Shown here in pieces: positions 1 to 64,000 of a DNA stretch of 64,000 nt. Numbering within the stretch: position 1 is the stretch's first letter; the number at the start of each line of letters is the position of its first letter. The notes under the pieces were generated by a model. That model did no database searches, had not been told where the DNA came from, and saw only the letters and a program-made list of their open reading frames with translations. The DNA lies in assembly GCA_949293555.1 (NCBI GenBank), contig CASFDV010000003.1, positions 257,614-321,613 on the forward strand. The letters run 5' to 3'. The DNA comes from an uncultured Bacillota bacterium. GTDB lineage: Bacteria > Bacillota_I > Bacilli_A > RFN20 > CAG-826. The position numbers were made by a program, and so were the translations under genes.

Positions 1-1826
1 GCCCCGGTATTCCCGGCGAGGCCCTTGTTCGGGTCGGTGTCCCCGGAGGCGCTATAGCCGCCCCCCGAGGAGTAGGCCCCGCCCCAGTTGGCCACCGCTC
101 CTCCCACTTCCCCGTTCCGGAGGGCGTGCGCGGCCCCGTTCGTGAGGTTGTAGTACGTATAGAAGTCGAACATCGAGTCGAAGCCCTCGTAGAAGGGGGC
201 GACGTGGTAGGCGTGGCCGTCGAAGTTCTCGCCGACGAAGAAGCAGTCGGGGTGGGTCTTCTTCACCTCCCCGATGAGGTACTGCCAGAAATGGAGGTTC
301 TTCGTGAGGTTGCTCGAGTAGTCCTGGATCCGCCCGGTCTCGGGGTTCGTGCTGACGTCGAGGATGATGGTGTCCCCCTCGTCCCGCTCGACCTCGTCGT
401 CCATGAAGATGTGCTTGACCGCGTCGATGCGGAAGCCGTCGACCCCGATCTCGCACCACTGGCGGGCCATGGTCACGACCGCCTCCCTCGTCGCCACGTA
501 GCTGTAGTTCAGCTCCGGCATCCCCGAGCCGAACTTCGCGTAGTAGCTGTAGGGGTGGTCCCCGTAGGGGTACCAGAAGCGCTCCTCGCTGATGTTCCCG
601 GGATCCGTCTCGTGGTTCCCCCACTGGTAGAAGCCGCGGTAGTCCTCCGAGAGCTGGGCGCTTTCGAGGAACCAGACGTTCCCCTTGGATGTGTGGTTGA
701 TGACGAGGTCCATCACGACCGCCATCCCGCGGGCATGGGCCTCCGCGAGGAGGTCCTTGTAGTCCTCCATCGCCGAGGCGGCGGTGACGAGGCCGTCCTC
801 GCTGTTGGGCGAGCGCTTGCTCCCGAACTTCGGGTCGACCTGGGTGTAGTCGCTGATGTCGTAGCCGTGGTAGCTGTCCGAGAGCTGGATGGGCGTGAGC
901 CAGAGCACCTCGACCCCGAGCTCCTCGAGGTAGTCGAGCTTGCTGGTGATGCCGTAGATGTCCCCGAAGCCGTCCCCGTCCGAGTCGGCGAAGCTCGACA
1001 CCATGATCTGGTAGCCGACCCCCGCCCCGGAGGAAAGTGTTCCTTCCGAGGAAGCCCCCTCCCCCTTGAGGAAGAGAGGCGAGGTCGCGGGGCGCTCGAC
1101 CGTCTCCGTCCAGTCGACGTCGCTATATTTCTCGTTCCCGTAGGTGACGTTCGTCCCGTCGTCCCCGGCGAAGGGGTCCTCGACGTCCGCGTGCGGGCGC
1201 GGGGAGGGCTTCTCCACCGCGTCCTGGACGAGGAAGGCGTGGTAGCTCGTCGAGCCGTCCTTGTTGAGGAGGGCCATGTCCTCGAGGAGGAAGCTCTGGT
1301 CGCCCCCGTCGTTCCGCCAGAAGCCGGAGCCTTCCGTCCGCGTCCTGCTCTCGACGACCTGGACGCCGATCTTCTCGGCGGGCTCGCCCTCGGCCATGTA
1401 GGAGACGGGGACCCCGCCGATCGACTTGCTTCCGCTGTTCCAGCCCCCGTCGTAGGAGCCCCCGAGGTCGATCTCGACGTAGGCGCCCCCGTAGGCGTCG
1501 ATCGTGGCGTTCCCGGTGGCGGAGAGCTTGTCCCCGGACGTCCTCCTCCCGGCCCAGTCGAACTTCGCCCCTTCCCCTTTCTCCGGGGCCATCTGCCACA
1601 CCCAGAGGTCCCAGTCCTGGTAGGAGGCCGGGCTGTTCTCGTGGCGGAGGTAGTGGATGTAGAGGCGATTCCCCTTGCTCGTCTCCCGGAGCCCCTCCAT
1701 GTACTGGTCGATGTTCTCCTCGGTGAAGGAGCCGGAGACGAGGCTCGTGTCCGGCGCCTCGGGGACGCAGGAGGGGAGGAGGAGCGAGAGGAGGAGGATC
1801 CCTCCGATCACGCAGGGTCTTTTCAT
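1..1826 (-). CDS. Extracellular alpha-amylase-type lipoprotein (GH13), C-terminus beyond window
   Basis: Reading frame on the minus strand from an ATG at 1826 that is still open at base 1 (608 codons seen), so the C-terminus is missing. The N-terminus is a lipoprotein signal ending in a Ser-Cys lipobox (near residues 20-21). A CBM41/PUD-like starch-binding module follows (residues about 50-75, IHYLRH...LWVWQ). The GH13 barrel starts near residue 300. Region I is DLVINHT (about 375), region II GFRIDAV with the nucleophile Asp (about 465), and region III VGEN with the acid/base Glu (about 533). Expected role: surface hydrolysis of starch or glycogen. It lies 9 bp downstream of pulA behind a strong SD (AGGAGG), so it is co-transcribed. 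Amylase versus neopullulanase specificity cannot be settled from this fragment. Confidence 0.85.
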   Translation of the reverse strand, partial: MKRPCVIGGILLLSLLLPSCVPEAPDTSLVSGSFTEENIDQYMEGLRETSKGNRLYIHYLRHENSPASYQDWDLWVWQMAPEKGEGAKFDWAGRRTSGDKLSATGNATIDAYGGAYVEIDLGGSYDGGWNSGSKSIGGVPVSYMAEGEPAEKIGVQVVESRTRTEGSGFWRNDGGDQSFLLEDMALLNKDGSTSYHAFLVQDAVEKPSPRPHADVEDPFAGDDGTNVTYGNEKYSDVDWTETVERPATSPLFLKGEGASSEGTLSSGAGVGYQIMVSSFADSDGDGFGDIYGITSKLDYLEELGVEVLWLTPIQLSDSYHGYDISDYTQVDPKFGSKRSPNSEDGLVTAASAMEDYKDLLAEAHARGMAVVMDLVINHTSKGNVWFLESAQLSEDYRGFYQWGNHETDPGNISEERFWYPYGDHPYSYYAKFGSGMPELNYSYVATREAVVTMARQWCEIGVDGFRIDAVKHIFMDDEVERDEGDTIILDVSTNPETGRIQDYSSNLTKNLHFWQYLIGEVKKTHPDCFFVGENFDGHAYHVAPFYEGFDSMFDFYTYYNLTNGAAHALRNGEVGGAVANWGGAYSSGGGYSASGDTDPNKGLAGNTG

Positions 1827-1835
1827 AGGGTCCTC

Positions 1836-4800
1836 CTAGCGCGTCCTCCGGACGCAGAGCATCTCGTAGCCGTAGATCCCGAGCGAGTTCGTCACGTCCA
1901 TCGTGGTCCCGGCCTCGCGCCTGGTGCTGTAGACGACCTCGAGCGCGCCCGCCCCGATGCCGATGTCGATCATCTCGCTGTTGTTCATGCGCCCGCCGAG
2001 GAAGAAGTACATGTCGGACCTCGAGGGGTCGATCCTGCTCCACTCGGTCTGGGCGGCGAGGATCGGGCGGAGGCCCGTGACCCCGTCGTAGGCGCCCCGG
2101 GAGATGAGGTCGTCCCAGAGGCGGCTCACCTTGACGGTCCTCTCCCCGTCCTGGTACTCGCCCTGGACGACGTCCTCGTAGGAGGCGGCGAGGTAGCCTT
2201 CCTCGATGAGCGCCCTCCTCGTGCGGACGGCCTCCCTGTACTTCTCGTAGAAGTCCTTGTAGAGGGCCTTCCGGTCCCACTGGAAGGCGTTGACCGCGTC
2301 CCCGTAGCAGTAGCTGTTGCGGATGAGGCGGTTCTCCGTGCCGGGGAGCGAGACGTAGTCGTTCTCCTCGATCTTGTCCCAGTAGGGGTCGCCCGGCTCC
2401 ATGACCTTCGTCCGGAGCATCTCCTCGCCCCCGTGGAGGAAGGCCGCGCCCTGGGAGAGGAGGACCCAGGCGGTGGTCCCGAGGACCGCCTCCGCGACCT
2501 TCTCGACGTTCTTGTCGGTGTCGGCGTCCTTGCCGCCGTCATAGGTGTACTTCAGCTGGTCGTAGAGCGTGTAGTTGTCGTGGCAGCTCACGTAGTTGAG
2601 GGTCTGCGAGGTCGGGGTCGGGATCCCCTTCCCCGTCATCTCGCGCTGCTCGCCGAGGTAGACGACCGCCGCGTTATACATCGTGTCCTCGGAAAGGTAC
2701 TCGGCGCTTTGCGACATGAAGCCGTAGGAAGGCGCCGGGGAGCCCCAGGTGGTGTCGCCCTTGAGGCCGTTCCTCCCGCAGTCGTTGAAGGCGCCGACGG
2801 ACCCCTTCCCGTTCTCGCCCAGATGCTGGTAGACGGCCTCCTTCCCGGCCTGGGACTCCGTCGCGCCGCCCGAGCCCCGCCAAGGCTCGCCGTAGACCAC
2901 GATGTTCGGGTCGATGTCGTAAAGGGCGTCCTTCGCATCGCGCATCGTCTTCCACTCGATCGCGCCCATGAGGTCGAAGCGGAAGCCCATGACCCCCATG
3001 TCGCGGGCCCAGTGGGAGACGCTCTGCACCACGAAGCGCGAGGCCATGAGGCGGTTGGTGGCGAAGGTGTTGTGGACGCCGGTCTCGTCGATGTAGGCGC
3101 CGTTCTCGTCCTTCTTGAAGTAGTAGCCGGGCACGATCTTCTCGAAGCTCGACCCGCTGACGCTCGACATGTGGTTGTAGACGACGTCCATGATCGTCCG
3201 GATGCCCTTCTTCGCGAGGGCGAGCACCATCTCGCGGAACTCCAGGAGCCGGAGGGCGGGGTCGTATGGGTCCGTCGCGTAGGCGCCCTCGACGACGTTG
3301 TAGTTATAGGGGTTGTAGCCCCAGTTGTAGCCCGGGGCCTGGACCTTGGTCTCCCCGTTTTCCTTGTAGGAGAAGGTCCTCTCGTCGTTATCCTGGTCGA
3401 AGAAGGGGAGGATCTGGACGGCGTCCACCCCGAGCTCCTCGAGGTGGTCGATGCCGGTGGTGACCCCGTTATAGGTCGTCCCTTCCTCGGCGAAGGCCTT
3501 GTAGCTGCCCCTGGGGTTCCCCTCGTTCGACACCCAGGTCTCGTCGGCGGTGAAGTCGCGGACGTGGACCTCGTAGATCGTGAGCTCCTCGAGCGAGGTC
3601 CTCGTCTCCTCCTCGCCCTCGGCGTAGCGGAACTTCGAAAGTTCCTCCTCCCAGCCCTCGGGATAGGTCGCCTCGTACTCCTCCTCATAGAGGAGAGCGG
3701 TCCGCTGGCCGTTGATGCCGGCGGAGATGCCGTAGGGGTCGGGCGCCTCGACGGTGGTGCCGCCGTTGCTCACCGCGACCGTGTAGAAGTTGAAGTAGTC
3801 GCAGTAGTAGCCCCGCATCTCGGTCTCCCAGACGCCATGGCCGACAGGGTCCATGTAGAAGAGGCGCGAGGTGTCGTCCCCCGGATGCTCCTCCGTCCCG
3901 AGCGACTTGGGGACCCCGCTCACGTAGGCGCGGATCGCCACCGAGCCGGAAGTCGGCGCCCAGACGCGGAAGCGGAAGCGGTCCTGCTCGGGCACGGAGA
4001 CGTCGCTCATGCCGAGGTCGTCCCCGTCGTAGGTGTACTCCTTGATGAACTTCTCGGAGTCGTAGAGGGCCTCGAAGCTCGCGCCCCCCTGCTTCACGGC
4101 GTCGGGGTTCTGGGCGAAGCGGCACTCGAGGATGTAGTCGTGGTAAAGGGGGACGTCCTCGTCGAAGACGATGTCGAAGGAATTGCTGTTGGGGGTCCCC
4201 TCGGCGATCTTGTAGGTCGGCTTGGCGGGGATCTTCTGGGCGGCGTTCATCTTGTACCAGACGTCGTCGTAGGCGTATAGCTCGTAGGAGGTGACGACCC
4301 CGACCTCCGACTCGTCCCGCCCCTCGGGGACCCCGGTCCCCTCGACGCGGAGGGTGCGCCAGTCGATGAACTTGGCGCTCCCGATGCGGTCGCCCATCGC
4401 GTCCTGGCGGTTCCAGGAGATGTCGACGTTCCCGTTCCCGAGGTCCCAGGAATAGATGTGGATCATCTCGCGGCCGTCCCCGTCCTCCTCGAGGGTGCTG
4501 CTGTAGTCGTTGAGGGTGCAGACGATGTCGGCGCTTTGCCCGGCCCAGGTGCCGCGCTCCTTGATGATGAAGGAGACGCTCGACTGGGCGGCCCGGTTCC
4601 AGGGCGCTTCCTGGAGGTCGACGTCGTAGTAGAGCCCGTAGTCGTCGGGCGCCCCGGCGTTATCGAACTCGTACTCGTAGCCATCGATGCCGACGCCCCA
4701 CACCCAGATCGCCTTGGTCATGTAATTCGCGGTGTCGTTCCGGTAGTGGATCCGGACGATCCCGTCCCAGCCTTCCGGGAGGGGGTCGGCCTCCGGCGGG

Positions 4801-4925
4801 ACCTCGCCCGTGTCGTTCACGGAGCCTGAGGAAAGATCGTCCCCGCCTCCCTCGACCTCGCAGCCAGCGAGGATCGGGACGGAAAGGGCGAGGAGGAAGA
4901 GAAGCGTCAGCGGTCTGAAGCGCAT
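1836..4925 (-). CDS. pulA: Type I pullulanase, lipoprotein (GH13, CBM41)
   Basis: 1029 aa. A signal peptide ends in the lipobox LAGC, so the enzyme is probably membrane-anchored outside the cell. A CBM41/PUD-like domain (residues about 50-130) and a further beta-rich module precede the catalytic domain. The type I pullulanase signature YNWGYNP is near residue 535. GH13 regions follow: DVVYNHM (about 580), GFRFDLMG with the nucleophile Asp (about 648), YGEPW with the acid/base Glu (about 678) and SCHDNY (about 780). It should cleave alpha-1,6 branches of pullulan, glycogen or amylopectin. It is followed directly by the amylase lipoprotein. A LacI-type operator overlaps its predicted promoter, so induction by maltodextrin is likely. 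Confidence 0.93.
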   Translation of the reverse strand: MRFRPLTLLFLLALSVPILAGCEVEGGGDDLSSGSVNDTGEVPPEADPLPEGWDGIVRIHYRNDTANYMTKAIWVWGVGIDGYEYEFDNAGAPDDYGLYYDVDLQEAPWNRAAQSSVSFIIKERGTWAGQSADIVCTLNDYSSTLEEDGDGREMIHIYSWDLGNGNVDISWNRQDAMGDRIGSAKFIDWRTLRVEGTGVPEGRDESEVGVVTSYELYAYDDVWYKMNAAQKIPAKPTYKIAEGTPNSNSFDIVFDEDVPLYHDYILECRFAQNPDAVKQGGASFEALYDSEKFIKEYTYDGDDLGMSDVSVPEQDRFRFRVWAPTSGSVAIRAYVSGVPKSLGTEEHPGDDTSRLFYMDPVGHGVWETEMRGYYCDYFNFYTVAVSNGGTTVEAPDPYGISAGINGQRTALLYEEEYEATYPEGWEEELSKFRYAEGEEETRTSLEELTIYEVHVRDFTADETWVSNEGNPRGSYKAFAEEGTTYNGVTTGIDHLEELGVDAVQILPFFDQDNDERTFSYKENGETKVQAPGYNWGYNPYNYNVVEGAYATDPYDPALRLLEFREMVLALAKKGIRTIMDVVYNHMSSVSGSSFEKIVPGYYFKKDENGAYIDETGVHNTFATNRLMASRFVVQSVSHWARDMGVMGFRFDLMGAIEWKTMRDAKDALYDIDPNIVVYGEPWRGSGGATESQAGKEAVYQHLGENGKGSVGAFNDCGRNGLKGDTTWGSPAPSYGFMSQSAEYLSEDTMYNAAVVYLGEQREMTGKGIPTPTSQTLNYVSCHDNYTLYDQLKYTYDGGKDADTDKNVEKVAEAVLGTTAWVLLSQGAAFLHGGEEMLRTKVMEPGDPYWDKIEENDYVSLPGTENRLIRNSYCYGDAVNAFQWDRKALYKDFYEKYREAVRTRRALIEEGYLAASYEDVVQGEYQDGERTVKVSRLWDDLISRGAYDGVTGLRPILAAQTEWSRIDPSRSDMYFFLGGRMNNSEMIDIGIGAGALEVVYSTRREAGTTMDVTNSLGIYGYEMLCVRRTR

Positions 4926-4950
4926 GGGGATGCCTCCTTGTACGGAAGGA

Positions 4951-4986
4951 ATCCTAACGCATGCGGGAAAATAAGAAAACGCTTTC
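4951..4986 (-). promoter_or_regulatory. Promoter and LacI-type operator of pulA
   Basis: Read on the minus strand, the palindrome GAAAGCGTTTTC (4975-4986) overlaps a weak -35 TTTTCT (4974-4979). A 17-bp spacer leads to a -10 TAGGAT (4951-4956). The palindrome differs by one base from the perfect LacI-family consensus GAAAGCGCTTTC and also overlaps the stop codon of the upstream GH13 gene. The same operator-over-promoter layout occurs at malE. Confidence 0.6.
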
Positions 4987-6490
4987 AGTAAAGAATCGCG
5001 GATGCATATCCGGACATTGTAAGGATTTCCCCGGATAGTTCCGAATGTCCGGCGGGCGCGTCGAGCCTGAGCCCGGGGGGCACGATGAGCTTGCTCTCGC
5101 CCGCGCCTTTATGGTGGAAGATGAGGATCCTTCCTTCCGGGAGGACAGACTCGAGGGCGAGGACGTCCTCGGGAAGCTCGAGGGCGGGAAGGCGGAACTC
5201 CCCTTTCGCGAAGTATTCGTCGTGGCGGTTCCTCATCGCGACGAGGGCCCTTGTCCTCGTGAGGAGGGAATCGGGGTCCTTGATCGCGTCCTCGGGCGAT
5301 ATGGCGACCGTCTTCTCGACGTAGCCTTCCGGGTTCTTGCAGCGCACCCCGTCCTTCCAGGGCATCGCGGTGCGCCTCGGCGCGTCGCTCAGGGGGCCTT
5401 CGATCCCGCGCTTCCCCTCCATCCCGAGCTCCTCCCCGTAGTAGAGCCACGGGGTCCCGGGCGTGAGGAGGAGGAGCCCCATCGCGAGCTTCATCCTCTC
5501 CCCCTGGTCCTTGGTCCCGGGGGCGACGACATCCTTCCAGCGGTCGGTGTCGTGGTTCGAGACGAAGAGGGCCATCCGCGCCTGGCCGCCGGAAGCCTCG
5601 AGGAGCTTCCGCTCGTCCTCGACGATGCGGCGCGGGTATTCCTTCCAGGCCTTCTTGAAGCTCACCGCGGCCCCGGGGCCCGCCTCCCTGGCCAGGGCGA
5701 GGGGGAAATGGAACATCGGGATCCCCGAGGAGGCGTAGTCGAGGATCGACCGGAGGTCCGGGAAGTCCTCCCATGCCTCGCCGACGATGTAGGCGCCCGG
5801 GCGGTACTTGTCGCACGTCCTCCTGAGGAAGCGGAGGAACTCCACCGTCTTCTCCCGTTCCTGGAAGTAGTAGAACCGCACCGCGTCGAGGCGGAAGCCA
5901 TCCACCCCGAGGGAGAGCCACTTCCGGCAGATCCCGTCGACCTCCCGCCGGACGTCCGGCGAGTCGAGGTTGAGGTCGGGCATCCAGCCGCTGAAGCGCC
6001 CTTCGTAGGCCTTCTTCGCGACGGGGCTATACGTGTAGGCGTGCCGGAGCCCGTCGATGTAGCAGTAGTAATCCGCCTTCGACCCCGGGCCATAAAAGCC
6101 CCGCCCCACGTCCTCCTGGCTCTCCAGGAACCAGGGATGCTGGAAGCTCGTATGGTTGAGCACGAGGTCGACGATGACCTCGATCCCCTTCGCGTGATAG
6201 GCGCGGAGGATCGCCTTCAGGTCCTCCTCGTCCCCGAGGGGCGGGTCGACCATGAGGTAGTCCTCCGTGTCGTAGCGGTGGTAGCTGCCGCTTTTGAAGA
6301 TGGGGGTGAGCCACACCCGCCCCACCCCGAGCGCGTCGAGGTAGGGAAGCGCCTCGAGGATGCCCTTGAGGTCCCCCTTCCCGTCCCCGTCCCCGTCGCG
6401 GAAGCTCTCGACGAAGATCTGGTAGCCGACCCCGCCCTTCCGAGGGCAGGAGAATCCTTCGCCCCCGACGATTTCCTTCAGTTCGATCAT
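4985..6490 (-). CDS. Cytoplasmic GH13 alpha-glucosidase/maltodextrin hydrolase
   Basis: 501 aa with no signal peptide, so probably intracellular. GH13 motifs are complete: a Ca-site-like DGDGDGKGD loop (about 34-42), region I DLVLNHT (about 110), region II GFRLDAV (nucleophile Asp), region III VGEAW (acid/base Glu) and region IV SNHD. The size suits a neopullulanase- or glucosidase-like enzyme acting on imported maltodextrins. It lies downstream of malG but is separated from it by a terminator and has its own -10 box, so it can be expressed separately. The start MIELKEIVGG has no clear SD. Confidence 0.85.
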   Translation of the reverse strand: MIELKEIVGGEGFSCPRKGGVGYQIFVESFRDGDGDGKGDLKGILEALPYLDALGVGRVWLTPIFKSGSYHRYDTEDYLMVDPPLGDEEDLKAILRAYHAKGIEVIVDLVLNHTSFQHPWFLESQEDVGRGFYGPGSKADYYCYIDGLRHAYTYSPVAKKAYEGRFSGWMPDLNLDSPDVRREVDGICRKWLSLGVDGFRLDAVRFYYFQEREKTVEFLRFLRRTCDKYRPGAYIVGEAWEDFPDLRSILDYASSGIPMFHFPLALAREAGPGAAVSFKKAWKEYPRRIVEDERKLLEASGGQARMALFVSNHDTDRWKDVVAPGTKDQGERMKLAMGLLLLTPGTPWLYYGEELGMEGKRGIEGPLSDAPRRTAMPWKDGVRCKNPEGYVEKTVAISPEDAIKDPDSLLTRTRALVAMRNRHDEYFAKGEFRLPALELPEDVLALESVLPEGRILIFHHKGAGESKLIVPPGLRLDAPAGHSELSGEILTMSGYASAILY

Positions 6491-6500
6491 AGACGGGGGA

Positions 6501-6506
6501 ATTATA
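6501..6506 (-). promoter_or_regulatory. -10 element of the GH13 gene
   Basis: A perfect TATAAT on the minus strand lies 10 bp before the ATG at 6490, leaving a predicted leader of only a few bases. No convincing -35 is present because the malG terminator occupies that space. Confidence 0.4.
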
Positions 6507-6508
6507 CA

Positions 6509-6536
6509 AAAGGCGCCCCGCCCAGGGGGCGCCTTT
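6509..6536 (-). terminator. Terminator after malG
   Basis: An 11-bp GC-rich stem (AAAGGCGCCCC pairing with GGGGCGCCTTT) flanked by A and T tracts, placed right after the malG stop. The symmetric A/T flanks would allow function in both directions. Confidence 0.8.
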
Positions 6537-6551
6537 CGGAAAGGAGGCTTC

Positions 6552-7487
6552 CTAGCCCTTGACCGCGCCGCCGGTGACGCCGGCCACGTAGTACTTCTGC
6601 ATGAACATGAAGATGATCGTGGTCGGGATCGCGACGCACACCGCGCCGGCGCAGAAGGTGCGCCAGTAGGGCGGGCGGGAGTTGTAGTCGCCGTCGTTCA
6701 GCATCCCGTAGAGCGTGCGGGCGACGGTCCAGTTGTCGTAGGCCGGGGCCTTGGCCGGGCCCATGATGTAGGCGGAGGTGATGTAGTCCCCCCAGGGGCC
6801 CATGAAGGCGCCGAGGGCGACGTTGACGACGATGGGCTTGGAGAGCGGGAGGATGATCTTGTAGAAGATCTGGAAGCGGGTCGCCCCGTCCACCATCGCG
6901 GCCTCGTCGATCTGCTTCGAGATCGTGTCGAAGAAGCCCTTGGAGACGTAGTAGTTCGTCCCCGCGCCGATCGAGTAGATGAGGGCGAGGATGAAGAGGT
7001 TCCGGAGGGCGCCGGTGTCGTCGATCCCCTGGAGCGTCCAGTAGATGACGATCATGCCGAGGAAGCCCGGGAACATGCCGATGACGAGGATGATCCGCAT
7101 CATGAGCGTCCGGCCCTTGAAGCGGAGGCGCGAGAAGGCGTAGGCGCTGCAGAGGGTGAAGCAGGTGGCGATGACCATCGAGAGGAGGGCGACCCAGATC
7201 GTGTTGGTGAAGGAGCCCAGGGCCAGGGAGCCGCTGTCGGTGATCATGCCGAACCAGTTGAAGCGGGCCGGCGTCAGGTTCCCGTTGAGGTAGACCTGGT
7301 TCGTCGCCAGCATCATCCATGGGTCCGTCGACCAGGAGTTGGGGAGGAAGAGGTTCGCCGAGCCCATGTCGGAGTCCCCGGAGAAGCTCTGGAGGACGAG
7401 CCAGATGATGGGCGAGACCCAGCAGACGGCGATGATGGCGAGGATGAGGTAGACGGCGGCGTCCGCCGCGATGCGCCTTGTCTTCAT
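6552..7487 (-). CDS. malG: Maltodextrin ABC transporter permease MalG
   Basis: 311 aa integral membrane protein of the MalG/BPD_transp_1 family with about six membrane segments. The cytoplasmic EAA loop (EAAMVDGATRFQIFYKIILP, about residues 193-212) would dock on the MalK ATPase. It forms the import channel with MalF. The ATG overlaps the malF stop by one base (TAATG), so the two are translationally coupled. No ATPase gene lies in this operon; candidates are at 51.9 and 57.0 kb. Confidence 0.93.
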   Translation of the reverse strand: MKTRRIAADAAVYLILAIIAVCWVSPIIWLVLQSFSGDSDMGSANLFLPNSWSTDPWMMLATNQVYLNGNLTPARFNWFGMITDSGSLALGSFTNTIWVALLSMVIATCFTLCSAYAFSRLRFKGRTLMMRIILVIGMFPGFLGMIVIYWTLQGIDDTGALRNLFILALIYSIGAGTNYYVSKGFFDTISKQIDEAAMVDGATRFQIFYKIILPLSKPIVVNVALGAFMGPWGDYITSAYIMGPAKAPAYDNWTVARTLYGMLNDGDYNSRPPYWRTFCAGAVCVAIPTTIIFMFMQKYYVAGVTGGAVKG

Positions 7488-10345
7488 TACTGGAAGGCCT
7501 CCTCGTTCTGGACCGATCCAAGGCGGCTGTAGGCTACGAGCGAGAAGAAGCCGCAGAGGATGAAGATGATGATGCCCAGGGCCGAGCCGAGGGCGAAGTT
7601 CTGCTGGGTCGAGTCGGTCGCCAGGGTGTAGAGCCAGGTGATGAGGAGCGAGGTCTCGCCCGCTCCTGTGACGAGGAGCGGGTTCGTCCCCTTCGGCTCG
7701 CCGTTGGTGAGGAAGAAGATGACGTTGAAGTTGTTGATGTTGCCGACGAAGGTCGTGATGAGCGAGGGGCCGGTGACGAAGAAGATGTAGGGGAGGGTGA
7801 TCGAGGCGAGCTGGCGGAAGGGGCCGGCCCCGTCGATCTGGCTCGACTCATAGAGATCGCTCGGGATGTTCATGAGGATGCCCGAGGTCGAGAGGACGGT
7901 GAAGGGGATGCCGATCCAGATGTTCACGAGGATGACCGTGAGCTTCGGGATGATGGCCCAGTTGTCGCCCGAGCCCTGGCCCCGGACGAAGGGGATGCCG
8001 CCCGTCGACCAGACGCCGTTGCCGCCCATCGATCCCCAGCCCATCGACTGCGAGAGCCCGACGAACCAGTCCTGCTTGATGAGCCAGGAGTTGATGAGGC
8101 CGCCCTGGTCAGCCGGCTGGAGCATCTTGTTCATGACCATGAGCGAGATGAATCCCGGGACGGCGACGGTGATGATGAGGATCGTGCGCCAAACCCGCGG
8201 GAACTTCAGCCCCTTCCGGTTGATGAGGAGGGCGACGATGATGCCGAGGATGTAGCAGCTGAAGGTCGCGCAGATGGCCCAGACGATCGTCCACCCGAGC
8301 AGGCGGAGGAACGTGTAGCCGTAGCTCATCGTCGTGGTCTCAGAGGATGACGCGCCGAAGATGTCCGAGAGCTGCTCCCACGCGCTCGCCTCCCACTGGA
8401 AGACGTCGAGGTGCTGGAGGTTCCAGTTCGTGAACCCGACGAAGAGCGAGCATAGGAGCGGGATGATCGTCACGATGAGGCAGCCCAGGACCGGGAGCGA
8501 CATGACGGTGACGGCGAACTTCTCGTCCGCGAACTGCTTGATGCGGCGGAGCGAGGTGACGGGCTGGCCGTGGAAGCCCATGACGCGGAGGGACTTCAGC
8601 CTCCGCTCGTAGCGCCGGGCGAAGCGCTCGAGGAGCTCCCGGTTGTCCTTCCCTTCGCGCGAGGCGAGGTCCGAGGCCTGGTAGAGGTCGTAGAGGGCGA
8701 GCCCGTCCTCCGGGAGGACCCCCTGCGCCTCGGCGGCCTTCAGGAAGTTCTCCTTCCCGAGGGCGAGGTTCGCCTCGAGGACGCTCGGGTCGCGGGCGAG
8801 CTCGACGGTCCTCTCCGCGGAGCGGATGGGGGCGTCGTGGTAGCGCTCCACGAACTCGTCCATGTATTCCTGGTGGTGGAGCGAGATCTCCTTGAAGCGG
8901 AGGATGCAGGCGTTCCGGAGCTCCTCGCCCCGGAGGCCCTCCTTCCTCTTCTGGTCGATGACCTGGATCGCCGCCTTCGTGATCCTCCGCCCGAGGGGGA
9001 AGGTGATCTCGAAGGTGCCGATGACCGCGGAGACGCGCTTCTTGACGGTGAGCTTCGCCTCGTCCGGGAGCGTGGCCTCGCCGTTCTTCTCGGAAAGGAT
9101 GTCGCGCCCGAAGATCGAGTCGAAGAGGGACTCCCCCGCCCCGAAGACGGCGACGAGGGCCTTCTCGTCGCGGATGGTCGCGAGGTAGTCGTTGTACTTG
9201 TCGTACTTATGGGAGAAGCGGATGAGGGCGAGCCTCTCCTCCTTCAGGAGGACGTAGCGCCCGTACTTGTCCTTGGGCTTCTGGAGATACCAGTAGCAGT
9301 AGCGCTCGAGCGCCCCGAACCAGAAGAGGTGCTCGAGGACGTACTTCCGGCAAGGGTCGTAGACGGTGAGGTACCAGGATTCCTTGATCTTGCGGAAGAA
9401 GCCGGCCGTCTTCTCCCAAAGAAGCAGGAAGAAGGCGCGGGTTTTGCTGAGGAAATCGCCTTCGGAACGGAAGATGTTCCCGATGGAGGAGGAGCCGTCC
9501 TCCCCGATCGCGAGGCTCCTGGGGTCGGCGGCCCTTCCCCACTTGACGCGGGAGGCCACCCTCGCCGAGAGGCGGTCGAAGGCGTACTCCTTCCGGAGGA
9601 CGCGGTTCACTCCCCCGGAGGTCATGCGCGAGAAGTCGACGACCTCGCCGGCCTTGTTCGTCCCGTGGTACGCCTCGGGGTGGCCGATCACGTGGATGGA
9701 CTCGATCCGGGCGCGCTTGTACTTGTCCGCGACCGTGATCATGTAGGAGTCGTAGGCGCCCTTGATGCTCAGATAGTAGCAGACGAGGAAGCCGACGACG
9801 ATCACCCAGGCATAGAAGCCGAAGATGAGGTCGATCCTCGAGTTCAGCTGGCCCTCGTTCCCGAGGTTGATGAACTGGATCATCGCGCCCACGCCCATCC
9901 CGACGTCCCCTCCAACGGGGATGAACATGTAGAAGAGGAAGGCGAGCTCGACGACGAGGAACACCGCGCCGTCCAGCCACTGCTTCCGCTTCAGCTGGCT
10001 CGCGCCCATGACGAGGAAGCTCAGCTTCCCCGCCCAGTCCATGTCGTTGAACATCTGGACGGCCTTCCGCCCGAGCATGTAGATGCCGGGGATGATCATG
10101 AGGATCGCGCCCAGCACGTACTTGACGACGAGCAGCAGGTACTTCAAGGCGTCATAGACGATGCCGCCGATGAAAAGCGCGACCTTCAGGAGGAAGCGGA
10201 GCACCGCGATCCCCGCGGTTCTCCACCACGGATCGGGCGTGAACTCCGTCTCCTTGAGGGCGTTCAGCTCGGACAGGTCAAGGGCCTTCTCGCCATCCTC
10301 CTCAGCCGGGGCGGCGAGAACGTCCTTCTTTGTCTCTTCGCTCAT
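7487..10345 (-). CDS. malF: Maltodextrin permease MalF with ~400-residue cytoplasmic insertion
   Basis: 952 aa, about twice the usual Firmicute MalF (430-450 aa). Residues about 43-92 hold two extra hydrophobic segments. Residues about 105-200 match the usual Firmicute MalF N-terminus (KLSFLVMGASQL, then two membrane segments). Residues about 205-620 form a long, mostly helical, charged, cytoplasmic-looking insert that I cannot assign. The permease core follows (about 625-952), with the docking loop near SSQIDGAGPFRQLASITLPY. The frame is continuous and the insert shows no stop or frameshift. Start MSEETKK has a clear SD (AGGAG). A strong hairpin separates it from malE. Confidence 0.9.
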   Translation of the reverse strand: MSEETKKDVLAAPAEEDGEKALDLSELNALKETEFTPDPWWRTAGIAVLRFLLKVALFIGGIVYDALKYLLLVVKYVLGAILMIIPGIYMLGRKAVQMFNDMDWAGKLSFLVMGASQLKRKQWLDGAVFLVVELAFLFYMFIPVGGDVGMGVGAMIQFINLGNEGQLNSRIDLIFGFYAWVIVVGFLVCYYLSIKGAYDSYMITVADKYKRARIESIHVIGHPEAYHGTNKAGEVVDFSRMTSGGVNRVLRKEYAFDRLSARVASRVKWGRAADPRSLAIGEDGSSSIGNIFRSEGDFLSKTRAFFLLLWEKTAGFFRKIKESWYLTVYDPCRKYVLEHLFWFGALERYCYWYLQKPKDKYGRYVLLKEERLALIRFSHKYDKYNDYLATIRDEKALVAVFGAGESLFDSIFGRDILSEKNGEATLPDEAKLTVKKRVSAVIGTFEITFPLGRRITKAAIQVIDQKRKEGLRGEELRNACILRFKEISLHHQEYMDEFVERYHDAPIRSAERTVELARDPSVLEANLALGKENFLKAAEAQGVLPEDGLALYDLYQASDLASREGKDNRELLERFARRYERRLKSLRVMGFHGQPVTSLRRIKQFADEKFAVTVMSLPVLGCLIVTIIPLLCSLFVGFTNWNLQHLDVFQWEASAWEQLSDIFGASSSETTTMSYGYTFLRLLGWTIVWAICATFSCYILGIIVALLINRKGLKFPRVWRTILIITVAVPGFISLMVMNKMLQPADQGGLINSWLIKQDWFVGLSQSMGWGSMGGNGVWSTGGIPFVRGQGSGDNWAIIPKLTVILVNIWIGIPFTVLSTSGILMNIPSDLYESSQIDGAGPFRQLASITLPYIFFVTGPSLITTFVGNINNFNVIFFLTNGEPKGTNPLLVTGAGETSLLITWLYTLATDSTQQNFALGSALGIIIFILCGFFSLVAYSRLGSVQNEEAFQ

Positions 10346-10370
10346 AAGGGTTCTCCTTTATCGAGAAGAA

Positions 10371-10398
10371 GCCCCGGGCGGGGATGTCCGCCCGGGGC
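10371..10398 (-). other. Intercistronic hairpin between malE and malF
   Basis: GCCCCGGGCGG pairs with CCGCCCGGGGC around a 6-base loop, followed by CTTCTTCTC rather than a true T-run. The position and weak tail suggest partial termination or 3'-end protection that would keep MalE more abundant than MalF/MalG. Confidence 0.65.
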
Positions 10399-10414
10399 AA
10401 GAAGGTGAGGGATG

Positions 10415-11785
10415 CTATTCCTGCGGAAGAGTGGAGTAGTCGTACCAGCCGTCGCTGCCGCAGAGGGTCTGGAGCTTGGCCTTGCAGTCCTCGATCGAGG
10501 CGAAGGCGTCCCCGGTGGCGTTCAGGATCCCGCTGCAGAGCTGGTTGCTGATCGGAGTCCAGAAGGTCGGCGCGACGTTCGCGCCCTGGGCGACGTAGGC
10601 GCCGGACTCGATGGTCTTGTTGATGGCGGCCATGTGCGGGAGGGCGGCGAGCTCCTCGGCGTACTCCTTCTGCACGTTGAGGTTGGTGACGCCCTGCTGG
10701 AGCTCGGTCACGCGGAGAGCCTGGTTCTCCTCGCTCGCGGCGAAGAGGGCGAAGGCCTTGGCGGCCGCGACCTTCTTCTCAGAGACGTTGCTCTTGACGG
10801 CCATGCCCTTGTAGCCGACGAAGGGCTTCAGCTGGTGAGTCCTGGACCCATCCTCGCTGGAGAAGGTCGGGAGGGTGGTGCACTTGACCTCGGGACGGCT
10901 GTCCTCGGTGATCTTGGCGAGCTCCTTCTGGGTCTCGTTCCAGAAGTTGTAGATGACGTAGGCGGCGGTCGGCTTCTCGCTCTGCGGATCGAGCCCGGCG
11001 AGGATGCCGGCGGTGTCGGCCTGGTCAGAGGCGACCATGTTGCTGGTGTACTTCTTGTAGAGGCTCACGAAGTCGTAGAGCGCCTCGGCGACCTTCTCGT
11101 TGCTCGCGAAGTCGGCGACCTGGACGGTCTCGTCGTTCACGACGCGAATCTCCATCTTGCCCTCGGAGAAGAGGACGGAGGGAAGGACCCAGCTGTTCCC
11201 GATCTGGAAGTAGACGGTCGCGTTCGCCTCGGCGGCGGCCTCGAGGATGGTGTTCATCGACTTGGCCTGCTCGTCGGAGACGATGTTGGTGTTGTAGTAG
11301 AGCATGTAGCTGTTGTCGTTCCGGTAGGGGACGGCGAGGAGGTCGTCGTCGACCATGAACGCGTCGACCGCGCCCTGGCCCTCGGAGGCGACGAGGTCGG
11401 CCTTCTCGTCGTTGAAGTCGAGGAGGTAGCCGGCGTCGTTCATCGAACGGGCGTTGTCATCGGCCATGCAGAAGACGTCGGCGGCGCTGGCGATGTCCTT
11501 GCCGGCGTTGGTCCAGATGTCGCCCTCGCCCATCTGCGCGAGGACCTGGACGTCGAGGGTGCCGGTGACGTTCCCTGCCTCGTCCTTGAGCTCGAGGACG
11601 TCCTTGTGCGCCTCCTTGAAGGCGGGGATCACGGTGTCCTCGAAGTAGCTGATGTCGCTCTCCGGCGCCCAGAGGGTGACGACGTTCTCGTAGGGATCGC
11701 TGCAGCTGGTGAGCGCCACGCCCCCTACGCCGGCCACCATCGCGAGTCCGGCGACCGCGATCAGGCCCTTTTTGAGATTAATCAT
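10415..11785 (-). CDS. malE: Maltodextrin-binding lipoprotein MalE
   Basis: 456 aa extracellular solute-binding protein family 1. The signal peptide ends at lipobox LTSC (Cys about residue 28). The body has the alternating Asp/Ala-rich segments of sugar-binding proteins (for example DIWTNAGKDIASAADVF and VGYKGMAVKSNVSEKK). It delivers maltodextrins to MalFG. It is the first gene of malEFG, has an SD (AAGGAG) before ATG and a leader of roughly 85 nt. Substrate is inferred from the neighbouring amylase, pullulanase and GH13 genes. Confidence 0.9.
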   Translation of the reverse strand: MINLKKGLIAVAGLAMVAGVGGVALTSCSDPYENVVTLWAPESDISYFEDTVIPAFKEAHKDVLELKDEAGNVTGTLDVQVLAQMGEGDIWTNAGKDIASAADVFCMADDNARSMNDAGYLLDFNDEKADLVASEGQGAVDAFMVDDDLLAVPYRNDNSYMLYYNTNIVSDEQAKSMNTILEAAAEANATVYFQIGNSWVLPSVLFSEGKMEIRVVNDETVQVADFASNEKVAEALYDFVSLYKKYTSNMVASDQADTAGILAGLDPQSEKPTAAYVIYNFWNETQKELAKITEDSRPEVKCTTLPTFSSEDGSRTHQLKPFVGYKGMAVKSNVSEKKVAAAKAFALFAASEENQALRVTELQQGVTNLNVQKEYAEELAALPHMAAINKTIESGAYVAQGANVAPTFWTPISNQLCSGILNATGDAFASIEDCKAKLQTLCGSDGWYDYSTLPQE

Positions 11786-11877
11786 TTAAATCTACGCTCC
11801 TTTCCAAATCACTAGGGCGCTCTCGCAATGGACATGCCGAGGACGCCCGACGCGATTTAACTGATTAACATGAGCGA

Positions 11878-11913
11878 AATATAGCATCTCCCGAGAAGCC
11901 GGCAAGCGCTTTC
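11878..11913 (-). promoter_or_regulatory. malE promoter with LacI-type operator
   Basis: Minus strand: -35 TTGCCG (11900-11905), 16-bp spacer, -10 TATATT (11878-11883). The palindrome GAAAGCGCTTGC (11902-11913) covers the -35, which fits direct repression. One base differs from the perfect GAAAGCGCTTTC. Confidence 0.7.
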
Positions 11914-11922
11914 TGCAACCCC

Positions 11923-11939
11923 TTACATAGGAAATGTAA
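11923..11939. promoter_or_regulatory. Inverted repeat TTACAT-N5-ATGTAA upstream of malE
   Basis: A perfect 6-5-6 dyad about 20 bp upstream of the malE -35. A second small dyad (CCCC-T6-GGGG, 11940-11953) adjoins it. This could be a second regulator's site. The rest of the gap up to the rpmA terminator (11954-12112) is A/G-rich with no gene that I can see. Confidence 0.4.
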
Positions 11940-12112
11940 CCCCTTTTTTGGGGCAAGGGATGCTCTTTTGGTGAAAAAGAGGCGCATTCGCGCGGAAAAG
12001 GGGGACCTGCAAAAAGGGAAGGCGGCGAAAAAACTTTTTGGGAAAATCTGAAGTTTTCCCTTGAAGTCGCCCCGATGAAGGGTATCGCGCGGACGCCGCG
12101 CGCCTATATATG

Positions 12113-12138
12113 AAGAAAAGGGGAGGCGCCGCCTCCCC
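12113..12138 (-). terminator. Terminator after rpmA
   Basis: 8-bp stem GGGGAGGC/GCCTCCCC with a 3-base loop followed on the minus strand by TTTTCTTC. It ends the rplU-prp-rpmA operon. Confidence 0.85.
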
Positions 12139-12154
12139 TCTCCAGGGCTCGTCC

Positions 12155-12439
12155 CTACTCGGCGTAGACGCTGACGCGCTTGCCGTTCTTGCCGACCCGC
12201 TCGAAGCGGACGATCCCGTCCACGAGCGCGAAGATCGAGTCGTCCCCGCCGCGCTTGGCGTTGACGCCCGGCTTGATCCTCGTCCCGCGCTGGCGGTAGA
12301 GGATGCTCCCGGCGGTGACCTTCTGCCCGTCCCCCACCTTGGCGCCGAGGCGCCTTCCGGCGGAGTCGCGGCCGTTCCTGGTCGAGCTGACGCCCTTCTT
12401 CGAGGCGAAGAGCTGGAGGTCGACGACGTACTTTCTCAT
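12155..12439 (-). CDS. rpmA: Ribosomal protein bL27
   Basis: 94 aa. The start [16 protein letters not shown] is chosen because it overlaps the prp stop (ATGA) and gives the short Firmicute-type N-terminal extension. That extension carries the LQLFA-SKKG cleavage context removed by the Prp protease in Bacillota. The mature protein begins at the Ser/Lys-rich end that reaches the peptidyl-transferase centre. [17 protein letters not shown] and [10 protein letters not shown] are classic L27 blocks. Confidence 0.97.
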
Positions 12440-12747
12440 GGCATCTCCTTCCTCACGAGGACCAGATGGGAGGGCGAGGCCTCCATGATCCCCCTGATTT
12501 CCTCCGTCACGCACTGCATGACGGCCTCGTCGTGCTCGTTCAGGAGGCCTTCGGGGGCCTCCAGGAGCACGCGGCCCGGACTCACGAGCGTCCGGTAGCT
12601 CCCCTCCAGGGCGTTGAAGGCGCCCGGGAGGATGCCGCTCAGCGCGGCGCAGACGAGGTCATGCCCCTTCGGGCCCGACCCCGCGTGGCCCTTCGCCTCG
12701 AGGCGGACGAGCCGCCCCGCGCGGTATAGGGCCTCGACGCGGATCAT
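12436..12747 (-). CDS. prp: Ribosomal-processing cysteine protease Prp
   Basis: 103 aa, the usual size. The catalytic motif [18 protein letters not shown] (about 21-38) carries His22 and Cys34, the Prp dyad. It trims the N-terminal extension of bL27, encoded immediately downstream. It overlaps rplU by 4 bases and rpmA by 4 bases, so all three are tightly coupled. Confidence 0.95.
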
Positions 12748-13058
12748 CCCGCGATCGACTCGCAGACGAGGCAGGTGTAGGGCTGGCGGTGGCCCTGCTT
12801 CTTGCGCTCGTTGGCCTTGGCCTTGTACTTGTAGATCACGACCTTCTTCCCGAGCCCCTGCTTCTCCAGGCGGAAGGTGACCTTGGCCCCTTCCACGTAG
12901 GGGGAGCCGACGGCGACCTTGTCCCCGCCGAGGAGGACGACCTTCTCCAGGACGACCTCGTCCCCGGGGTTGCCGGGGATGCGCTCGACGTAGATCCTCT
13001 CGCCCGGGGCGACGAGGACCTGCTTCCCGCCCGTCTCGACGACGGCGTACTTGCTCAT
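12744..13058 (-). CDS. rplU: Ribosomal protein bL21
   Basis: 104 aa. Starts MSKYAVVETGGKQ and ends in the conserved block KRKKQGHRQPYT-like (here NERKKQGHRQPYTCLVCESI). First gene of rplU-prp-rpmA; SD AGGAAGTGG precedes the ATG. Confidence 0.97.
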   Translation of the reverse strand: MSKYAVVETGGKQVLVAPGERIYVERIPGNPGDEVVLEKVVLLGGDKVAVGSPYVEGAKVTFRLEKQGLGKKVVIYKYKAKANERKKQGHRQPYTCLVCESIAG

Positions 13059-13161
13059 GCTTCCACTTCCTTTCTCCTATACTCGCTCGCTACGGCCTCC
13101 CGAGGGAGATGTCCCCGCGATGCGGTTGCGGCCCTAGGAAGGCGACAACGCGCGAATTCTA
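13059..13161 (-). promoter_or_regulatory. rplU promoter and ~95-nt leader (candidate L21 leader)
   Basis: A -10 TAGAAT (13156-13161, minus strand) is followed by a leader containing the hairpin CTCCC-TC-GGGAG and flanking GC-rich helices before the SD. Bacillota often have an autoregulatory L21 leader here. I see the leader and hairpin but not enough to confirm the family; the -35 is poor. Confidence 0.4.
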
Positions 13162-13189
13162 CCAGCCCCGGCGAGGAATGGAAGGGGGG

Positions 13190-13849
13190 TCAGGAAGGAA
13201 TGAGGCCGGCCTCCTTGAGGCTATAGGGCCCTTCCTTCCCGTAGACGATGTGGTCGAGGAGGCGGAGCCCGAGCCTCTTCCCCTCCTCGAGGAGGAGAAG
13301 GGTCGCCCGCACGTCCTCCTCGCTTGGGAGGGACGCCCCTTCCGGGTGCGAGTGGCAGAGCACGTAGCCCCGCCCCCCGAGGCGGAGGACGCTCCGGAAG
13401 CATTCGCCCGGCTCGAAGAGGAGCCCGCGGTAGCCCCCTTCGGCGAGGAACTCGTGCCCGCGGTACTCCCCGCGGGGCGAGTAGGCGATGAGGAGGAGCC
13501 GTTCCCTCCTCTCCTCCCCGAGGAGGAGGGCGCCCCTCCTCTTCGGGTCCTCCTCTTCCCCAAGGAAGGGGAGCCTCCGCGCGATCTCGAAGGCGGCGAG
13601 GATCGAGAGCGCCTTCCCCGCGCCCACGTCCTTTTCCGAAAGGAGGGCGAGGGGCGCGACCCCCATGAGCCCGCGGAGCCCGCCGTGGCGTGCGAGGATC
13701 TGGCGGCTGAGGGCGAGGACGTCCCTCCCCTTCCCCCCGTGCCCGAGGAGAAGGGCGAGGAGCTCCGCCTCCTGGAGGGAGGAAAGCCCTTCCCGGAGCG
13801 CCTTCTCGCGGGGACGCTCCTCCTTCGGCAGGAGAAAGGGCGGGCTCAC
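13190..13849 (-). CDS. radC: RadC family (JAMM/MPN+) protein
   Basis: 219 aa. An N-terminal UPF0758 helical domain (LSSLQEAELLALLLGHGGKGRDV) is followed by an MPN+ domain with metal motif HSHPEGASLPSEED (about 169-182). Biochemical role in the family is unsettled despite the DNA-repair name. Its ATG overlaps the stop of the small membrane protein upstream. In Bacillus radC also lies between valS and rplU, with shape genes between that are absent here. Confidence 0.9.
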   Translation of the reverse strand: MSPPFLLPKEERPREKALREGLSSLQEAELLALLLGHGGKGRDVLALSRQILARHGGLRGLMGVAPLALLSEKDVGAGKALSILAAFEIARRLPFLGEEEDPKRRGALLLGEERRERLLLIAYSPRGEYRGHEFLAEGGYRGLLFEPGECFRSVLRLGGRGYVLCHSHPEGASLPSEEDVRATLLLLEEGKRLGLRLLDHIVYGKEGPYSLKEAGLIPS

Positions 13850-14028
13850 TCCCAGGTGAAGGCCCAGCCGCCCGGGAGCTTGACGTTCCCTTCCTGGCTG
13901 CGGAAGAGGCGGAAGACGACGACAGTGACGATGGCGACGGCGAGGACCGCGAGGACCGCGGTCAGGGTGAGGGCCTCCCCGGGAGCGAGACGCTCGCGCT
14001 CGGGGAGGGTGAGGATCCTTCCTTCCAT
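13846..14028 (-). CDS. Small single-pass membrane protein, unknown
   Basis: 60 aa with one strong membrane segment (about 20-40, TLTAVLAVLAVAIVTVVVFRLF) and short hydrophilic ends. An SD (AAAGGAGG) precedes the ATG. It sits between valS and radC and overlaps radC by 4 bases, so it is a real coupled gene. No family recognised. Confidence 0.65.
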   Translation of the reverse strand: MEGRILTLPERERLAPGEALTLTAVLAVLAVAIVTVVVFRLFRSQEGNVKLPGGWAFTWE

Positions 14029-14077
14029 AGGCGCCTCCTTTCGCCCTTCTTATAGGGTCCTGGGAGGCGCCTTTGCC

Positions 14078-16681
14078 CTAGAGGAGCGAAAGCCGCCTCC
14101 GCGCTTCCGTCAGGAGCGCCTCGTTCTTGCGGAGCTTCTCCTCCTCGAGGGCGACCTTCTCCCGGGGGGCCTTGGCCCGGAAGCCGGGGTTCGTGAGCAT
14201 CTTCCTCCCGCGCTCGACCTCGGAAAGGAGGCGCCGCTCCTCCTCGAGTAGCCGCTCCTTCATGAGGGCGGGGTCGACGTCCTCCTCGATGAGGAGGGCG
14301 ACGTTCTTTCCCTGGAAGCGGAAGCTCATCGCCCCCGAGAGCTCGCCCCCGATCTCGGTCTTGTGGGCGAAGAGGAAGCGCCCGAGGAGCGAGGCGCACC
14401 CCTTGAAGGGCTCGCGGTCCATCCGGAGGAGCACCGGCGCGTTCGGGGCGAGCCCGAGGGAAAGCTTCCTCTCCCGGAGGCGCGGGAGCATCTCCGAGAG
14501 AAGCTCGAAGGAAGAAAGCCCGTAGGCGGAGCGCCACGGCTTCCCCTCCTTCCGGTAGACGGCGCGCTCCAGGCTCTCCTCCATGATGCTTTCCTTCGCG
14601 CCCGGGAGCGCGCGGTAGATCCGCTCGGTGAGGAAAGGGGCGAAGGGATGGAGGAGGATGAGGATCGCGCGGAGGAGGAAGAGGAGGGTGCTCCTCGCCC
14701 CCTTCGCCCCGTCCCCTCCTTCCTGGATCTCGACCTTGCTCCACTCGAGGTAGCGGGAGCAGAAGTCGTCGTAGACGAAGGAGCGGAGGAGCGCCCCGGC
14801 CTTCCCGAAGGCGTACTCATCCATGAGCCTCATGTAGCGGGCGTGGACGAGGGATAGCTTCGAGAGGATCCCCTTGTCGATCGGCGAGAGGAGGGCGAGG
14901 TCGATCGCCCCGGGGTCCTCCTCCCCGAGGACGCCTTCGAGGTAGCGGGCGCTGTTCCACACCTTGTTCAGGAAGTCCCGGGCGCCCCGGACCTTCTCCT
15001 CCTCGTAGCGGATGTCGAGCCCGGGGGCGGTGCCGTTGACGATGAAGAAGCGGAGGGCGTCGACCCCGTACTCCTCTATGACGTCCATCGGGTCGACCCC
15101 GTTCCCGAGGGACTTGGACATCTTCCTGCCCTCGCGGTCCCTGACGAGCCCGTGGATGACGACCTCGCGGAAGGGGCGCTCCCCGGTCGCGAGGAGCGAC
15201 TGGAAGATCATGCGGCTCACCCAGAAGAAGATGATGTCGTAGCCCGTGACGAGCACGGAGGTCGGGAAGTAGCGCCGGAAGTCCCCCGTCTCCTCGGGCC
15301 AGCCGAGGGTGACGAAGGGCCAGAGCCCGGAGCTGAACCAGGTGTCGAGGACGTCGGGGTCCTGGACGTAGCCGGAAAGGTCCCGCCCCTCCTCGGGGGA
15401 GACGAGCATGTCCTCGGGGTCCTCGATGTCCCCCTTGTACCACACCGGAATCCGGTGCCCCCACCAGAGCTGGCGCGAGAGGCACCAGTCGTGGCAGCCC
15501 TCCATCCAGCGGAGGAGCGTCTTCTCGAAGCGCGCCGGGCGGAAGCGGACCTTCCGCGCGGGGTCCTTCTGGTTCTCCTGGACCATCCGGGCGATCCCGT
15601 CCATCCGCAGGAACCACTGGCGCGAGAGCATCGGCTCGATCGTGGCGCCGCTCCGCTCGCTATGGCCGACCGCGTGGACGATGTCCTCGATCTTGACGAG
15701 GCGCCCCTCCTGCCGGATCCGCTCGACGAGGCGCTCCCGGCAAAGGAGGCGGTCCATCCCCGCGAACTCCCCGGCGAGCGCGTTCATCCTCCCGTCCCCT
15801 CCGAAGCACTGGGGCATCGGGAGATGGTATTTCCCGGCGAGGGCGAAGTCGTTCGGGTCGTGCGCGGGCGTGCACTTCATCGCCCCCGTCCCGAAGGAAG
15901 GATCGACGTAGTCGTCCTCCATGAGGGGCAGCCATTCCCCGTTGGCGGGGTTCCTGGCCTTCTTCCCCGCGAGCCCCGGGTACTTCCCGGGCGCGAGGAA
16001 GACGGCGACGTCGGCGAACATCGTCTCCGGGCGCGTGGTGGCGACGACCAGGGTCCCGCCCCCCTCCACCTCGTAGGAGAAGTAGTACATCTTCCCCTTT
16101 TCCTCCTCGTGGACGACCTCGATGTCGCTGAGGGCGGTCATGAGGACGGGGTCCCAGTTGATGATCTTCCTCCCGCGGTAGACGAGCCCCTTCTCGTAAA
16201 GGGAGCCGAACACCTTCTTCACCGCCTTCTGGACCGAAGGGTCGAGGGTGAAGCGCTCGCGCGAGTAGTCGAGCGAGAGCCCGAGCGCCTTCCACTGCCC
16301 GTGGATGAGGTGGGCGTGCTCTTCCTTCCATGCCCAGCAGCGCTTCAGGAAGCCTTCCCGCCCGAGCCCCTGCCGGGAGAGCCCTTCCTCGCGAAGGGCG
16401 GCCTCCACCTTGGCCTGGGTCGCGATCCCCGCGTGGTCCATCCCCGGGACCCAGAGGACGTCCTCGCCCTTGAGCCTATGGTAGCGCGACAATACGTCCA
16501 TCGGGACCGTGTCCATCGCGTGGCCGAGGTGCAGCTTCCCCGTCACGTTCGGCGGCGGGAGCACGAGGGAGAAAGGGACCCGCGGGTCCCCTTCCCCGCC
16601 GGCCTTGAAGTAGCCCTTGTCCCTCCACTCGTCGTAGAGGCCTTCCTCCACCTTCCTCGGGTCGTAGTGCTTCTCAAGCAT
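14078..16681 (-). CDS. valS: Valyl-tRNA synthetase
   Basis: 867 aa. The start MLEKHYDPRKVEEG follows an SD (GGGGAGGAT) and is the first ATG after the T-box terminator. Class I signatures: PNVTGKLHLGHAM (HIGH, about 44-56) and KMSKSLGN (about 520). The editing domain is present, as is the C-terminal coiled-coil arm (about 800-867). It charges tRNA-Val in the cytoplasm and is controlled by a T-box with a GTC specifier. Confidence 0.97.
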   Translation of the reverse strand: MLEKHYDPRKVEEGLYDEWRDKGYFKAGGEGDPRVPFSLVLPPPNVTGKLHLGHAMDTVPMDVLSRYHRLKGEDVLWVPGMDHAGIATQAKVEAALREEGLSRQGLGREGFLKRCWAWKEEHAHLIHGQWKALGLSLDYSRERFTLDPSVQKAVKKVFGSLYEKGLVYRGRKIINWDPVLMTALSDIEVVHEEEKGKMYYFSYEVEGGGTLVVATTRPETMFADVAVFLAPGKYPGLAGKKARNPANGEWLPLMEDDYVDPSFGTGAMKCTPAHDPNDFALAGKYHLPMPQCFGGDGRMNALAGEFAGMDRLLCRERLVERIRQEGRLVKIEDIVHAVGHSERSGATIEPMLSRQWFLRMDGIARMVQENQKDPARKVRFRPARFEKTLLRWMEGCHDWCLSRQLWWGHRIPVWYKGDIEDPEDMLVSPEEGRDLSGYVQDPDVLDTWFSSGLWPFVTLGWPEETGDFRRYFPTSVLVTGYDIIFFWVSRMIFQSLLATGERPFREVVIHGLVRDREGRKMSKSLGNGVDPMDVIEEYGVDALRFFIVNGTAPGLDIRYEEEKVRGARDFLNKVWNSARYLEGVLGEEDPGAIDLALLSPIDKGILSKLSLVHARYMRLMDEYAFGKAGALLRSFVYDDFCSRYLEWSKVEIQEGGDGAKGARSTLLFLLRAILILLHPFAPFLTERIYRALPGAKESIMEESLERAVYRKEGKPWRSAYGLSSFELLSEMLPRLRERKLSLGLAPNAPVLLRMDREPFKGCASLLGRFLFAHKTEIGGELSGAMSFRFQGKNVALLIEEDVDPALMKERLLEEERRLLSEVERGRKMLTNPGFRAKAPREKVALEEEKLRKNEALLTEARRRLSLL

Positions 16682-16689
16682 ATGGATCC

Positions 16690-16908
16690 TCCCCCGGGAA
16701 CGAAAAAGTCCCCGCCATGGGGACGCCAGGAGGCGCGGTACCACCCCACTTCCGCCTCCCTTGGGGAGACGGCGCTCTCCGGGTTCCCGTCCCGGCCGGG
16801 GAAGCCTTGCTCTGGGAAGCGACTTCCCCGCCCCTGCCGCCGCGCTTCCACCCTCCGCGGCTCTCTATCGGCAGTCTCTCGGGGTCCCTCTTCCCGGGCT
16901 TTCCGGGG
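16690..16908 (-). promoter_or_regulatory. T-box riboswitch upstream of valS
   Basis: Read on the minus strand: Stem I AGAGAG element with a GGTG-type loop, a GTC (Val) specifier at 16821-16823 in the usual context before GCTT, and the T-box sequence GGGGTGGTACCGCG (16734-16747). A terminator stem GTCCCC/GGGGAC plus T5 follows (16703-16724). Uncharged tRNA-Val should favour antitermination. Confidence 0.92.
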
Positions 16909-16911
16909 CGG

Positions 16912-16940
16912 ATTATAGGGCAAGCCTAGGGAAGATTGAA
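16912..16940 (-). promoter_or_regulatory. valS promoter
   Basis: -35 TTCAAT (16935-16940), 17-bp spacer, -10 TATAAT (16912-16917). The -35 lies in the last codons of the upstream phosphodiesterase gene. Confidence 0.75.
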
Positions 16941-18059
16941 GGCGCTCAGGGATATTTCCCGCTCCTCCTCCCGGATCCCCGCGTGGTGGCCCTTCATCGT
17001 GCCGCCCTCCGGGTCCCACCGGGAGGAATATAGGGCCGTGCTCCCCTTCGCCAGGGCGACGTATTCCCCGATGGAGCCCCGGAGATAGGGCCCCTCGGGG
17101 CCGAAGAGGGGGAGCGCCTCCTCTTTCCCAAGAAGGAGGAAGTCCTCCCCGAACGCCTTGAGGAACGTCTCGCGGAACTCCCCTTCCCTCCCTTCCTTCA
17201 GGTGGAAGCTCAGGAAGCGCGCGTCAAGGGTAGGCGGGCAGCGGAAAGTCTCCTCGAGCCCCGGGACCTTCGAGAGGTCCTCCCACCGGACGTCGAGCTG
17301 CCCGTGGTCGCTGAGGACGAGGAAAAGATAGGAGGGGTTCTCCCGGACGAGCCGCGCGACCCCGGAGGCGATCTCCTCGATGAGGAGGGACACCTCCTTC
17401 GCGCCCGTCCCCCGCCCGTGCATCGTCCCGTCGGGCTCGGTCGAGTAGACGTAGAGGAAGTCCGGCCCCTCTTCCTGGAGGAGGGAGGACGCCTTCCTGA
17501 GGAGCGCGCCCGGGGAAAGGGGCTCCTGCTCCCCCTTCCTCGCCCCGTCCCAGGGGTAGAGGGACATGGCCCTATGGCCATGCTCCTCAAAGATCTCGAG
17601 GATGCTCCTGGTGGGGCGGAGCCGCCGCATCGCGTCCTTCTTTCCCTCGGGGAGGGGCCTCTTCCCGGGGACGAGGCGGTCGGTGAAGGGCTCGAGGGCC
17701 TCCCCGAGCTCGGGGAGATACACCGTCCAGCCGAGCCACCCCGTCTCTCCCGGGAACTTCCCCGTGAGGAGGGAGGTGGTCGCCGCGACCGTCGTCGAGG
17801 GGAGGACGGAAAGAAGGGAGGCGAGCCCGTGCTCGAGGAAGAAGAGCCCCGCGGGATGCTTCCTGAGGATCGCCGTCCCCATTCCGTCGAAAAGGAGGAG
17901 GGCGACCTTCCGCCCCGGGGAAAGGATTCCGTCGAGCTCCGGGAGCGTCCCGTGGAAAGGCGCCCCGCCGAAGTGGCGGACGAGCGAGTTCGCGACGGCC
18001 ACGGGCGTCTTCCCGAGCCCCGGGAGCAGCGGCACGCCCTTCATCTTCTTCCGATCCAT
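16926..18059 (-). CDS. Alkaline-phosphatase-superfamily phosphodiesterase/nucleotide pyrophosphatase
   Basis: 377 aa from the ATG at 18059. Metal and nucleophile motifs of type I phosphodiesterases are visible: LLFDGMG (Asp), PSTTVAATTSLLTG (Thr nucleophile), STEPDGTMHGRGT (Asp/His), VLSDHGQLDV (Asp-His) and a late GHHAG (His). No signal peptide, so it is likely cytoplasmic. Substrate unknown. The start has no SD but a -10 TATCAT (18068-18073) lies 8 bp upstream, suggesting a leaderless mRNA; ATG at 18044 is an alternative. Confidence 0.8.
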   Translation of the reverse strand: MDRKKMKGVPLLPGLGKTPVAVANSLVRHFGGAPFHGTLPELDGILSPGRKVALLLFDGMGTAILRKHPAGLFFLEHGLASLLSVLPSTTVAATTSLLTGKFPGETGWLGWTVYLPELGEALEPFTDRLVPGKRPLPEGKKDAMRRLRPTRSILEIFEEHGHRAMSLYPWDGARKGEQEPLSPGALLRKASSLLQEEGPDFLYVYSTEPDGTMHGRGTGAKEVSLLIEEIASGVARLVRENPSYLFLVLSDHGQLDVRWEDLSKVPGLEETFRCPPTLDARFLSFHLKEGREGEFRETFLKAFGEDFLLLGKEEALPLFGPEGPYLRGSIGEYVALAKGSTALYSSRWDPEGGTMKGHHAGIREEEREISLSAFNLP

Positions 18060-18099
18060 AGCGGGCGATGATAGCGCTTTCCCCTGCCCGCGACCAGCC

Positions 18100-18672
18100 C
18101 TACTTCGAGGGCGGGGAAAGAAGGCGGGCGACGAGCGCCCTTCCCTCCCCCGCCCCCTGGGAAAGCCCGGTGAGGGCGAAGGGGAGCCCGAGGGAGGAGG
18201 CGAGGGCCCTCGCCCTTGCCTTCTCCTCCTGCCGCGCCTTATCCGCCTTCCGGAAGGCGAGGGCGATAGGGATCCCCGATTCCCCAAGAAGCGCGAGCAT
18301 GTCCTCGTCCTCGCTCGTCAAAAGGCGCCTGATGTCGAGGACGAGGATGGCCCCCGCGATCCGCCCGGAGCGGAGGTAGGGCTCCATGAGGAGGGAGAAC
18401 TCCTCGTCCTTCCTCCCCCCGCCCCCCTGGTAGCCGTACCCCGGGGTATCCACCAGGTAGGTCCTATCAGGCAGGAGGTAGTAGTTGAGCGCCTCCGTCT
18501 TCCCGGGGCGCTTCGCGCTAAAGGCGAGCTTCCGTCCGAAAAGGAGGTTCAGGAAGCTGCTCTTCCCCGCGTTGCTCCGCCCGAAGAGGGCGATCTCGGC
18601 CTTCCCTATCGGAGGAAGGGGGGCGCCCTTGGGCGCGGAGAGGAGGAAGCTTGCCTTCTTGAAGTCGATCAT
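18100..18672 (-). CDS. ysxC: Ribosome biogenesis GTPase YsxC/EngB
   Basis: 190 aa. G1 GRSNAGKSS (about 31-39), G3 DTPGYGY, and a slightly unusual G4 RKADKA in place of TKADK. It supports 50S subunit assembly. The lon-ysxC neighbourhood is as in Bacillus. There is no SD: the -10 TATACT (18679-18684) ends 6 bp before the ATG, just downstream of the lon terminator, so expression is probably from its own leaderless transcript. Confidence 0.95.
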   Translation of the reverse strand: MIDFKKASFLLSAPKGAPLPPIGKAEIALFGRSNAGKSSFLNLLFGRKLAFSAKRPGKTEALNYYLLPDRTYLVDTPGYGYQGGGGRKDEEFSLLMEPYLRSGRIAGAILVLDIRRLLTSEDEDMLALLGESGIPIALAFRKADKARQEEKARARALASSLGLPFALTGLSQGAGEGRALVARLLSPPSK

Positions 18673-18687
18673 GGGGGAAGTATACGG

Positions 18688-18712
18688 AAAAGAGGGGGCC
18701 CTTGTCCCCCTC
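18688..18712 (-). terminator. Terminator after lon
   Basis: Stem GAGGGGG/CCCCCTC followed by TTTT on the minus strand, directly after the lon stop and overlapping the upstream part of the ysxC promoter region. Confidence 0.85.
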
Positions 18713-18726
18713 TCCTGAGGCGCCTC

Positions 18727-21072
18727 CTAGGCGTCCTGGCCCGGGAGGAGCGCCCGCTTGAGCGCGTCGTCGACGTTCTTCATGAAGAGGATCTCCATCC
18801 CCTCGCGGACCTCCTTGGGAAGCTCCTGGACGTCCTTCCTATTCCCCTCGGGGACGAGGATCGTGCGGATGCCGCTCCGGAGGGCGGCCAGGGACTTCTC
18901 GCGGAGCCCGCCGATCGGGAGGGCGTTCCCGCGGAGGGTGACCTCGCCGGTCATCGCGACGTTGTTGTCCACGGGGCGGTGCGAGAGCGAGCTGATGATC
19001 GCGGTGGTGATCGCGACCCCCGCGCTCGGCCCGTCCTTCGGGACGGCGCCCTCGGGGACGTGGATGTGGATGTCGATCGAGGCGAAGAGGTCGGGGTCGA
19101 TCCCGTAGCGCACCGCGTTCGCCCGGACGTAGTCGAGGGCGATCGAGCAGCTCTCCTTCATCACCTCGCCGAGCTTCCCGGTGATGACGAGGGCGCCCTT
19201 CCCCTTCGAGTAGTTGACCTCGATGGGGAGGATGTCCCCGCCGTACTGGGTGTAGGCAAGGCCTGTGACGAGGCCGACCTGGGGCTCCTTCTCCTTCTTC
19301 TGGTCCTCGAAGACGGGGACGCCGAGATAGAGGCGGACCTTCTCCTTGTTGATCCGGACGGGCGCCTTCTCCTTCCCTTCCAGGAGGTCGACCACGGCCT
19401 TCCGGCAGATGGTCGCGATAAGGCGCTCCAGCTCGCGGACGCCGGCCTCCCGCGTGTAGCTCTCGATGATCTCGGGGACGCTCTCCTCCTCGAAGAGGAT
19501 CTCCTCCTCCTTGAGGCCGTTCTGCTCCATCTGCTTCTTGATGAGGAAGCGGAGGGCGATCTGGACCTTCTCGGGCTCGGTGTAGCTCGGGACCTCGATG
19601 AGCTCGAGGCGGTCGCGGAGCGGCTCCGGGACGTTCTCGAGGTAGTTCGCGGTGGCGATGAAAAGGACGTGGCTCAGGTCGTAGGGCTCCTCGAGGTAGT
19701 TGTCGTTGAAGGCGAAGTTCTGCTCAGGGTCGAGCACCTCGAGGAGGGCGCTCGAGCAGTCCCCCTTGTAGGAGCTCTGCCCCACCTTGTCGATCTCGTC
19801 GAGGAGGAAGACGGGGTTCCTCGTCCCCGCGCGGAGCATCCCCTGGATGATCCTCCCGGGGAGGGCGCCGACGTAGGTCCGCCGGTGCCCGCGGATCTCG
19901 GCCTCGTCGGAGACGCCGCCGAGGGAAGCCTTGCAGAACTTCCGCCCCAGGGCCCGGGCGATCGAGCGCCCGAGCGAGGTCTTCCCGCAGCCCGGGGGGC
20001 CGTAGAAGCAAAGGATCGGGGCCTTGAGGGAGCCGGTCTTGCTCTTCACCGCGAGGTACTCGAGGATCCGCTTCTTCACCTTGTCGAGGCCGAAGTGGTC
20101 CTCGTCGAGGATCTCGCGGACCTTGCCGATGTCGTCCACGTCCTCCGTCTCCTCGTGCCAGGGCACCCGGAGGAGGGTGTCGAGGTAGTTGAGGATGAGC
20201 GAGGCCTCGAGGCTGTTCTCGGGCATCCCGCGGTAGCGCTGGAGCTCCTTCCTCGCCTTGGCCTTGACCGCCTCGGGGAAAGGCTCCTTCTCGAGGCGCT
20301 CCTCGATGCGGGAGACGCCCGAGGCGTCCTCCCCGTCCTCGCCGAGCTCCTGGCGGATCGCCCGCATCTTCTCGCGGAGGTAGTACTCCTTCTGCGACTG
20401 CTCGGCGCTCTGGCGGACGCGCTCGTCGATCTCGCGGTCGACCTTCCTCGCCGTCTGGCGGGCCTCGAAGGCTTCCTCGAGGATCTTCGCCCGGACGCGG
20501 GGGTCGGGCTCCCCGAGGAGGCGGATCTTCGCCTCCGTCGGGAGGCGGAGGGGGTTGGGCAATATGTCGAGGACAGCCTCGGCGCTCCTGCCGTCGAGCC
20601 TCGGGGCCGCGGTGGTGCGGAGGGCGGCCATCGCCTCGGGGTCCTTCCCCGCGAGGCGGTAGACGGAAGCGATGATCTCGTTGTTCTCCTCCGGGGTCAG
20701 GGGGATCTCGGGGAGGGGGGAGGCCTTCGCCTTCCAGCACTCCTCGCCCTTCTCCATGGAAAGGAGGCGCATCCTCCGGAGCCCGCGGATCGTGAGGTTG
20801 AGGACGTTCCCCTTCTTCTCGCTCACGAGGATGCGGCAGAGGGTGCAGAAGGGATGGACGGAGTCCTCCTTCACTTCCTCCTCCTCGCTATCCTTCTGGG
20901 TGGCGACGAGGATGAGGGAGTTCGTCTCCTGGACGGCCTTCTCGGCGGCGATGCGCGAGAAGGGCCGGGCCGCGGCGACGTTGCAGCGGTTCTCCGGGAA
21001 GACGACGAGCTCCCGGGCGACGAGGAGGGGGAGGTAGGTCCCCTCCGAAAGTTCGATGGCGTTCTCTTCCAT
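18727..21072 (-). CDS. lon: ATP-dependent protease Lon
   Basis: 781 aa from MEENAIELSEG, chosen for its SD (AAAGGAGA) and because the in-frame ATG further upstream lies ahead of the promoter -10 box. LonN substrate domain (about 10-205), coiled-coil linker, AAA+ module with Walker A FYGPPGCGKTS (about 360) and Walker B FLLDEID, then the Ser-Lys protease domain: KDGPSAGVAI (Ser) and a downstream Lys in GGLREK. It degrades damaged proteins. A CIRCE-like operator overlaps its promoter. Confidence 0.97.
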   Translation of the reverse strand: MEENAIELSEGTYLPLLVARELVVFPENRCNVAAARPFSRIAAEKAVQETNSLILVATQKDSEEEEVKEDSVHPFCTLCRILVSEKKGNVLNLTIRGLRRMRLLSMEKGEECWKAKASPLPEIPLTPEENNEIIASVYRLAGKDPEAMAALRTTAAPRLDGRSAEAVLDILPNPLRLPTEAKIRLLGEPDPRVRAKILEEAFEARQTARKVDREIDERVRQSAEQSQKEYYLREKMRAIRQELGEDGEDASGVSRIEERLEKEPFPEAVKAKARKELQRYRGMPENSLEASLILNYLDTLLRVPWHEETEDVDDIGKVREILDEDHFGLDKVKKRILEYLAVKSKTGSLKAPILCFYGPPGCGKTSLGRSIARALGRKFCKASLGGVSDEAEIRGHRRTYVGALPGRIIQGMLRAGTRNPVFLLDEIDKVGQSSYKGDCSSALLEVLDPEQNFAFNDNYLEEPYDLSHVLFIATANYLENVPEPLRDRLELIEVPSYTEPEKVQIALRFLIKKQMEQNGLKEEEILFEEESVPEIIESYTREAGVRELERLIATICRKAVVDLLEGKEKAPVRINKEKVRLYLGVPVFEDQKKEKEPQVGLVTGLAYTQYGGDILPIEVNYSKGKGALVITGKLGEVMKESCSIALDYVRANAVRYGIDPDLFASIDIHIHVPEGAVPKDGPSAGVAITTAIISSLSHRPVDNNVAMTGEVTLRGNALPIGGLREKSLAALRSGIRTILVPEGNRKDVQELPKEVREGMEILFMKNVDDALKRALLPGQDA

Positions 21073-21109
21073 GGTCTCCTTTCCGGGCGGTGCCCTCGGG
21101 ACTCGTTGC

Positions 21110-21137
21110 ATTATAGGATGCCCTTTAGCAGAGTCAA
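21110..21137 (-). promoter_or_regulatory. lon promoter
   Basis: -35 TTGACT (21132-21137), 16-bp spacer, -10 TATAAT (21110-21115) on the minus strand. The -35 lies inside the CIRCE-like element. Confidence 0.85.
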
Positions 21138-21151
21138 CGTGCATCTGCTAA
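21125..21151. promoter_or_regulatory. CIRCE-like HrcA operator at lon
   Basis: A 27-bp dyad with 9-9-9 geometry, arms TTAGCAGAT and CTCTGCTAA on the minus strand. CIRCE consensus is TTAGCACTC-N9-GAGTGCTAA: outer six bases of each arm match, the inner three diverge. HrcA/CIRCE control of lon is known in mycoplasmas, so heat-shock repression is a reasonable inference. Confidence 0.7.
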
Positions 21152-21159
21152 AAGGAAGG

Positions 21160-21182
21160 AAAAGGGGAGGCGACGCCTCCCC
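21160..21182 (-). terminator. Terminator after tig
   Basis: 8-bp stem GGGGAGGC/GCCTCCCC, 3-base loop, then TTTTCC on the minus strand. Nearly identical stem to the rpmA terminator. Confidence 0.85.
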
Positions 21183-21198
21183 TCGGGACTTCCCTTCC

Positions 21199-22491
21199 CT
21201 ACTTCGCGAGGGAGCGGAGCCAGGCCTTCGCCTTCTCCTCGAGGAGGCGCCTCTCGTAGGAGCGCTTGTCGCGGAGGACGATCTCGCGGACCCGCTCCTC
21301 GTCGATCCCGTACTGCTCGCCCATGCGCTTGATCTCGGAAGAAAGCTCCTCCTCGCTCACGGCGAGGGCCTTCTCCTTGATGATGGCCTCGACAAGGAGG
21401 GCGTGCCGGAGCGCCTTCTCGTCCTGGTCGCGGAGCGACTTCAGGAGGTCCTCCTCCTTCTGGCCGGTGATCTCAAGGTACTGCTCGAGGGTGAGCCCGT
21501 TGCCCTCGACCTGCTTCTTGAACCTCTCCTGGCTTTCCTTGGCCTGGCGGTCGAGGATCTCGGGGTCGATGAGGAACTCGCTCTTCTGGCAGGCTTCCTC
21601 GATGAGAGCGTCCTCGAAGCGCTCCTTGGCGGCCCTTTCCTTCTCGCGGAGGAGGTCGGCGCGGCACTTCTCCCTGAGGGAAGAGACGCTCTCGACGTCC
21701 TTGATGCCGAGCTCCTTCACCGCCTCGTCCTCGAGGGCGGGGATCTCCTTCTCCTTCACCTCGAGCACGTGGACATGGAAGGTGGCCTCCTTCCCGGCGA
21801 GGTCCTTCACGTAGGTGGTCGGGAAGGTGACCTTGACGTCCTTCTCCTCGCCCGCCTTGAGGCCGACGCAGCCCTCCTCGAAGCCGGGGACGAACTGATG
21901 GGAGCCGAGCTCGAGGGAGAAGCCCTCGGCGGCGCCCCCTTCAAACTCCTTGAGGTTCCCCTCCTCGTCGGGAAGGAATCCCTTGAAGTCCATGACGAGG
22001 GTGTCCCCCATCCTGCTCTCGCGCTCGACGGGCACGAGGTCGGCGTTCTCCTCGAGGTGGCGCTTCACCCTGGCCTCGACCTCCTCCTCCGTCACGGAGG
22101 GGGCCTCCTCCTTCGCCTCGAGCCTCTCGATCGCCCCGAGGGCGCAGGTCGGGACGAGCACCATCTCGTAGACGAGGGTGAGGTCGCTGTCGCTCAGCTT
22201 CGTGACGCTCACGGAGGGGCTATAGGCCGGGCGGAGCTCTTCCTTCTGGAGCACCTCGCGGAAGAGGGGGTCGAGGAGGGAGTCGATGGCCTCGTTCATG
22301 ACCTTCATGCCGTCGAGGTGGCGGCGGGCCAGCGCGATGGGGGCCTCGCCCTTGCGGAAGCCCTTGAGGGTGAGCTGGGAGGCGAGCTTCCTCTCGCTCT
22401 TGGCGATGCTCTCCTTCCAGAGGGCGGGGTCGGCTTCGACGGTCGCCTTGACCTTGGTCAGGCCGATCTTCTCGATGGTGATGGTGTTCAT
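21199..22491 (-). CDS. tig: Trigger factor
   Basis: 430 aa, normal length. N-terminal ribosome-binding domain with a GFRKGEAPIALARR signature (about 44-57), a PPIase domain (GDTLVMDFKGF, about 158-168, and GSHQFVPGFEEGCVG), then the helical chaperone domain. It folds nascent chains. tig is followed directly by lon; clpX, which lies between them in Bacillus, is absent. The start lies just after a hairpin (GCGCCC/GGGCGC) and a T/C-rich tract with SD AGAAGGA. Confidence 0.96.
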   Translation of the reverse strand: MNTITIEKIGLTKVKATVEADPALWKESIAKSERKLASQLTLKGFRKGEAPIALARRHLDGMKVMNEAIDSLLDPLFREVLQKEELRPAYSPSVSVTKLSDSDLTLVYEMVLVPTCALGAIERLEAKEEAPSVTEEEVEARVKRHLEENADLVPVERESRMGDTLVMDFKGFLPDEEGNLKEFEGGAAEGFSLELGSHQFVPGFEEGCVGLKAGEEKDVKVTFPTTYVKDLAGKEATFHVHVLEVKEKEIPALEDEAVKELGIKDVESVSSLREKCRADLLREKERAAKERFEDALIEEACQKSEFLIDPEILDRQAKESQERFKKQVEGNGLTLEQYLEITGQKEEDLLKSLRDQDEKALRHALLVEAIIKEKALAVSEEELSSEIKRMGEQYGIDEERVREIVLRDKRSYERRLLEEKAKAWLRSLAK

Positions 22492-22578
22492 GCGGATTCC
22501 TTCTTTTTTCTTCTTTGAAAGCGCCCCCAGGGGCAGCGGGCGCCATTCTACTCTTTTTCGCTGGGGATTGGGGAATTC

Positions 22579-23364
22579 CTATTCCCCCTCTTTCCCGAGG
22601 AGGCGGCGGACCTTGTCCCCAAGGGGAGGGGGCACCTCCCCTATCTCCTCCCCGAGCATCCTCCTGCTCGCGAGGAGGGCGGCTTCCGCCCACTCCTCCT
22701 CTTCCCCGAGGAAGGGAAGCTCGGGGTAGGAGAGGACGGCCATCGGGCGGAGAAGCCCCTCCATCACATGGAGGTGGGAGGGCGAGGGGGCTTTCCTCTC
22801 AAGAAGCCCCTCGAGGAGGAGGAAGCTTTCGTCCATGAGAGGGGGAAGGGCGTCCTTTGGGATGACCTTCCATTCCTTCCCGTCCCTCCGGTAGAGGACT
22901 TCCTCCTCGTCATGGATCCGCATGAGCGAGAGGAGGGCGAGGAGCGAGAGCTCGCCCTTCCCCTTCCCTGCAAGGGCGTGAAGGAAGGGGCGTTCCCGCC
23001 GGAGCCCTTCCTCGTCCAGGGAAAGGATCCCCTCGCGGAGGGCGTCCCCTTCCCTTTGGGAAAGAGGGAGCGAGGCCCTCCTCTTCCTCTCCTCTTCCTT
23101 CCGGATCCTTTCCTTGAGGCGGGATTTCGCCTCGATGAGGCGTTCCTCGAAGGCGATCGAGACGTAGGGCTTCCCCTGGAACCTCTCGAGGTCCTCGTAG
23201 CATTCCCCGTACTCGCCCGCCCGGAGGCGGAGGACGAGGTCCGTGTCGAGGGCGAAGGAGGGGTCTTCCCCGTAGAAGCCCTCCCAGTCCCCGAAGAAGA
23301 GGGCGTGGGCTTCCTCCCACTTCCCTTCGTCCAGGAGGGCGAGGAGCCTTTCCTTCCTGCTCAT
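22579..23364 (-). CDS. Helical protein upstream of tig, DUF3196-like
   Basis: 261 aa, charged, predicted almost all helical (leucine/glutamate-rich repeats such as LLDEGKWEEAHALFF and REGILSLDEEGLRRERPFL). No signal peptide, membrane segment or catalytic motif. In mycoplasmas the gene before tig-lon encodes the all-helical DUF3196 protein. Position, size and helical character fit, but I cannot verify homology by eye. It overlaps the HAD gene by 4 bases. Confidence 0.5.
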   Translation of the reverse strand: MSRKERLLALLDEGKWEEAHALFFGDWEGFYGEDPSFALDTDLVLRLRAGEYGECYEDLERFQGKPYVSIAFEERLIEAKSRLKERIRKEEERKRRASLPLSQREGDALREGILSLDEEGLRRERPFLHALAGKGKGELSLLALLSLMRIHDEEEVLYRRDGKEWKVIPKDALPPLMDESFLLLEGLLERKAPSPSHLHVMEGLLRPMAVLSYPELPFLGEEEEWAEAALLASRRMLGEEIGEVPPPLGDKVRRLLGKEGE

Positions 23365-24020
23365 TCCCCAAAGGCCTCCTTGACGAGGGCGGGTATCCCG
23401 GAGGGACGGCTCGCTTCATAAAGCGCCCCGTCCGCCTTCCCGAAGCCATAGGAAGCGTGGACGAAGGGAATCCCGGCGAAGGAGGCGGATTCCTGGTCGA
23501 GCGAGGTGTCCCCGACGTAGAGGGCCTTCCGAATCCCTTCCTTCCTCATGAGGAGGGCGATGTTCTCCCCCTTGGAACGAGGGCTCTCACCCCAGGAGAC
23601 GTGCCCTTCGAAGAAAGGCGCCGTCCCGGTGGAGGAAAGGAAGGCCTCGATATAGCCCTTCTGGCAGTTGCTGACGATATAGAGCCTGTATTTCCCGTGG
23701 AGTCGACGGAGCATCCCGGTCACCCCGCGGATGGGGTGTGCCCCCTTCTCGGCGATGTAGTCCACCTCGTAGAGCATCGCCTTCTCCCCGTAGGCCCTCC
23801 CTTGCCCCTCCCCGAAGCGCGAGATGAAGAGGCGCTTCACGATCTCGTCCATCGGGAGCCCCATCGCGGACTTCACCTCCTCGAGGGAAAAGGTCCTGGG
23901 GTTGCCCGTCAGGGCGTGGAGGATCGCGTTCCAGGACTTCCAGACGAGCTTTCTGTTGTCCGCGAGGGTCCCGTCGAGGTCGAAGATGACCGCGGGCATG
24001 TCCTTTCTCGCCGCCTTCAT
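23361..24020 (-). CDS. HAD-family phosphatase (phosphoglycolate phosphatase-like)
   Basis: 219 aa. Motif I DLDGTLADN (about 14-22, nucleophile Asp), motif II SNCQKGY, motif III/IV YVGDTSLDQESA. Helical cap of the Gph/PGMB type between motifs I and II. Substrate unknown. The start MKAARKD has a weak SD (GGGAGGGG). Followed by the DUF3196-like gene and tig. Confidence 0.85.
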   Translation of the reverse strand: MKAARKDMPAVIFDLDGTLADNRKLVWKSWNAILHALTGNPRTFSLEEVKSAMGLPMDEIVKRLFISRFGEGQGRAYGEKAMLYEVDYIAEKGAHPIRGVTGMLRRLHGKYRLYIVSNCQKGYIEAFLSSTGTAPFFEGHVSWGESPRSKGENIALLMRKEGIRKALYVGDTSLDQESASFAGIPFVHASYGFGKADGALYEASRPSGIPALVKEAFGE

Positions 24021-24123
24021 CGGCTGCTTCCCCTCCCAGTTGGCCTTGTGGATTGATAGGTCTCGTTACGTTCAGTGCTCATCGAATATAACCAATTAGG
24101 ATTAGTATCTTTCTAGTTTATTT
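24021..24123. other. AT-rich intergenic region before the HAD gene
   Basis: Locally AT-rich in a GC-rich chromosome. It contains a tandem ACTAGAAA (minus strand, within 24100-24122) resembling AT-rich pieces before ftsA and after yceD. No T-run terminator and no certain promoter; TATCAA or TATATT could serve as a -10. Confidence 0.35.
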
Positions 24124-24558
24124 CTAGTTAAATATCTGCTGTCCGGTCACTTTCTCGACGACCCTGCGGACTGTCTCTTCGGGATCCTCGTTCGCCTCGA
24201 TTGCGATCTTCTCCATCGGGCAGAGGCCCTCCCCGTCCTCGCGGAGGATGTTCGGCGCCAGCTTCCCCCACGAGGCCTTGATCCCATGAGACTCCAGCAG
24301 GCGCCGGGCGGGCTCGCTCATGAGCGCCCCGTATGCCTCGCTGACCTTCCAGAGGATGAGGAAGGAGGCGGCCGCCCTCCCGATGGCCTTGTCAGCGAAG
24401 ATCGATCCTTCGGGAGCCCCTCCCCGGAGATGGAGCTCCACGAGAGGACGGATCCTCCGTCCCCCTAGGCGGACAATCTCCCCGCCCTTCATGTAGCAGG
24501 CGCTGACCCCGTCCTCGTTCAGGACCTCAAGGAGCGATTCCACCGATGATTCCTTCAT
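24124..24558 (-). CDS. DUF1893 (TM1506-like) protein
   Basis: 144 aa from MKESSVES. The diagnostic DUF1893 blocks are present: ADKAIGRAAASFLIL (about 57-71), MSEPARRLLESHGI and a C-terminal DGEGLCPMEKIA. The family has a cytidine-deaminase-like fold but no assigned reaction. The start is chosen because a perfect -10 TATAAT (24566-24571) ends 7 bp before it. The ATG 9 bases further upstream (MHGMKESS) has an SD-like GAGGAAGG but overlaps that -10. Confidence 0.85.
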   Translation of the reverse strand: MKESSVESLLEVLNEDGVSACYMKGGEIVRLGGRRIRPLVELHLRGGAPEGSIFADKAIGRAAASFLILWKVSEAYGALMSEPARRLLESHGIKASWGKLAPNILREDGEGLCPMEKIAIEANEDPEETVRRVVEKVTGQQIFN

Positions 24559-24591
24559 CCCGTGCATTATACCTTCCTCCCTCAAGGGAAA

Positions 24592-24614
24592 GGGCCCTGC
24601 ATGAAGCAAGGCCC
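24592..24614 (-). terminator. Terminator after tRNA-Arg
   Basis: Imperfect stem GGGCCTTGC/GCAGGGCCC followed by TTTCCC on the minus strand, 12 bases after the tRNA 3' end. Confidence 0.55.
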
Positions 24615-24625
24615 GCGGTTCTCTT

Positions 24626-24702
<77 letters not shown>

Positions 24703-24711
24703 ATGCGCCGG

Positions 24712-24717
24712 ATTATA
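24712..24717 (-). promoter_or_regulatory. -10 element of tRNA-Arg
   Basis: Perfect TATAAT on the minus strand ending 9 bp before the tRNA 5' end. The -35 region is weak and overlaps the end of the ABC exporter gene. Confidence 0.55.
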
Positions 24718-24737
24718 AGGCGCTGGATGCCCTAGGG

Positions 24738-26954
24738 CTACTCCTCCCCCTCCCTCCGCATCCGGAGCCTCGCGGAGAGGCTCTTCCGGGAAGGGAGATA
24801 GAGGGCGAGGAGGGCCACCGTCCCGAGGGCGAGGAGGGCGATCCCGATCGCAAGGAAGGAAGCTCCCCAGGAGGGTCCTGCGAAGGCGGGGTCCAGGGTG
24901 GGGCGGGGCTCAAGCATCGTATAGGCGATGCCCCCTCCCCAGGCGCCCAAGGGCGAAAGGAGCGCCCCGAGGAGAGCAGGAATCCCCAGGAGCAAGGCAA
25001 AACGGATGAGCCCAGGCGCCTTCCTTTTCAGGAGCGGCATTCCCCTTAGCTCTAGCGAAAGCTCGTCCTTCCTAACGTTCTGGCGCACGAGGAGCGACCC
25101 GTGGGCGAGCGCGGTCCCCAGGAGCGCGAGAATGAAGTGCCCGGCAAGAAGGAAGAAAAGCCGGGCGATTTCGATATATTTCCCAAAAAAGTAGGAGGCG
25201 TTGGATCCTAGCAACATGAGCCCGTCGTAGTCCACGCTTCCATTCGAGACGTTCCCGTCGAAGAAGAAGGGCCCGATCCTATCCGCAGGGACGAAGCGAT
25301 TCCCCGTCCACCCGAGGGGACGCTCCTCCATGTCCTCGACGAGCGCCTGCATGACGTCCGCGGAAAGAACGTAGGCCTGCCCATCGACATTCAATGGCAT
25401 CTCTTCCTGAGGGAGCCGAACGACTCCGGCAAGCCGGAGGGCCTCGATATCCGAAGGGAGGTCGGGAAGATTCTCAGTGCGCGTCCCAGGGAGGGCCTCC
25501 CGGGCGACACGGACGCTCTGCCCGACGTAATCCTCCGGGAAGGAGGGGTCCTCTTCGGACAGAAGGATCGCGAAGCTTCTCTCGGGAAGGCCCGCGATTC
25601 CCGCGGCTTCCTCAGATACAAGGTATGGGTAGAACAAATCGACCGCCACGACGTCCATGTAGAGGAGGCTATATGCCATCCCTGTCGCGTGGGGGCCTAG
25701 GTTGTTCTCGCTTAGCACCCCTTCCTCAACAATCCGAAATAACCCGCCCCTGGTCAGGAACCCCTTCTGCTTCAACGCGGTCCCGGGCTCGTAGGGAAGC
25801 GCTACCGTCCGGAAATCCAGGCCGCACACTTTCACCGTCCCCGGGCTCCCCATCTCCTCGAGAATCGACTCGGGATAGGCGATCTCGTCCGCCTCAAGAG
25901 GGCAGTTCAGCCCGAAGTCGTAGATTCCGTCCTTGTCCAGGAGGACGAGAGAGTGAAAGCCCCCTTCCTCCTGCCCGTACCCGCCGATCCTGAGTTCCGG
26001 CCAGCTGTTCGCTTTCATTACCTCATTGCCGCCGCCGGGATCCGTCACGAGCGCCGCCTCCTCCCCCGCCTTCTCGAGGAGCGAGCGATAGTAGAGGCTC
26101 GCGTCGGGGAGGCAAAGGGAGAGGACGCTCGTCGAGAGGAAGGAGAGGAGGAGCGAGAAGGCCCCTGCGGCGAGGGTTTTCCCGAGCCCCTTCCTCCTCC
26201 GGAAGGCGAGGGAGAGCGCCTCCTTCCCCGTGAGGGAGGGCGGGAGCGCCTCCCTTTCTTCGGGAGCGGGGGCGGGGATCTCGTCCCCCTCCTCCTCGGA
26301 GGCGGCCCTCCCGTCCTTCAGGAGAATCCTGTGGGGTTTCGGCTTACCCTCCGCAGGCAGGTAGTCGTGCGCGGCGAGGACGACGATGCGGGAGGAGGCC
26401 TCCCTCTCGATCCAGCGGAGGGCGGCCGCCCTCCTCCCCTCGTCGAGGTTCGCGGTCGGCTCGTCCAGGAGGAGGACCGGGGCGGGGCTCATGATCGCGA
26501 GGGCGAGGGAGAGGCGCTGGAGCTCCCCGGTCGAGAGGAGCGCGGCCCTCTCGCCGAGCCTCTCCCCGAGCCCGAGGTCAGCGAGGACCCTCTCCCCCTT
26601 GGCGATGTCCCCGCCCGCCAGGCGGAGGTTCTCCCGGAGGGTGAGGGAGGGCAGGTAGTCGAGCTCGCGGAGGCAGAGGGAGAAGCTGCGCCTCCCCTTC
26701 CGGAGGTCGCGCTCCTTCGAGGAGGGCGAGGAAAGGACATGGCCCCCCAGGGTCACCCTCCCCTCCCCCGGGGCCTCGAGGAGGCCGAGGAGGGAGAGGA
26801 GCGTCGTCTTCCCGGAGCCGGACTCCCCCTCGACGAGGTGGAGCCGCCCGGGGCGGAACGTCGCGGTGAAGGGGAGGAGGCCCCGGCTCGTGCCGTCCTC
26901 TTGGGGATGGAGAAGGGAAAGGCCTTCCGCGCGGAGCTCAACGTCTTTCTTCAT
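24738..26954 (-). CDS. Fused ABC ATPase-permease (MacB/FtsX-like), subunit 1
   Basis: 738 aa. The N-terminal ATPase has Walker A GESGSGKTT (43-51), signature LSTGE (140-144), Walker B LLLDE and H-loop His196. The Q-loop position reads LCLREL, with no Gln. TM1 is at about 260-281, then a large extracytoplasmic domain (about 285-600) and three membrane helices (about 610-730). The layout is that of MacB-like exporters or FtsX-type mechanotransmission proteins. It overlaps the next exporter gene by 4 bases, so the two probably form a heterodimer. Cargo unknown; no membrane-fusion partner nearby. Confidence 0.8.
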   Translation of the reverse strand: MKKDVELRAEGLSLLHPQEDGTSRGLLPFTATFRPGRLHLVEGESGSGKTTLLSLLGLLEAPGEGRVTLGGHVLSSPSSKERDLRKGRRSFSLCLRELDYLPSLTLRENLRLAGGDIAKGERVLADLGLGERLGERAALLSTGELQRLSLALAIMSPAPVLLLDEPTANLDEGRRAAALRWIEREASSRIVVLAAHDYLPAEGKPKPHRILLKDGRAASEEEGDEIPAPAPEEREALPPSLTGKEALSLAFRRRKGLGKTLAAGAFSLLLSFLSTSVLSLCLPDASLYYRSLLEKAGEEAALVTDPGGGNEVMKANSWPELRIGGYGQEEGGFHSLVLLDKDGIYDFGLNCPLEADEIAYPESILEEMGSPGTVKVCGLDFRTVALPYEPGTALKQKGFLTRGGLFRIVEEGVLSENNLGPHATGMAYSLLYMDVVAVDLFYPYLVSEEAAGIAGLPERSFAILLSEEDPSFPEDYVGQSVRVAREALPGTRTENLPDLPSDIEALRLAGVVRLPQEEMPLNVDGQAYVLSADVMQALVEDMEERPLGWTGNRFVPADRIGPFFFDGNVSNGSVDYDGLMLLGSNASYFFGKYIEIARLFFLLAGHFILALLGTALAHGSLLVRQNVRKDELSLELRGMPLLKRKAPGLIRFALLLGIPALLGALLSPLGAWGGGIAYTMLEPRPTLDPAFAGPSWGASFLAIGIALLALGTVALLALYLPSRKSLSARLRMRREGEE

Positions 26955-29053
26955 GCCCTTCTCCTTTCAAGGACAAGCTTCTTCCTGGAACAGCACCAGG
27001 CGTAGGGAAGGAGGATCGCCATCAGGAGAAGGGCGATCCCCAGGGCGAGGAGGATCGCGTAGAGAGGGGACCAGAGGATCGTCGCCCCGATGTAGCCGGC
27101 CCCGTACTCCGGAAGGACCAGGAACGTCAAGAAGATCGGGAAGGGGATGAGCCCGAGGAGAGGCGGGAGGACGAGGAAGGGGAGGAAGGGGACGTAGTTC
27201 AGGAGAAAGCGCTCCTTCCTGCGGACGCCGAGGAGAAGGAGGACGTCCTCCCCGTCCCTTAGGGAGCCCCCGAGGTAGAGGAGATATAGTCCAAGGGTCA
27301 GGAAGGAAAGGGCTAAGAGGGAGCCCCCGAGGGCGAGGTAGAACCTGGCGCCCGCAGGAACATTCCGGAGCATGCGGACGAACTCGTTGAACTCGGCATG
27401 CATCCTGATGCCGTCGGAAATCTCAAGGCTCTCCTTATAAAGGAGCGCTGCCTCCTCCCTTCCGAAGGATGAGGAGGGAAGGAAGCTCTCCCTCGAGAGG
27501 CTATAGAGCCCATGCTCCTCCATGTAGGAGGAAGCCTTCTCCATCCTCTCAGGAAGGACGATCGCGCCGAACAGGTTCACCTCATGGACCGAAGGGCTAT
27601 ATTCGTCAGGGCCCACGAGGATACGGATCTTCCCTACGGCATCCAGGGCCTCGAACCCCGGGAAGGAGCCGTGGATCACCTTGTAGTCGTACCTCCCGCG
27701 CTGAACGAGGCACTCGTTTTCTTTCTCGGGCATCCTTCCCGAGGCGAGCTGGACCACCATGTCCGCCCCGTCCTCGATGAGTTCCACCGCTTCCTCCTCT
27801 TCGCCGACGACAGGAACGCCAGCAAGGTTGTCCATGCTGTAAAGGGTAGGCCCGTCCTCGAGAAGCCCCGGGTCGTAGGGAAGCGCCTTCTGGGCGCGCC
27901 TCGCGCCGACCTCGGGAAGGACTGGGTAGTCGAAGGGATAGGATTCAGGAAGACGTCCGGCGAAGACGAATGAGACATCGGAGACGCCATATCCCTTGAC
28001 CCATGGATCACCCAAGGAAAGGGAGGGGGCCTCCCCTTCCGGGAGAAGGACGGGTATCTCGTTCTCCGCCTCCGGGACGTAGGAAGGCTCAGGGATCTCA
28101 AATCCTTCCTCCTCAAGGTCCTCCGAAAGGAGCATCCGGTAGCTGCCCCCGGGGGTCTCGACCCGGATCCCCGGGCGAGAGGCGCCATCCTCGCTCCGGA
28201 GGAAGACGTAGTCCTCGTCGAAGCGTCCCTCGAGCTCCCCGAGGATCGTCCCGGGCCCGTCCACGCCAAGAAGCCCGCCCCCGACGAAGAAGATGGCGGC
28301 GCTCGCTACGGAAAGAAGGAGGGAGAAGGCGGCGAGGAACCCCTTGCGGAACGCCTTGTGGAGCCCGAAGCGAAGGAGGGGCCCCGTCCTGCCCGGCGCT
28401 TCCCGGTGGATGGGCTCCTCCCTTTCCGCGGGGACCTTCCCTTCGAAAGAGGGGACCTTCCCGCCCCTGAGCTCGACCTTCCCGTCGCACTCGGGAATGT
28501 CCACGAGGTTCGCCGCGACGATGACGAGCCTTCTCCTCGACTCCTCCTGGAGGAGGGCGAAGGCCCGCCCTGCGTTCTCCTTGTCGAGGTTCGCGGTCGG
28601 CTCGTCGAGGAAGAGGGCCTTCCCCGGGGAAAGGATGGCCAACGCCAGGGAAAGCCGCGCCCGTTCCCCGACGGAGAGCTTCGAGGCCTTCTTCTTCCGA
28701 TAGCTTTCAGGGAAATGGAGGGCGCGGAGGATCCTTTCCCCCTCCTCCATGTCCCCCGTCGCGAGGCGGAGATTGTCCCTGACGGAAAGGGAAGGGACGG
28801 CAAGGCCCCCCGCGGGGCAGTAGGTCGTCTCCGAAGGATCGAAGGAGGTCCTTTCCTTCCCTTCGGCAAGGATCTTCCCCCTGGCAAGAGGACGGAGCCC
28901 CTGGAGGGCCTCCAGGAGCGTCGTCTTCCCGGATCCCGAGTCCCCGAGGAGGAGGAAAAGCCCCCGGTCGGGGAAAAGAAGGGATGGAGCCTCGAGGGTG
29001 AAGCAGGAATCCTCCCCCTGGTTCTTGATCGCCACGTCCTTCGCCTCGAGCAT
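26951..29053 (-). CDS. Fused ABC ATPase-permease (MacB/FtsX-like), subunit 2
   Basis: 700 aa from MLEAKDVAIKN, chosen for its strong SD (AGGAGG). Walker A GDSGSGKTT (37-45), signature LSVGE (126-130), Walker B LFLDE. The H-loop His is replaced by Asn (AAN, residue 182) and no Q-loop Gln is visible, so this ATP site may be degenerate. TM1 about 240-265, a long extracytoplasmic domain, then three helices near the C-terminus. It pairs with the downstream subunit. Cargo unknown. Confidence 0.78.
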   Translation of the reverse strand: MLEAKDVAIKNQGEDSCFTLEAPSLLFPDRGLFLLLGDSGSGKTTLLEALQGLRPLARGKILAEGKERTSFDPSETTYCPAGGLAVPSLSVRDNLRLATGDMEEGERILRALHFPESYRKKKASKLSVGERARLSLALAILSPGKALFLDEPTANLDKENAGRAFALLQEESRRRLVIVAANLVDIPECDGKVELRGGKVPSFEGKVPAEREEPIHREAPGRTGPLLRFGLHKAFRKGFLAAFSLLLSVASAAIFFVGGGLLGVDGPGTILGELEGRFDEDYVFLRSEDGASRPGIRVETPGGSYRMLLSEDLEEEGFEIPEPSYVPEAENEIPVLLPEGEAPSLSLGDPWVKGYGVSDVSFVFAGRLPESYPFDYPVLPEVGARRAQKALPYDPGLLEDGPTLYSMDNLAGVPVVGEEEEAVELIEDGADMVVQLASGRMPEKENECLVQRGRYDYKVIHGSFPGFEALDAVGKIRILVGPDEYSPSVHEVNLFGAIVLPERMEKASSYMEEHGLYSLSRESFLPSSSFGREEAALLYKESLEISDGIRMHAEFNEFVRMLRNVPAGARFYLALGGSLLALSFLTLGLYLLYLGGSLRDGEDVLLLLGVRRKERFLLNYVPFLPFLVLPPLLGLIPFPIFLTFLVLPEYGAGYIGATILWSPLYAILLALGIALLLMAILLPYAWCCSRKKLVLERRRA

Positions 29054-29115
29054 CGCAAGACCTCCTGGTTCGCAGGAATGCGCGCGGAAACATGCGCCCT
29101 CCTTCGCGAAGGCAA

Positions 29116-29144
29116 AGATTAGCCTCACGCGCGTATGCGCGCAA
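29116..29144 (-). promoter_or_regulatory. Promoter of the ABC exporter pair
   Basis: -35 TTGCGC (29139-29144), 17-bp spacer, -10 TAATCT (29116-29121). A perfect 12-bp palindrome CCTTCGCGAAGG (29101-29112) lies just downstream of the -10, where it could act as an operator. Confidence 0.55.
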
Positions 29145-29149
29145 GGTCG

Positions 29150-30928
29150 TCAGGCGTTTTCGCCGCCGTCCCCTTCCCCGAGGGCGTGCACCTTCTCCGC
29201 AAGTTCCTTCGGGAGGATCTGCATGAGCTCCTCGACGCTTGCGGCGCGGAGGCTTTCCAGAGTCGGATAGTGCTTCCTCAGGAGCTCCTCCCTCTTGGGC
29301 CCGATCCCCGGGATCCCGGAAAAAAGGGAGGAGAGCATCCTCTTCCCCCTTTCCTTCCGGTGGAAGGAGATGGCGAAGCGGTGGACCTCGTCCTGCATCC
29401 GCATCAGGAGGAAGAAGAGAGGCGACTTCCGGTCCAGGGGATAGAGGGTCCCTTCCTTGTCGAGGATCCCCTCCGTCTCGTGCCTTTCGTTCTTGTAAAG
29501 GCCGAACACCGGGATTTCCACGGGAATCCTCGCGAGGCCCTCGAGTGCGGCATGCACCTGCGGGAGCCCCCCGTCGACGAGGATGAGGCCGGGAAGGGGG
29601 CGCCCCTCTTCCATGCACGGGCGGTAGCGCCTCTCCACGATGTCCCGCATCGAGGCGAAGTCGTCCCCCGCCTCCTCTTCCTTCAGATGGAACTTCCGGT
29701 ACTCGCCCTTGAAGGGCTTCCCGTTCTTGAAGGACACCATCGCCCCCACGGGCTCCGCCCCCTGGAGGTGGGAGTTGTCGAAAAGGTCGATCCTCTCGGG
29801 GAAAGGGATATGGAGCAGCCTCCCCAGTTCCTCGAGCATCTCCTCCTCCCCTTCCTCGAGCCTTGCGGAAAGGAAGTGGCGGTCCAGCTCCTGCCGGGCG
29901 TTCAGAAGGGCGATGTCCTGCATCTCATGAAGCCTTCCTTCCTTGGGGGAAATGACGTGGAGCCCGGGGTAGAGGGCTTCCAGCTCCTCCTTCGCCCCCG
30001 GGAGGGTGAGGACGAGCTCCTTCGGGGGCTCCTCCTCCTGGTAGAGGGACTCGACAAGCTCGAGGACTTGCTCCTCGGGGGGCCCGAAAGAAGGGAAGGC
30101 CTTCGCCCTCTTCCCGAGGAGCCTCCCCCCGCGGTAGGTGAGGATGGCGATGGCGAGGTAGCCCTCCCTCTCGCAGTAGGCGAGGACGTCGCGGGCGGTC
30201 CTCTCCCCCGTCACCTCCGCCCGCTGGCGGCTGATGGTCCTCTCGACGGCCTGGATCTTGTCGCGGAGCTCCCCCGCCTCCTCGAAGCGGAGTCCCTCGC
30301 TCGCCTCCTTCATCCGGGCCCTGAGGGAACGGAGCACTTCCTCCCCGTCCCCCTCGAGGAACTTCCGGATCCCTTCGGCGACCTTCTTCATCCCTTCCTC
30401 GTCGACGTTCCCGAGGCAAGGGGCGAGGCACTGGCCCATCCCGAAGTAGAGGCAGGGCTTCGCGGGGAGGCTCCGGCACTTCCTCGTCGGGAAGAGGGAG
30501 TTGAGGAGGGCGATCGTCCGGTAGCAGTCCCCGGCGTTCGGGAAGGGCCCGAAGTAGAGGGTTCCCTTCTCCTTCCCCGCCTTCCGGGAAAGGAAGAGGC
30601 GCGCCTCCTTCGTCCGGAGGGCGATGTAGGGGTAGTGGCTGTCGTCCATGAGCATCACGTTGAAGCGCGGGCGATGCTCCTTGATGAGGTTCATCTCGAG
30701 GACGAGGGCCTCCTTCTCGCTGTGGACCTGGATGAAGTCGAAGGAAGAGACGCTGTCGCGCATCGCCTTCACCTTCCCCTCCTGCGGCCGGAGGAAGTAC
30801 TGGCTCACCCTCTTCTTCAGGCTCTTGGCCTTCCCGACGTAGATGATATGCCCCTCCCCGTCCTTCATGAGGTAGACGCCCGGCTCCTCGGGAAGGAGGG
30901 AAAGCAGGCGCTCGACGAGGGGGGTCAC
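29150..30928 (-). CDS. uvrC: Excinuclease ABC subunit C
   Basis: 592 aa, GTG start overlapping the mutS2 stop (GTGA). GIY-YIG nuclease domain (PGVYLMKDGEGHIIYVGKAK, about 16-35), UVR motif (about 195-230), EndoV-like domain (LILVDGGLPQVHAALEGL) and a C-terminal HhH pair (IPGIGPKREELLRKHYP). It makes the dual incision in nucleotide excision repair. Confidence 0.97.
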   Translation of the reverse strand: MTPLVERLLSLLPEEPGVYLMKDGEGHIIYVGKAKSLKKRVSQYFLRPQEGKVKAMRDSVSSFDFIQVHSEKEALVLEMNLIKEHRPRFNVMLMDDSHYPYIALRTKEARLFLSRKAGKEKGTLYFGPFPNAGDCYRTIALLNSLFPTRKCRSLPAKPCLYFGMGQCLAPCLGNVDEEGMKKVAEGIRKFLEGDGEEVLRSLRARMKEASEGLRFEEAGELRDKIQAVERTISRQRAEVTGERTARDVLAYCEREGYLAIAILTYRGGRLLGKRAKAFPSFGPPEEQVLELVESLYQEEEPPKELVLTLPGAKEELEALYPGLHVISPKEGRLHEMQDIALLNARQELDRHFLSARLEEGEEEMLEELGRLLHIPFPERIDLFDNSHLQGAEPVGAMVSFKNGKPFKGEYRKFHLKEEEAGDDFASMRDIVERRYRPCMEEGRPLPGLILVDGGLPQVHAALEGLARIPVEIPVFGLYKNERHETEGILDKEGTLYPLDRKSPLFFLLMRMQDEVHRFAISFHRKERGKRMLSSLFSGIPGIGPKREELLRKHYPTLESLRAASVEELMQILPKELAEKVHALGEGDGGENA

Positions 30929-33246
30929 GCCTTCCTCCCCCGGAGCTCGACGACCGTCGCGCCCCCGCCCCCTTCCTGGGGGGAGCCGTCCCCGTAGGAA
31001 AGGACGGCGTCCTTGCGGCGCGAGAGATAGCCCCTCACCATGTTCCGGAGCACCCCGGAGCCGAAGCCGTGGACGATGCGGACGTGGGTGAGCCCGTGGG
31101 CGAGGGCGGAGTCGAGGTAGGAGAGGAAGGCTTCCTCGGCCTCCTCCGCCCTCATCCCGATGAGGTTGAGCTCCAAGGGGGGCGCGGGCGAGATCTCATA
31201 GGCCGGAAGGGGCTCCTCCTCGCGGGCCTTCTTCCTCGGAAGGGGCCTCTCCTTCCTCCGGAGGGAGGAAAGGGGCACCTTCATCGCGCGCCCGCCCTTC
31301 TCGCCGATCGTGGCTTTCGTTCCCTGGATAGAGAGGATCTCCCCCTCGAGGAAGAGGGAGGGGGCCTCGACGTAGTCCCCGGGCCCGAGGGGACGGGAGT
31401 CGTCCCTAGGTTCCTCCTTCCTCTCCTCCTCCCCCAGGGAGCGGATCTCGTGGAGGGCCTTCGCCCCCGCGGGAAGCCCCTTCCCTTCAGCGCCTTTGAG
31501 GATTTCCTTGAGGCGCCGCTCGTATTCGGAAAGGAGCTTCCTTTCCCCGAGGGCGAGCTTCTCCCGGAGCTCCTCCTCCTTCCTCTCGAGCGCCTTCTTC
31601 TTCGAAAGGAACGCCTTCCTTTCCTCCTCGAGGGCGGAGCGTTCCGCCTGGAGCCGTTCCTTCTCGCGCTCTGCCTCCTCGCTTTTCCTCCGGAGGGCGC
31701 GGAGCGCTTCCTCGAGGGAAGGCGCCTCCTTCCCCTGGAGGATGGCCCTGGCCCTCGAGGTCGCCTCCTCGGGAAGGCCGAACCGCTCGGCGACGAGGAT
31801 CCCGTAGCTTTCCCCGGGGATGCCCGCGCGGAGGCGGTAGGTCGGGCGGAGGTTCCCCTCGTCGAAGGCGAGGGAGCAGTTCTCCGCCCCCGGGGCGCGG
31901 AGGGCGAAGCCCTTGAGCCCCTCGTAGTGGCTCGAGACGAGGGCGAGCGCCCCCTTCCCGAGGATCATCTGGAGGATCCCCTCCCCGAGCGCCTCCCCTT
32001 CCTCGGGCGAGGTGCCGCTCCCGAGCTCGTCGAGGAGGACGAGGTCCTCGCCTTCCAGGGAAGAGAGGATCTCCCCGACCGCCTTCATGTGGCCGGAGAA
32101 GGTGCTGAGCGACTCCTGGAGCGACTGGCTGTCCCCGATGTCCGCGTAGACGTGGCGGAAGAAGGGGGCCCTCGCCCCTTCCCCGGCGGGGATGCCCATG
32201 CCGGAAAGCGCCATGAGGGAAAGGAGGCCGACCGTCTTCAGGGCGACCGTCTTGCCCCCCGCGTTCGGGCCCGAGAGGAGGAGGAGCCTCCTCCCTTCCC
32301 GGAGGGCGAAGTCGTTGGGGACGACCGTGGCCTGGTCGAGGAGGGGATGCCTTGCCCTCGGGAGGAGGAGCTCCTTCCCTTCCCCGACCGCCGGGACCGT
32401 CCCTTCCCATTCCCCCATGAGGCGGCACTTCCCCTCGAGGAGGTCGAGCCTCCCGAGCGTCCGGTTCCTTTCCAAGGCGCCCGAAAGGTCCTCGAGGACG
32501 AGGCCCCCGAGCCGGCGGAGGATCTTCCTTTCCTCCTCCTTCTCCTCTTCGCGGAGCTCCTCGATCCTAGACTCCATGAGGAGGAGGGGCTCCGGCTCGA
32601 TATAGACCGTGCCCCCGGTCCTGCTGACGCCCTGGACGAGGCCGCGGACCTTGTTCTTGTCGCTCGGGAGGACGGAAAGGACGTAGTGGCCGTTCCGGAG
32701 GGTCAGGTTCGGGGAGCTGAGGTGGGCCGCGTTCAGGAGGAGGAGGCGCTCCGCCTCCCTCCGGAGCCCCTTCTCGAGGGCCCCCATGCTCCGGCGGATG
32801 GAAAGGAGGCGCCCGCTCGCCTGGTCCTTGAGGGAGCCGTCCTCCTCCAGGGCGCGGCCAAGCTCCTCCCGGAGGCGCTCGTTCCCCGGGAGCTGGAGGG
32901 AAAGCTCCTGGAGGGGGGAATCCCCTTCCCCGAGATATTCCCTGACGCCTTTCGCGTCCTCGATGTCCTGGAGGACCTGGAGGAGCATCTCCCCCGCGGG
33001 CTCCCTCCCTTTCCTAAGTTCCCCGAGGAAGGGGCGGAGGTCCTTCCCCGCGGAAAGGGGGAGCGAGCCCTTCTCCGGGAGGAGGGAGGAAAGCTCCCCC
33101 AGGCGGAGGAGCTCCTTCCTCAGCTCGTGGAGGTCCTCATAAGGGGAAAGCCCCTCGGCGAGGAGGATCCCCCTCTCCGTCCGGCATCTTCCGGCAAGCA
33201 TCCCGCGGATCCGCGGGAACTCAAGGATTTCCAAGGCGCTTCTCAT
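30925..33246 (-). CDS. mutS2: Endonuclease MutS2
   Basis: 773 aa. MutS-type clamp/core, ATPase with Walker A SGPNAGGKTVALK (about 325) and Walker B DELGSGTSPEEG, a long coiled coil (about 520-600) and a C-terminal Smr nuclease domain (LNLIGMRAEEA, HGFGSGVLRNMV). In Bacillota MutS2 acts on recombination intermediates and stalled or collided ribosomes. The start MRSALEILEFPR matches the family. There is no SD; -10 TATACT (33254-33259) ends 7 bp before it. Divergent from rnhC. Confidence 0.95.
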   Translation of the reverse strand: MRSALEILEFPRIRGMLAGRCRTERGILLAEGLSPYEDLHELRKELLRLGELSSLLPEKGSLPLSAGKDLRPFLGELRKGREPAGEMLLQVLQDIEDAKGVREYLGEGDSPLQELSLQLPGNERLREELGRALEEDGSLKDQASGRLLSIRRSMGALEKGLRREAERLLLLNAAHLSSPNLTLRNGHYVLSVLPSDKNKVRGLVQGVSRTGGTVYIEPEPLLLMESRIEELREEEKEEERKILRRLGGLVLEDLSGALERNRTLGRLDLLEGKCRLMGEWEGTVPAVGEGKELLLPRARHPLLDQATVVPNDFALREGRRLLLLSGPNAGGKTVALKTVGLLSLMALSGMGIPAGEGARAPFFRHVYADIGDSQSLQESLSTFSGHMKAVGEILSSLEGEDLVLLDELGSGTSPEEGEALGEGILQMILGKGALALVSSHYEGLKGFALRAPGAENCSLAFDEGNLRPTYRLRAGIPGESYGILVAERFGLPEEATSRARAILQGKEAPSLEEALRALRRKSEEAEREKERLQAERSALEEERKAFLSKKKALERKEEELREKLALGERKLLSEYERRLKEILKGAEGKGLPAGAKALHEIRSLGEEERKEEPRDDSRPLGPGDYVEAPSLFLEGEILSIQGTKATIGEKGGRAMKVPLSSLRRKERPLPRKKAREEEPLPAYEISPAPPLELNLIGMRAEEAEEAFLSYLDSALAHGLTHVRIVHGFGSGVLRNMVRGYLSRRKDAVLSYGDGSPQEGGGGATVVELRGRKA

Positions 33247-33253
33247 CAGGAAG

Positions 33254-33291
33254 AGTATACGCCCCGCGGGAAGGGCTCCCGGTGCTACAAT
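33254..33291. promoter_or_regulatory. Divergent mutS2/rnhC promoters
   Basis: The 52-bp gap holds two -10 boxes facing outward: TATACT for mutS2 (33254-33259, minus) and TACAAT for rnhC (33286-33291, plus). Each ends 7 bp before its ATG, so both mRNAs should be leaderless. The -35 regions must overlap. Confidence 0.6.
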
Positions 33292-33298
33292 CCAAGGG

Positions 33299-34222
33299 AT
33301 GAAGAAGCCCCTTTCGATCCCCCGCCCCCTCAAGGAGGAGGAGCTCCCCCTCCTCGAGGCCCTCCATGACCTCCATGAGCCAGGGAAGGAGGCGCCCGGC
33401 CTTCTCCTCGAGGGGGAGGAGGAGAAGTGCCGCGTCCGGGTCTACCGCGGGAAGAAGGGGCTTTCCGTCCTCTTCCATGGCGAACGGGCGAAAGAGGAGT
33501 TCCTCCGCTCCTTCCCGGGGGAGGAGGTCCCCCTTCCTAAGAAAAAGGAGATGCCTTCCTCAAGGGAGAAGGCGCCCCCTTCCCTCTTCCCCCAGATCGG
33601 CTCCGACGAGGTCGGGACGGGCGACGCCTTCGGGCCGATCGTCGTCGTCGCCTCCTACGTCGAGGAGAAGGACCTTCCCGAGCTAAGGGCCCTCGGGGTG
33701 AGGGACAGCAAGGAACTCGCGGACGAGGAGGTGCTTTCCCTCGCCCCGCGCCTCCTGAAGTTCCCGAGCGCCCGCATCGTCCTTTCCCCAACGAAGTACA
33801 ACAAGATGCAGAGGGAAGGGAAGAACATGAACGCGATCAAGGCGCTCCTCCACGACCACGCCCAGCGCCTCCTGGCGGGGAAATTCCCGGGCGCCCGCCG
33901 CTACCTCGACCAGTTCTGCTCGCCCGCCCTTTTCCAGAAATACGTCCGCGAGGCGGGGATCGAGCCCCTCCCGGGGATCCAGATGGCGACGAAAGGCGAG
34001 AGCCGCTACCCCGCCGTCGCCCTCGCCTCCCTCATCGCCAGGGCCCGCTTCCTCGAGGAAATGAGGAAGATGGGCGAGGAGGAAGGGGTCTCCTTCCCCA
34101 AGGGGGCGGGCGCCCCCGTCGACCGCTTCCTCAAGGAATACGTGAGGAAAAAGGGCCCGGAGGCCCTCGAAAGAGTCGCGAAGCTGAACTTCCGGAACTT
34201 CAGCGCGAGGCGCGGAGAGTAG
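33299..34222 (+). CDS. rnhC: Ribonuclease HIII
   Basis: 307 aa. An N-terminal TBP-like domain (about 1-95) precedes the RNase H fold. The catalytic motif GSDEVGTGDAFGP (about 101-113) is the HIII version, and DSKEL follows. It removes RNA from RNA/DNA hybrids. rnhC next to mutS2 is a conserved Bacillota arrangement. Its 3' end overlaps rluD convergently by 23 bp. Confidence 0.96.
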   Translation: MKKPLSIPRPLKEEELPLLEALHDLHEPGKEAPGLLLEGEEEKCRVRVYRGKKGLSVLFHGERAKEEFLRSFPGEEVPLPKKKEMPSSREKAPPSLFPQIGSDEVGTGDAFGPIVVVASYVEEKDLPELRALGVRDSKELADEEVLSLAPRLLKFPSARIVLSPTKYNKMQREGKNMNAIKALLHDHAQRLLAGKFPGARRYLDQFCSPALFQKYVREAGIEPLPGIQMATKGESRYPAVALASLIARARFLEEMRKMGEEEGVSFPKGAGAPVDRFLKEYVRKKGPEALERVAKLNFRNFSARRGE

Positions 34223-35117
34223 CGAGCGCTTCCTCGAAGTCCTGGGGGAGGGGGGCCTCGAAGCTCATCTCCCCCTTTTCCGGATGGAGGAGGGTGAGCC
34301 TTGCCGCGTGGAGGAGCTGCCCCTTGCCGAAGAGGGTCCTGTTCCCTTTCCCATAGAGGGGGTCCCCCTCCACGGGATGGCCGATCGCCTCCATGTGGAC
34401 GCGGATCTGGTGGGTCCTTCCCGTCTTCAGCCTCAGGCGGAGGAGCGAGTGCCCCTTGAACTCCTCGATCACCTCGAAGTCCGTGACGGAAGGCTTCCCG
34501 TCCCTCCTAACCGCGAAGCGGAGGGGATCCCCCTCCTTCCGCCCGATGGGAAGGTCGACGTGGCCCTCCTTCCCCGGGAAGCGCCCGAGGACGAGCGCGA
34601 GGTACTCGCGCCTCATCCTGTGGGTCCGGGCCTCCTCCTGGAGGAGGCGGAAGGCGCGCTCGCTCTTGGCGATGCAAAGGAGCCCCGTCGTGTCCTTGTC
34701 GATCCGGTGGACGAGCCCGGGGCGGAGCCCTCCTTCCTCCTCCTGGGGAAGCCTCCCGTAGCGGAAGGCGAGGGCGTTCGCCAAAGTCCCCGAGGGATGG
34801 CCCGCGCCCGGGTGGACGGAGAGCCCCCGGGGCTTGTTCACGACGAGGATGTCCTCGTCCTCGTAGACGATGTCGAGGGGGATGTCCTCCGCGACGAGCC
34901 TTGAGGGATTATCGGTAGAGAACTGGTAGTTTACCTTCTCCCATTCCGAGACGATGTAGTGGGCGTTTCTTTCCTTTCCGTCCACGAGCGCGCCTCCAAG
35001 CTTGATGAGGCGCTGGACCTCGCTTCGGGAACGGTCCTTGAGCCTCCCGGAAAGCACCTTGTCGAGGCGCTTGCCCGCCTCCTCGGGGGTGACGAGGAAG
35101 GAGCCTTCCTCCCTCAC
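34200..35117 (-). CDS. rluD: 23S rRNA pseudouridine synthase, RluD/YlyB type
   Basis: 305 aa from a GTG that overlaps the lspA stop. S4-like RNA-binding domain (KRLDKVLSGRLKDRSRSEVQRLIK), then the synthase domain with catalytic Asp in HRIDKDTTGLL (about 145) and KTGRTHQIRVHM. Position after ileS-lspA is as in Bacillus (ylyB). Confidence 0.93.
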   Translation of the reverse strand: MREEGSFLVTPEEAGKRLDKVLSGRLKDRSRSEVQRLIKLGGALVDGKERNAHYIVSEWEKVNYQFSTDNPSRLVAEDIPLDIVYEDEDILVVNKPRGLSVHPGAGHPSGTLANALAFRYGRLPQEEEGGLRPGLVHRIDKDTTGLLCIAKSERAFRLLQEEARTHRMRREYLALVLGRFPGKEGHVDLPIGRKEGDPLRFAVRRDGKPSVTDFEVIEEFKGHSLLRLRLKTGRTHQIRVHMEAIGHPVEGDPLYGKGNRTLFGKGQLLHAARLTLLHPEKGEMSFEAPLPQDFEEALATLRASR

Positions 35118-35743
35118 TCCTTCCCTCCTTCCCTCCCTTCCTTGACCATGCGGACGAGGATAAGGACGATAGCGAGGAAGATCGAGACGACGAGGAAGGC
35201 GTCGGCGAGGTTGAAGACGGCGAAGGGCGCCTTGTCCGGCCCGAAGAGGTAGCACTCGACGAAGTCCACGACCCCGTTGAAGCCGACGACGTTCGTCCAG
35301 TAGAAGGCGCGGTCGATCCCGTTCCCCAAGGCGCCGGCGAAGGCCATCGCGAAGAGGACGTTCGCGAAAGGGTCGTCCTTGTGGAGGTGGCGGAGCCAGA
35401 AGTAAAGGATGAGGAACGTCCCGAGGAAGCTGACCCCGGCGAAGATCCCCCTTGCCCAGGGGGCCCCGTCCCCGATCCCGAAGGCCATCCCCTCGTTGAA
35501 GGTGAGGTGGAAGTAGAGGAAGCCGGGGATGACCTCCGCCTTCCCCCCGACGATGGTCCCGGAGGAAGTCGGCTCCCCCAGGGTCCAGACCACGATCCAC
35601 TTCGAAAGGAGGTCGAGGAGGAAGAGGGCCGGGGCGAGCCAGAGGGCGCTCCGGAGGATGCCCTTCCCATCATGCGGGAAGGGCGGGATCCTGAGGGCGA
35701 GGGAAAGCCTCTCCCTGAGGCTCCCTTCCTTGCGGACGCCCAT
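35114..35743 (-). CDS. lspA: Signal peptidase II
   Basis: 209 aa, four membrane helices, with catalytic Asp residues in GNGIDR (about 143-148) and FNLADAF (about 180-186). It cleaves prolipoprotein signal peptides. Several lipoproteins in this window (MalE, PulA, the amylase, the 49.5-kb protein) are plausible substrates. The N-terminal tail (about 35 aa) is longer than usual. ATG overlaps the ileS stop (TGATG). Confidence 0.95.
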   Translation of the reverse strand: MGVRKEGSLRERLSLALRIPPFPHDGKGILRSALWLAPALFLLDLLSKWIVVWTLGEPTSSGTIVGGKAEVIPGFLYFHLTFNEGMAFGIGDGAPWARGIFAGVSFLGTFLILYFWLRHLHKDDPFANVLFAMAFAGALGNGIDRAFYWTNVVGFNGVVDFVECYLFGPDKAPFAVFNLADAFLVVSIFLAIVLILVRMVKEGREGGKE

Positions 35744-38439
35744 CAGCGCTCCTCCTTTAGGGCCTCAAGGCAGCGGAGGCACACCTTCTCCCCCTCCCAT
35801 TCCGCGGCAAGGGGGACCCTCCTCCTGCAGCGGGGGCACTTCCCTTCCTGGGAAGGGGCGACCTCGGGCTTCCCCGGGCCTTCCCTGAGGGCGACCCTGC
35901 TCACGAGCAGGAGGCGCGAGAGCTCCTCCTCCCCGAGCGAGCGGGCGAGAGATAGCTCCTCCCCCTCCAGGGGCAGGAGGATCTCCGCGTCCTGGCTCGC
36001 GCCGACCTCCTTCTCCGCGCGCGCCTCCTCGATCGCCTTCGTCGCCTTCTCGCGGAGCGAAAGGAAGAGGGAGTATTCGCGGAGGTCCTTCCCGTCGGGC
36101 TCCTCGATTCCCGGGAAGCGCTCGAGGGCGAGGAACTCCTTCCTCTTCCCTGGGGGAAGGGGGAGGGCGCGGTAACACTCCTCCATCGTGAAGGGGAGGA
36201 TGGGCGCAAGGAGGAGGGTCAGCCCATGGGCGATCTCCATGAGGGTCTTCCTTATGGCGCCTCTTCTTGGGGAAGAAAGGCTATCGCAGTAAAGGGAGTC
36301 CTTGGCGACGTCGAGGTAGAAGCCCGAGAGGTCGGTGAGGAAGGAAAGGACGTCCTGGAGGAGGAGGGGGAAGGAGAAGGAGCGGTACTCCTCCCTCCCC
36401 TTCTTCATGAGGCGGAGGAAGGAGGCCCTGGCCCAGCGGTCCGCGGGGCCCATGAGCGAAGGCTCCTCCTCGCGATAGCCGTCCAGCGAGGAAAGGAGGA
36501 AGCGCATCGCGTTCCGGATCTTCCGGTACTGGTCCCCGACCGCCTTCATCGCCGTCTCGCCGATGCGGACGTCCGCGACGAAGCTCACCCCCGCCGCCCA
36601 AAGGCGGAGGAGGTCGGCCCCCATCTCGTCGGCAACCTTGCTCGGGTCGATGCCGTTCCCCTTGCTCTTGCTCATCTTCTGCCAGCTCTCGTCCATGACC
36701 CAGCCGTGGGTGAGGCAGCGTCGGAAGGAAGGGTGCCCCGTCAGGGCGACGGAAAGGGTGAGCGAGCTGTTGAACCAGCCCCGGTACTGGTCGTTCCCCT
36801 CGAGATATAGGTCCGCGGGGCACTTCATCCCCCGGCCCTCCAGGACCGCGCGCCAGGAGGAGCCGCTGTCGAACCAGACGTCCATGATGTCCTTCTCCTT
36901 GGAGACGCCCTCGGGGTCATATCCCTCCGGCAGGAAGTAGGAGGCCTCCTTCTCGAACCAGACGTCGCTCCCTTCCTCGCGGAAGATGCGGGCGATCTTC
37001 TCGAAGACGGGCTTCTCGAGGAGGGGCTCCCCGCCCTTCCCGTAGAGGATCGGGAGGGGCACGCCCCACGCCCTTTGGCGGGAGATGCACCAGTCGGCCC
37101 TCTCCTCGATCATCCCGCGCATCTTCTCCTTGCCCCACTCCGGGGTCCAGACGACCTCGTCCAAGGACTTGAGGAGCTCCTCGCGGATCGGCTCGATCGA
37201 GCAGAACCACTGGGGGGTCGCGCGGAAGATGACGGGCGTGTGGGTGCGCCAGTCGTGGGGGTAGCTGTGGACGATGTCCACTTCCTTGAGGAGGTGGCCC
37301 GACTCCTCGAGGAGCTCGATGACCTTGCCGTTCGCCTCCTCGTAGAAGAGGCCGTCCAGGGGATCCCCTTCCCCGAGGCGGAGCACCCCTTCCCCGTCCA
37401 CGGGGCAGAAGGGATGGATGCCGTAGGGAAGGCAGGCGTTGTAGTCGTCCGTCCCGTGGTCGGGCGCGGTGTGGACGCAGCCCGTCCCCGCCTCCTTCGT
37501 CACGTAGTTGTTGACGATGAGGGGCGAGCGCCTCCCCGGATAGAGGGGATGGACGGCCTTGAGCCCCTCGAGCTCCTTCCCCTTGAAGGAGCGAAGGAGG
37601 CGGCACTCCCCGAGCCCGAGCGTCTCCCTGAGGGACGGGAGGAGGTCCTGGAGGAAGAGGAAGGTTCCCTTTTCCGTCTCGTAGAAGCCGTAGTCGAAGC
37701 GCGGGTTCAAGGTGATCGCGAGGTCGGCGGGGATCGTCCAGGGGGTCGTCGTCCAGACGAGGACCTTCGCCCCCTCGGGGACCCTCTCGTCCTGCTCGAG
37801 GTCGAAGGAGACGTAGATCGTCCGCGCGGGCACGTCCTTGTACTCGACCTCGGCCTCGGCGAGCGCGGACTCGCTCGCCGGGCTCCAGTAGACGGGCTTC
37901 ACGCCGCGCCTTACGAGCCCCTTGAGGGCGAGCTCCCCGAAAAGGAGCACCTGGTCGGCCTCGTAGTCCTTCTGGAGGGTGAGGTAGGGATGGCCGAAGT
38001 CGGCGAGGATCCCGAGGCGCCTCACCTGCTCCTTCTGGCGCTCCACCTGCTGGAGGGCGTACTCCCGGCACTTCCTCCGGAACTCGGGGACGGACACCTT
38101 CTTCCGGTCGACCCCGGAGCGGGCCACCTGGACCTCGATCGGGAGGCCGTGGGTGTCCCAGCCCGGGACGAAGGGGGTGCGATAGCCCTCCATCGCCTTG
38201 CTCCTCACGACGAAGTCCTTGAGGAGGCGGTTCATCATGTGGCCGCAGTGGATGTCGCCGTTGGCGTAGGGCGGGCCGTCGTGGAGGAGGTACTCCTCCG
38301 CGCCAACCCTCTCGGAAAGGAGGCGCTCGTAAAGCCTCCCTTCCTCCCATTCCTTGAGGAGGGAGGGCTCCTTGCGGGGGAGGTTCCCCCGCATCTCGAA
38401 GCCCGTGCTCCCCATGTGGAGGGTGTCCTTCAGTCCCAT
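35743..38439 (-). CDS. ileS: Isoleucyl-tRNA synthetase
   Basis: 898 aa. HIGH region PPYANGDIHCGH (about 57-68; HCGH variant), KMSKSKGN (about 600), CP1 editing domain, and a C-terminal Zn ribbon (CPRCRRR...CLRC). First gene of ileS-lspA-rluD. Controlled by a T-box with an ATC specifier. SD AAAGGAG precedes the ATG. Confidence 0.97.
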   Translation of the reverse strand: MGLKDTLHMGSTGFEMRGNLPRKEPSLLKEWEEGRLYERLLSERVGAEEYLLHDGPPYANGDIHCGHMMNRLLKDFVVRSKAMEGYRTPFVPGWDTHGLPIEVQVARSGVDRKKVSVPEFRRKCREYALQQVERQKEQVRRLGILADFGHPYLTLQKDYEADQVLLFGELALKGLVRRGVKPVYWSPASESALAEAEVEYKDVPARTIYVSFDLEQDERVPEGAKVLVWTTTPWTIPADLAITLNPRFDYGFYETEKGTFLFLQDLLPSLRETLGLGECRLLRSFKGKELEGLKAVHPLYPGRRSPLIVNNYVTKEAGTGCVHTAPDHGTDDYNACLPYGIHPFCPVDGEGVLRLGEGDPLDGLFYEEANGKVIELLEESGHLLKEVDIVHSYPHDWRTHTPVIFRATPQWFCSIEPIREELLKSLDEVVWTPEWGKEKMRGMIEERADWCISRQRAWGVPLPILYGKGGEPLLEKPVFEKIARIFREEGSDVWFEKEASYFLPEGYDPEGVSKEKDIMDVWFDSGSSWRAVLEGRGMKCPADLYLEGNDQYRGWFNSSLTLSVALTGHPSFRRCLTHGWVMDESWQKMSKSKGNGIDPSKVADEMGADLLRLWAAGVSFVADVRIGETAMKAVGDQYRKIRNAMRFLLSSLDGYREEEPSLMGPADRWARASFLRLMKKGREEYRSFSFPLLLQDVLSFLTDLSGFYLDVAKDSLYCDSLSSPRRGAIRKTLMEIAHGLTLLLAPILPFTMEECYRALPLPPGKRKEFLALERFPGIEEPDGKDLREYSLFLSLREKATKAIEEARAEKEVGASQDAEILLPLEGEELSLARSLGEEELSRLLLVSRVALREGPGKPEVAPSQEGKCPRCRRRVPLAAEWEGEKVCLRCLEALKEER

Positions 38440-38459
38440 GTCGCTCCTTTCCCCGCGAA

Positions 38460-38664
38460 AAGGAAAGCGCCCCGAAGGGCGCTTCCGCGCGGTGCCACCT
38501 TCTTCGAGGGGAATCCTCCCCTCGCGCTCTTCCCGATAACGCCGGGCGCGGCCCCCCTACTCCGTTCAGGGGGCGGGCTCCGCGGTGATGGCCTTTCGCA
38601 TGCCCCGTTCTCATCCAGGGGGCTCTCTCATGCTCGCTACTCGGTCGTGTCCGCTTCCTGGCCG
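38460..38664 (-). promoter_or_regulatory. T-box riboswitch upstream of ileS
   Basis: Stem I AGAGAG element with a GGATGAGAA loop, an ATC (Ile) specifier at 38587-38589, T-box core GGTGGCACCGCG (38488-38499), and terminator stem AAGCGCCC/GGGCGCTT followed by TTTCCTTTT (about 38457-38484). Antitermination by uncharged tRNA-Ile is expected. Confidence 0.92.
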
Positions 38665-38670
38665 ATGGTG

Positions 38671-38699
38671 AGTCTACGTAAGCGCGGGCGCGCTTGCAA
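38671..38699 (-). promoter_or_regulatory. ileS promoter
   Basis: -35 TTGCAA (38694-38699), 17-bp spacer, -10 TAGACT (38671-38676), immediately after the ftsZ stop codon. Confidence 0.7.
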
Positions 38700-38702
38700 G
38701 GG

Positions 38703-39833
38703 CTACTGCCCCTCGTCCCGCGCCTTCCGGAGGAAATCCGGGAGGATCGAGGAGAGGACGTCCTCCTCCCCGGCCTTCTCCTCCTCTTCCTCGCCCTCGG
38801 GCGGGAGGACGGGGTCGGGGAGCCTCACCGCGGGAGGGGCGGTGAAGTCGTACTCGCTCGAGAAGTCGCTGGCGATGACGGCGACGATGAGGGTGTCGGT
38901 GAGGTTGGCGTTGATGGAGACGCCGAACTTGATGTCGATCGCGCCCCCGGCCTGCTCGTTGATGCGCCGGACGCACTCCTGGGCCTCGTAGAGGGTGACG
39001 CCGGTCCCGCAGGTGACGGCGCATATGGCCCTCCGCGCCCCCGAGATCGAGGCCTCGAGGAGGCGGGAGCTGAGGGCGCTGTTGGCCGCTTCCTGCGCCT
39101 TCTGGGGCCCTTGCCCCTCCCCGTAGCCGATGAGGGCGATGCCCGAGTCCTTGAGGGTGCTCTTCACGTCGGCGAAGTCGAGGTTGACGATCGAGGGCAC
39201 GAGGATGAGGTCGGCGACCGTCTTCACGGAGCGCGAGAGGATGTTGTCGCTCAGGGAGAAGGCCTGGTCGATGGGGGCGTTCCCCGAGTCCATCAGGAGC
39301 TTGTCGTTGCTCACGATGATGATGGAGTCGACGGCGCCCTTGAGCTTGTTGAGCCCCTCGATCGCGTTGCTGGTGCGCTTGGGGCCCTCGAAGCCGAAGG
39401 GCCTGGTGACGATGGCGATCGTGAGGGCGCCCTCCTCCTTGGCGATCCGGGCGATGACGGGCGAGGCCCCGGTGCCCGTCCCCTTCCCGAGCCCGGCGGC
39501 GACGAACACCATGTCGGCCTTCTTGCCCCCGCACTCGTCCCCGCGGATGATGGCGCGGATCTCTTCCTCGCTTTGTTTCGCGGCCTCTTCCCCGACGGAA
39601 GGGTCGCCCCCGGCCCCGAGCCCTTCCGTCACCTTCGTCCCGAGCGGGATGCGGTGGGGCGCCTTGGAGGTGGCAAGCGCCTGGCGGTCGGTGTTGCACA
39701 CGTAGAACTCGACGTTCTCGATATGGTCGTCGATCATGCGGTTGACGGCGTTGTTGCCCGCGCCGCCCACGCCGATGACGAGGATGCGGGCGACGGGCCC
39801 GAAGTCGTCGATGTCGAACGCTCTATCTTCCAT
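38703..39833 (-). CDS. ftsZ: Cell division protein FtsZ
   Basis: 376 aa tubulin-like GTPase. The N-terminal GVGGAGNNAVNRM block and the T7 synergy loop NLDFADVKSTL are normal. The tubulin signature reads GLGKGTGTGAS rather than the usual GGGTGTGAA, a Gly-to-Lys change in the GTP loop. An acidic linker leads to a C-terminal peptide LPDFLRKA resembling the FtsA-binding tail. It forms the division ring. Last gene of the reduced dcw cluster; ATG lies 4 bp after the ftsA stop. Confidence 0.97.
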   Translation of the reverse strand: MEDRAFDIDDFGPVARILVIGVGGAGNNAVNRMIDDHIENVEFYVCNTDRQALATSKAPHRIPLGTKVTEGLGAGGDPSVGEEAAKQSEEEIRAIIRGDECGGKKADMVFVAAGLGKGTGTGASPVIARIAKEEGALTIAIVTRPFGFEGPKRTSNAIEGLNKLKGAVDSIIIVSNDKLLMDSGNAPIDQAFSLSDNILSRSVKTVADLILVPSIVNLDFADVKSTLKDSGIALIGYGEGQGPQKAQEAANSALSSRLLEASISGARRAICAVTCGTGVTLYEAQECVRRINEQAGGAIDIKFGVSINANLTDTLIVAVIASDFSSEYDFTAPPAVRLPDPVLPPEGEEEEEKAGEEDVLSSILPDFLRKARDEGQ

Positions 39834-39837
39834 TTTC

Positions 39838-41049
39838 CTATTCTCCCTTCCCGGCCCGGCTCAGGGTGCTGACCCCGGCGTAGCCTTCCTCCATGGTCCC
39901 GCGGTAGGCCCCGCGGGCGGCGATCGCCCCCAGGAGGGGGATGAGCCCCGGGTCCATGGCCCCGGGGACGTCTGGCATGAGGGTCCTGGCGGACGAGACG
40001 CGCGGGAGCGAAAGCCTCCCGAGCTCCTCCGCGAGCCCCCGGAGGAGGGCGCCCCGCCCTCCGAGGAGGAGGGGGACCTTCATCTCCTGCGGGAGGCGCG
40101 CGCTTTCCGCGATCTGGAGGAGCGGGGCGCGGAGCCGTTCGCCGTAGGTCTTCAGAAAGCGACGGATGCTCTCGTCGAGGGCGTCCTGGTAGAGGGGGCG
40201 CCCCTCCTTCTCGAGGAGCGGCTCCTCGTGCTTCCACCTCTTCCCCACGAGCCCGCGCCTCTCCTTGAGGAGGGAAGCCTCCTCATGGGTCAGCTGGAGC
40301 TCGCGGGCGAGGTGGTCGGTGAGGTCCTCGCTCCCGAGGTCGAAGTAGCTCGCGGCGAAGGGCTTCCCCTTCCCCACGAGGGTCATGACGGTGCGCCGGG
40401 CGCCGATGTCGCAGTAGAAGTAGGCGTCGGGGACGTCCGGCTCCCCTTCCAGGAGGCAGGAGGAGGCGTAGCTCTCGACGAAGAGCTGCTCGACCCGGAA
40501 GCCGGCGCTCTCGACGAGCTGGCGGTAGTTCACCACGAGGGACTCCGGAAGGACATGGAGCATCGCCTTCATCGTGAGGACGTCGGAGCGCCTTCCGATC
40601 GGGGGCTTCCTGGAGATGGTGCCGTCCGATAGGAGGAAGCACTCCGGTACGATGTCGACGAGGCGGTAGCCGTCGGGGATCCTTTCCTTGCGGACGAGCG
40701 TGTGGACGTTGCTCACGTCCAGCTGCCCGATGACGTCGTCCCCGCTCACCACGTGCGTCCCTTTCTCGCACTGGAAGACGGCGAGGGAGAGGGAAGGGAG
40801 GAGGAGCACCGCGCTCCCGGAGTCGAGCTTCGCCCCCAGCTGGTCCTCCTCCCGCTCGCGGAAGGAGCGGAGCACCTGGCGGATGGCCTTGGTCTCCTCC
40901 TCCGTGTTCTTCCCGGGATGGAAGGGGCAGGGCAAGGGCCGCTCGGCCTTGTGGACGGGGACGGGGCGCCCGCCCCGCGCGTAGCCCGCCAGGTACTTGA
41001 CCGAGCCCGTCCCGATCTCGATCGCCGCCGTGTATTTCGTCGCGCTCAT
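39838..41049 (-). CDS. ftsA: Divergent cell division protein FtsA
   Basis: 403 aa actin-fold ATPase with the phosphate-1 motif AIEIGTGSVKYL (about 9-20), an SHS2-type subdomain, phosphate-2 YCDIGARRTVMT (about 214-225) and the adenosine motif LLLGGRGALLRGL. The C-terminus ends STLSRAGKGE, and I see no amphipathic membrane-targeting helix, which FtsA normally carries. It is placed before ftsZ. Its own promoter overlaps an 18-bp palindrome. Confidence 0.85.
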   Translation of the reverse strand: MSATKYTAAIEIGTGSVKYLAGYARGGRPVPVHKAERPLPCPFHPGKNTEEETKAIRQVLRSFREREEDQLGAKLDSGSAVLLLPSLSLAVFQCEKGTHVVSGDDVIGQLDVSNVHTLVRKERIPDGYRLVDIVPECFLLSDGTISRKPPIGRRSDVLTMKAMLHVLPESLVVNYRQLVESAGFRVEQLFVESYASSCLLEGEPDVPDAYFYCDIGARRTVMTLVGKGKPFAASYFDLGSEDLTDHLARELQLTHEEASLLKERRGLVGKRWKHEEPLLEKEGRPLYQDALDESIRRFLKTYGERLRAPLLQIAESARLPQEMKVPLLLGGRGALLRGLAEELGRLSLPRVSSARTLMPDVPGAMDPGLIPLLGAIAARGAYRGTMEEGYAGVSTLSRAGKGE

Positions 41050-41060
41050 ATTTCCTTGGC

Positions 41061-41093
41061 TCCTATCTTAAGATAGGACTCCTTGCGATTCAA
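41061..41093 (-). promoter_or_regulatory. ftsA promoter within an 18-bp palindrome
   Basis: -35 TTGAAT (41088-41093), 17-bp spacer, -10 TAAGAT (41065-41070). The -10 is embedded in the perfect palindrome TCCTATCTTAAGATAGGA (41061-41078), a likely operator. Confidence 0.65.
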
Positions 41094-41110
41094 CTAGGTC
41101 CTTGATAGGA

Positions 41111-41129
41111 AACTAGTAGTTTTCTAGTT
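41111..41129. repeat. AT-rich inverted repeat before ftsA
   Basis: AACTAG-N7-CTAGTT. Related AT-rich text with AGAAAACTACTA (minus strand) also lies after yceD (about 42909-42932), and ACTAGAAA before the HAD gene. Confidence 0.4.
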
Positions 41130-41141
41130 ATGCCTCCCATG

Positions 41142-41167
41142 AAAAAAGGGACGCCTTCCGACGTCCC
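41142..41167 (-). terminator. Terminator after the ftsL-like gene
   Basis: Stem GGGACG/CGTCCC followed by T6 on the minus strand. It separates mraZ-rsmH-ftsL-like from ftsA-ftsZ. Confidence 0.8.
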
Positions 41168-41220
41168 TTCATTCCTCCTGCCGGAAGGAGAGGCCGGCAG
41201 GAGGGAGGAACGGGCTGGTT

Positions 41221-41454
41221 CTACTCGCCCGGGGAGAGGAGAGGCTCCTCCTCCCCTTCGCGTCCCTCCTCTTCCCCGCGCTCGGAGGTTTCCTCGACCG
41301 CCTTGGCCTGGGCGAGGCGGTAGCTGATGCCGACGGGGATCGCCGCGGCGCCGGCGAGCGAAAGGAAGAGAAGCCCCAGGAGGCAGGTCGCCCGGAGGCG
41401 GTAGTAGAGGCGGCGGTGGCCGGTCTTCTCGAGCTTGTCCTTCATCATGATCAT
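41221..41454 (-). CDS. Small membrane protein in the ftsL position
   Basis: 77 aa: a basic N-terminus, one membrane segment (about 24-45) and a short acidic Glu-rich tail. The position between rsmH and ftsA and the topology match FtsL. The tail is too short for the usual extracytoplasmic coiled coil, so it is a reduced or analogous protein. ATG overlaps the rsmH stop (ATGA). Confidence 0.6.
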   Translation of the reverse strand: MIMMKDKLEKTGHRRLYYRLRATCLLGLLFLSLAGAAAIPVGISYRLAQAKAVEETSERGEEEGREGEEEPLLSPGE

Positions 41455-42380
41455 GGGCGGATCCTCCTGATGGCACGGAGCTTGGCGCTCTTGGCGCGGC
41501 GGTTCCGTTCGACTTCCTCCTCGCTTGGGAGGATGGGGCGCGGCGTGAGGTCCTCGAAGGAAGGGACCTCGTCGACGGGATGGTGGCGGGATCCCTCGAC
41601 CCTTGATAGGGCGCGGAAGCGCCTCTTCACGAGCCGGTCCTCGAGGGAATGGAAGGTGATGATGGCGGCGACTCCCCCGACATCGAGCGCCTCGGGGATG
41701 TCCCGGAGCATGTCCTCTAGCGCCCCGAGCTCGTCGTTGACGGCGATCCTTAGCGCCTGGAAGGTTTGCTTCGCCGGATGCCCCTTCCCGTGGATGCCCT
41801 TCGGCCCCTTGGCCTCGCGGACGAGGTCCACGAGCTCCCCGGTCGTCCTCACGGGACGCCCTTCCTCCCTCCTCCGGGCGATGAGGCGGGCGATCTTTGA
41901 GGCGTCATGCTCCTCCCCGTACTCGAGGAGGATCTTCCGGAGCGAGCGCTCGTCGAGCTCCTCCAGGAGGCGGGCGGCGCTCTTTCCCTTCCCGGGGTCC
42001 ATCCTCATGTCGAGGGGGGCGTCCGTCCTATAGGAGAAGCCCCGCTCCCCTTCGTCGAACTGAGGGCTGCTCACCCCGAGGTCGGCGAGGATCCCGTCGA
42101 CCTTCCCAACCCCTCGGGAACGGATTTCCCCGAGGAAGTCCCGGAAGTTCGCCTTGATGGCCTCGTGCTCCCCGGGGAAGGAAGCGAGGCGTCTCCCGCC
42201 TTCCTCGATGGCCTCGGGGTCGACGTCGAAGGAGAGAAGCCTTCCCTTTCCCTCGAGCCGGCGGAGGATCTCCTCCGAGTGGCCGCCTCTTCCAAGAGTC
42301 AGGTCGAGGTAGGTCCCCCCGGGACGGACGTCGAGGAGGCGGAGCGCCTCCTTGAGGAGGACCGGCTCATGGGCGCCCAT
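41451..42380 (-). CDS. rsmH: 16S rRNA (cytosine-N4) methyltransferase RsmH
   Basis: 309 aa. SAM motif YLDLTLGRGGHSEEIL (about 24-39), FDVDPEA, ILADLGVSSPQFDEGERGFSY and a C-terminal NRRAKSAKLRAIRR. Methylates C1402 of 16S rRNA. Second gene of the dcw cluster, overlapping mraZ by 14 bp. Confidence 0.97.
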   Translation of the reverse strand: MGAHEPVLLKEALRLLDVRPGGTYLDLTLGRGGHSEEILRRLEGKGRLLSFDVDPEAIEEGGRRLASFPGEHEAIKANFRDFLGEIRSRGVGKVDGILADLGVSSPQFDEGERGFSYRTDAPLDMRMDPGKGKSAARLLEELDERSLRKILLEYGEEHDASKIARLIARRREEGRPVRTTGELVDLVREAKGPKGIHGKGHPAKQTFQALRIAVNDELGALEDMLRDIPEALDVGGVAAIITFHSLEDRLVKRRFRALSRVEGSRHHPVDEVPSFEDLTPRPILPSEEEVERNRRAKSAKLRAIRRIRP

Positions 42381-42810
42381 TGCGGGACACCCTTTCCGCG
42401 AGCTCCTCGAAGCCCGGCGCCTTCTTCGCGAGGTAGTCGTCGTACGCCTTCTGGTCCCACACCTCGAAGTGGTCGAGGGCGCCGATGATGGCGACCTCCG
42501 TCCCGATCTGGAGGCGGCGCAGGAGCTCCGTCGGGAGCTGGGCGCGGCCGTGGGAGTCGACCTGGAGGGGTTCGACGCTTGCGGCGCTGAGCCTCACGTA
42601 GTCGCGGGCGTCCTGGTCGAGGTAGTCCCGCCCCTCGAGCTCGGAGAGCTTCTTCTGGAAGCCTTCCTCGTCGTAGACGGCAAGGGCCCCGTCGAAGCCC
42701 TGGAGGGCGAAAAGGGTCGCGCCGGGGGCGAACTTCGCCAGGCGCGAGGGGATCTGGAGGCGCCGCTTCTCGTCGAGCGAGCGGCTATAGGTCCCGAAAT
42801 ACTTTCCCAC
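42367..42810 (-). CDS. mraZ: Transcriptional regulator MraZ
   Basis: 147 aa from a GTG giving the family-typical start (V/M)GKYFGTYSRSLDEKRRLQIPSR. Two SpoVT/AbrB-like DNA-binding modules are visible (about 1-50 and 75-125, VDSHGRAQLPTELLRRL). It regulates the dcw cluster. In-frame ATGs at 42831 and 42843 would add 7 or 11 residues not typical of the family. The SD here is weak. Confidence 0.9.
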   Translation of the reverse strand: MGKYFGTYSRSLDEKRRLQIPSRLAKFAPGATLFALQGFDGALAVYDEEGFQKKLSELEGRDYLDQDARDYVRLSAASVEPLQVDSHGRAQLPTELLRRLQIGTEVAIIGALDHFEVWDQKAYDDYLAKKAPGFEELAERVSRNGRP

Positions 42811-42819
42811 TTCTTCCCA
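42805..42819 (-). promoter_or_regulatory. Candidate MraZ-binding direct repeats
   Basis: Two TGGGA repeats 10 bp apart (42815-42819 and 42805-42809), i.e. TGGGA-N5-TGGGA, in the mraZ leader and start codon region. MraZ of E. coli binds TGGGN repeats separated by 5 bp, so autoregulation is likely. A candidate promoter upstream is -35 TTGGAA, 18-bp spacer, -10 TATCCT. Confidence 0.55.
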
Positions 42820-42876
42820 CCTCGCGCACATAGGATAGTGCATTGCCCCCGTTCCTTCCAAGGGATTTCGGACGAG

Positions 42877-42908
42877 AAAAAAAGGCGGCAAGGGAGCCCT
42901 CGACCGCC
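42877..42908 (-). terminator. Terminator after yceD (pheST operon)
   Basis: Stem GGCGG/CCGCC with an inner GGG/CCC pairing, followed by T7 on the minus strand. Confidence 0.92.
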
Positions 42909-42932
42909 TATTAGTAGTTTTCTTGTAGTTAT

Positions 42933-43376
42933 TTAGTTATTCACGGAATCCTCGTCCGTCTTGCTTCCATCGAGCATTTCGGAGCGAACGACCCGGAGGG
43001 GCAGCTCGGAGCGGATCGCAAGGGCCGCCACCAGGGAAAGATCGAGCTCCTTCCCCGGGAGGATGTAGGCGAGGGAGTCCTCCTCCCCCACGAGCTCCTC
43101 CTCGAGGGCGGGGTCCTCCTCGTCGAAGACGTAGACCGGCTCCTCGAGGAAGGCGTGCCAGCGGAAGGGCTCGAGGTCCTCCCCGTCCTCGAGCGTGAGC
43201 TCGGCCTCGGCCCGGAGGAAGAGGCGGATGGCCTTGGGGGCGAGGCGCTCCATCTCCCCCTTGTAGCGAAGCCCTTCCATCCCGAGGAGAGGGGCGCGCG
43301 GGAGGAAGCCCTCCGGGAGCCCGTCCCCTTCGAAAGGGGTCGGGGCGAAGGGCACCTGGGACTTGAGGATCCTCAC
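42933..43376 (-). CDS. yceD: DUF177/YceD family protein
   Basis: 147 aa from a GTG overlapping the pheT stop (GTGA). The family pattern is visible: an AEAELTLEDGEDLEPFRW strand pair, a DEED/EEEL acidic middle, and ...ELDLSLVAALAIRSELPLRVV near the end. The Cys residues of the usual LPCxRC segment are missing. YceD is linked to 23S rRNA/ribosome assembly and normally precedes rpmF; here a terminator follows and no L32 gene is present. Confidence 0.7.
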   Translation of the reverse strand: MRILKSQVPFAPTPFEGDGLPEGFLPRAPLLGMEGLRYKGEMERLAPKAIRLFLRAEAELTLEDGEDLEPFRWHAFLEEPVYVFDEEDPALEEELVGEEDSLAYILPGKELDLSLVAALAIRSELPLRVVRSEMLDGSKTDEDSVNN

Positions 43377-45751
43377 GCGCGGACCTCCGCGCCGAGCTTC
43401 TCCTCGAGGGCCTTCCGCGCCTTCCCGACGGCTTCCTGGATCTCCTCCTCGCCGAGGGTCTTCCCCTCGTCCTGGAGGAAGAGGGCGATCGCTAGGGACT
43501 TCTTCCCCGCGGGAATCCCTTCCCCGCGGTACTCGTCGAAGGGAAGGACGTCCTTGATGAGGCGGGAGGCGCGGGAGGCGCATTCCTTCACCTCGCGGAA
43601 GGGGATCCCTTCCCCGAGGAGGAGGGCGAGGTCCCTCCTGGTCCCCGGGAAGCGCGGGGGGACCTTGGCCTTGCTCCCCTCGCCCGGAAGGGAGAGGAGG
43701 AGCGCGAGGTCGATCTCCATGAGCGAGCCCGAGCGGAGCCCCCTCCTCTTGAGCTCGCTGGGGTGGAGCTCGCCGAGGACGGCGAGCGGCTTGTTCCCGA
43801 CGAGGGCCAGCGCGCTCCGGCCGGGATGGAACTCGTCCCGCTCCGTCCTGAGGGACTCGAAGCGGACCCTGCCCCCCTTGATCCCGAGGAACTGGAGGAT
43901 GTCCTCGAGGATTCCCTTGAGGTCGAAGTACCCGTAGGGCGCCTTCTCCATGAGCGAACGGGTCTTCCTCTCCCCCATGAGGGCGATGGCGAGCCTCTCG
44001 CCCTGCTTCCCCTTGGCGAACGCCTCGCCGATCTCGAAGAAGGCGAGGTCGCTCACCTGGCGGGCCTGGTTATGGGCCATCGCCTCGATGAGGGAGGGAA
44101 GGAGGCTCTTCCGGTAGGAGAGGCGGTCCTCGGTGAGGGGGTTCCTGACCCGGAGGGACTCCCCTTCCAGGAGATAGGGATAGCTTCCTTCCTCTTCCTT
44201 CGGGAGGAGGGAGTAGGTGAGGGCTTCCGAAAGCCCCTTGTGGCGGAGGAGCCGCCGGAGGGCCCTCTTCCTTTCCTGGCGCGGGGTAAGCCCTCCCTCG
44301 GGAGGAAGGGAAGGGAGGCGCGCGGGCACCTTCCCGTAGCCAAGGAGGCGGATGACTTCCTCGGAGATGTCCGCTTCCCCGAGGACGTCGATCCGGCGGA
44401 GGGGCACCTCGACGAGGAGGGCGTCCCCGTCCTTCTCGACGTGGAAGCTCTCGCTTTCGAGGGCGGACAGAACCTCGTCCTCGTCCAGGCTCGTCCCGAG
44501 CCTCCGATTGATCGCAAGGAGGCTCGTCCTGATCTTCCTGGGGGCAGGGGCGCTCCCTCCATATAGGGCGATCCCCGAGAGGGAGTCGGGCTCGGAAAGC
44601 TCCTTCACGAGGGCAAGCGCGTAGGCAAGCGCCTCCTCCTGGAGGGGGGCGATGCCTTTAGCGAAGCGCTGGCTGCTCTCGCTCTGGAGGCCGAGCCTCG
44701 TGGAGGTCCTCCTGACGCTCGCCCCGTCGAAGAGGGCGCTTTCGACGAGGATGTTCCTCGTGCCCTCGTCCACCGCGCACTCCATCGAGGTCATCACGCC
44801 CCCGAGGCACATCGTCCGTCCCTTCGAGGCGATGGAGATGTCCCCTTTCTTCAGGAGGTACTTCTTCCCGTCCATGGCCTCCCACTCGCCCTCGATGTCG
44901 TCCCGGGCCTCGAGCCTTGCTTCCGGAAGCTTGTCGAGGTCGTACATGTTGAAGGGCTGGCCGGTGAGGAGCATCGCGTAGTTGCCGATGTCGACGATGT
45001 TGTTGATGGGGCGGACCCCGGAGGCGATGAGGCGGAGGCGGAGCCACCGGGGCGAGGGATGGATCTTGACCCCCCGGGCCTCGGCGAGGGCGAAGCGCGG
45101 GCACTTCCCCGTGAGGGAGGAGGGAAGGACGGAAGGCGCCTTCCCTTCGATCCTGGGCGCCTCGGGGAGCCGGGGCTCCCGGTGGAGGAGGGTCGCCGTC
45201 TCCTGGGCGACCTGGAGCATCGCGTTCATGTCGCTCCGGTTGGCGAGGAGCTTGAGCTCGAGGACGACGTCGTCGAGCCCGAGCCAGGAAAGGGGCTCTT
45301 CCCCGACCGGGGCCTCCTCCGGAAGCTCCTCGATCCCCGCGCACTGGCGTTCCGAAAGGAACTTCCGGTCCATCCCGAGCTCGAGGAGGGAGCAGCACAT
45401 GCCCTCGCTCTCGACGCCGCGGATCTTGCTCTTCTTGATCGTGATGCCGGGAAGAAGAGCCCCTTCCGTCGCGACGATGACCTTGAGGCCCTCCCGCGCG
45501 TTGGGGGCGCCGCAGACGATCTGGCGGACCCCCCTCTCCTTCCCCTCGTCCACCTGGAGGACGTGGAGGTGGTCGCTATCGGGATGGGGAAGACAGGAAA
45601 GGACCTTCCCGATCACGAGGCCCGTCCCCGAGGCGAGGGGGCGGATCTCCTCCACCTCGACCCCGGCGAGGGTCATCTTCTCGGCGAGCTCCTCCGGGGA
45701 GACCCCCGTCAGGTCGACGTACTCCCCGAGCCACTTGTAGGAAACCTTCAT
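43373..45751 (-). CDS. pheT: Phenylalanyl-tRNA synthetase beta subunit
   Basis: 792 aa. N-terminal EMAP/tRNA-binding domain (GLVIGKVLSCLPHPDSDHLHVLQVD, about 43-67 in two blocks), B3/B4 editing region, B5 domain and a C-terminal ferredoxin-like anticodon-binding domain (PPRFPGTRRDLALLL). Forms an alpha2-beta2 enzyme with PheS, encoded 3 bp upstream. Confidence 0.97.
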   Translation of the reverse strand: MKVSYKWLGEYVDLTGVSPEELAEKMTLAGVEVEEIRPLASGTGLVIGKVLSCLPHPDSDHLHVLQVDEGKERGVRQIVCGAPNAREGLKVIVATEGALLPGITIKKSKIRGVESEGMCCSLLELGMDRKFLSERQCAGIEELPEEAPVGEEPLSWLGLDDVVLELKLLANRSDMNAMLQVAQETATLLHREPRLPEAPRIEGKAPSVLPSSLTGKCPRFALAEARGVKIHPSPRWLRLRLIASGVRPINNIVDIGNYAMLLTGQPFNMYDLDKLPEARLEARDDIEGEWEAMDGKKYLLKKGDISIASKGRTMCLGGVMTSMECAVDEGTRNILVESALFDGASVRRTSTRLGLQSESSQRFAKGIAPLQEEALAYALALVKELSEPDSLSGIALYGGSAPAPRKIRTSLLAINRRLGTSLDEDEVLSALESESFHVEKDGDALLVEVPLRRIDVLGEADISEEVIRLLGYGKVPARLPSLPPEGGLTPRQERKRALRRLLRHKGLSEALTYSLLPKEEEGSYPYLLEGESLRVRNPLTEDRLSYRKSLLPSLIEAMAHNQARQVSDLAFFEIGEAFAKGKQGERLAIALMGERKTRSLMEKAPYGYFDLKGILEDILQFLGIKGGRVRFESLRTERDEFHPGRSALALVGNKPLAVLGELHPSELKRRGLRSGSLMEIDLALLLSLPGEGSKAKVPPRFPGTRRDLALLLGEGIPFREVKECASRASRLIKDVLPFDEYRGEGIPAGKKSLAIALFLQDEGKTLGEEEIQEAVGKARKALEEKLGAEVRA

Positions 45752-45754
45752 CCT

Positions 45755-46801
45755 CTATTCCTCCTCATGGAAGCCCGCGAGGAAGCGGGCGTCGTCCTGG
45801 TAGAAGCGCCGGATGTCGTCGATGCCGTAGCGGAGCATCGCCACGCGCTCGATGCCGACCCCGAAGGCGAAGCCCTGGTAGCGCTCCGGGTCGTAGCCGC
45901 CCTTCCTCAATACGTCGGGATGGACCTCCCCGGCCCCGAGGATCTCGATCCAGCCCGTCCCCTTGCACATGGGGCAGCCCTTCCCCTCGCAGCGCGCGCA
46001 GCTCACGTCGACCTCGACGGAAGGCTCGGTGAAGGGGAAGTAGGAGCTCCGGAGGCGGATCTCGCGCTTCTCCCCGAACATCTTCTTGGCGAAGAGGGCG
46101 AGGGTGCCCTTGAGGTCGGCCATCGAGACCCCTTCCCCAACGAGGAGCCCCTCGACCTGGCCGAACTGGTGGCTGTGGGTCATGTCGTCGTCGTCCCGGC
46201 GGTAGCACTTCCCCGGCGAGATGATGGCGAGCGGCCCCTTCTCCTCGTTCTCCTCGAGGACGTGCGCCTGGGAGGCGGAGGTCTGGGTGCGGAGGAGCCC
46301 CTCCCCCTCGAGGTAGAAGGTGTCCTGCATGTCGCGGGCGGGGTGGTCCTCGGGCATGTTGAGGAGTTCGAAGTTATAGCGCTCCGTCTCCACGTCATGC
46401 CCTTCCTCGACCCGGTAGCCCATCTCGGTGAAGATCGAGACGATCTCGTCCTCGATGAGGCGGAAGGGGTTGATCGCGCCGATCCCGTCCCTCCTTCCGG
46501 GAAGGGTGACGTCCACCCTTTCCTGCTCAAGCCTCTCGGCGAGCTCTTCCTCGCGGAGCGCCCTTTCCTTCTCCTGGAAGAGGGACTCGAGGGACCTCCT
46601 CGCCTCGTTGAGGAAGGCCCCGAGGCGCCCCCTCTCCTCGGGGGAAGCCTCGCGGAGCCTTCCCATCAGGGCGCTCAGGGGCGCCTTCTTGCTCAGGTGG
46701 CGGTTCCGCCACTCCTGGAGGGAAGGAAGGGAATGGACTTCCTCTAGTTCCTTCCCGGCCTCTTCCCGGAGGCGCCCTGCCTCCTGGATCGCTTCTTCCA
46801 T
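45755..46801 (-). CDS. pheS: Phenylalanyl-tRNA synthetase alpha subunit
   Basis: 348 aa from MEEAIQEAG with a perfect SD (AAGGAGGT). N-terminal coiled coil (about 1-95), class II motif 2 region with the SPGKCYRRD block, a Cys-rich knuckle CARCEGKGCPMC, and motif 3 GFAFGVGIERVAML. First gene of pheS-pheT-yceD, under T-box control. Confidence 0.97.
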   Translation of the reverse strand: MEEAIQEAGRLREEAGKELEEVHSLPSLQEWRNRHLSKKAPLSALMGRLREASPEERGRLGAFLNEARRSLESLFQEKERALREEELAERLEQERVDVTLPGRRDGIGAINPFRLIEDEIVSIFTEMGYRVEEGHDVETERYNFELLNMPEDHPARDMQDTFYLEGEGLLRTQTSASQAHVLEENEEKGPLAIISPGKCYRRDDDDMTHSHQFGQVEGLLVGEGVSMADLKGTLALFAKKMFGEKREIRLRSSYFPFTEPSVEVDVSCARCEGKGCPMCKGTGWIEILGAGEVHPDVLRKGGYDPERYQGFAFGVGIERVAMLRYGIDDIRRFYQDDARFLAGFHEEE

Positions 46802-46809
46802 CCGGAATA

Positions 46810-47035
46810 CCTCCTTCTTGAAACAAAAGGGACGGCCGGGAACGGGCAATCGCCCGCGGTGCCATCCCGCTTCGGGCACGGCGTGCCCGCTCTTTCGCCC
46901 CTAACCCCGGGCGGGGGCGGGTCTCCCCGCGTCCTCCCGGGGCGAATTCGCCGGAGCCATCCCAGGGCGGTCTCTCTCCTCGCCCCTCCCACGTGGGAAG
47001 TTCCTGCCGGCTACTATTCCCGATCAACGGACTGG
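46810..47035 (-). promoter_or_regulatory. T-box riboswitch upstream of pheST
   Basis: Stem I AGAGAG element with a GGGATGG loop, a TTC (Phe) specifier at 46944-46946, T-box core GGGATGGCACCGCGG (46854-46868). A terminator pairs GGGATGGC with GCCGTCCC, then TTTTGTTT. A -10 CATAAT (47039-47044) lies upstream with a poor -35. Confidence 0.87.
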
Positions 47036-47044
47036 GGAATTATG

Positions 47045-47217
47045 CGCGGGCGCACGGGAAAGGGCTAGCCCCGGCTTTGGAAAGCGTCCGGCGACGCCGA
47101 GGCTTGGGAAAGATGGGTGGAAAGCGTCTCGGAACAGAAGGGCAGGTTAGCGGCAGCGGGGCCTATAAGGGGGGTAGAGGGGGACGAAGAGATGCTTGGT
47201 TTTGAGGATGAGGAAGA
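47045..47217. other. Intergenic region between pheST leader and small gene
   Basis: Purine-rich plus strand. TATAAG at 47163 could be a -10 for the small plus-strand gene, but no matched -35 is seen. No gene recognised. Confidence 0.3.
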
Positions 47218-47541
47218 ATGATTCTGTTCTATCCAAGGCGGAAACGTCATTTCAGGGGGCATGCGACGAGGAACGGCTCCCATCCTTGCTATATCGTGGG
47301 AGAAACATCTTCCACATATCTGTATTTCGGACTGACTCACGCCAGAAAAAAGGGGAAGGGACACGCGAACTATCGTCTTTCCGTCAACCCAAAGAAAGGC
47401 GACCCCAGCACCGCATACCTTCGGAAGGCGCTTTGCGAAGATGAAAAAAGGCGGTTCACCCTGATGCCTTACGCGAATTACGAAATCGCAGATGAAGATG
47501 ATGATTACGTAGATGGCTTGCTAAAGAAAAGGAAGAAATAA
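47218..47541 (+). CDS. Small basic protein, unknown
   Basis: 107 aa, Lys/Arg/His-rich (YPRRKRHFRGHATRNGSHP at the start, LLKKRKK at the end) with an acidic patch EDDDYVD near the C-terminus. The ATG follows GAGGATGAGGAAG, an acceptable SD. No membrane segment. Codon use is far more AT-rich than its neighbours, which suggests later acquisition. The pattern (YIVGET, FGLTHA, KGKGHANYRL) looks like a real folded family, but I cannot name it. It is alone, with non-coding sequence after it. Confidence 0.6.
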   Translation: MILFYPRRKRHFRGHATRNGSHPCYIVGETSSTYLYFGLTHARKKGKGHANYRLSVNPKKGDPSTAYLRKALCEDEKRRFTLMPYANYEIADEDDDYVDGLLKKRKK

Positions 47542-48089
47542 AAAAACTTCCCGGCACGTACAACTCCATCGCTGGCGACGCACCCATCGGGGGAAGCTAC
47601 CATACTTAACCAGATTACCTCGGCAAGGTCAACTGATCGATGCATGCCCCGTCAGGCGACAAAGTCATCGCGATGCCTCGCCGCCTCAAAAAGCTCCGCC
47701 CGAGCCCGAAGTATCATGCCCCTGCGTTCCCCTGCCTCGGAAAGGAGGCCGGAATGAAGAAGACGAAAGGTGAAGGCAAAGGACGTAACTCCCGTCGAGG
47801 CTTGCCCAAGCGTCCAGGAGCCAAGCGGAGCTGAGAATCACCTTTCGCAGCTCCCCACGGGCCAAGGCGATAAAATGCCCCTCCTCGAAAGACAAAGCCC
47901 GCCTTGGTCAAGGGGCGTTCGAAAGGCCTTGAAGAACAAGAGATGCAATGCGGACGCCGTAGGTCCCCGCTTCGGCAAGGCCAGCATCAGACGTGCTGGC
48001 AGCCGTATCTTGGGGCTTTCCGCAAGTCCGCTGGAGCTCTTCCCCAACGGAACGACAGGAAAGAACGTTCCGCGGGAAGCGGCGCCTAG
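47542..48089. other. 550-bp region without a clear gene
   Basis: Mixed composition with only short, unconvincing ORFs on both strands. It contains the hairpin GCCAGCA-N7-TGCTGGC (about 47982-48002), and near 47557-47605 a piece similar to 56889-56938. I see no RNase P, SRP or tmRNA signature. Probably decayed mobile or foreign DNA. Confidence 0.4.
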
Positions 48090-48818
48090 CTACCCCTTCC
48101 TCGGGCGGAGGGCGTGCATGAGGATCCCTCCCGCCACGGCGACGTTGAGGGAGTCGATCCCCTCGATGGGGATCCGGAGGAGGAGCGAGGCGTGGGAAAG
48201 CGCCTCCTCGCTCACCCCCTGGCCCTCGCTTCCAAGGACGAGGGCGAGCTTCCCCTCCTCAGGGAAAGAGAGGTCCTCCCTCTCAACGCCTTGTAGAGAA
48301 GTGGTAATTATCTGGTAGTTGCTTCTCTCTAAAAGAGAGAAGAAATCATCCTTTCCTTCAATTGGCTCAATCACATTCAACGCGAAGATGGCCCCCTGGG
48401 AGGCCTGGAGGGCCTTCCTCCCGTAGGGGCGGGCGGAGCCCTTGAGGAAGACGACGTCATGGAAGGAGAAGGCGAGCGCGGTCCTGAGGAGGGTGCCCGC
48501 GTTCCCCGGGTCCTGCACCCCGTCGAGGACGAGGAGGCGAGATGAGGAAAGGGGCTTCCTCTCCCCCTTATGGCAGAGGGCGATCACCCCCTCGGGGGTC
48601 TTCTGGTCCGCCAGGGAGCGGAAAGCCTTTTCCGAAAGGATCACGTTCCGGACGGGGGAAGGATAGGGGGAAAGGGAAAGGATGGCCTCCGCCTTCTGGT
48701 ACCGGATCGCCTCTTCCGCCATATGGCGGCCTTCCGCGAGGAAGAGCTCTCCCTTCCCGTCGGCCTCCTTCCGGAGGGACATGAGCCAGGGGTTATGGGG
48801 GCTATCGATCCGTTCCAT
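48090..48818 (-). CDS. SpoU/TrmH-family rRNA 2'-O-methyltransferase
   Basis: 242 aa. N-terminal L30e-like substrate-binding domain, then the SPOUT knot with the three family motifs: LDGVQDPGNAGTLLRTA (about 94-110), LVLGSEGQGVSEE (about 193-205) and IPIEGIDSLNVAVAGGILMHAL. Likely modifies 23S rRNA (RlmB/AviRb-like). The start overlaps the YgjP-type gene by 17 bp. A short internal AT-rich patch (about 48296-48385) encodes a non-conserved linker. Confidence 0.88.
   Translation of the reverse strand: MERIDSPHNPWLMSLRKEADGKGELFLAEGRHMAEEAIRYQKAEAILSLSPYPSPVRNVILSEKAFRSLADQKTPEGVIALCHKGERKPLSSSRLLVLDGVQDPGNAGTLLRTALAFSFHDVVFLKGSARPYGRKALQASQGAIFALNVIEPIEGKDDFFSLLERSNYQIITTSLQGVEREDLSFPEEGKLALVLGSEGQGVSEEALSHASLLLRIPIEGIDSLNVAVAGGILMHALRPRKG
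48325..48345. repeat. Perfect inverted repeat inside the methyltransferase gene
   Basis: CTTCTCTC-TAAAA-GAGAGAAG within an AT-rich patch that stands out from the surrounding GC-rich codons. Confidence 0.6.
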
Positions 48819-49464
48819 CCTCGTCCTCCTTGAGGCAATCGCGCTTCAATAGCCTCCGCCGGCACTCCCAGTAGTCGGGGAAATGCACAAGGAGCTTCTT
48901 GTAGAAGAGGGGCCCGTGGTCCCTCCGGAAGTCGTGGGCGAGCTCGTGGGCGACGACGGAGTCGATCACGTGCTCCGGGTAATGGACGAGGGAAAGGGCG
49001 AAGGAAAGGGAGCCGTCCCGCGCGTTGTTGCTCCCGAACTGGCTCCGGTAGGGGCCGATCTTGATGGCCCGCTCCCCCTTCGTCCCCATCTTCCCCGCCC
49101 AGAGGGGCACCGCCTGGGAAAGGTACTCCCGGAGCCTCCGCTCCAAATAGCGTTCCTTGGAGCCATCCGCCATGAGGCTGAGCCCCGGGACCTTCTCCCT
49201 CTTCCCGAAAAGAAGGAGGGTGTCCCCGGTCTCGCGCTTCCTCTTCCACGTTTCCTCGGGGTACCTCCCCTTGTAGCGCGCCATGAGCCTCTCCAGCGCA
49301 GGATGCCAGAGGGACTCCGGGAGCCCTTTGGGGAAGCGGAAGAGGAAAAGCCCCCGCGTCTCGTCGTAGCGGAGCGAGTACGTCCTCCCGCCTTTCTTCG
49401 GGGAAAGAAGGATCCGTTCCCCGGTGGGGAGGGAGAAGGAAGGGGAGGGCTGGGAAAGTTCCAT
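48802..49464 (-). CDS. YgjP/DUF45-type metallopeptidase
   Basis: 220 aa from MELSQPSPSF. Zinc site VVAHELAHDFRRDHGPLFY (HELAH with a downstream His), and the family block RYLERRLREYLS. Cytoplasmic. Family members resemble M48/WLM-type metallopeptidases and their substrate is unclear. There is no SD; -10 TATAAT (49472-49477) ends 7 bp before the ATG. Divergent from the lipoprotein gene at 49533. Confidence 0.85.
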   Translation of the reverse strand: MELSQPSPSFSLPTGERILLSPKKGGRTYSLRYDETRGLFLFRFPKGLPESLWHPALERLMARYKGRYPEETWKRKRETGDTLLLFGKREKVPGLSLMADGSKERYLERRLREYLSQAVPLWAGKMGTKGERAIKIGPYRSQFGSNNARDGSLSFALSLVHYPEHVIDSVVAHELAHDFRRDHGPLFYKKLLVHFPDYWECRRRLLKRDCLKEDEDGTDR

Positions 49465-49532
49465 CTCTAGGATTATAGGTGGGGAGCGAAGAAAAATGCC
49501 CCGAAAGAACGTTCCTCCCATACAATCTTCTT

Positions 49533-50078
49533 ATGAAAGCGAAACTTACGGGAAGAACCGCCCTCCTCCTCCTTTCCTTCCTCCCCTTGTCCTCCCTTCT
49601 CCTTCCTTCGTGCGCATGGTCCACGGACGTCTACCGCATCATCGCCTGCCCCCTCACCCAAGGGAACCTCGTCTTCGAGGGCGAGGCCTCCCTATATCCC
49701 CTTGAGGAAGGGGAGGCATGGGGCCTCGAGCTCTCCCCTAGGAAATACTACGGGCTCAAGGTCGAAAGCCGCCTCTGCGGGGACAAGGACCCCCAAGGCG
49801 TCCTCGATCGCTCCTTCGCCCTTGACAAGGTCGTCCGGGTCCATCCCGGCAACGTCTTCGAGGTCGAATGGGACGCCCCGGCGATCGGCCAGGGGGTCCT
49901 TGCCTTCGACGTATTCGGGGTGGAGGGGACCTTCGGGATCGGGGGCTTCGACGAGGAGGGCGAGCTGGACTTCCATTACGGAACGATCTTCGTCCAGGAC
50001 CGCGCCGCGGAAGCTTTCAAAAGCAAGGTCCTCGAGATGGACCCGACCATGGACTGGGACGCGGTGCCCGACCTTTGA
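49533..50078 (+). CDS. Lipoprotein, unknown
   Basis: 181 aa. Signal peptide with lipobox LLPSC (Cys about residue 27). The rest is a beta-rich extracytoplasmic domain (LKVESRLCGDKDPQGVL, VLAFDVFGVEGTFGIGG) with no recognised family. No SD: -10 TACAAT (49521-49526) ends 6 bp before the ATG, so the mRNA is probably leaderless. A weak hairpin GGGCTT/AAGCCC follows the stop. Confidence 0.75.
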   Translation: MKAKLTGRTALLLLSFLPLSSLLLPSCAWSTDVYRIIACPLTQGNLVFEGEASLYPLEEGEAWGLELSPRKYYGLKVESRLCGDKDPQGVLDRSFALDKVVRVHPGNVFEVEWDAPAIGQGVLAFDVFGVEGTFGIGGFDEEGELDFHYGTIFVQDRAAEAFKSKVLEMDPTMDWDAVPDL

Positions 50079-50145
50079 GGGCTTTCTTCCCCAAGGAAGC
50101 CCTTTCGGGTGGAGGATGCCCTCCCTTTGTCCTAAAATCCCCGCG

Positions 50146-51156
50146 ATGGACAAGATTCTCGTAAGCGCCTGCCTCCTGGGCGACCGCTGCCGCTACGACG
50201 GGGAGGGAGGGGACCTCCCCATCCTCCGGAAGCTTCAGAAGAAGTACGACCTCGTGCCCTTCTGCCCCGAGGTGGAGGCGGGGCTCCCCGTGCCCCGCTC
50301 CCCCGCGGAGATCCTCCGGGGGAAGGTGGTGAGCAAGGAGGGGAAGGACCTCACCAAGGAATACGACATGGCCGCGGAGAAGGCGGTCCGCCTTTGCCGC
50401 CTCCTCGGGATCCGCATTGCGATCCTCAAGGAAAGCTCCCCCGCCTGCGGGCCCCGCAAGATCCACGACGGCACCTTCATGGGGGGCAAGGTCCCCGGGA
50501 TGGGGGTGACCGCCCGCGCGCTCGTCCAGTCCGGGGTGAAGGTCTACTCCGACGAGGACGCGCTCGGCTTCCTCCTCGAGGAAAGGAAGGACTCCTTCCT
50601 CCGCGGGAAGGAGGAAAGGAAGGGGGGCGCTCCCTCCTACGGGAAGAGGAGGAAGGAGGAGGAAGGGGCGCTCTTCCGCCTCTCCCCCGGGAAGGACGGG
50701 GACGGGAAGCCCCGGGGAGCGAGGAAGGGGAAGCCCTTCCGGAAGAAGGAAGGGGAAGCAGCATCCGAAGGACGCCCCTTCCATGGGAAGAAGGAATACC
50801 GGGGCAAGGACTTCCATGGGAAGAGGCCTTCCTACGGGAAGAAGGCCCCCTTCGCCCGGAAGGATGGGGAAGGCCCTGCAAGAGAAAAGGAAGAAAGGCC
50901 TTCCCACGGGAAGAAGGACTTCCATGGGAAGCGCCCGTCCTTCGGGAAGAAGCCTTCCTACGGGAAGAAGCCCTTCCACGGGGATCGCCCCCAAAGGGAA
51001 GGGGCGATGCGCCCGGAAGGAAGGAAGCCCCATGGAAAGAAGGACTTCCATGGGAAGAAGCCTTCCTATGGGAAGAAGGATTTCCATGGGAAGGGAGGCT
51101 TCCAGGGCAAGAAAGGCCGCGCCTTCCAGGGGAAGCCCCGGAAGAAGGAAGGATGA
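50146..51156 (+). CDS. DUF523 (TudS-like) protein with repetitive basic tail
   Basis: 336 aa. Residues 1-145 are a DUF523 domain: SACLLGDRCRYDG (Cys9, Cys15), PFCPEV (Cys40) and SPACGPRKIHDGTF (Cys101), the cysteines expected to hold an Fe-S cluster in thiouracil desulfurases. Residues about 150-336 are a disordered, strongly basic tail built of degenerate FHGK and PSYGKK units. The tail is not typical of the family (usually about 150 aa). No SD; -10 TAAAAT (50133-50138) ends 7 bp before the ATG. The stop overlaps the next gene (ATGA). Confidence 0.82.
   Translation: MDKILVSACLLGDRCRYDGEGGDLPILRKLQKKYDLVPFCPEVEAGLPVPRSPAEILRGKVVSKEGKDLTKEYDMAAEKAVRLCRLLGIRIAILKESSPACGPRKIHDGTFMGGKVPGMGVTARALVQSGVKVYSDEDALGFLLEERKDSFLRGKEERKGGAPSYGKRRKEEEGALFRLSPGKDGDGKPRGARKGKPFRKKEGEAASEGRPFHGKKEYRGKDFHGKRPSYGKKAPFARKDGEGPAREKEERPSHGKKDFHGKRPSFGKKPSYGKKPFHGDRPQREGAMRPEGRKPHGKKDFHGKKPSYGKKDFHGKGGFQGKKGRAFQGKPRKKEG
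50775..51140 (+). repeat. Degenerate coding repeats (FHGK/PSYGKK units)
   Basis: The DNA repeatedly uses TTCCATGGGAAGA and CCTTCCTACGGGAAGAAG-like units in several orders. Repeats keep the reading frame, so they are a protein-level array rather than a CRISPR or VNTR outside genes. Confidence 0.8.
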
Positions 51157-51680
51157 GGAAGAGGATCCTCGCGAGGAGGGCGCCCATCAGGCGCCCTCTT
51201 TCGCATGTGCGGCCGATGCTCGGAAGCGCGATCCTCGCCGCGCTCTCCGTCCTCGCCGGGCTCTTCCTCACGATCCCCTACCCGGGGGGAGGGCGCTTCT
51301 CCTTCGGGGACGCCTTCCTCATCCTCGGGGGGCTCCTCCTTCCTTGGAAGGAAGCGCTCCTGGGGGCGATGCTCGGGGGCGCGCTCCTCGATCTTCTCGG
51401 AGGCTCCTTCTTCTACCTTCCCTGGACGATCCTCGCCAAGGGCGCGCTTGCCCTCGCCGCGATCCTCGCGCGGAAGCTTTCCCATGGGAAGGGATGGGCG
51501 CTCCCCATCCTCATGCTCCCCGCGCCCATCCTCCAGGCGGCCATCTACCTCGTCCCCTACCGCCTCCTTCTCGAGGAAGGGGCCCTCGTCCTCTTCCTCA
51601 TGGACCTCGTCCAGGGGTTCGGGGGGCTTGCGCTCGCCATCCTCGCCGAAAGGCCCCTCAGGGCCCTCCGGAAGGACTAG
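51153..51680 (+). CDS. ECF transporter S component-like membrane protein
   Basis: 175 aa, five to six membrane helices after a basic N-terminus. The pattern SFGDAFLILGGLLLPWKEALLGAMLGGALLDLLGG is typical of vitamin/cofactor S components (Gly-rich helix packing, GDA motif). It would need the EcfAAT module encoded elsewhere. Substrate unknown. Translationally coupled to the DUF523 gene (4-bp overlap), which suggests a shared pathway, possibly a sulfur- or pyrimidine-related nutrient. Confidence 0.65.
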   Translation: MRKRILARRAPIRRPLSHVRPMLGSAILAALSVLAGLFLTIPYPGGGRFSFGDAFLILGGLLLPWKEALLGAMLGGALLDLLGGSFFYLPWTILAKGALALAAILARKLSHGKGWALPILMLPAPILQAAIYLVPYRLLLEEGALVLFLMDLVQGFGGLALAILAERPLRALRKD

Positions 51681-51860
51681 CTACTCCCCGCGGGAAAGAA
51701 GATAGAGCCCGTGGACGAGGAAGATCAGGAACAGCGCGGAAAGGGCCGCGCCCCCGCCAAGGGCGGCCTCCCGCTCCGGCGGGAAGAGGAAAAGGGCGAG
51801 GGCCAGCATCAGGAAGGATGCGGAGAGAAGGAGGGAGAGGGCGCTCTTTTTCTTCTGCAC
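51681..51860 (-). CDS. Small two-pass membrane protein, GTG start
   Basis: 59 aa (begins MQKKKSALSLLLSAS with GTG read as Met). Two membrane segments (about 6-26 and 37-54) joined by FPPEREAALGGG. Too short and GTG-led for ordinary ORF lists, but a perfect -10 TATAAT (51867-51872) ends 6 bp before the GTG, matching the leaderless pattern seen elsewhere here. It abuts the ECF gene tail to tail. Confidence 0.55.
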   Translation of the reverse strand: MQKKKSALSLLLSASFLMLALALFLFPPEREAALGGGAALSALFLIFLVHGLYLLSRGE

Positions 51861-51876
51861 GGAGGGATTATAGCGG

Positions 51877-51901
51877 AAAAGGCCCCGCGGGGTGCGGGGC
51901 C
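51877..51901 (-). terminator. Terminator after the first malK
   Basis: Stem GGCCCCGC/GCGGGGCC with a 5-base loop, followed by TTTT on the minus strand. Confidence 0.88.
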
Positions 51902-51921
51902 CTTCCGGGAACAGGAGAAGG

Positions 51922-53283
51922 CTAGTAGATCCTCTTCTCCGTGATGGGGTCGAAGATGTGGGACTTCTTGACGTTCACGAGGATGTCGAGGTCCTCGCCG
52001 ATCTTGATTTCCTTCACGAGCGGGATCTTGGCGACGAGGTCCCCGGCGCCGAAGGTCGTGTGGATGTAGTACTCGTGGCCGAGGAGCTCGGCGACCTCGA
52101 CCTTGACGCGGTAGGGGTTCACCCCGTAGCGCTCCTCCCTCTCGGGGCTCCACTCGTGGATGTCCTCGGGACGGATGCCGTAGATGACGTCGTGCGAGCC
52201 TCCGAGGGCCGCCTGGAACTTGGCGATGTCCTCCTCGAGCTTCGCCACCTGGGCGTCGACGTTCGGGTCGCGCTTGGCGGCGTTCTCCTCGGAGAGCTCC
52301 TTGATCTTGGCCTTGGCCGCGGCGATCTCGCCGTTATAGAAGTCCTCGTGGGCCTTCCTCACGGCCTCGGTGGTCTTCACCTCGAAGGTGCGCCCGTCCT
52401 TGTCGAGGAGGACGACCCTGTCCCCTTCCCAGCGGGCCTTCACCATGTTCATGGCGGGGCTCCCGATGAAGGTGGCGACGAAGACGTTGGCCGGGTTGTT
52501 GTAGATCTCGATGGGCGAGCCGATCTGCTGGATGTAGCCGAGCTTCATGACGACGATGCGGGTGGCCATCGTCATCGCCTCGGTCTGGTCGTGGGTGACG
52601 TAGATGGTGGTCGCGCCCAGGGCCTCGTGGAGCTTGATGATCTCGGAGCGCATCTGCACGCGGAGCTTGGCGTCGAGGTTCGAGAGCGGCTCGTCCATGA
52701 GGAACAGCTTCGCGTTCCGGACGATGGCGCGCCCGAGGGCGACCCTCTGCCTCTGGCCGCCGGAGAGCGCCTTCGGCTTCCGGTCGAGGTACTCCTCGAT
52801 CTGGAGGATCTTCGCCGCGCGGTGGACGCGGGTGTCGATCTCGGCGCGCGGGAGGTGGCGGATCTTGAGCCCGAAGGCCATGTTGTCGTAGACCGTCATG
52901 TGCGGGTAGAGCGCGTAGCTCTGGAACACCATCGCGATGTCGCGGTCCTTCGGGGTGACGTCGTTGGAGTAGTTCCCGTCGATGTAGAGCTCGCCGTTGG
53001 TGATGTCCTCGAGGCCGGCGATCATGCGGAGGGTCGTCGACTTCCCGCAGCCGGAGGGGCCGACGAAGACGATGAACTCGTGCTTCTGGATGTCGAGGGA
53101 GAAGTCGAAGACGGCCTGGACGCCGTTGTCGTAGATCTTGTCGACGTGGCGGAGCGAGACGTAGGCCATCCCGTCGTCGGCCTCGGGCTTCCTAGCGGAA
53201 AGGTTCTCCGCGGGGACGGGGGCGGGCTCCTTCGCCTCCTCGATCGTGGCCTCGGGGGCCGGTTTCTTCTTGAACAACGCCAT
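51922..53283 (-). CDS. msmK: Sugar ABC transporter ATPase MalK/MsmK (first copy)
   Basis: 453 aa (usual 360-370). A 38-residue Pro/Glu/Ala-rich N-terminal extension precedes the NBD: Walker [10 protein letters not shown] (about 76-84), signature LSGGQ, Walker B LFLMDE, H-loop THDQTEA. In the C-terminal regulatory region a coiled-coil insertion (about 317-361, [14 protein letters not shown]...) interrupts the TOBE domain before IRPEDIHEW. It energises MalFG-type importers. SD AAGGAGG; the promoter carries a LacI-type operator like that of malE. Confidence 0.93.
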
Positions 53284-53313
53284 GTTTATGAGCGCCTCCT
53301 TGTTTCTGGAGGG

Positions 53314-53339
53314 ATTATAGCAGGGATGAAAGCGCTGTC
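53314..53339 (-). promoter_or_regulatory. msmK promoter region with LacI-type operator
   Basis: -10 TATAAT (53314-53319) and, just upstream, GACAGCGCTTTC (53328-53339) on the minus strand, one base away from the palindrome GAAAGCGCTTTC. The -35 is not obvious. Confidence 0.62.
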
Positions 53340-53346
53340 TTGTGCA

Positions 53347-53895
53347 TCACGCACAATCAGCAGCGATACGTTCTTTCTTCTTCCTCCAACAGAGCTCGAT
53401 CGGCAGGAAGACGAGGTCGAAGAAGAGAAGCAGGAAGGAGAGGAGGGGCGCGGGGCACCATAGGGTCGACGTCCCGAACGGAAGCGGGTCCTGGCCGAAG
53501 TTACTGCACTCCTCGCTGTGGGCGCACCAGTCGGTCCAGCGGGGCTCGTAATGGACGGCGCCGTGCCATTCGGTGCTCAAGTTCGACCAGATGTCGTTGG
53601 AGCCATAGTCCGGTCCCCAGAGGGCAGCGGAGGCTGCGAGGAGCTCGATCCCGAGAAGCAGGACGAACAGGACGAGGAGCTCCCATCTCCCCTTCTTCAA
53701 GATCAGGAAAGGGATGGTGAAGAGGGCGGCGAGCAGCCAAATGATCCCGAAGATGATGTGATCGAAGGGATACAACGGGAGGACCTCGCTCCAGAAGAAG
53801 GTCCCGAGGCCGAACTCCAGGAGGAGAGGGACCAGGAAGAGGAGGGTCAGGGGAAGCTTCCTCTTCCCCGTGGATGAACTCGCCATATTTTCCAT
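53347..53895 (-). CDS. Membrane protein, unknown
   Basis: 182 aa: a short basic N-terminus, membrane segments at about 15-36, 43-66, 71-90 and 148-168, and an extracytoplasmic loop (about 90-145) with four Cys (WCAHSEEC, WCAP). No family recognised. Its own promoter has -35 TTGACT and SD AAAGGAG. Composition is lower in GC than its neighbours. It sits between the PucR-type regulator and msmK. Confidence 0.65.
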   Translation of the reverse strand: MENMASSSTGKRKLPLTLLFLVPLLLEFGLGTFFWSEVLPLYPFDHIIFGIIWLLAALFTIPFLILKKGRWELLVLFVLLLGIELLAASAALWGPDYGSNDIWSNLSTEWHGAVHYEPRWTDWCAHSEECSNFGQDPLPFGTSTLWCPAPLLSFLLLFFDLVFLPIELCWRKKKERIAADCA

Positions 53896-53915
53896 GGGAG
53901 GCTCCTTTCGCCTCC

Positions 53916-53944
53916 ATTGTTAAAAAAGATGGCTTGGAAGTCAA
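53916..53944 (-). promoter_or_regulatory. Promoter of the 53.3-kb membrane protein
   Basis: -35 TTGACT (53939-53944), 17-bp spacer, -10 AACAAT (53916-53921), then SD AAAGGAG. Confidence 0.6.
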
Positions 53945-53992
53945 CCAATTCCGCGGACGCTTCCCGCGCCAGCCCTGAGGAAAGGGCCCTCC

Positions 53993-54550
53993 TTATGCCC
54001 CGAGCCCGAGGTAGAGGGCGAAGAGGAAGGCGTCCTGCTCCTTCCGGAGGTCGAGCCCCGTCTCCTCGTGGAAGCGGTTCAGCCGGTAGAGGAGGGTGTT
54101 CCGGTGGAGGAAGAGGGCTTCCGAGGCGATGTCGCCCCGGCCGTTCATCCGAAGGTAGGTCTCCCCCGTATGGAGGAGCTCCGGGTCGACCCCGCGGAAG
54201 AGGAGCGTGAGGTCCTTGAGGAGGGCGAGGTCGCCGAAGGAGAAGGCCTTGAGGATCACCTCCCCTCCCCAGCTGATCCTCCCCGAGAGGAGGGAGAGGG
54301 CGCTCGGGAGGAGCTTCGGGAGAAGGCGGTTCCCCTCGCCCCCCATGACCCCGGCGATCGGGACGAGGAGGTCCTCGGCGAAGGCGGGGAAGGAGGAAAG
54401 GAGGCGCGGGACGTCCCTTTCCTCGAGGAGGAGGGAAGCCGCCTTCCCGTTCATCCGGAAGGAAGGGAGGGGGAGGCCGCATTCCTTGAGGAAGGCGCGG
54501 AAGGCTTCCTCGGGGAACGCCCCCTGGGCGAGGAGGAGGATCTCTTCCAT
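53993..54550 (-). CDS. PucR/CdaR-type HTH regulator, short form
   Basis: 185 aa. The last 60 residues are a PucR C-terminal HTH (HTH_30): ASEALFLHRNTLLYRLNRFHEETGLDLR. The N-terminal 110 residues are a degenerate GGDEF-like/CdaR middle; the usual sensor domain is absent. Start codon lies one base after the stop of the GH13 gene, so it probably senses carbohydrate status and regulates this locus. Target unknown. Confidence 0.75.
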   Translation of the reverse strand: MEEILLLAQGAFPEEAFRAFLKECGLPLPSFRMNGKAASLLLEERDVPRLLSSFPAFAEDLLVPIAGVMGGEGNRLLPKLLPSALSLLSGRISWGGEVILKAFSFGDLALLKDLTLLFRGVDPELLHTGETYLRMNGRGDIASEALFLHRNTLLYRLNRFHEETGLDLRKEQDAFLFALYLGLGA

Positions 54551-56260
54551 CTAGCGCACCGCCAGGAGGTAGCTCTCGAAGGGGCGGAGCCTCATCACCC
54601 TCTCCGGGGAAAGGAGGACGCCCTCGTAGTTATGGAGGAGGATGTCGGCGATCTGGAAGTTGAAGGAGAAATAGACGTCGTAGGGACGCATGTTGGTGAT
54701 GACGAGGAGGTTCCTCTGCCCCCGGTGGAGGTAGGCGAAGGCGTCCTGGTGGTTCCAGTCGACCCATTCGAGCCTTCCCTCGCGGACGATCTTCCCCCAG
54801 GGCCCCTTCCGGATCCGAATTGCCTCCTTGTAGAAATTGAGGACGGAGTCGGGGTCCTTCTCCTCGTCCTCGACGTTGACCCCGAGGAGGTGGTCATGGT
54901 TCATCGGGAAGAGGGGCTTATGCGAGGAGAAGCCGCCCCACTCCCCCCTGTCCCATGGGATCGGGGAGCGCGCGTTCGTCCGCCCCGTCCGCCGGAAGAA
55001 GGAGAGGATCTCCTCCTCGGAGTAGCCTTCCTTCCGGTAGGAGTCCACCGCCTCCTTCGTCCCGGCGTCGTGGAGGAAGTCCCCGACGGGCGCGTCCATG
55101 AGGTCGTCCATCCCGAGCTCCTCCCCCTGGAAGAGGAAAGGGGTGCCGTAGAGGAAGAGGAGGGTGAGGAGGAGGGCCTTCGCCGATTCCTTCCGGTATT
55201 CCCGGGAGCCGTACTGGCGGAGCACCCTGGGGTGGTCGTGGTTGCACCAGTAGAGGGGCATGTCGCACGTCTCGTGGCAGGCCTCGTACCAGCGCGAGAA
55301 ATTATGCTTGAGGAGCATGACGTCCGTCCGGATCTCCTCGTCCTTCTTCCCGATCGAGCCGAAGTTCCCGTTGTTCCAGACGGTGTCGAAGTTGAAGAGG
55401 AGGTCGAGCGGACCCTGGCCTCTTCGCGCCATCCTCTCCCCTTCGGAGGGCTGGATCGAGCCTCCCACCTCCCCGATGAGGAGGGCGTCCCTCCCCTTGA
55501 GGGCCTTCCTCCGGAACTCCTGGAGGTAGCCCATGAGCTCGGGGCGGTTCGAGAAGCGCGAGGGGTCGAGGACGTAGCCGTCCCCGTCCTCGTCCGGGAG
55601 GGGGGAGTCCGCGAAGGACATGTCCTTGGCAAGATGCGCGGTCGCGTCCATCCTAAAGCCGTCCACCCCCATGTCGAGGTAGGAGGAGGCGATGCCTGCC
55701 ATGAGGTCCTGCACCTTCTCGTTCGACCAGTCGAGGTCGGGCATCCCGCGCCCGAAGGAATGGAAGTAGAACTCGTCCGTCCCCGGGACCCTCTCCCAGG
55801 CGGAGGGCGAGAAGAAGGAGCCCCAGTTGTTCGGGGGGAGGAGGCGGTCCCCGTCCTTCCTTCCCTTCCGGAAGATGTAGTAGGAGCGTTCCTCGCACAT
55901 CGGGTCCTGGAGGGCCTTCTTGAACCAAGGGTGCTCCCTCGAGGTGTGGTTCATCACGAGGTCGAGGAGGATCCTGATCCCGCGCGCGTGCGCTTCCTCC
56001 AGGAGGAGGCGGAGGTCCTCCATCGTCCCGAAGAGAGGGTTGATCCTATGGAAGTCCCTCACGTCGTAGCCGTCGTCCTCCATAGGGCTATCGAAGATCG
56101 GGCATAGCCAGAGAAAGGTGACCCCCAGCTCCTCCAGGTAGGGGAGCTTGGCGAGGATCCCCTTGAGATCCCCGACCCCGTCCCCGTCGGAGTCCTTGAA
56201 CGAGGCGGGATAGCAGATGTAGCCGATCCCGTCCTGCCACCAGCGCCCGCCTTCCATCAT
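54551..56260 (-). CDS. GH13 oligo-1,6-glucosidase/alpha-glucosidase
   Basis: 569 aa, no signal peptide, cytoplasmic. GH13_31-like architecture: GYICYPASFKDSDGDGVGDL near the start, region I DLVMNHTS (about 98-105), region II GFRMDATAHL (nucleophile Asp, about 200), region III LIGEVGG (acid/base Glu), region IV NHDHPR. Hydrolyses isomaltose- or maltose-type oligosaccharides. Preceded by -10 TATACT (56283-56288) and a 22-nt leader with AGGA. Confidence 0.9.
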   Translation of the reverse strand: MMEGGRWWQDGIGYICYPASFKDSDGDGVGDLKGILAKLPYLEELGVTFLWLCPIFDSPMEDDGYDVRDFHRINPLFGTMEDLRLLLEEAHARGIRILLDLVMNHTSREHPWFKKALQDPMCEERSYYIFRKGRKDGDRLLPPNNWGSFFSPSAWERVPGTDEFYFHSFGRGMPDLDWSNEKVQDLMAGIASSYLDMGVDGFRMDATAHLAKDMSFADSPLPDEDGDGYVLDPSRFSNRPELMGYLQEFRRKALKGRDALLIGEVGGSIQPSEGERMARRGQGPLDLLFNFDTVWNNGNFGSIGKKDEEIRTDVMLLKHNFSRWYEACHETCDMPLYWCNHDHPRVLRQYGSREYRKESAKALLLTLLFLYGTPFLFQGEELGMDDLMDAPVGDFLHDAGTKEAVDSYRKEGYSEEEILSFFRRTGRTNARSPIPWDRGEWGGFSSHKPLFPMNHDHLLGVNVEDEEKDPDSVLNFYKEAIRIRKGPWGKIVREGRLEWVDWNHQDAFAYLHRGQRNLLVITNMRPYDVYFSFNFQIADILLHNYEGVLLSPERVMRLRPFESYLLAVR

Positions 56261-56282
56261 GCGATCCTGCTTTCTGAGGAAA

Positions 56283-56288
56283 GTATAG
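56283..56288 (-). promoter_or_regulatory. -10 element of the GH13-pucR operon
   Basis: TATACT on the minus strand, 22 bp before the ATG. No matching -35. Further upstream, AAAGCCGC-N6-GCGGCTTT (about 56315-56336) looks like a bidirectional terminator stem. Confidence 0.4.
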
Positions 56289-56508
56289 ACGTAATGGCAA
56301 GACCTTTCCGAAAAAGCCGCGCGGCGGCGGCTTTCCCCAGCCGGGCCGACGTGCTTCGAGCACGCTTAAGCGCTAGCTCGGGTCCCGGCGCGGTATACAG
56401 CCTGGCGAGCCAGCTGCATCCAGATCTTATTGGAGGAAGAGGCTCTCGCCAAGAGGCCTCAATCCCTCGGGCGGACTGGGCGCGAGGGAGCGGACGACCA
56501 AATAAAAG

Positions 56509-56860
56509 GGCACTCCACAATATTCTGTGGTCTGGCGGCGCCCTCCGCCAGGCGGCAGCCGCCCCGTAGACATCGTCAGGAGCCGTAGGAAGTACCAGCC
56601 GATCACCTACTTCATGGCGATCCCGCGCGATGAGAGGGAGCGCGTGCTGTTCTTCAACCTCGGCATGCACGAGGGCTACCGGGCTCTCAAGAGGGCCTGC
56701 TTCCCCTGGGCCGCCGACGTGCTGGACCTCTTCCACCTCGCGGGGCTCTTGGCCAACGCCATGCGTCTCGAGAGGGCCAGGAGGCGCCTTCTGGTGATCT
56801 TCGGGCGAGCCCGCCCCGACCACACAAACCACACTGGACCACAGAATATTGTGGAGCGCC
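56509..56860. mobile_element. Internally deleted ISL3-type insertion element
   Basis: 352 bp. Terminal inverted repeats GGCACTCCACAATATTCTGT (56509-) and, reverse-complemented, GGCGCTCCACAATATTCTGT (to 56860), about 24 bp with one mismatch. It is flanked by 8-bp direct repeats AATAAAAG (56501-56508, 56861-56868), the target duplication length of ISL3. Inside, on the plus strand, about 90 codons resemble the middle of an ISL3 transposase (VLFFNLGMHEGYRALKRACF, AADVLDLFHLAGLLANAMRL); the rest of the gene is gone. It is non-autonomous. Confidence 0.82.
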
Positions 56861-56865
56861 AATAA
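56614..56865 (+). pseudogene. ISL3-family transposase fragment
   Basis: An open stretch (ATG at 56614) within the element, homologous by eye to the catalytic middle of ISL3 transposases (a DxYxxY-like HEGYRAL and DLFHLAGLLANAMR for the DRFHVxxxxNxA motif). N- and C-terminal parts are missing, so it cannot encode an active enzyme. Confidence 0.65.
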
Positions 56866-56868
56866 AAG

Positions 56869-56990
56869 GCCCCCGCATCGCGTACACTCCGTTGCCGGCG
56901 ACGCACATTCAAGTGGCGGGAGCAAGCCCATCATACGCTTCCTTCGAGCCAGGGGGTTCCCGGACAGGCAGGCTCGTCGCGAATCCCGGC
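56869..56990. other. Intergenic remnant between ISL3 element and malK2 terminator
   Basis: No gene seen. About 50 bp (56889-56938, with GGCGACGCAC) resemble a segment near 47557-47605, so both may be pieces of the same decayed repeat. Confidence 0.35.
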
Positions 56991-57023
56991 GAAAGGAAAG
57001 GGCCCCTCCTTCCGGAGAGGCCC
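56991..57023 (-). terminator. Terminator after the second malK
   Basis: 10-bp stem GGGCCTCTCC/GGAGGGGCCC with a GGAA loop, then TTTCCTTTC on the minus strand. Confidence 0.85.
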
Positions 57024-57029
57024 TGGAGG

Positions 57030-59120
57030 CTACTTCTTCCTGAGGACGAGCTTCCCGTAGTCGAGCGCGTAGGCCGGGCGCTTCTCGCCGAAGCAGCTGT
57101 CCTCCGCCTCGCCCTTGATGGTGAGGTAGTCCTTGAAGCCTTTGACGTTCGCGTAGAGGATCGTGCAGTCCCCGAGGTGGTCCTCGTTGACCGGGTGGAT
57201 GCGGAAGGTCTTCCCGCGGAGAGCTTCCTTCCTCGCCTTCTCCTCGGCCTTCTTCCGGGCCTTCTCCTCCTTTTCCTTGGCCTTCCGGGCCTCCTTCTCC
57301 AAGAGGCGGCGCTTCTTCTCCTCCTCGATCTCCGCGGGATCCTTCCCGGCGAGGCTCCTCTTCCTCTCGGCGCGGAGGACCATCAGGCGGTCCCAGCCCT
57401 CGCGGAGGAGGAGGGAGAGCTTCTTTTTCTTCTCCCTGGCCTTCTTCCCGCGCGAGGCCTTGATGAAGGCGTCGTAGGGGATCTCGAGCTCGTAGGAGCC
57501 GATCTCCCATTCCTCGGGGCAGAGGAGGTCGAATGAGGCGAAGCGGAGGTGCTTCCTGCCGCCCTTGAGGACGACTTCCGCGTCCACGAGGTTCCTCGTG
57601 TAGGGATGGAGGGCGATGAGCCTATGGCCATGCCCCTCGTCGACGAGGACGGCCTCCTTCCGGGAGACATAGAGGTCGATCTCCTCGCCGGGGGCCTTCT
57701 CGACCTTCGGGAACTTCGCGCCGACGTAGCTCTTCCTTCCCGGGAGCGAGAAGAAGAGGAGCGTCTCCTCCTTTCCTTCCTCGAGGGAGACGACCTTCGC
57801 CTTGAAATGGAGGTCGTCCTCCCCGGCGGGCAGCAGGTGGAAGGAACGGGATCCTACCATCAGGGCGCACTTCCCGTCCTTCTTCCCCCTCATCCCGGGG
57901 ACGAGGCGCTCCATCTCCTCCGGGGAAAGGGCGAAGGAGGCGCCAAGGCAATCGACCCTGCCCGTCTCCCCGTCGAGCGTGGCCTCGAGGTAGTTCTTGC
58001 TCATGAGCCCGGCGATGCGGCGCCCCTCGCCCTCGCCCTCGAAGAGGTGGAACCTCCTCTCGTCGAGACGCACCGGGAGCGTTTCCCCTTCCTTGACCCC
58101 GAGCCTTCCGTCCGCGCGGAGGAGGAGGCGGATGCGGCTGCCCTTCAGATAGCAGTAGAGGATGAGCTCGGCCCCGAGCTTCTCGATCATGTCGACGACG
58201 ATCTCGAACTGCGGGTTCTCCTTGTCGATGATGACGTCCTCGGGGCGGATCCCGAGGCGGACCTTGAGCCCGTCCTTCGCCTCCTCGGAAAGGAGGCTCC
58301 CCATCGTCTTCCCGAGGGGGATCCTTAGCTCGTAGTCGCCCTCGCGGACGTAGCAGGACCATTCCCCTTCCTTCTCCTCGAGCGTCCCGTCGAAGAGGTT
58401 CATCTGGGGCGTCCCGAGGAAGGTCGCGACAAAGACGTTCGCCGGGTGGTCGTAAAGGTTGGCCGGCGTGTCCACCTGCTGGATGAGGCCGTCCTTCATG
58501 ACGACGATCTCCGTCCCCATCGTCATCGCCTCGGTCTGGTCGTGGGTGACGTAGACGAAGGTCGTCCCGAGGCGGCGGTGGAGCTTGCTGATCTCCGCGC
58601 GCATCTGGACGCGGAGCTTGGCGTCGAGGTTCGAGAGCGGCTCGTCCAGGAGGAACACCTTCGGCTCGCGCACGATGGAGCGCCCGAGGGCGACCCTCTG
58701 GCGCTGGCCGCCGGAGAGGGCGCGGGGCTTCCTCGTGAGGTAGGGCTCCAGGCCGAGGATCTTCGCGGCCGCCTTGATGCGGCGGTCGATCTCGTCGGGC
58801 GGAAGCTTCTGCATCCTGAGCCCGAAGGCCATGTTCTCGTACACGGTCTTGTGCGGGTAGAGCGCGTAGTTCTGGAACACCATCGTGATGTCGCGCTTGC
58901 TCGGCGGCAGGTCGTTGACCCGCTCCCCGTCGATGTAAAGGTTCCCCGCGCTGATTTCCTCGAGCCCGGCGATCATGCGGAGGGTCGTCGACTTCCCGCA
59001 GCCGGAGGGGCCGACGAAGACGACGAACTCCTTGTCCTTGATGTCGAGGCTGAGGTCGGTGATGGCCCGGACTCCCCCGGGATACACCTTGTAGACGTGC
59101 TCGAAGCTGACGCTTGCCAT
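57030..59120 (-). CDS. Sugar ABC ATPase (MalK-like, second copy) with ~325-aa C-terminal extension
   Basis: 696 aa, nearly twice normal. Residues 1-370 are a complete MalK: Walker [10 protein letters not shown] (38-46), [13 protein letters not shown], Walker [14 protein letters not shown]-loop THDQTEA, and TOBE domain with GIRPEDV. Residues about 370-555 are extra beta-rich modules. Residues 556-635 are a highly charged Lys/Glu/Ala coiled coil, and the last 60 residues form a small unknown domain. The frame is clean. It is the last gene of an operon that encodes a LacI regulator and PfkB kinase. Confidence 0.9.
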   Translation of the reverse strand: MASVSFEHVYKVYPGGVRAITDLSLDIKDKEFVVFVGPSGCGKSTTLRMIAGLEEISAGNLYIDGERVNDLPPSKRDITMVFQNYALYPHKTVYENMAFGLRMQKLPPDEIDRRIKAAAKILGLEPYLTRKPRALSGGQRQRVALGRSIVREPKVFLLDEPLSNLDAKLRVQMRAEISKLHRRLGTTFVYVTHDQTEAMTMGTEIVVMKDGLIQQVDTPANLYDHPANVFVATFLGTPQMNLFDGTLEEKEGEWSCYVREGDYELRIPLGKTMGSLLSEEAKDGLKVRLGIRPEDVIIDKENPQFEIVVDMIEKLGAELILYCYLKGSRIRLLLRADGRLGVKEGETLPVRLDERRFHLFEGEGEGRRIAGLMSKNYLEATLDGETGRVDCLGASFALSPEEMERLVPGMRGKKDGKCALMVGSRSFHLLPAGEDDLHFKAKVVSLEEGKEETLLFFSLPGRKSYVGAKFPKVEKAPGEEIDLYVSRKEAVLVDEGHGHRLIALHPYTRNLVDAEVVLKGGRKHLRFASFDLLCPEEWEIGSYELEIPYDAFIKASRGKKAREKKKKLSLLLREGWDRLMVLRAERKRSLAGKDPAEIEEEKKRRLLEKEARKAKEKEEKARKKAEEKARKEALRGKTFRIHPVNEDHLGDCTILYANVKGFKDYLTIKGEAEDSCFGEKRPAYALDYGKLVLRKK

Positions 59121-59135
59121 GATGGTTTCCTCCTG

Positions 59136-60032
59136 TCAGTTGCTGGTGGTCGGCGTATCTTCCCCCGCCTCCTCCTTCCGGAGGCCTTCCCCGAGGATCT
59201 CGGGGGCGTGGCTTTTGTTCACGAAGCGGTCGTAGACGGATAGGGCGTATAGCTCGTAGGCGAGGGCGAGGTGCCCGAGGCCGTAGAGCGCGATGAAGGC
59301 GAGCAGGATCTCCTGGACGAGGAGGAAGGGGATGACCTCCGGGAGGAGAAGGAAGAGGGCGGATATGAGGAGGGCGAGAAGGTTCTTCGGGTAAAGGACC
59401 GTCGCGAGGATGAGGCTGTTCCTGAGGGTCGGGCCGAGGCGGAAGCGGTAGAGGGTGGCGCTTGAGAGGAGGTAGAGGGCGAGCATGAGCGCGAGGAGGA
59501 GCAGGAGCCCCATGGGCACGAGGAGGAGGAGCGTCCCCCATCCCGGCACCCCGAGGAGAGGCAGGAAGCGCGAGTACATCCGGAAGAGGAGCGAGAAGAA
59601 GCCCCAGATCCCCCCGGCGAGGAGCGCGGACTTCCAGTTCTCCCTGAGTCCCCGGAAGAAATCCTTCCCGAGGAAGATCCCTCCTTCCTGGAAGGAGAGC
59701 TCGCGGGCGATCTCGAAGGCGCCCCCGAGTCCGAGGGCGGCGAGGAGGAGGAGCGGCCACTCGACGAGCGCCCCGAAGCTTTCGAGCCAGAAGGATCGCT
59801 CCAGCAGGAGCGCCTCAGAAAGCTCCTCGGCGGGAGGAAGCGCCATGTAGGCGCCCCAGGAAATCCGCCAGAAGTAGTAGGGGATGAAGAAGAGGAAGGT
59901 CAGGAGCGAGAGGAGGACCAGGGTCCCGAAGCGCGTCCTGAGGATGTCGAAGTAGGCGCGGAGGCGGTTCTTCGGGAGGAGGCGCTCGGAAGGCCTCTCG
60001 TAGCTTGGGTCGAGCGAGGGGAAGAGGCGCAT
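59136..60032 (-). CDS. DUF624/YesL-like membrane protein
   Basis: 298 aa with about six membrane segments (from about 38, then 90, 140, 165, 205 and 235). A conserved-looking N-terminus (PSERLLPKNRLRAYFDILRTRFG) resembles DUF624 proteins common in Bacillota carbohydrate operons. Function in sugar uptake is unproven. ATG overlaps the pfkB-type stop (TGATG); the second malK follows after 15 bp. Confidence 0.55.
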   Translation of the reverse strand: MRLFPSLDPSYERPSERLLPKNRLRAYFDILRTRFGTLVLLSLLTFLFFIPYYFWRISWGAYMALPPAEELSEALLLERSFWLESFGALVEWPLLLLAALGLGGAFEIARELSFQEGGIFLGKDFFRGLRENWKSALLAGGIWGFFSLLFRMYSRFLPLLGVPGWGTLLLLVPMGLLLLLALMLALYLLSSATLYRFRLGPTLRNSLILATVLYPKNLLALLISALFLLLPEVIPFLLVQEILLAFIALYGLGHLALAYELYALSVYDRFVNKSHAPEILGEGLRKEEAGEDTPTTSN

Positions 60033-60952
60033 CAGGATAGGAACTCCTCGATCTCTTCCTTCCGGGGGAAGGAGCTGAGCGCCCCCCTGGCCTGGGTGGC
60101 GAGCGCCCCGCAGGCGTTGGCGCGGAGGAAGACGTCCCTCATCTCCCCCTCCCCCAGCTCCTCGGGGTTCCGTTCCCCGAAGGCGTGGAGGAGGTAGGCC
60201 ATGAAGGCGTCGCCCGCCCCGGTGGTGTCCACCGGGACGAGCGCCTTGGGCGAGGGAATCTTGAGAATCTTGCCGTCCAGGCATGCCATCGAGCCATCTT
60301 TCCCCAATGTGAGGGCGAGGAGCTGCCCGGGGCGAGCGAGCGCGCGGAGCCCTTTCTCGAAGTCCTTCTCCCCGGTGAGGAGAAATAGCTCCTCCTCGGT
60401 GAGCTTGAGTAGGTCCGCCTCATGGCAGATAGGGAGGAACATCTCCCTCATCCCCTCCCCCTCCGGGTGGATGCCCGGGCGGTAGTTGACGTCGAAGGAA
60501 AGGAGGACCCCTTCCCTCGCCCGCACGTAGCGGACCGTCTCCTCGAGGAACCTTTTCCCTTCCGGGAAGGGAAGGAAGAGGCTCCCGAGGTGGACGAGCC
60601 TCGTCCCCTCCTCGAGGACGTTCCGGAAGTGGTCGAAGGAAAGGACGTGGTCGGCGCCCCTCTCGTTATGGAAGAGGAAGCTCCGCTCCCCCTCCTTGAC
60701 CAGCACCTCGGTGTAGGTGGTGAGGCGGTCGGGAAGGACGTCGACGAAGGTCCTCCGGAAGGGGATGCGGGCGATGCTCTCGCGCATGAAGCGCCCGTTC
60801 ACGTCGCCCCCGACGGCCCCGTAGAAGGAGGCCTCGCTCCCGAGGAGGGCGGCCCCGGAAAGCGCGTTGAAGGGCGCGCCCCCGGCCTCCCTCCGGAGCT
60901 CCCTTCCTTCCTGGAAGCAGTCGACGATGAGCTCTCCGGCGCCGGCGATCAT
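60032..60952 (-). CDS. PfkB-family sugar kinase (fructokinase-like)
   Basis: 306 aa. Substrate-side motif AGGAPFNALSGAALLG (about 23-38) and ATP/anion-hole motif DTTGAGDAFMAYLL with the catalytic Asp (about 246). Fructokinase is the closest guess, 2-keto-3-deoxygluconate kinase an alternative. SD AAAGGAG; ATG overlaps the LacI stop by 4 bases. Confidence 0.85.
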   Translation of the reverse strand: MIAGAGELIVDCFQEGRELRREAGGAPFNALSGAALLGSEASFYGAVGGDVNGRFMRESIARIPFRRTFVDVLPDRLTTYTEVLVKEGERSFLFHNERGADHVLSFDHFRNVLEEGTRLVHLGSLFLPFPEGKRFLEETVRYVRAREGVLLSFDVNYRPGIHPEGEGMREMFLPICHEADLLKLTEEELFLLTGEKDFEKGLRALARPGQLLALTLGKDGSMACLDGKILKIPSPKALVPVDTTGAGDAFMAYLLHAFGERNPEELGEGEMRDVFLRANACGALATQARGALSSFPRKEEIEEFLS

Positions 60953-61911
60953 GCGGTTTCTCCTTTGCGGAACGAGGCGGGGACGACGACGCTGTCCGGG
61001 CAGCTCTCCCCGCAAATCTTCTTGAGGAGGAGGGAGAGGGCCGCCCGGGCCATCCCGTCGATGTCCTGGACGATGGAGGTGAAGCGGGGGCGCTGGATCC
61101 ATTCGTCCATGCACCCGTCGTAGGAGATGATGTCGAGCGCCCCGTAGCCAAGCTCGAACGCGGCGCGGTAGGTGGCGAAGGCGAAGGCGTCGGAGGTGGC
61201 GAGGACGGCGTCGAGGCCCTTCTCCTCCCGGAGGAAGCCCTCGGCGACCTCGATCTCCTCCCCGTGCCGGTAGTCCTGGTAGCGGAGATGGGGGGCGAGC
61301 CCCTTCTCCTCGAGGAAGTCGCAGTAGGCGTCGTAGCGCCGGAGCACCTCGCTTCGCTGGGAGGGGCGCCCGCCGATGAAGCCGATCGAGCGCCTCCCCT
61401 TGTCGTATAGGTAGCGGAGCGCCCGGAGGGTCGCCTCGTAGTTGTCCGAGGTGACGACGGGCACCTCCCGCCCCATGAGGCGGTCGACGGTGACCAGGGG
61501 CACCCCGAACTCCTTGAAGTCGAACTTCTCGTGCGTCACGAGGAAGGCCCCGTCGATGAGGCGGCGCTCGATGAGCCACTTGAGCTTCCTTTGCTCGTCC
61601 TGGGCGACGATGATCACCTTGTTCAGGCGGCCGTCCCCTTCCTCGGCGAGGCGGAAGAGCTCGCTCTGGAGGCTCTCGGCGAAGCGGGAGAAGAAAGGGT
61701 GGGTGATCATCGGGACGCAGATGGCCATCGCGTAGGATCGCTGGAGGCGGAGCGAGCGCCCGCTCGTGCTCGGCACGTAGCGGAGCTTCCGGATCGCCTC
61801 CTCGATGCGGGCCCGGTTCTCTTCCGAGACATAGCCCTTCCCGCTCACGTAGCGCGAGACTGTGCTCTTGCCCACGCCGGCGGCCTTGGCGACGTCGATG
61901 ATCGATGCCAT
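60949..61911 (-). CDS. LacI-family transcriptional regulator
   Basis: 320 aa. HTH IIDVAKAAGVGKSTVSRYVSG (about 4-24) with a hinge (RSLRLQRS) and a periplasmic-binding-protein-like effector domain (PFFSRFAESLQSELF, VVTSDNYEATLRALRYL, SIGFIGGRP). Probably binds the GAAAGCGCTTTC-like palindromes at malE, pulA and msmK. The effector is likely a sugar. It sits between the surface protein and the PfkB kinase, 12 bp after the former. Confidence 0.9.
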   Translation of the reverse strand: MASIIDVAKAAGVGKSTVSRYVSGKGYVSEENRARIEEAIRKLRYVPSTSGRSLRLQRSYAMAICVPMITHPFFSRFAESLQSELFRLAEEGDGRLNKVIIVAQDEQRKLKWLIERRLIDGAFLVTHEKFDFKEFGVPLVTVDRLMGREVPVVTSDNYEATLRALRYLYDKGRRSIGFIGGRPSQRSEVLRRYDAYCDFLEEKGLAPHLRYQDYRHGEEIEVAEGFLREEKGLDAVLATSDAFAFATYRAAFELGYGALDIISYDGCMDEWIQRPRFTSIVQDIDGMARAALSLLLKKICGESCPDSVVVPASFRKGETA

Positions 61912-61923
61912 ATTCCCGAAGGC

Positions 61924-63816
61924 TTACTTGGTAGCCTTCCTCCTCTTATAAAGAATGAAAGCGGAAACGGAGGAAATGGCAAGAAGAAGGAAGAGGAGGA
62001 CAAGCCAGGGGGCCGTCTCCGCAGGCTCCCCGCCGAAGGGGCGGAAGGCGCTCGGGGAGGGGGCCTCGCCGGCGATCCTCTCGATGAGGTTCTCCATGGA
62101 AACCCCGACGGTCGTCTCCTCGATGGGGCGGGTCCGGTCGATCGCGCCCGTCTCGTCGTAGCCTTCGTAGGAATAGTCGCCGCTAAGGTCGACGATGAAC
62201 TTGGCCTCGGGAGAGAGGGCCTCGTAGGCCTCCTGGAGAGGGATGGCCTCCTCCTTGGGGAGCTCGCAGTAGGTGGGGTTCCCCGCGGGGCGGGCCTTGG
62301 CGAAGTACTGGTCGAGGAAAAGCGAGGCCTCCGCGATGGGGGCGATGTCCTCCGAGGACTCCCCGGCGGACTTCCCGAAGAAGACGGAGCGGACCGCGAA
62401 CTCGCGGGGCGCTTCCCAGGCGTCCTGCTTCTGCTCGATGATCTCGAGGGGGAAGGAGGAAAGCTCGGAGAGCTCGACCGAGGTGGAGATGCTGTCGAAG
62501 AAGGCATGGCCCCAGTCCTCGCCGGTCCGGAAGTCCTCGAGCGCGAGGACGACCGTCTTGCCGACGTGTTCGGAAGCGTCGAGGTAGGAGCGCCGCATGG
62601 TGATGTTGTTCCCGCCCAGGGTGCAGTCGAGGTTGCCGAGCCAGCCCTTCTCCTCGTGGGTCATGGAGGCGAGGGGCGATGCGTCGGGCATCGGCTTCCC
62701 GCCCTCATAGAGGTAGAGGCTGACCCTCGCGTTATGCCCGCCCATCTTGGCGCGGATGATTCCCGTGCCAGTGAGGATGAAGGGCTTGGAAAGGAGGCGC
62801 CATCTGGCGACCTCGTGGGCCGCCCCGCCCATGTGGTTCCAGGAGTTCAGGAAGTAGTTCCCGTCCTTGTTGAAGGGCATCTTTTCGACCCAGCTGATGG
62901 TGGAGATGTCGCTCACGGCCTTGCTCCGATCGAAGTCGTAGTAAAGGGTCCCGTCCGGGTTCTCCGCGTAGTTGAGGTCGACGGTCCAGAGGGAAGAAAG
63001 CTCCCCGGACTCGAAGTCTTCCTCGACGGAGGTCGCGGTGATGTCCCGAGCATCCTCCATGAAGAGAGCGTACTCGTCGTTATTAGGGTCCGTGTACTTG
63101 CCCCAGATGTACTCCTGGGCGACGAGGTCGGAATTAGCCGCGGTCTTATCATGGGCATTTGCCCCCTGTCCCCCGAAGCCGTGCTGCCAGAGGGTGGCGG
63201 ACACCTCCTCCGCGGTCTGGTTCGGGCTGAGGGCGCCGAAGTTGACCATCCCGAAGTCCCCGGTCTTCTGGTCGTGGATCTCGAGGTGGAGGGACTTCCC
63301 GTAGAAGCCTTCCGCGATCTCGACGACGCGGACGATCATGTTGTTGGAGAGAGTGGGGTCGTTGAAGTATTCGTTGACGATCTTCCCGTCGGGGTCGGTG
63401 GTGGCGTTGTTCCCCTCCCCGTCCACGATTTCCAGGTAGGAGCCCTCGCTCACGTTCCCCCCGAGGGTGAAGGTGACGTAGGGGCAGCCCTCGTCCTGGA
63501 CCCATTCGATCGAGCGGATGGTCCCGGTCCAGGCTTCGTTCCTGTCCCCGCGGCAGAAGTCCCCGAGGGCGTTGAAGTGGCGCCCTTCCCCCCAGAAGGT
63601 GCCCCAGGAGACGTCCTTCCAGCCTTCGGCGGTCCGGAGGTTCTCGTCCTCCAGGGACGCCCACTGCTCGGAGGAAAAGTTCTCGTTCGTCCAGGGGATG
63701 GACTTGACGAGGTCCCCTTCCGCGGCCTGGACGGGGAGGGGCTCCCCCGCCCCCCGGAGGGACATCCCTCCGGGAAGGGCGAGGAGAGCGAGAAGCAGCA
63801 AGGATCTCTTCTTCAT
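61924..63816 (-). CDS. Secreted, membrane-anchored surface protein, possible glycan binding
   Basis: 630 aa. Signal peptide (about 1-31), a long extracytoplasmic region rich in Trp, Gly and Asn with two beta-sandwich-like stretches (NFSSEQWASLEDENL..., FILTGTGIIRAKMGGHNARVSLYLY), and a C-terminal membrane helix followed by YKRRKATK. There is no LPXTG or S-layer motif, so it is anchored by the helix. The modules resemble accessory domains of secreted glycosidases in gut Bacillota, but no catalytic motif is visible. SD AAAGGAGG. Confidence 0.6.
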   Translation of the reverse strand: MKKRSLLLLALLALPGGMSLRGAGEPLPVQAAEGDLVKSIPWTNENFSSEQWASLEDENLRTAEGWKDVSWGTFWGEGRHFNALGDFCRGDRNEAWTGTIRSIEWVQDEGCPYVTFTLGGNVSEGSYLEIVDGEGNNATTDPDGKIVNEYFNDPTLSNNMIVRVVEIAEGFYGKSLHLEIHDQKTGDFGMVNFGALSPNQTAEEVSATLWQHGFGGQGANAHDKTAANSDLVAQEYIWGKYTDPNNDEYALFMEDARDITATSVEEDFESGELSSLWTVDLNYAENPDGTLYYDFDRSKAVSDISTISWVEKMPFNKDGNYFLNSWNHMGGAAHEVARWRLLSKPFILTGTGIIRAKMGGHNARVSLYLYEGGKPMPDASPLASMTHEEKGWLGNLDCTLGGNNITMRRSYLDASEHVGKTVVLALEDFRTGEDWGHAFFDSISTSVELSELSSFPLEIIEQKQDAWEAPREFAVRSVFFGKSAGESSEDIAPIAEASLFLDQYFAKARPAGNPTYCELPKEEAIPLQEAYEALSPEAKFIVDLSGDYSYEGYDETGAIDRTRPIEETTVGVSMENLIERIAGEAPSPSAFRPFGGEPAETAPWLVLLFLLLAISSVSAFILYKRRKATK

Positions 63817-63828
63817 ACGTGTCCTCCT

Positions 63829-64000
63829 TTAGAGGAGAGCGGCGGCTCTCCAGGGGATCTGGGTGTCGCGGCTCTCGGAGCCGTCGACGGACTCCTCATG
63901 GACCGTGTCGTACTGGCCCTCGATGGTGATCCTCGTCTCGTAGTAGGTGACGATCTCGTCGAAGAAGGCGACGGCCCAGCCGCCGGTGATGACGGCGTCC
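63829..64000 (-). CDS. C-terminal end of an upstream gene (partial)
   Basis: 56 codons to a TAA at 63829-63831, entering from beyond the window. The end reads GGWAVAFFDEIVTYYETRI and stops in a Ser/Asp-rich tail, with no membrane anchor. It lies 12 bp before the surface protein gene, so it is the same operon. The product cannot be named from this piece. Confidence 0.6.
   Translation of the reverse strand, partial: DAVITGGWAVAFFDEIVTYYETRITIEGQYDTVHEESVDGSESRDTQIPWRAAALL

Follow-up and report, generated by a model that had tools for sequence, protein, structure and literature searches.

The maltodextrin locus and the permease core

The window, that is, the whole stretch of 64,000 nucleotides that was analysed, comes from an uncultured Bacillota bacterium with a genome of 1.34 Mb (97% complete). 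It carries on the reverse strand the gene order malE-malF-malG-GH13-pullulanase, which together with the lipoprotein-type signal of the pullulanase points to an operon for maltodextrins. Its genes are as follows, with malF given both with and without the stop codon.

10415..11785 (-): malE, solute-binding protein, upstream of malF (PF13416, E 2.2e-18)
7487-10345 (-): malF open reading frame, 952 aa, uninterrupted
7490..10345 (-): malF coding sequence without the stop codon, 952 aa (open frame; PF00528; PRK10999 below cut-off)
6552..7487 (-): malG, partner permease (PF00528; NCBIfam MalG model, E 3.6e-37)
4985..6490 (-): GH13 alpha-glucosidase-type enzyme, with no evident signal peptide (PF00128, E 3.6e-68)
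1836..4925 (-): type I pullulanase with a lipoprotein-type signal, extracellular (TIGR02104, E 7e-126; LAGC box N-terminal)

Within malF the following features are considered in this work.

10043..10228 (-): hydrophobic helix near the N-terminus, residues 40-101, added in the long-insertion clade (AlphaFold2 helix and hydropathy)
9923..9979 (-): first helix of the standard N-terminal pair, residues 123-141 (AlphaFold2 helix; hydropathy peak 126-144)
9734..9841 (-): second helix of that pair, residues 169-204, continuing into the cytoplasmic domain (AlphaFold2 helix; hydropathy peak 171-189)
8522..9769 (-): cytoplasmic insertion, residues 193-608, about 416 aa (alignments; all-alpha in AlphaFold2)
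9185..9211 (-): signature HKYDKYNDY, residues 379-387, with KYDKYN at 380-385 (motif in all 39 long insertions)
7490..8521 (-): permease core, residues 609-952 (PF00528; E. coli MalF structures by sequence and fold)
7790..7852 (-): EAA-type motif for contact with the ATPase, residues 832-852 (YESSQIDGAGPFRQLASITLP), read from the sequence

The core is matched by PF00528 (BPD_transp_1) over residues 699-940 with E 1.5e-14 and 54.6 bits, above the gathering cut-off of 26.4, and it matches the E. coli MalF structures both by sequence (best E 7e-30) and by fold (E 4.6e-12). The NCBIfam MalF model PRK10999, a proteobacterial equivalog, gives E 1.2e-40 but only 139.7 bits against a curated cut-off of 392, a shortfall that is expected for a MalF of the Gram-positive type. 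The EAA-type motif is intact, with Y832, E833, G839 and P852 invariant across 39 MalFs. Judged by these matches, the protein is identified as MalF by its core, and the core reads as a regular sugar-importer permease. Thus the claim of a reading made beforehand from the sequence alone, that a 952-aa MalF with an intact frame and a standard permease core lies here, is borne out.

That sequence-only reading also described a standard N-terminal membrane pair. The pair is indeed present, with hydropathy peaks at residues 126-144 and 171-189 and 27 aa between its two helices, but it is preceded by extra hydrophobic segments at residues 45-63 and 70-88. The hydropathy peak of this extra N-terminal region is at least 1.7 in every full-length member of the long-insertion clade described below, while among the short-loop MalFs the same region gives values below 1.2 in several, 1.5-1.9 in some and still higher ones where the N-terminus is very long. 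It is also noted that N-termini of 216-289 aa occur in several other MalFs (L090-L093), and that in another (L122:2947-5040 (-)) the N-terminus is a charged coiled coil of about 230 aa.

The insertion in the TM2-TM3 loop

In a segment-by-segment alignment with short-loop relatives, only the TM2-TM3 loop changes length, being about 416 aa in the window MalF and 30-31 aa in the relatives, so that about 385 aa are extra. The window genome itself encodes a second MalF (L066, 476 aa), whose loop measures 31 aa at the corresponding place. The sequence-only reading had placed the insertion at residues 205-620 (8485-9733), of which the N-terminal end is right while the other end runs about 11 residues into TM3. 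Residues 619-646 correspond in sequence to the helix by which E. coli MalF runs outward to its periplasmic P2 loop; from this match and from the established topology of MalF it follows that the insertion faces the cytoplasm.

The insertion is real and conserved and is not an assembly error. The G+C content at third codon positions is 0.964 in the insertion, 0.927 in the N-terminal part and 0.959 in the core, and the codon use of malF fits that of the operon and flanks and is homogeneous across the insertion, as had been claimed beforehand. MalFs that are 98%, 91% and 69% identical are present whole in other assemblies, and because homologous insertions are present in another 38 MalFs of related genomes, an assembly error is excluded. 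An assembly or annotation artefact in which two genes were fused could be argued from one relative (L083, genome G145), where a frameshift or an assembly fault inside the insertion has broken the long malF into overlapping frames of 374 and 575 aa. Against it, many independent assemblies have an unbroken frame, in two cases with 98% and 91% identity over the whole length, and the codon use is homogeneous, which leaves it an exceedingly small probability.

The insertion is under purifying selection. Its dN/dS is 0.15-0.25, against 0.05-0.10 for the core, where both ranges come from two close relatives, the more distant ones being saturated at synonymous sites.

The long-loop clade and its conserved signature

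The survey of MalF lengths in relatives that the sequence-only reading had proposed confirmed that the insertion is real, but showed the window MalF to be one of 39 rather than a singleton. Together with the 62 other MalFs of the comparison set, it was sorted by loop length. The TM2-TM3 loop exceeds 220 aa in 39 (the window MalF and 38 others), with insertions of 232-997 aa, and in the tree of the core a branch supported at 98/98 groups all 39 together. The clade of KYDKYN-insertion MalFs is defined in this analysis, and the window MalF has all its characters: a loop above 220 aa, the pattern Y-x-[KRS]-[YF]-N and a place in the long-loop clade. Only one other loop outside the 39 exceeds 200 aa, a highly charged one of 203 aa at the same position (L089:3489-5540 (-)); its MalF is placed among the short-loop MalFs in the tree, and it looks like an independent gain. 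The longest insertion, 997 aa in a MalF of 1514 aa (L065:6008-8998 (-)), lies at the same place in a locus of 25% G+C and keeps YDKYN.

A profile made of 15 insertions gave matches in 24 of the 279 genomes of the order; two genera account for 22 of these, with strong scores. A second, very different insertion subfamily was detected in other genera as well as in one additional family of that order. Outside the order there was a single match, weak and with stops in its frame. The profile found no standalone copy of the domain, with one match in the window genome, and the strong matches elsewhere are long frames or else pieces of such genes at contig ends or splits. The long-loop MalFs adjoin MalG wherever the contig extends far enough.

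Across the clade the identity of the insertion to the window sequence drops to about 20%, with one block retained, KYDKYNDY in the first subfamily and KYGKFNVYY in the second. The pattern Y-x-[KRS]-[YF]-N is found in 39 of 39 long insertions, and the strict form [YF][DGE][KRS][YF]N in 38 of 39, the exception being YAKYN in L060, against 0.48 expected from shuffles. Although the pattern was picked after inspection of the sequences, the excess is far too large for this choice to matter. Compared as whole alignments, the two subfamilies match weakly (E 0.011, in the C-terminal part only). Better scores were obtained when two segments, both picked after the sequences had been seen, were compared alone: the first 25 residues of the insertion are collinear between the subfamilies (E 3.6e-5), and the KYDKYN block aligns with the KYGKFN block (E 0.0028). 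We take this as one ancestral insertion, probably with a fast-evolving surround, though most of the domain may have been replaced between the two subfamilies. Three helix-turn-helix-like stretches that look alike by eye were considered as internal repeats and rejected, the profile comparison being unsupportive (best P 0.01).

Predicted fold

AlphaFold2, run on the insertion with 23 relatives, predicts a compact, all-alpha domain (pLDDT 89, pTM 0.77), and the full-length model gives the same insertion helices between the helices at residues 169-204 and 610-636. This model, the alignments and the topology support the earlier description of a real, mostly helical domain on the cytoplasmic side. 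The insertion had also been said to match nothing recognisable, and the searches agree. Even with E-values up to 1 admitted, Pfam gave no match to the insertion of the window MalF, and in relatives only stray single-member matches; searches of Pfam, NCBIfam and PDB sequences with the insertion and the two subfamily alignments found no family; and with Foldseek the insertion model had no significant match in the PDB (best E 0.78, TM 0.12) and none among viral structures (best E 0.39). No profile assigns the loop to a known MalF subfamily domain, the domain being clade-wide but unnamed, and a search of open-licence papers found none that describes a MalF with an insertion on the cytoplasmic side. 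The predicted fold may be called new only in the sense that it has no match among solved and viral structures. The maltodextrin importer at this locus is in other respects an ordinary one, and what sets it apart is a conserved domain not described before.

Two other views of the domain can be weighed here. It could be a tolerated, slowly ratcheting expansion of the loop, with a small structural core in the KYDKYN block and no specific partner. This would fit the wide range of insertion lengths, the dN/dS above that of the core, and the unrelated expansions in MalFs of the class, such as the extracellular 300-aa insertions, the 203-aa loop of L089 and the long N-termini. It is opposed by the compact fold predicted with high confidence, by the purifying selection, by the retention of the motif in every long insertion and by the presence of the insertion in reduced genomes of about 1.3 Mb, and we consider it rather unlikely. 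Alternatively, the domain itself could be an enzyme or a small-ligand sensor, as the polar residues of one helix pair might suggest, D190 and N193 (insertion numbering) being invariant and H187, K191 and R200 nearly so. Yet the second subfamily retains just the Y-x-K-F-N part of those residues, and no enzyme or sensor family or fold was matched, so that such a function is very improbable.

Proposed role of the domain

We propose that MalF is a subunit of a maltodextrin ABC importer made of MalE-MalF-MalG with a shared MalK, and that a folded, all-alpha domain was gained in its TM2-TM3 loop a single time during the evolution of this order of Bacilli. In the MalFGK2 complex the domain would hang beside the MalK dimer and serve as a platform for protein docking or regulation, probably contacting MalK or MalG and so adjusting or stabilising the transport cycle, in hosts that mostly lack the PTS proteins controlling this importer elsewhere. 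Contact or switching would take place at the conserved KYDKYN face, and the variable helices that surround it would be tuned from lineage to lineage. To this explanation as a whole, a once-acquired all-alpha domain acting as a docking or regulatory platform in the transporter complex, we give a probability of roughly 0.45. We infer the platform role from the position, the fold, the selection and the conserved block, with the partner presumed; the variation in length and sequence outside the motif, which is more than most regulatory domains show, counts against it. A more specific version is offered tentatively, with the odds against it: the domain would be a new all-alpha family confined to MalF, built into the importer to regulate maltodextrin uptake from the cytoplasmic side in Bacilli mostly without PTS control, and its KYDKYN helix pair would form the contact or switch surface.

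Concerning the PTS, no match to HPr or to HPr kinase was found in the window genome, with a kinase model that is insensitive (3 of 14 control genomes). HPr is present in 9 of 196 genomes of the family, most of which appear to be without a normal PTS. Control of the importer through HPr and HPr kinase is thus improbable in the window genome. Two of the nine HPr-bearing genomes (G102 and G192) carry the insertion as well, so the domain is not a simple substitute for PTS control, and no anti-correlation of the insertion with HPr was seen.

As for the partner, the coupling to an intracellular enzyme that the sequence-only reading had suggested can be put as a docking of the operon's cytosolic GH13 on the insertion, with imported maltodextrins cut on entry. 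The GH13 gene follows malG, as read by hand, in 34 of 34 long-loop loci whose contig is long enough to show it (an automatic rule with a strict gap limit counts 22, as over-long ORF starts overlap the neighbour), and in 7 of 24 loci of the short-loop MalFs and L089. But the association is explained by ancestry within the same clade, and GH13 also adjoins seven MalFs whose loops are short or nearly so (30-54 aa). Moreover, in a mirror-tree analysis with Mantel tests over 13 genomes, a weak test, the divergence of the insertion does not significantly track that of any partner beyond the MalF core, the partial r being 0.22 for MalG (p 0.09), 0.11 for GH13 (p 0.25), 0.06 for MalK (p 0.36) and -0.21 for MalE (p 0.90). 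The coupling is thus not supported so far, and we regard such channelling as unlikely.

Two MalK-type ATPases are encoded in the window. One of 453 aa (51922-53283 (-)), 68-99% conserved in relatives and with its regulatory OB/TOBE region enlarged by a coiled-coil-like insertion, is probably the shared, multitask ATPase. The other, of 696 aa (57030-59120 (-)), has normal ABC, OB and TOBE domains in its first approximately 360 residues, followed by about 330 residues that match nothing in Pfam and that end with a charged coiled coil and a small C-terminal part; strong matches to this extension are confined to six genomes of the order. A link of the MalF insertion to the extended MalK was rejected, the extension being found in a different set of genomes.

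Lying in the permease subunit itself, a conserved, folded cytoplasmic domain without a known fold hints at a further means to control or organise maltodextrin uptake across a large group of uncultured Bacilli. The short-loop MalF paralog in the same genome provides a natural control for testing the role of the domain.

Comparison with known systems

The maltose importer is a textbook type I ABC importer, with known regulation through the ATPase subunit. The window MalF resembles E. coli MalF (PDB 2r6g, 3fh6, 4jbw) in the fold and sequence of the core, in the EAA-type motif and in its MalG and MalE partners. The extra domain of E. coli MalF, P2, is periplasmic and follows TM3, whereas that of the window MalF is cytoplasmic, precedes TM3, is all-alpha and is unrelated to P2; the segment corresponding to TM3-P2 is 66 aa in the window MalF.

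With the short-loop MalFs of the same family (for example L066 of the window genome, L077 and L103) the window MalF shares the N-terminal pair and the lengths of the core segments, while they differ in their TM2-TM3 loop of 30-31 aa and, in most cases, in lacking the strongly hydrophobic extra N-terminal helix. Other orders of the class have long MalFs (L114-L121, L123 and L125; 657-882 aa) that likewise combine a MalF core with a large insertion near the N-terminal pair. Unlike in the window MalF, their insertion of about 250-400 aa lies between the helices of the pair, on the extracellular side, their TM2-TM3 loop is short, and the inserted sequence is, by eye, unrelated; the 27 aa between the pair helices in the window MalF set it apart from this type.

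Finally, cytoplasmic regulatory domains near ATPases are known from the MalK regulatory domain bound by EIIAGlc, from the C2 domain of MetN and from the CBS domains of OpuA. Those domains belong to the ATPase subunits and have known folds, whereas the domain described here belongs to the permease and has no fold match.

Follow-up and report, generated by a model that had tools for sequence, protein, structure and literature searches.

A lineage-specific TudS with a long, disordered basic tail: a possible RNA tether

Why should a TudS enzyme, whose characterised members are single domains of about 150 amino acids, carry some 190 additional disordered and basic residues at its C terminus? This question is raised by a gene (Table 1) in the window, i.e., the whole 64,000-nucleotide stretch of DNA analyzed here, which an earlier note had assigned to the TudS (DUF523) family. 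The assignment holds. The Pfam family PF04463 (2-thiour_desulf) matches residues 4-138 over its full length with an E-value of 6.6e-40 and a score of 136.8 bits, well above the curated cut-off of 34.7. When the protein is aligned with TudS (6z92), C9, C40 and C101 coincide with the [4Fe-4S] cluster ligands C10, C43 and C104, and E42 and S98 with the catalytic residues E45 and S101. Residues in contact with the nucleotide (R16, Y17 and P99) are also present, and Tyr110 of TudS is represented by His107. Cluster, catalytic and substrate residues are invariant or almost invariant in sequence sets A1 and A2. The predicted structure matches the TudS fold (TMt 0.86-0.89, rmsd 1.7-1.8, 43-44% identity in the structural alignment) with an AlphaFold2 pLDDT of about 93 over most of the domain. 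The window protein thus has the fold, the cluster cysteines, the catalytic Glu and Ser and the RYDG motif in common with TudS, and conserved residues and fold together suggest that its domain uses a [4Fe-4S] cluster to take sulfur off thiolated uridine compounds. It differs in size: a single domain of about 150 amino acids is typical for, albeit not strictly defining of, TudS, whereas the window protein with its tail comprises 336.

Table 1 Features at the TudS locus (positions are those of the window).
Feature	Position	Strand	Evidence and remarks
SpoU-family RNA methyltransferase	48090..48818	-	PF00588; kept beside the YgjP-like gene (synteny)
YgjP-like metallopeptidase	48802..49521	-	PF01863; conserved divergent neighbour in tailed and tail-less relatives
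Putative small lipoprotein	49533..50078	+	direct reading; lipobox LLPSC, no Pfam match
TudS gene with tail	50146 (ATG)-51156 (TGA)	+	open frame, 336 aa
TudS (DUF523) catalytic domain	50146..50574	+	residues 1-143; PF04463, TudS fold
Disordered basic tail	50575..51153	+	residues 144-336, 193 aa; 12 [FYH]GK units, net positive
ECF transporter S component	51153..51680	+	175 aa; PF07155, E-value 1e-11, 45.6 bits (cut-off 26.7)

The tail had been noted before as an abnormal extension of 185 residues. It is indeed long and abnormal, but its length is 193, the lower count having started eight residues further on; 34 tail-less relatives end at 143-151 residues. The proposed disorder agrees with a pLDDT of around 50, and only two short helices (150-158 and 168-175) are predicted past residue 145. 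The proposed basic aromatic-Gly-Lys units are equally evident: the dozen [FYH]GK units compare with a mean of 0.97 when the same letters are shuffled 5000 times, no shuffle giving more than 6. Across 47 sampled tails, the median fraction of K+R is 0.34 (range 0.23-0.39) and that of the aliphatic residues ILVM 0.03, as compared with 0.14 and 0.26 in the TudS domain. Aromatic residues plus His amount to about 0.11, acidic residues are interspersed (median D+E 0.14), and all tails carry a net positive charge. With its predicted disorder, net positive charge and low aliphatic content, the window tail agrees in these traits with basic disordered tails of the RNase R type. Its sequence changes fast, such that the tails of different species often fail to match each other, while composition is kept. 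Such a pattern would be what one usually sees where selection acts on the bulk properties of a disordered segment.

The tail is a genuine coding part of the gene. A frameshift or an assembly error as its origin is excluded by independent assemblies and by the constraint on the reading frame. Relatives lacking the tail together with signs of an artefact, which the earlier note had named as grounds for giving up the idea, were not seen: every TudS from the same genus is tailed. Specifically, all 32 same-genus genomes with a TudS match encode a basic tail, of 30-261 residues, and five further genomes of the genus lack a TudS match. In a second genus, which includes Candidatus Alloenteromonas pullistercoris, open-frame lengths indicate a tail in all 27 listed members; about 15 of these proteins were actually read and have tails of 23-194 residues. 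The tailed clade consists of uncultured Bacilli, mostly from gut and rumen. Tail length in the 47 sampled members ranges from 23 to 261 and is never zero. In a tree of 81 TudS domains the tail requires a single change (support 97/84), as it does in 94% of the bootstrap trees, and open frames are mostly short in other families of the order. The simplest reading is therefore that the tail was apparently acquired a single time, in the ancestor that both genera share. Elsewhere in the class, none of eight TudS loci with long frames that were read had such a tail; their surplus consisted of RudS-like C-terminal domains, recognised by eye, or of an upstream open frame. The gene is best explained as the lone, vertically inherited TudS of these bacteria. 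As far as the literature searched shows, where nothing was found that combines TudS with 'C-terminal tail', we are dealing with a previously undescribed, lineage-specific and conserved variant of a known enzyme.

The tail appears peculiar to TudS. Tail queries against the own genome matched only the window TudS, and in six-frame searches across the genus every match lay inside TudS, although the bias correction of HMMER might mask dissimilar basic tails in such searches. The lone match outside TudS, in a genome of the second genus, was marginal (E-value 0.065). When 464 kb of the own genome, about 35%, were scanned in six frames, no other Phe/Tyr-Gly-Lys tail was detected; the Lys-rich stretches seen were ribosomal-protein-like, apart from a few others. 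Scan and tail queries together speak against a genome-wide habit of adding such tails. The likeness to helicase tails suggested in the earlier note was not found in the own genome, whose DEAD-box helicase ends in a basic stretch free of F/Y-G-K units. ThiI, with an open frame of 579 in the own genome, was considered as a second tailed protein and rejected: its surplus is an upstream open frame and its C terminus is normal. In C2 of the same genome, two long frames (~380205-383468, L178, and 494119-497487, L183) are Lys-rich near their C termini and lack aromatic-Gly units.

In principle, a tail of this kind could have arisen by weakly selected slippage, 18- and 36-bp repeats growing and shrinking and any soluble basic coil being tolerated or mildly aiding solubility. 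Tandem Repeats Finder (TRF) indeed reports imperfect 18- and 36-bp DNA repeats at 50889-50982 and 51030-51115, tail length varies greatly (23-261), and indels separate near relatives. Synonymous divergence in the window tail also exceeds that of the domain by a factor of about three, with a lower GC3 (0.78 versus 0.94), which is in keeping with slippage; repeat exchange or misalignment may contribute to the higher dS. On the other hand, the tail is retained by all 47 sampled clade members, its composition is conserved and its dN/dS lies far below 1. Values for the tail are 0.20-0.30 among the three nearest species and 0.03-0.42 over 12 close pairs (pairs with finite values), and in comparison with the two nearest species the tail yields 0.20 and 0.27, similar to the domain with 0.24 and 0.41. 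The tail is thus coding and under amino-acid constraint, and we regard slippage as an unlikely explanation.

What, then, might be selected? Stand-alone TudS favours 4-thio-UMP, which stems from tRNA decay, and is inactive on a thiolated mini-tRNA (PMC10611767), whereas RudS, in which TudS is fused to the tRNA-binding part DUF1722, strips s4U from tRNA (PMC11417400). Judged by E-value, 60 of 61 genomes encode ThiI, the maker of s4U (59 of them with a match above the cut-off), so that s4U is presumably present, while DUF1722 (PF08349) occurs neither in the window protein nor in any of the 61 genomes. In combination with the biochemistry of TudS and RudS, this makes an RNA tether the simplest reading of the tail, and we assign it a probability of roughly 0.4. 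By means of the charge of Lys and Arg and the stacking of Phe, Tyr and His, the tail would make loose, multivalent contacts with tRNA, rRNA or ribosomes and would hold the enzyme where s4U-containing tRNA is presumably degraded, such that 4-thio-UMP, the probable substrate, could have its sulfur removed before recycling carries it into UTP pools. Such tethering, proposed already in the earlier note, plausibly fits the biochemistry of a family whose substrates are tRNA-derived and one member of which, RudS, is TudS with a tRNA-binding part. A precedent is provided by RNase R, whose disordered Lys-rich tail increases RNA affinity and is required for recruitment to stalled ribosomes (PMC3949413). 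Both are flexible basic tails, in RNase R on an enzyme of RNA turnover; however, the enzymes are unrelated, the aromatic-Gly units belong to the TudS tail and an RNA role of the latter is putative. Several points count against the tether. The tail has no homology to any proven RNA-binding segment, and polyphosphate, DNA and anionic lipid are further ligands of basic tails. Stand-alone TudS has a free nucleotide as its substrate and does not require contact with RNA. Furthermore, a long tail is not essential, because some members retain only 23-47 residues, and the tails contain acidic residues as well.

A more far-reaching possibility is that the tail replaces DUF1722 and brings the TudS domain to intact tRNA, where s4U8 would be erased in place. 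As in RudS, the TudS domain of the window protein is extended at its C terminus by a part that possibly contacts tRNA, an added tRNA-binding part is exactly what sets RudS apart from TudS (PMC11417400), and DUF1722 is missing throughout while ThiI is present. The latter combination, however, is also found in tail-less families of the same order, and ThiI is thus not discriminating. In place of DUF1722 the extension is disordered and repetitive, and a disordered tail offers no obvious tRNA specificity. Moreover, two RudS residues are unmatched: Asn26, which contacts U45 of tRNA, is replaced by Asp18 as in plain TudS (RYDG; motif spacing), and the second catalytic serine, Ser113, by Ala100. We therefore consider this alternative unlikely, and doubt likewise that this gut clade independently turned TudS into a tRNA s4U eraser by way of a disordered RNA-binding tail instead of DUF1722. 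If it were true, an s4U eraser could arise without a folded tRNA-recognition domain; the ability to act on tRNA is what distinguishes RudS from TudS. Tail lengths among the orthologues at one conserved locus run from 0 through 23-47 and about 90 to as many as 261 residues, a natural series that is ready for testing whether a disordered basic tail alone shifts the location or substrate of an RNA-modification enzyme.

The tail may also serve phase separation or polyphosphate binding rather than specific RNA contacts. Its composition resembles a sticker-spacer arrangement, as in the peptides [KGKGG]5 and [RGXGG]5 (X = Y or F), which condense with RNA (PMC8595643), and RNase R and YihI have disordered, Lys-rich stretches to which polyphosphate binds (PMC12345225). 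Since such tails condense with RNA, this explanation overlaps with the RNA tether, and on its own it appears quite improbable.

The TudS locus itself is conserved. On its 48090-50146 side, the divergent YgjP-like and SpoU genes accompany tailed and tail-less TudS alike, and an apparent pheS lies downstream in several genomes (neighbours in relatives were recognised by eye). The lipoprotein gene sits between the YgjP-like gene and TudS, and a lipoprotein-like gene is found near the same spot in locus L090. The start of the ECF S gene overlaps the TudS stop codon by 4 nt (ATGA), and the profile of its relatives matches the S components 4hzu_S and 3p5n_A (riboflavin) as well as several NCBIfam S families. 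The coupling of enzyme and ECF S component put forward in the earlier note stands as adjacency, not as an obligatory partnership. Elsewhere, too, the neighbourhood recurs in part: ECF S lies directly downstream of TudS at 20 of 47 tailed loci (window included) and at none of 34 tail-less ones, and was not found at the other 27 tailed loci, three of which have less than 0.9 kb of downstream sequence. Pairing is thus a trait of part of the clade, and with just 20 paired loci the tail does not depend on ECF S. That the tail docks TudS to the adjacent transporter component, linking uptake to desulfuration, would suit the overlap and the restriction of the pair to tailed loci, but is very improbable given the many unpaired tailed loci and tail lengths that do not follow ECF S (261 with, 177 without, 23 with). 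Further downstream, within a 417-aa frame (56257-57510, minus strand), a match to the Rfam DUF3800-I RNA, which may be due to chance in GC-rich coding DNA, was recorded at 56305-56424 on the minus strand with 50.2 bits (gathering threshold 44.2).
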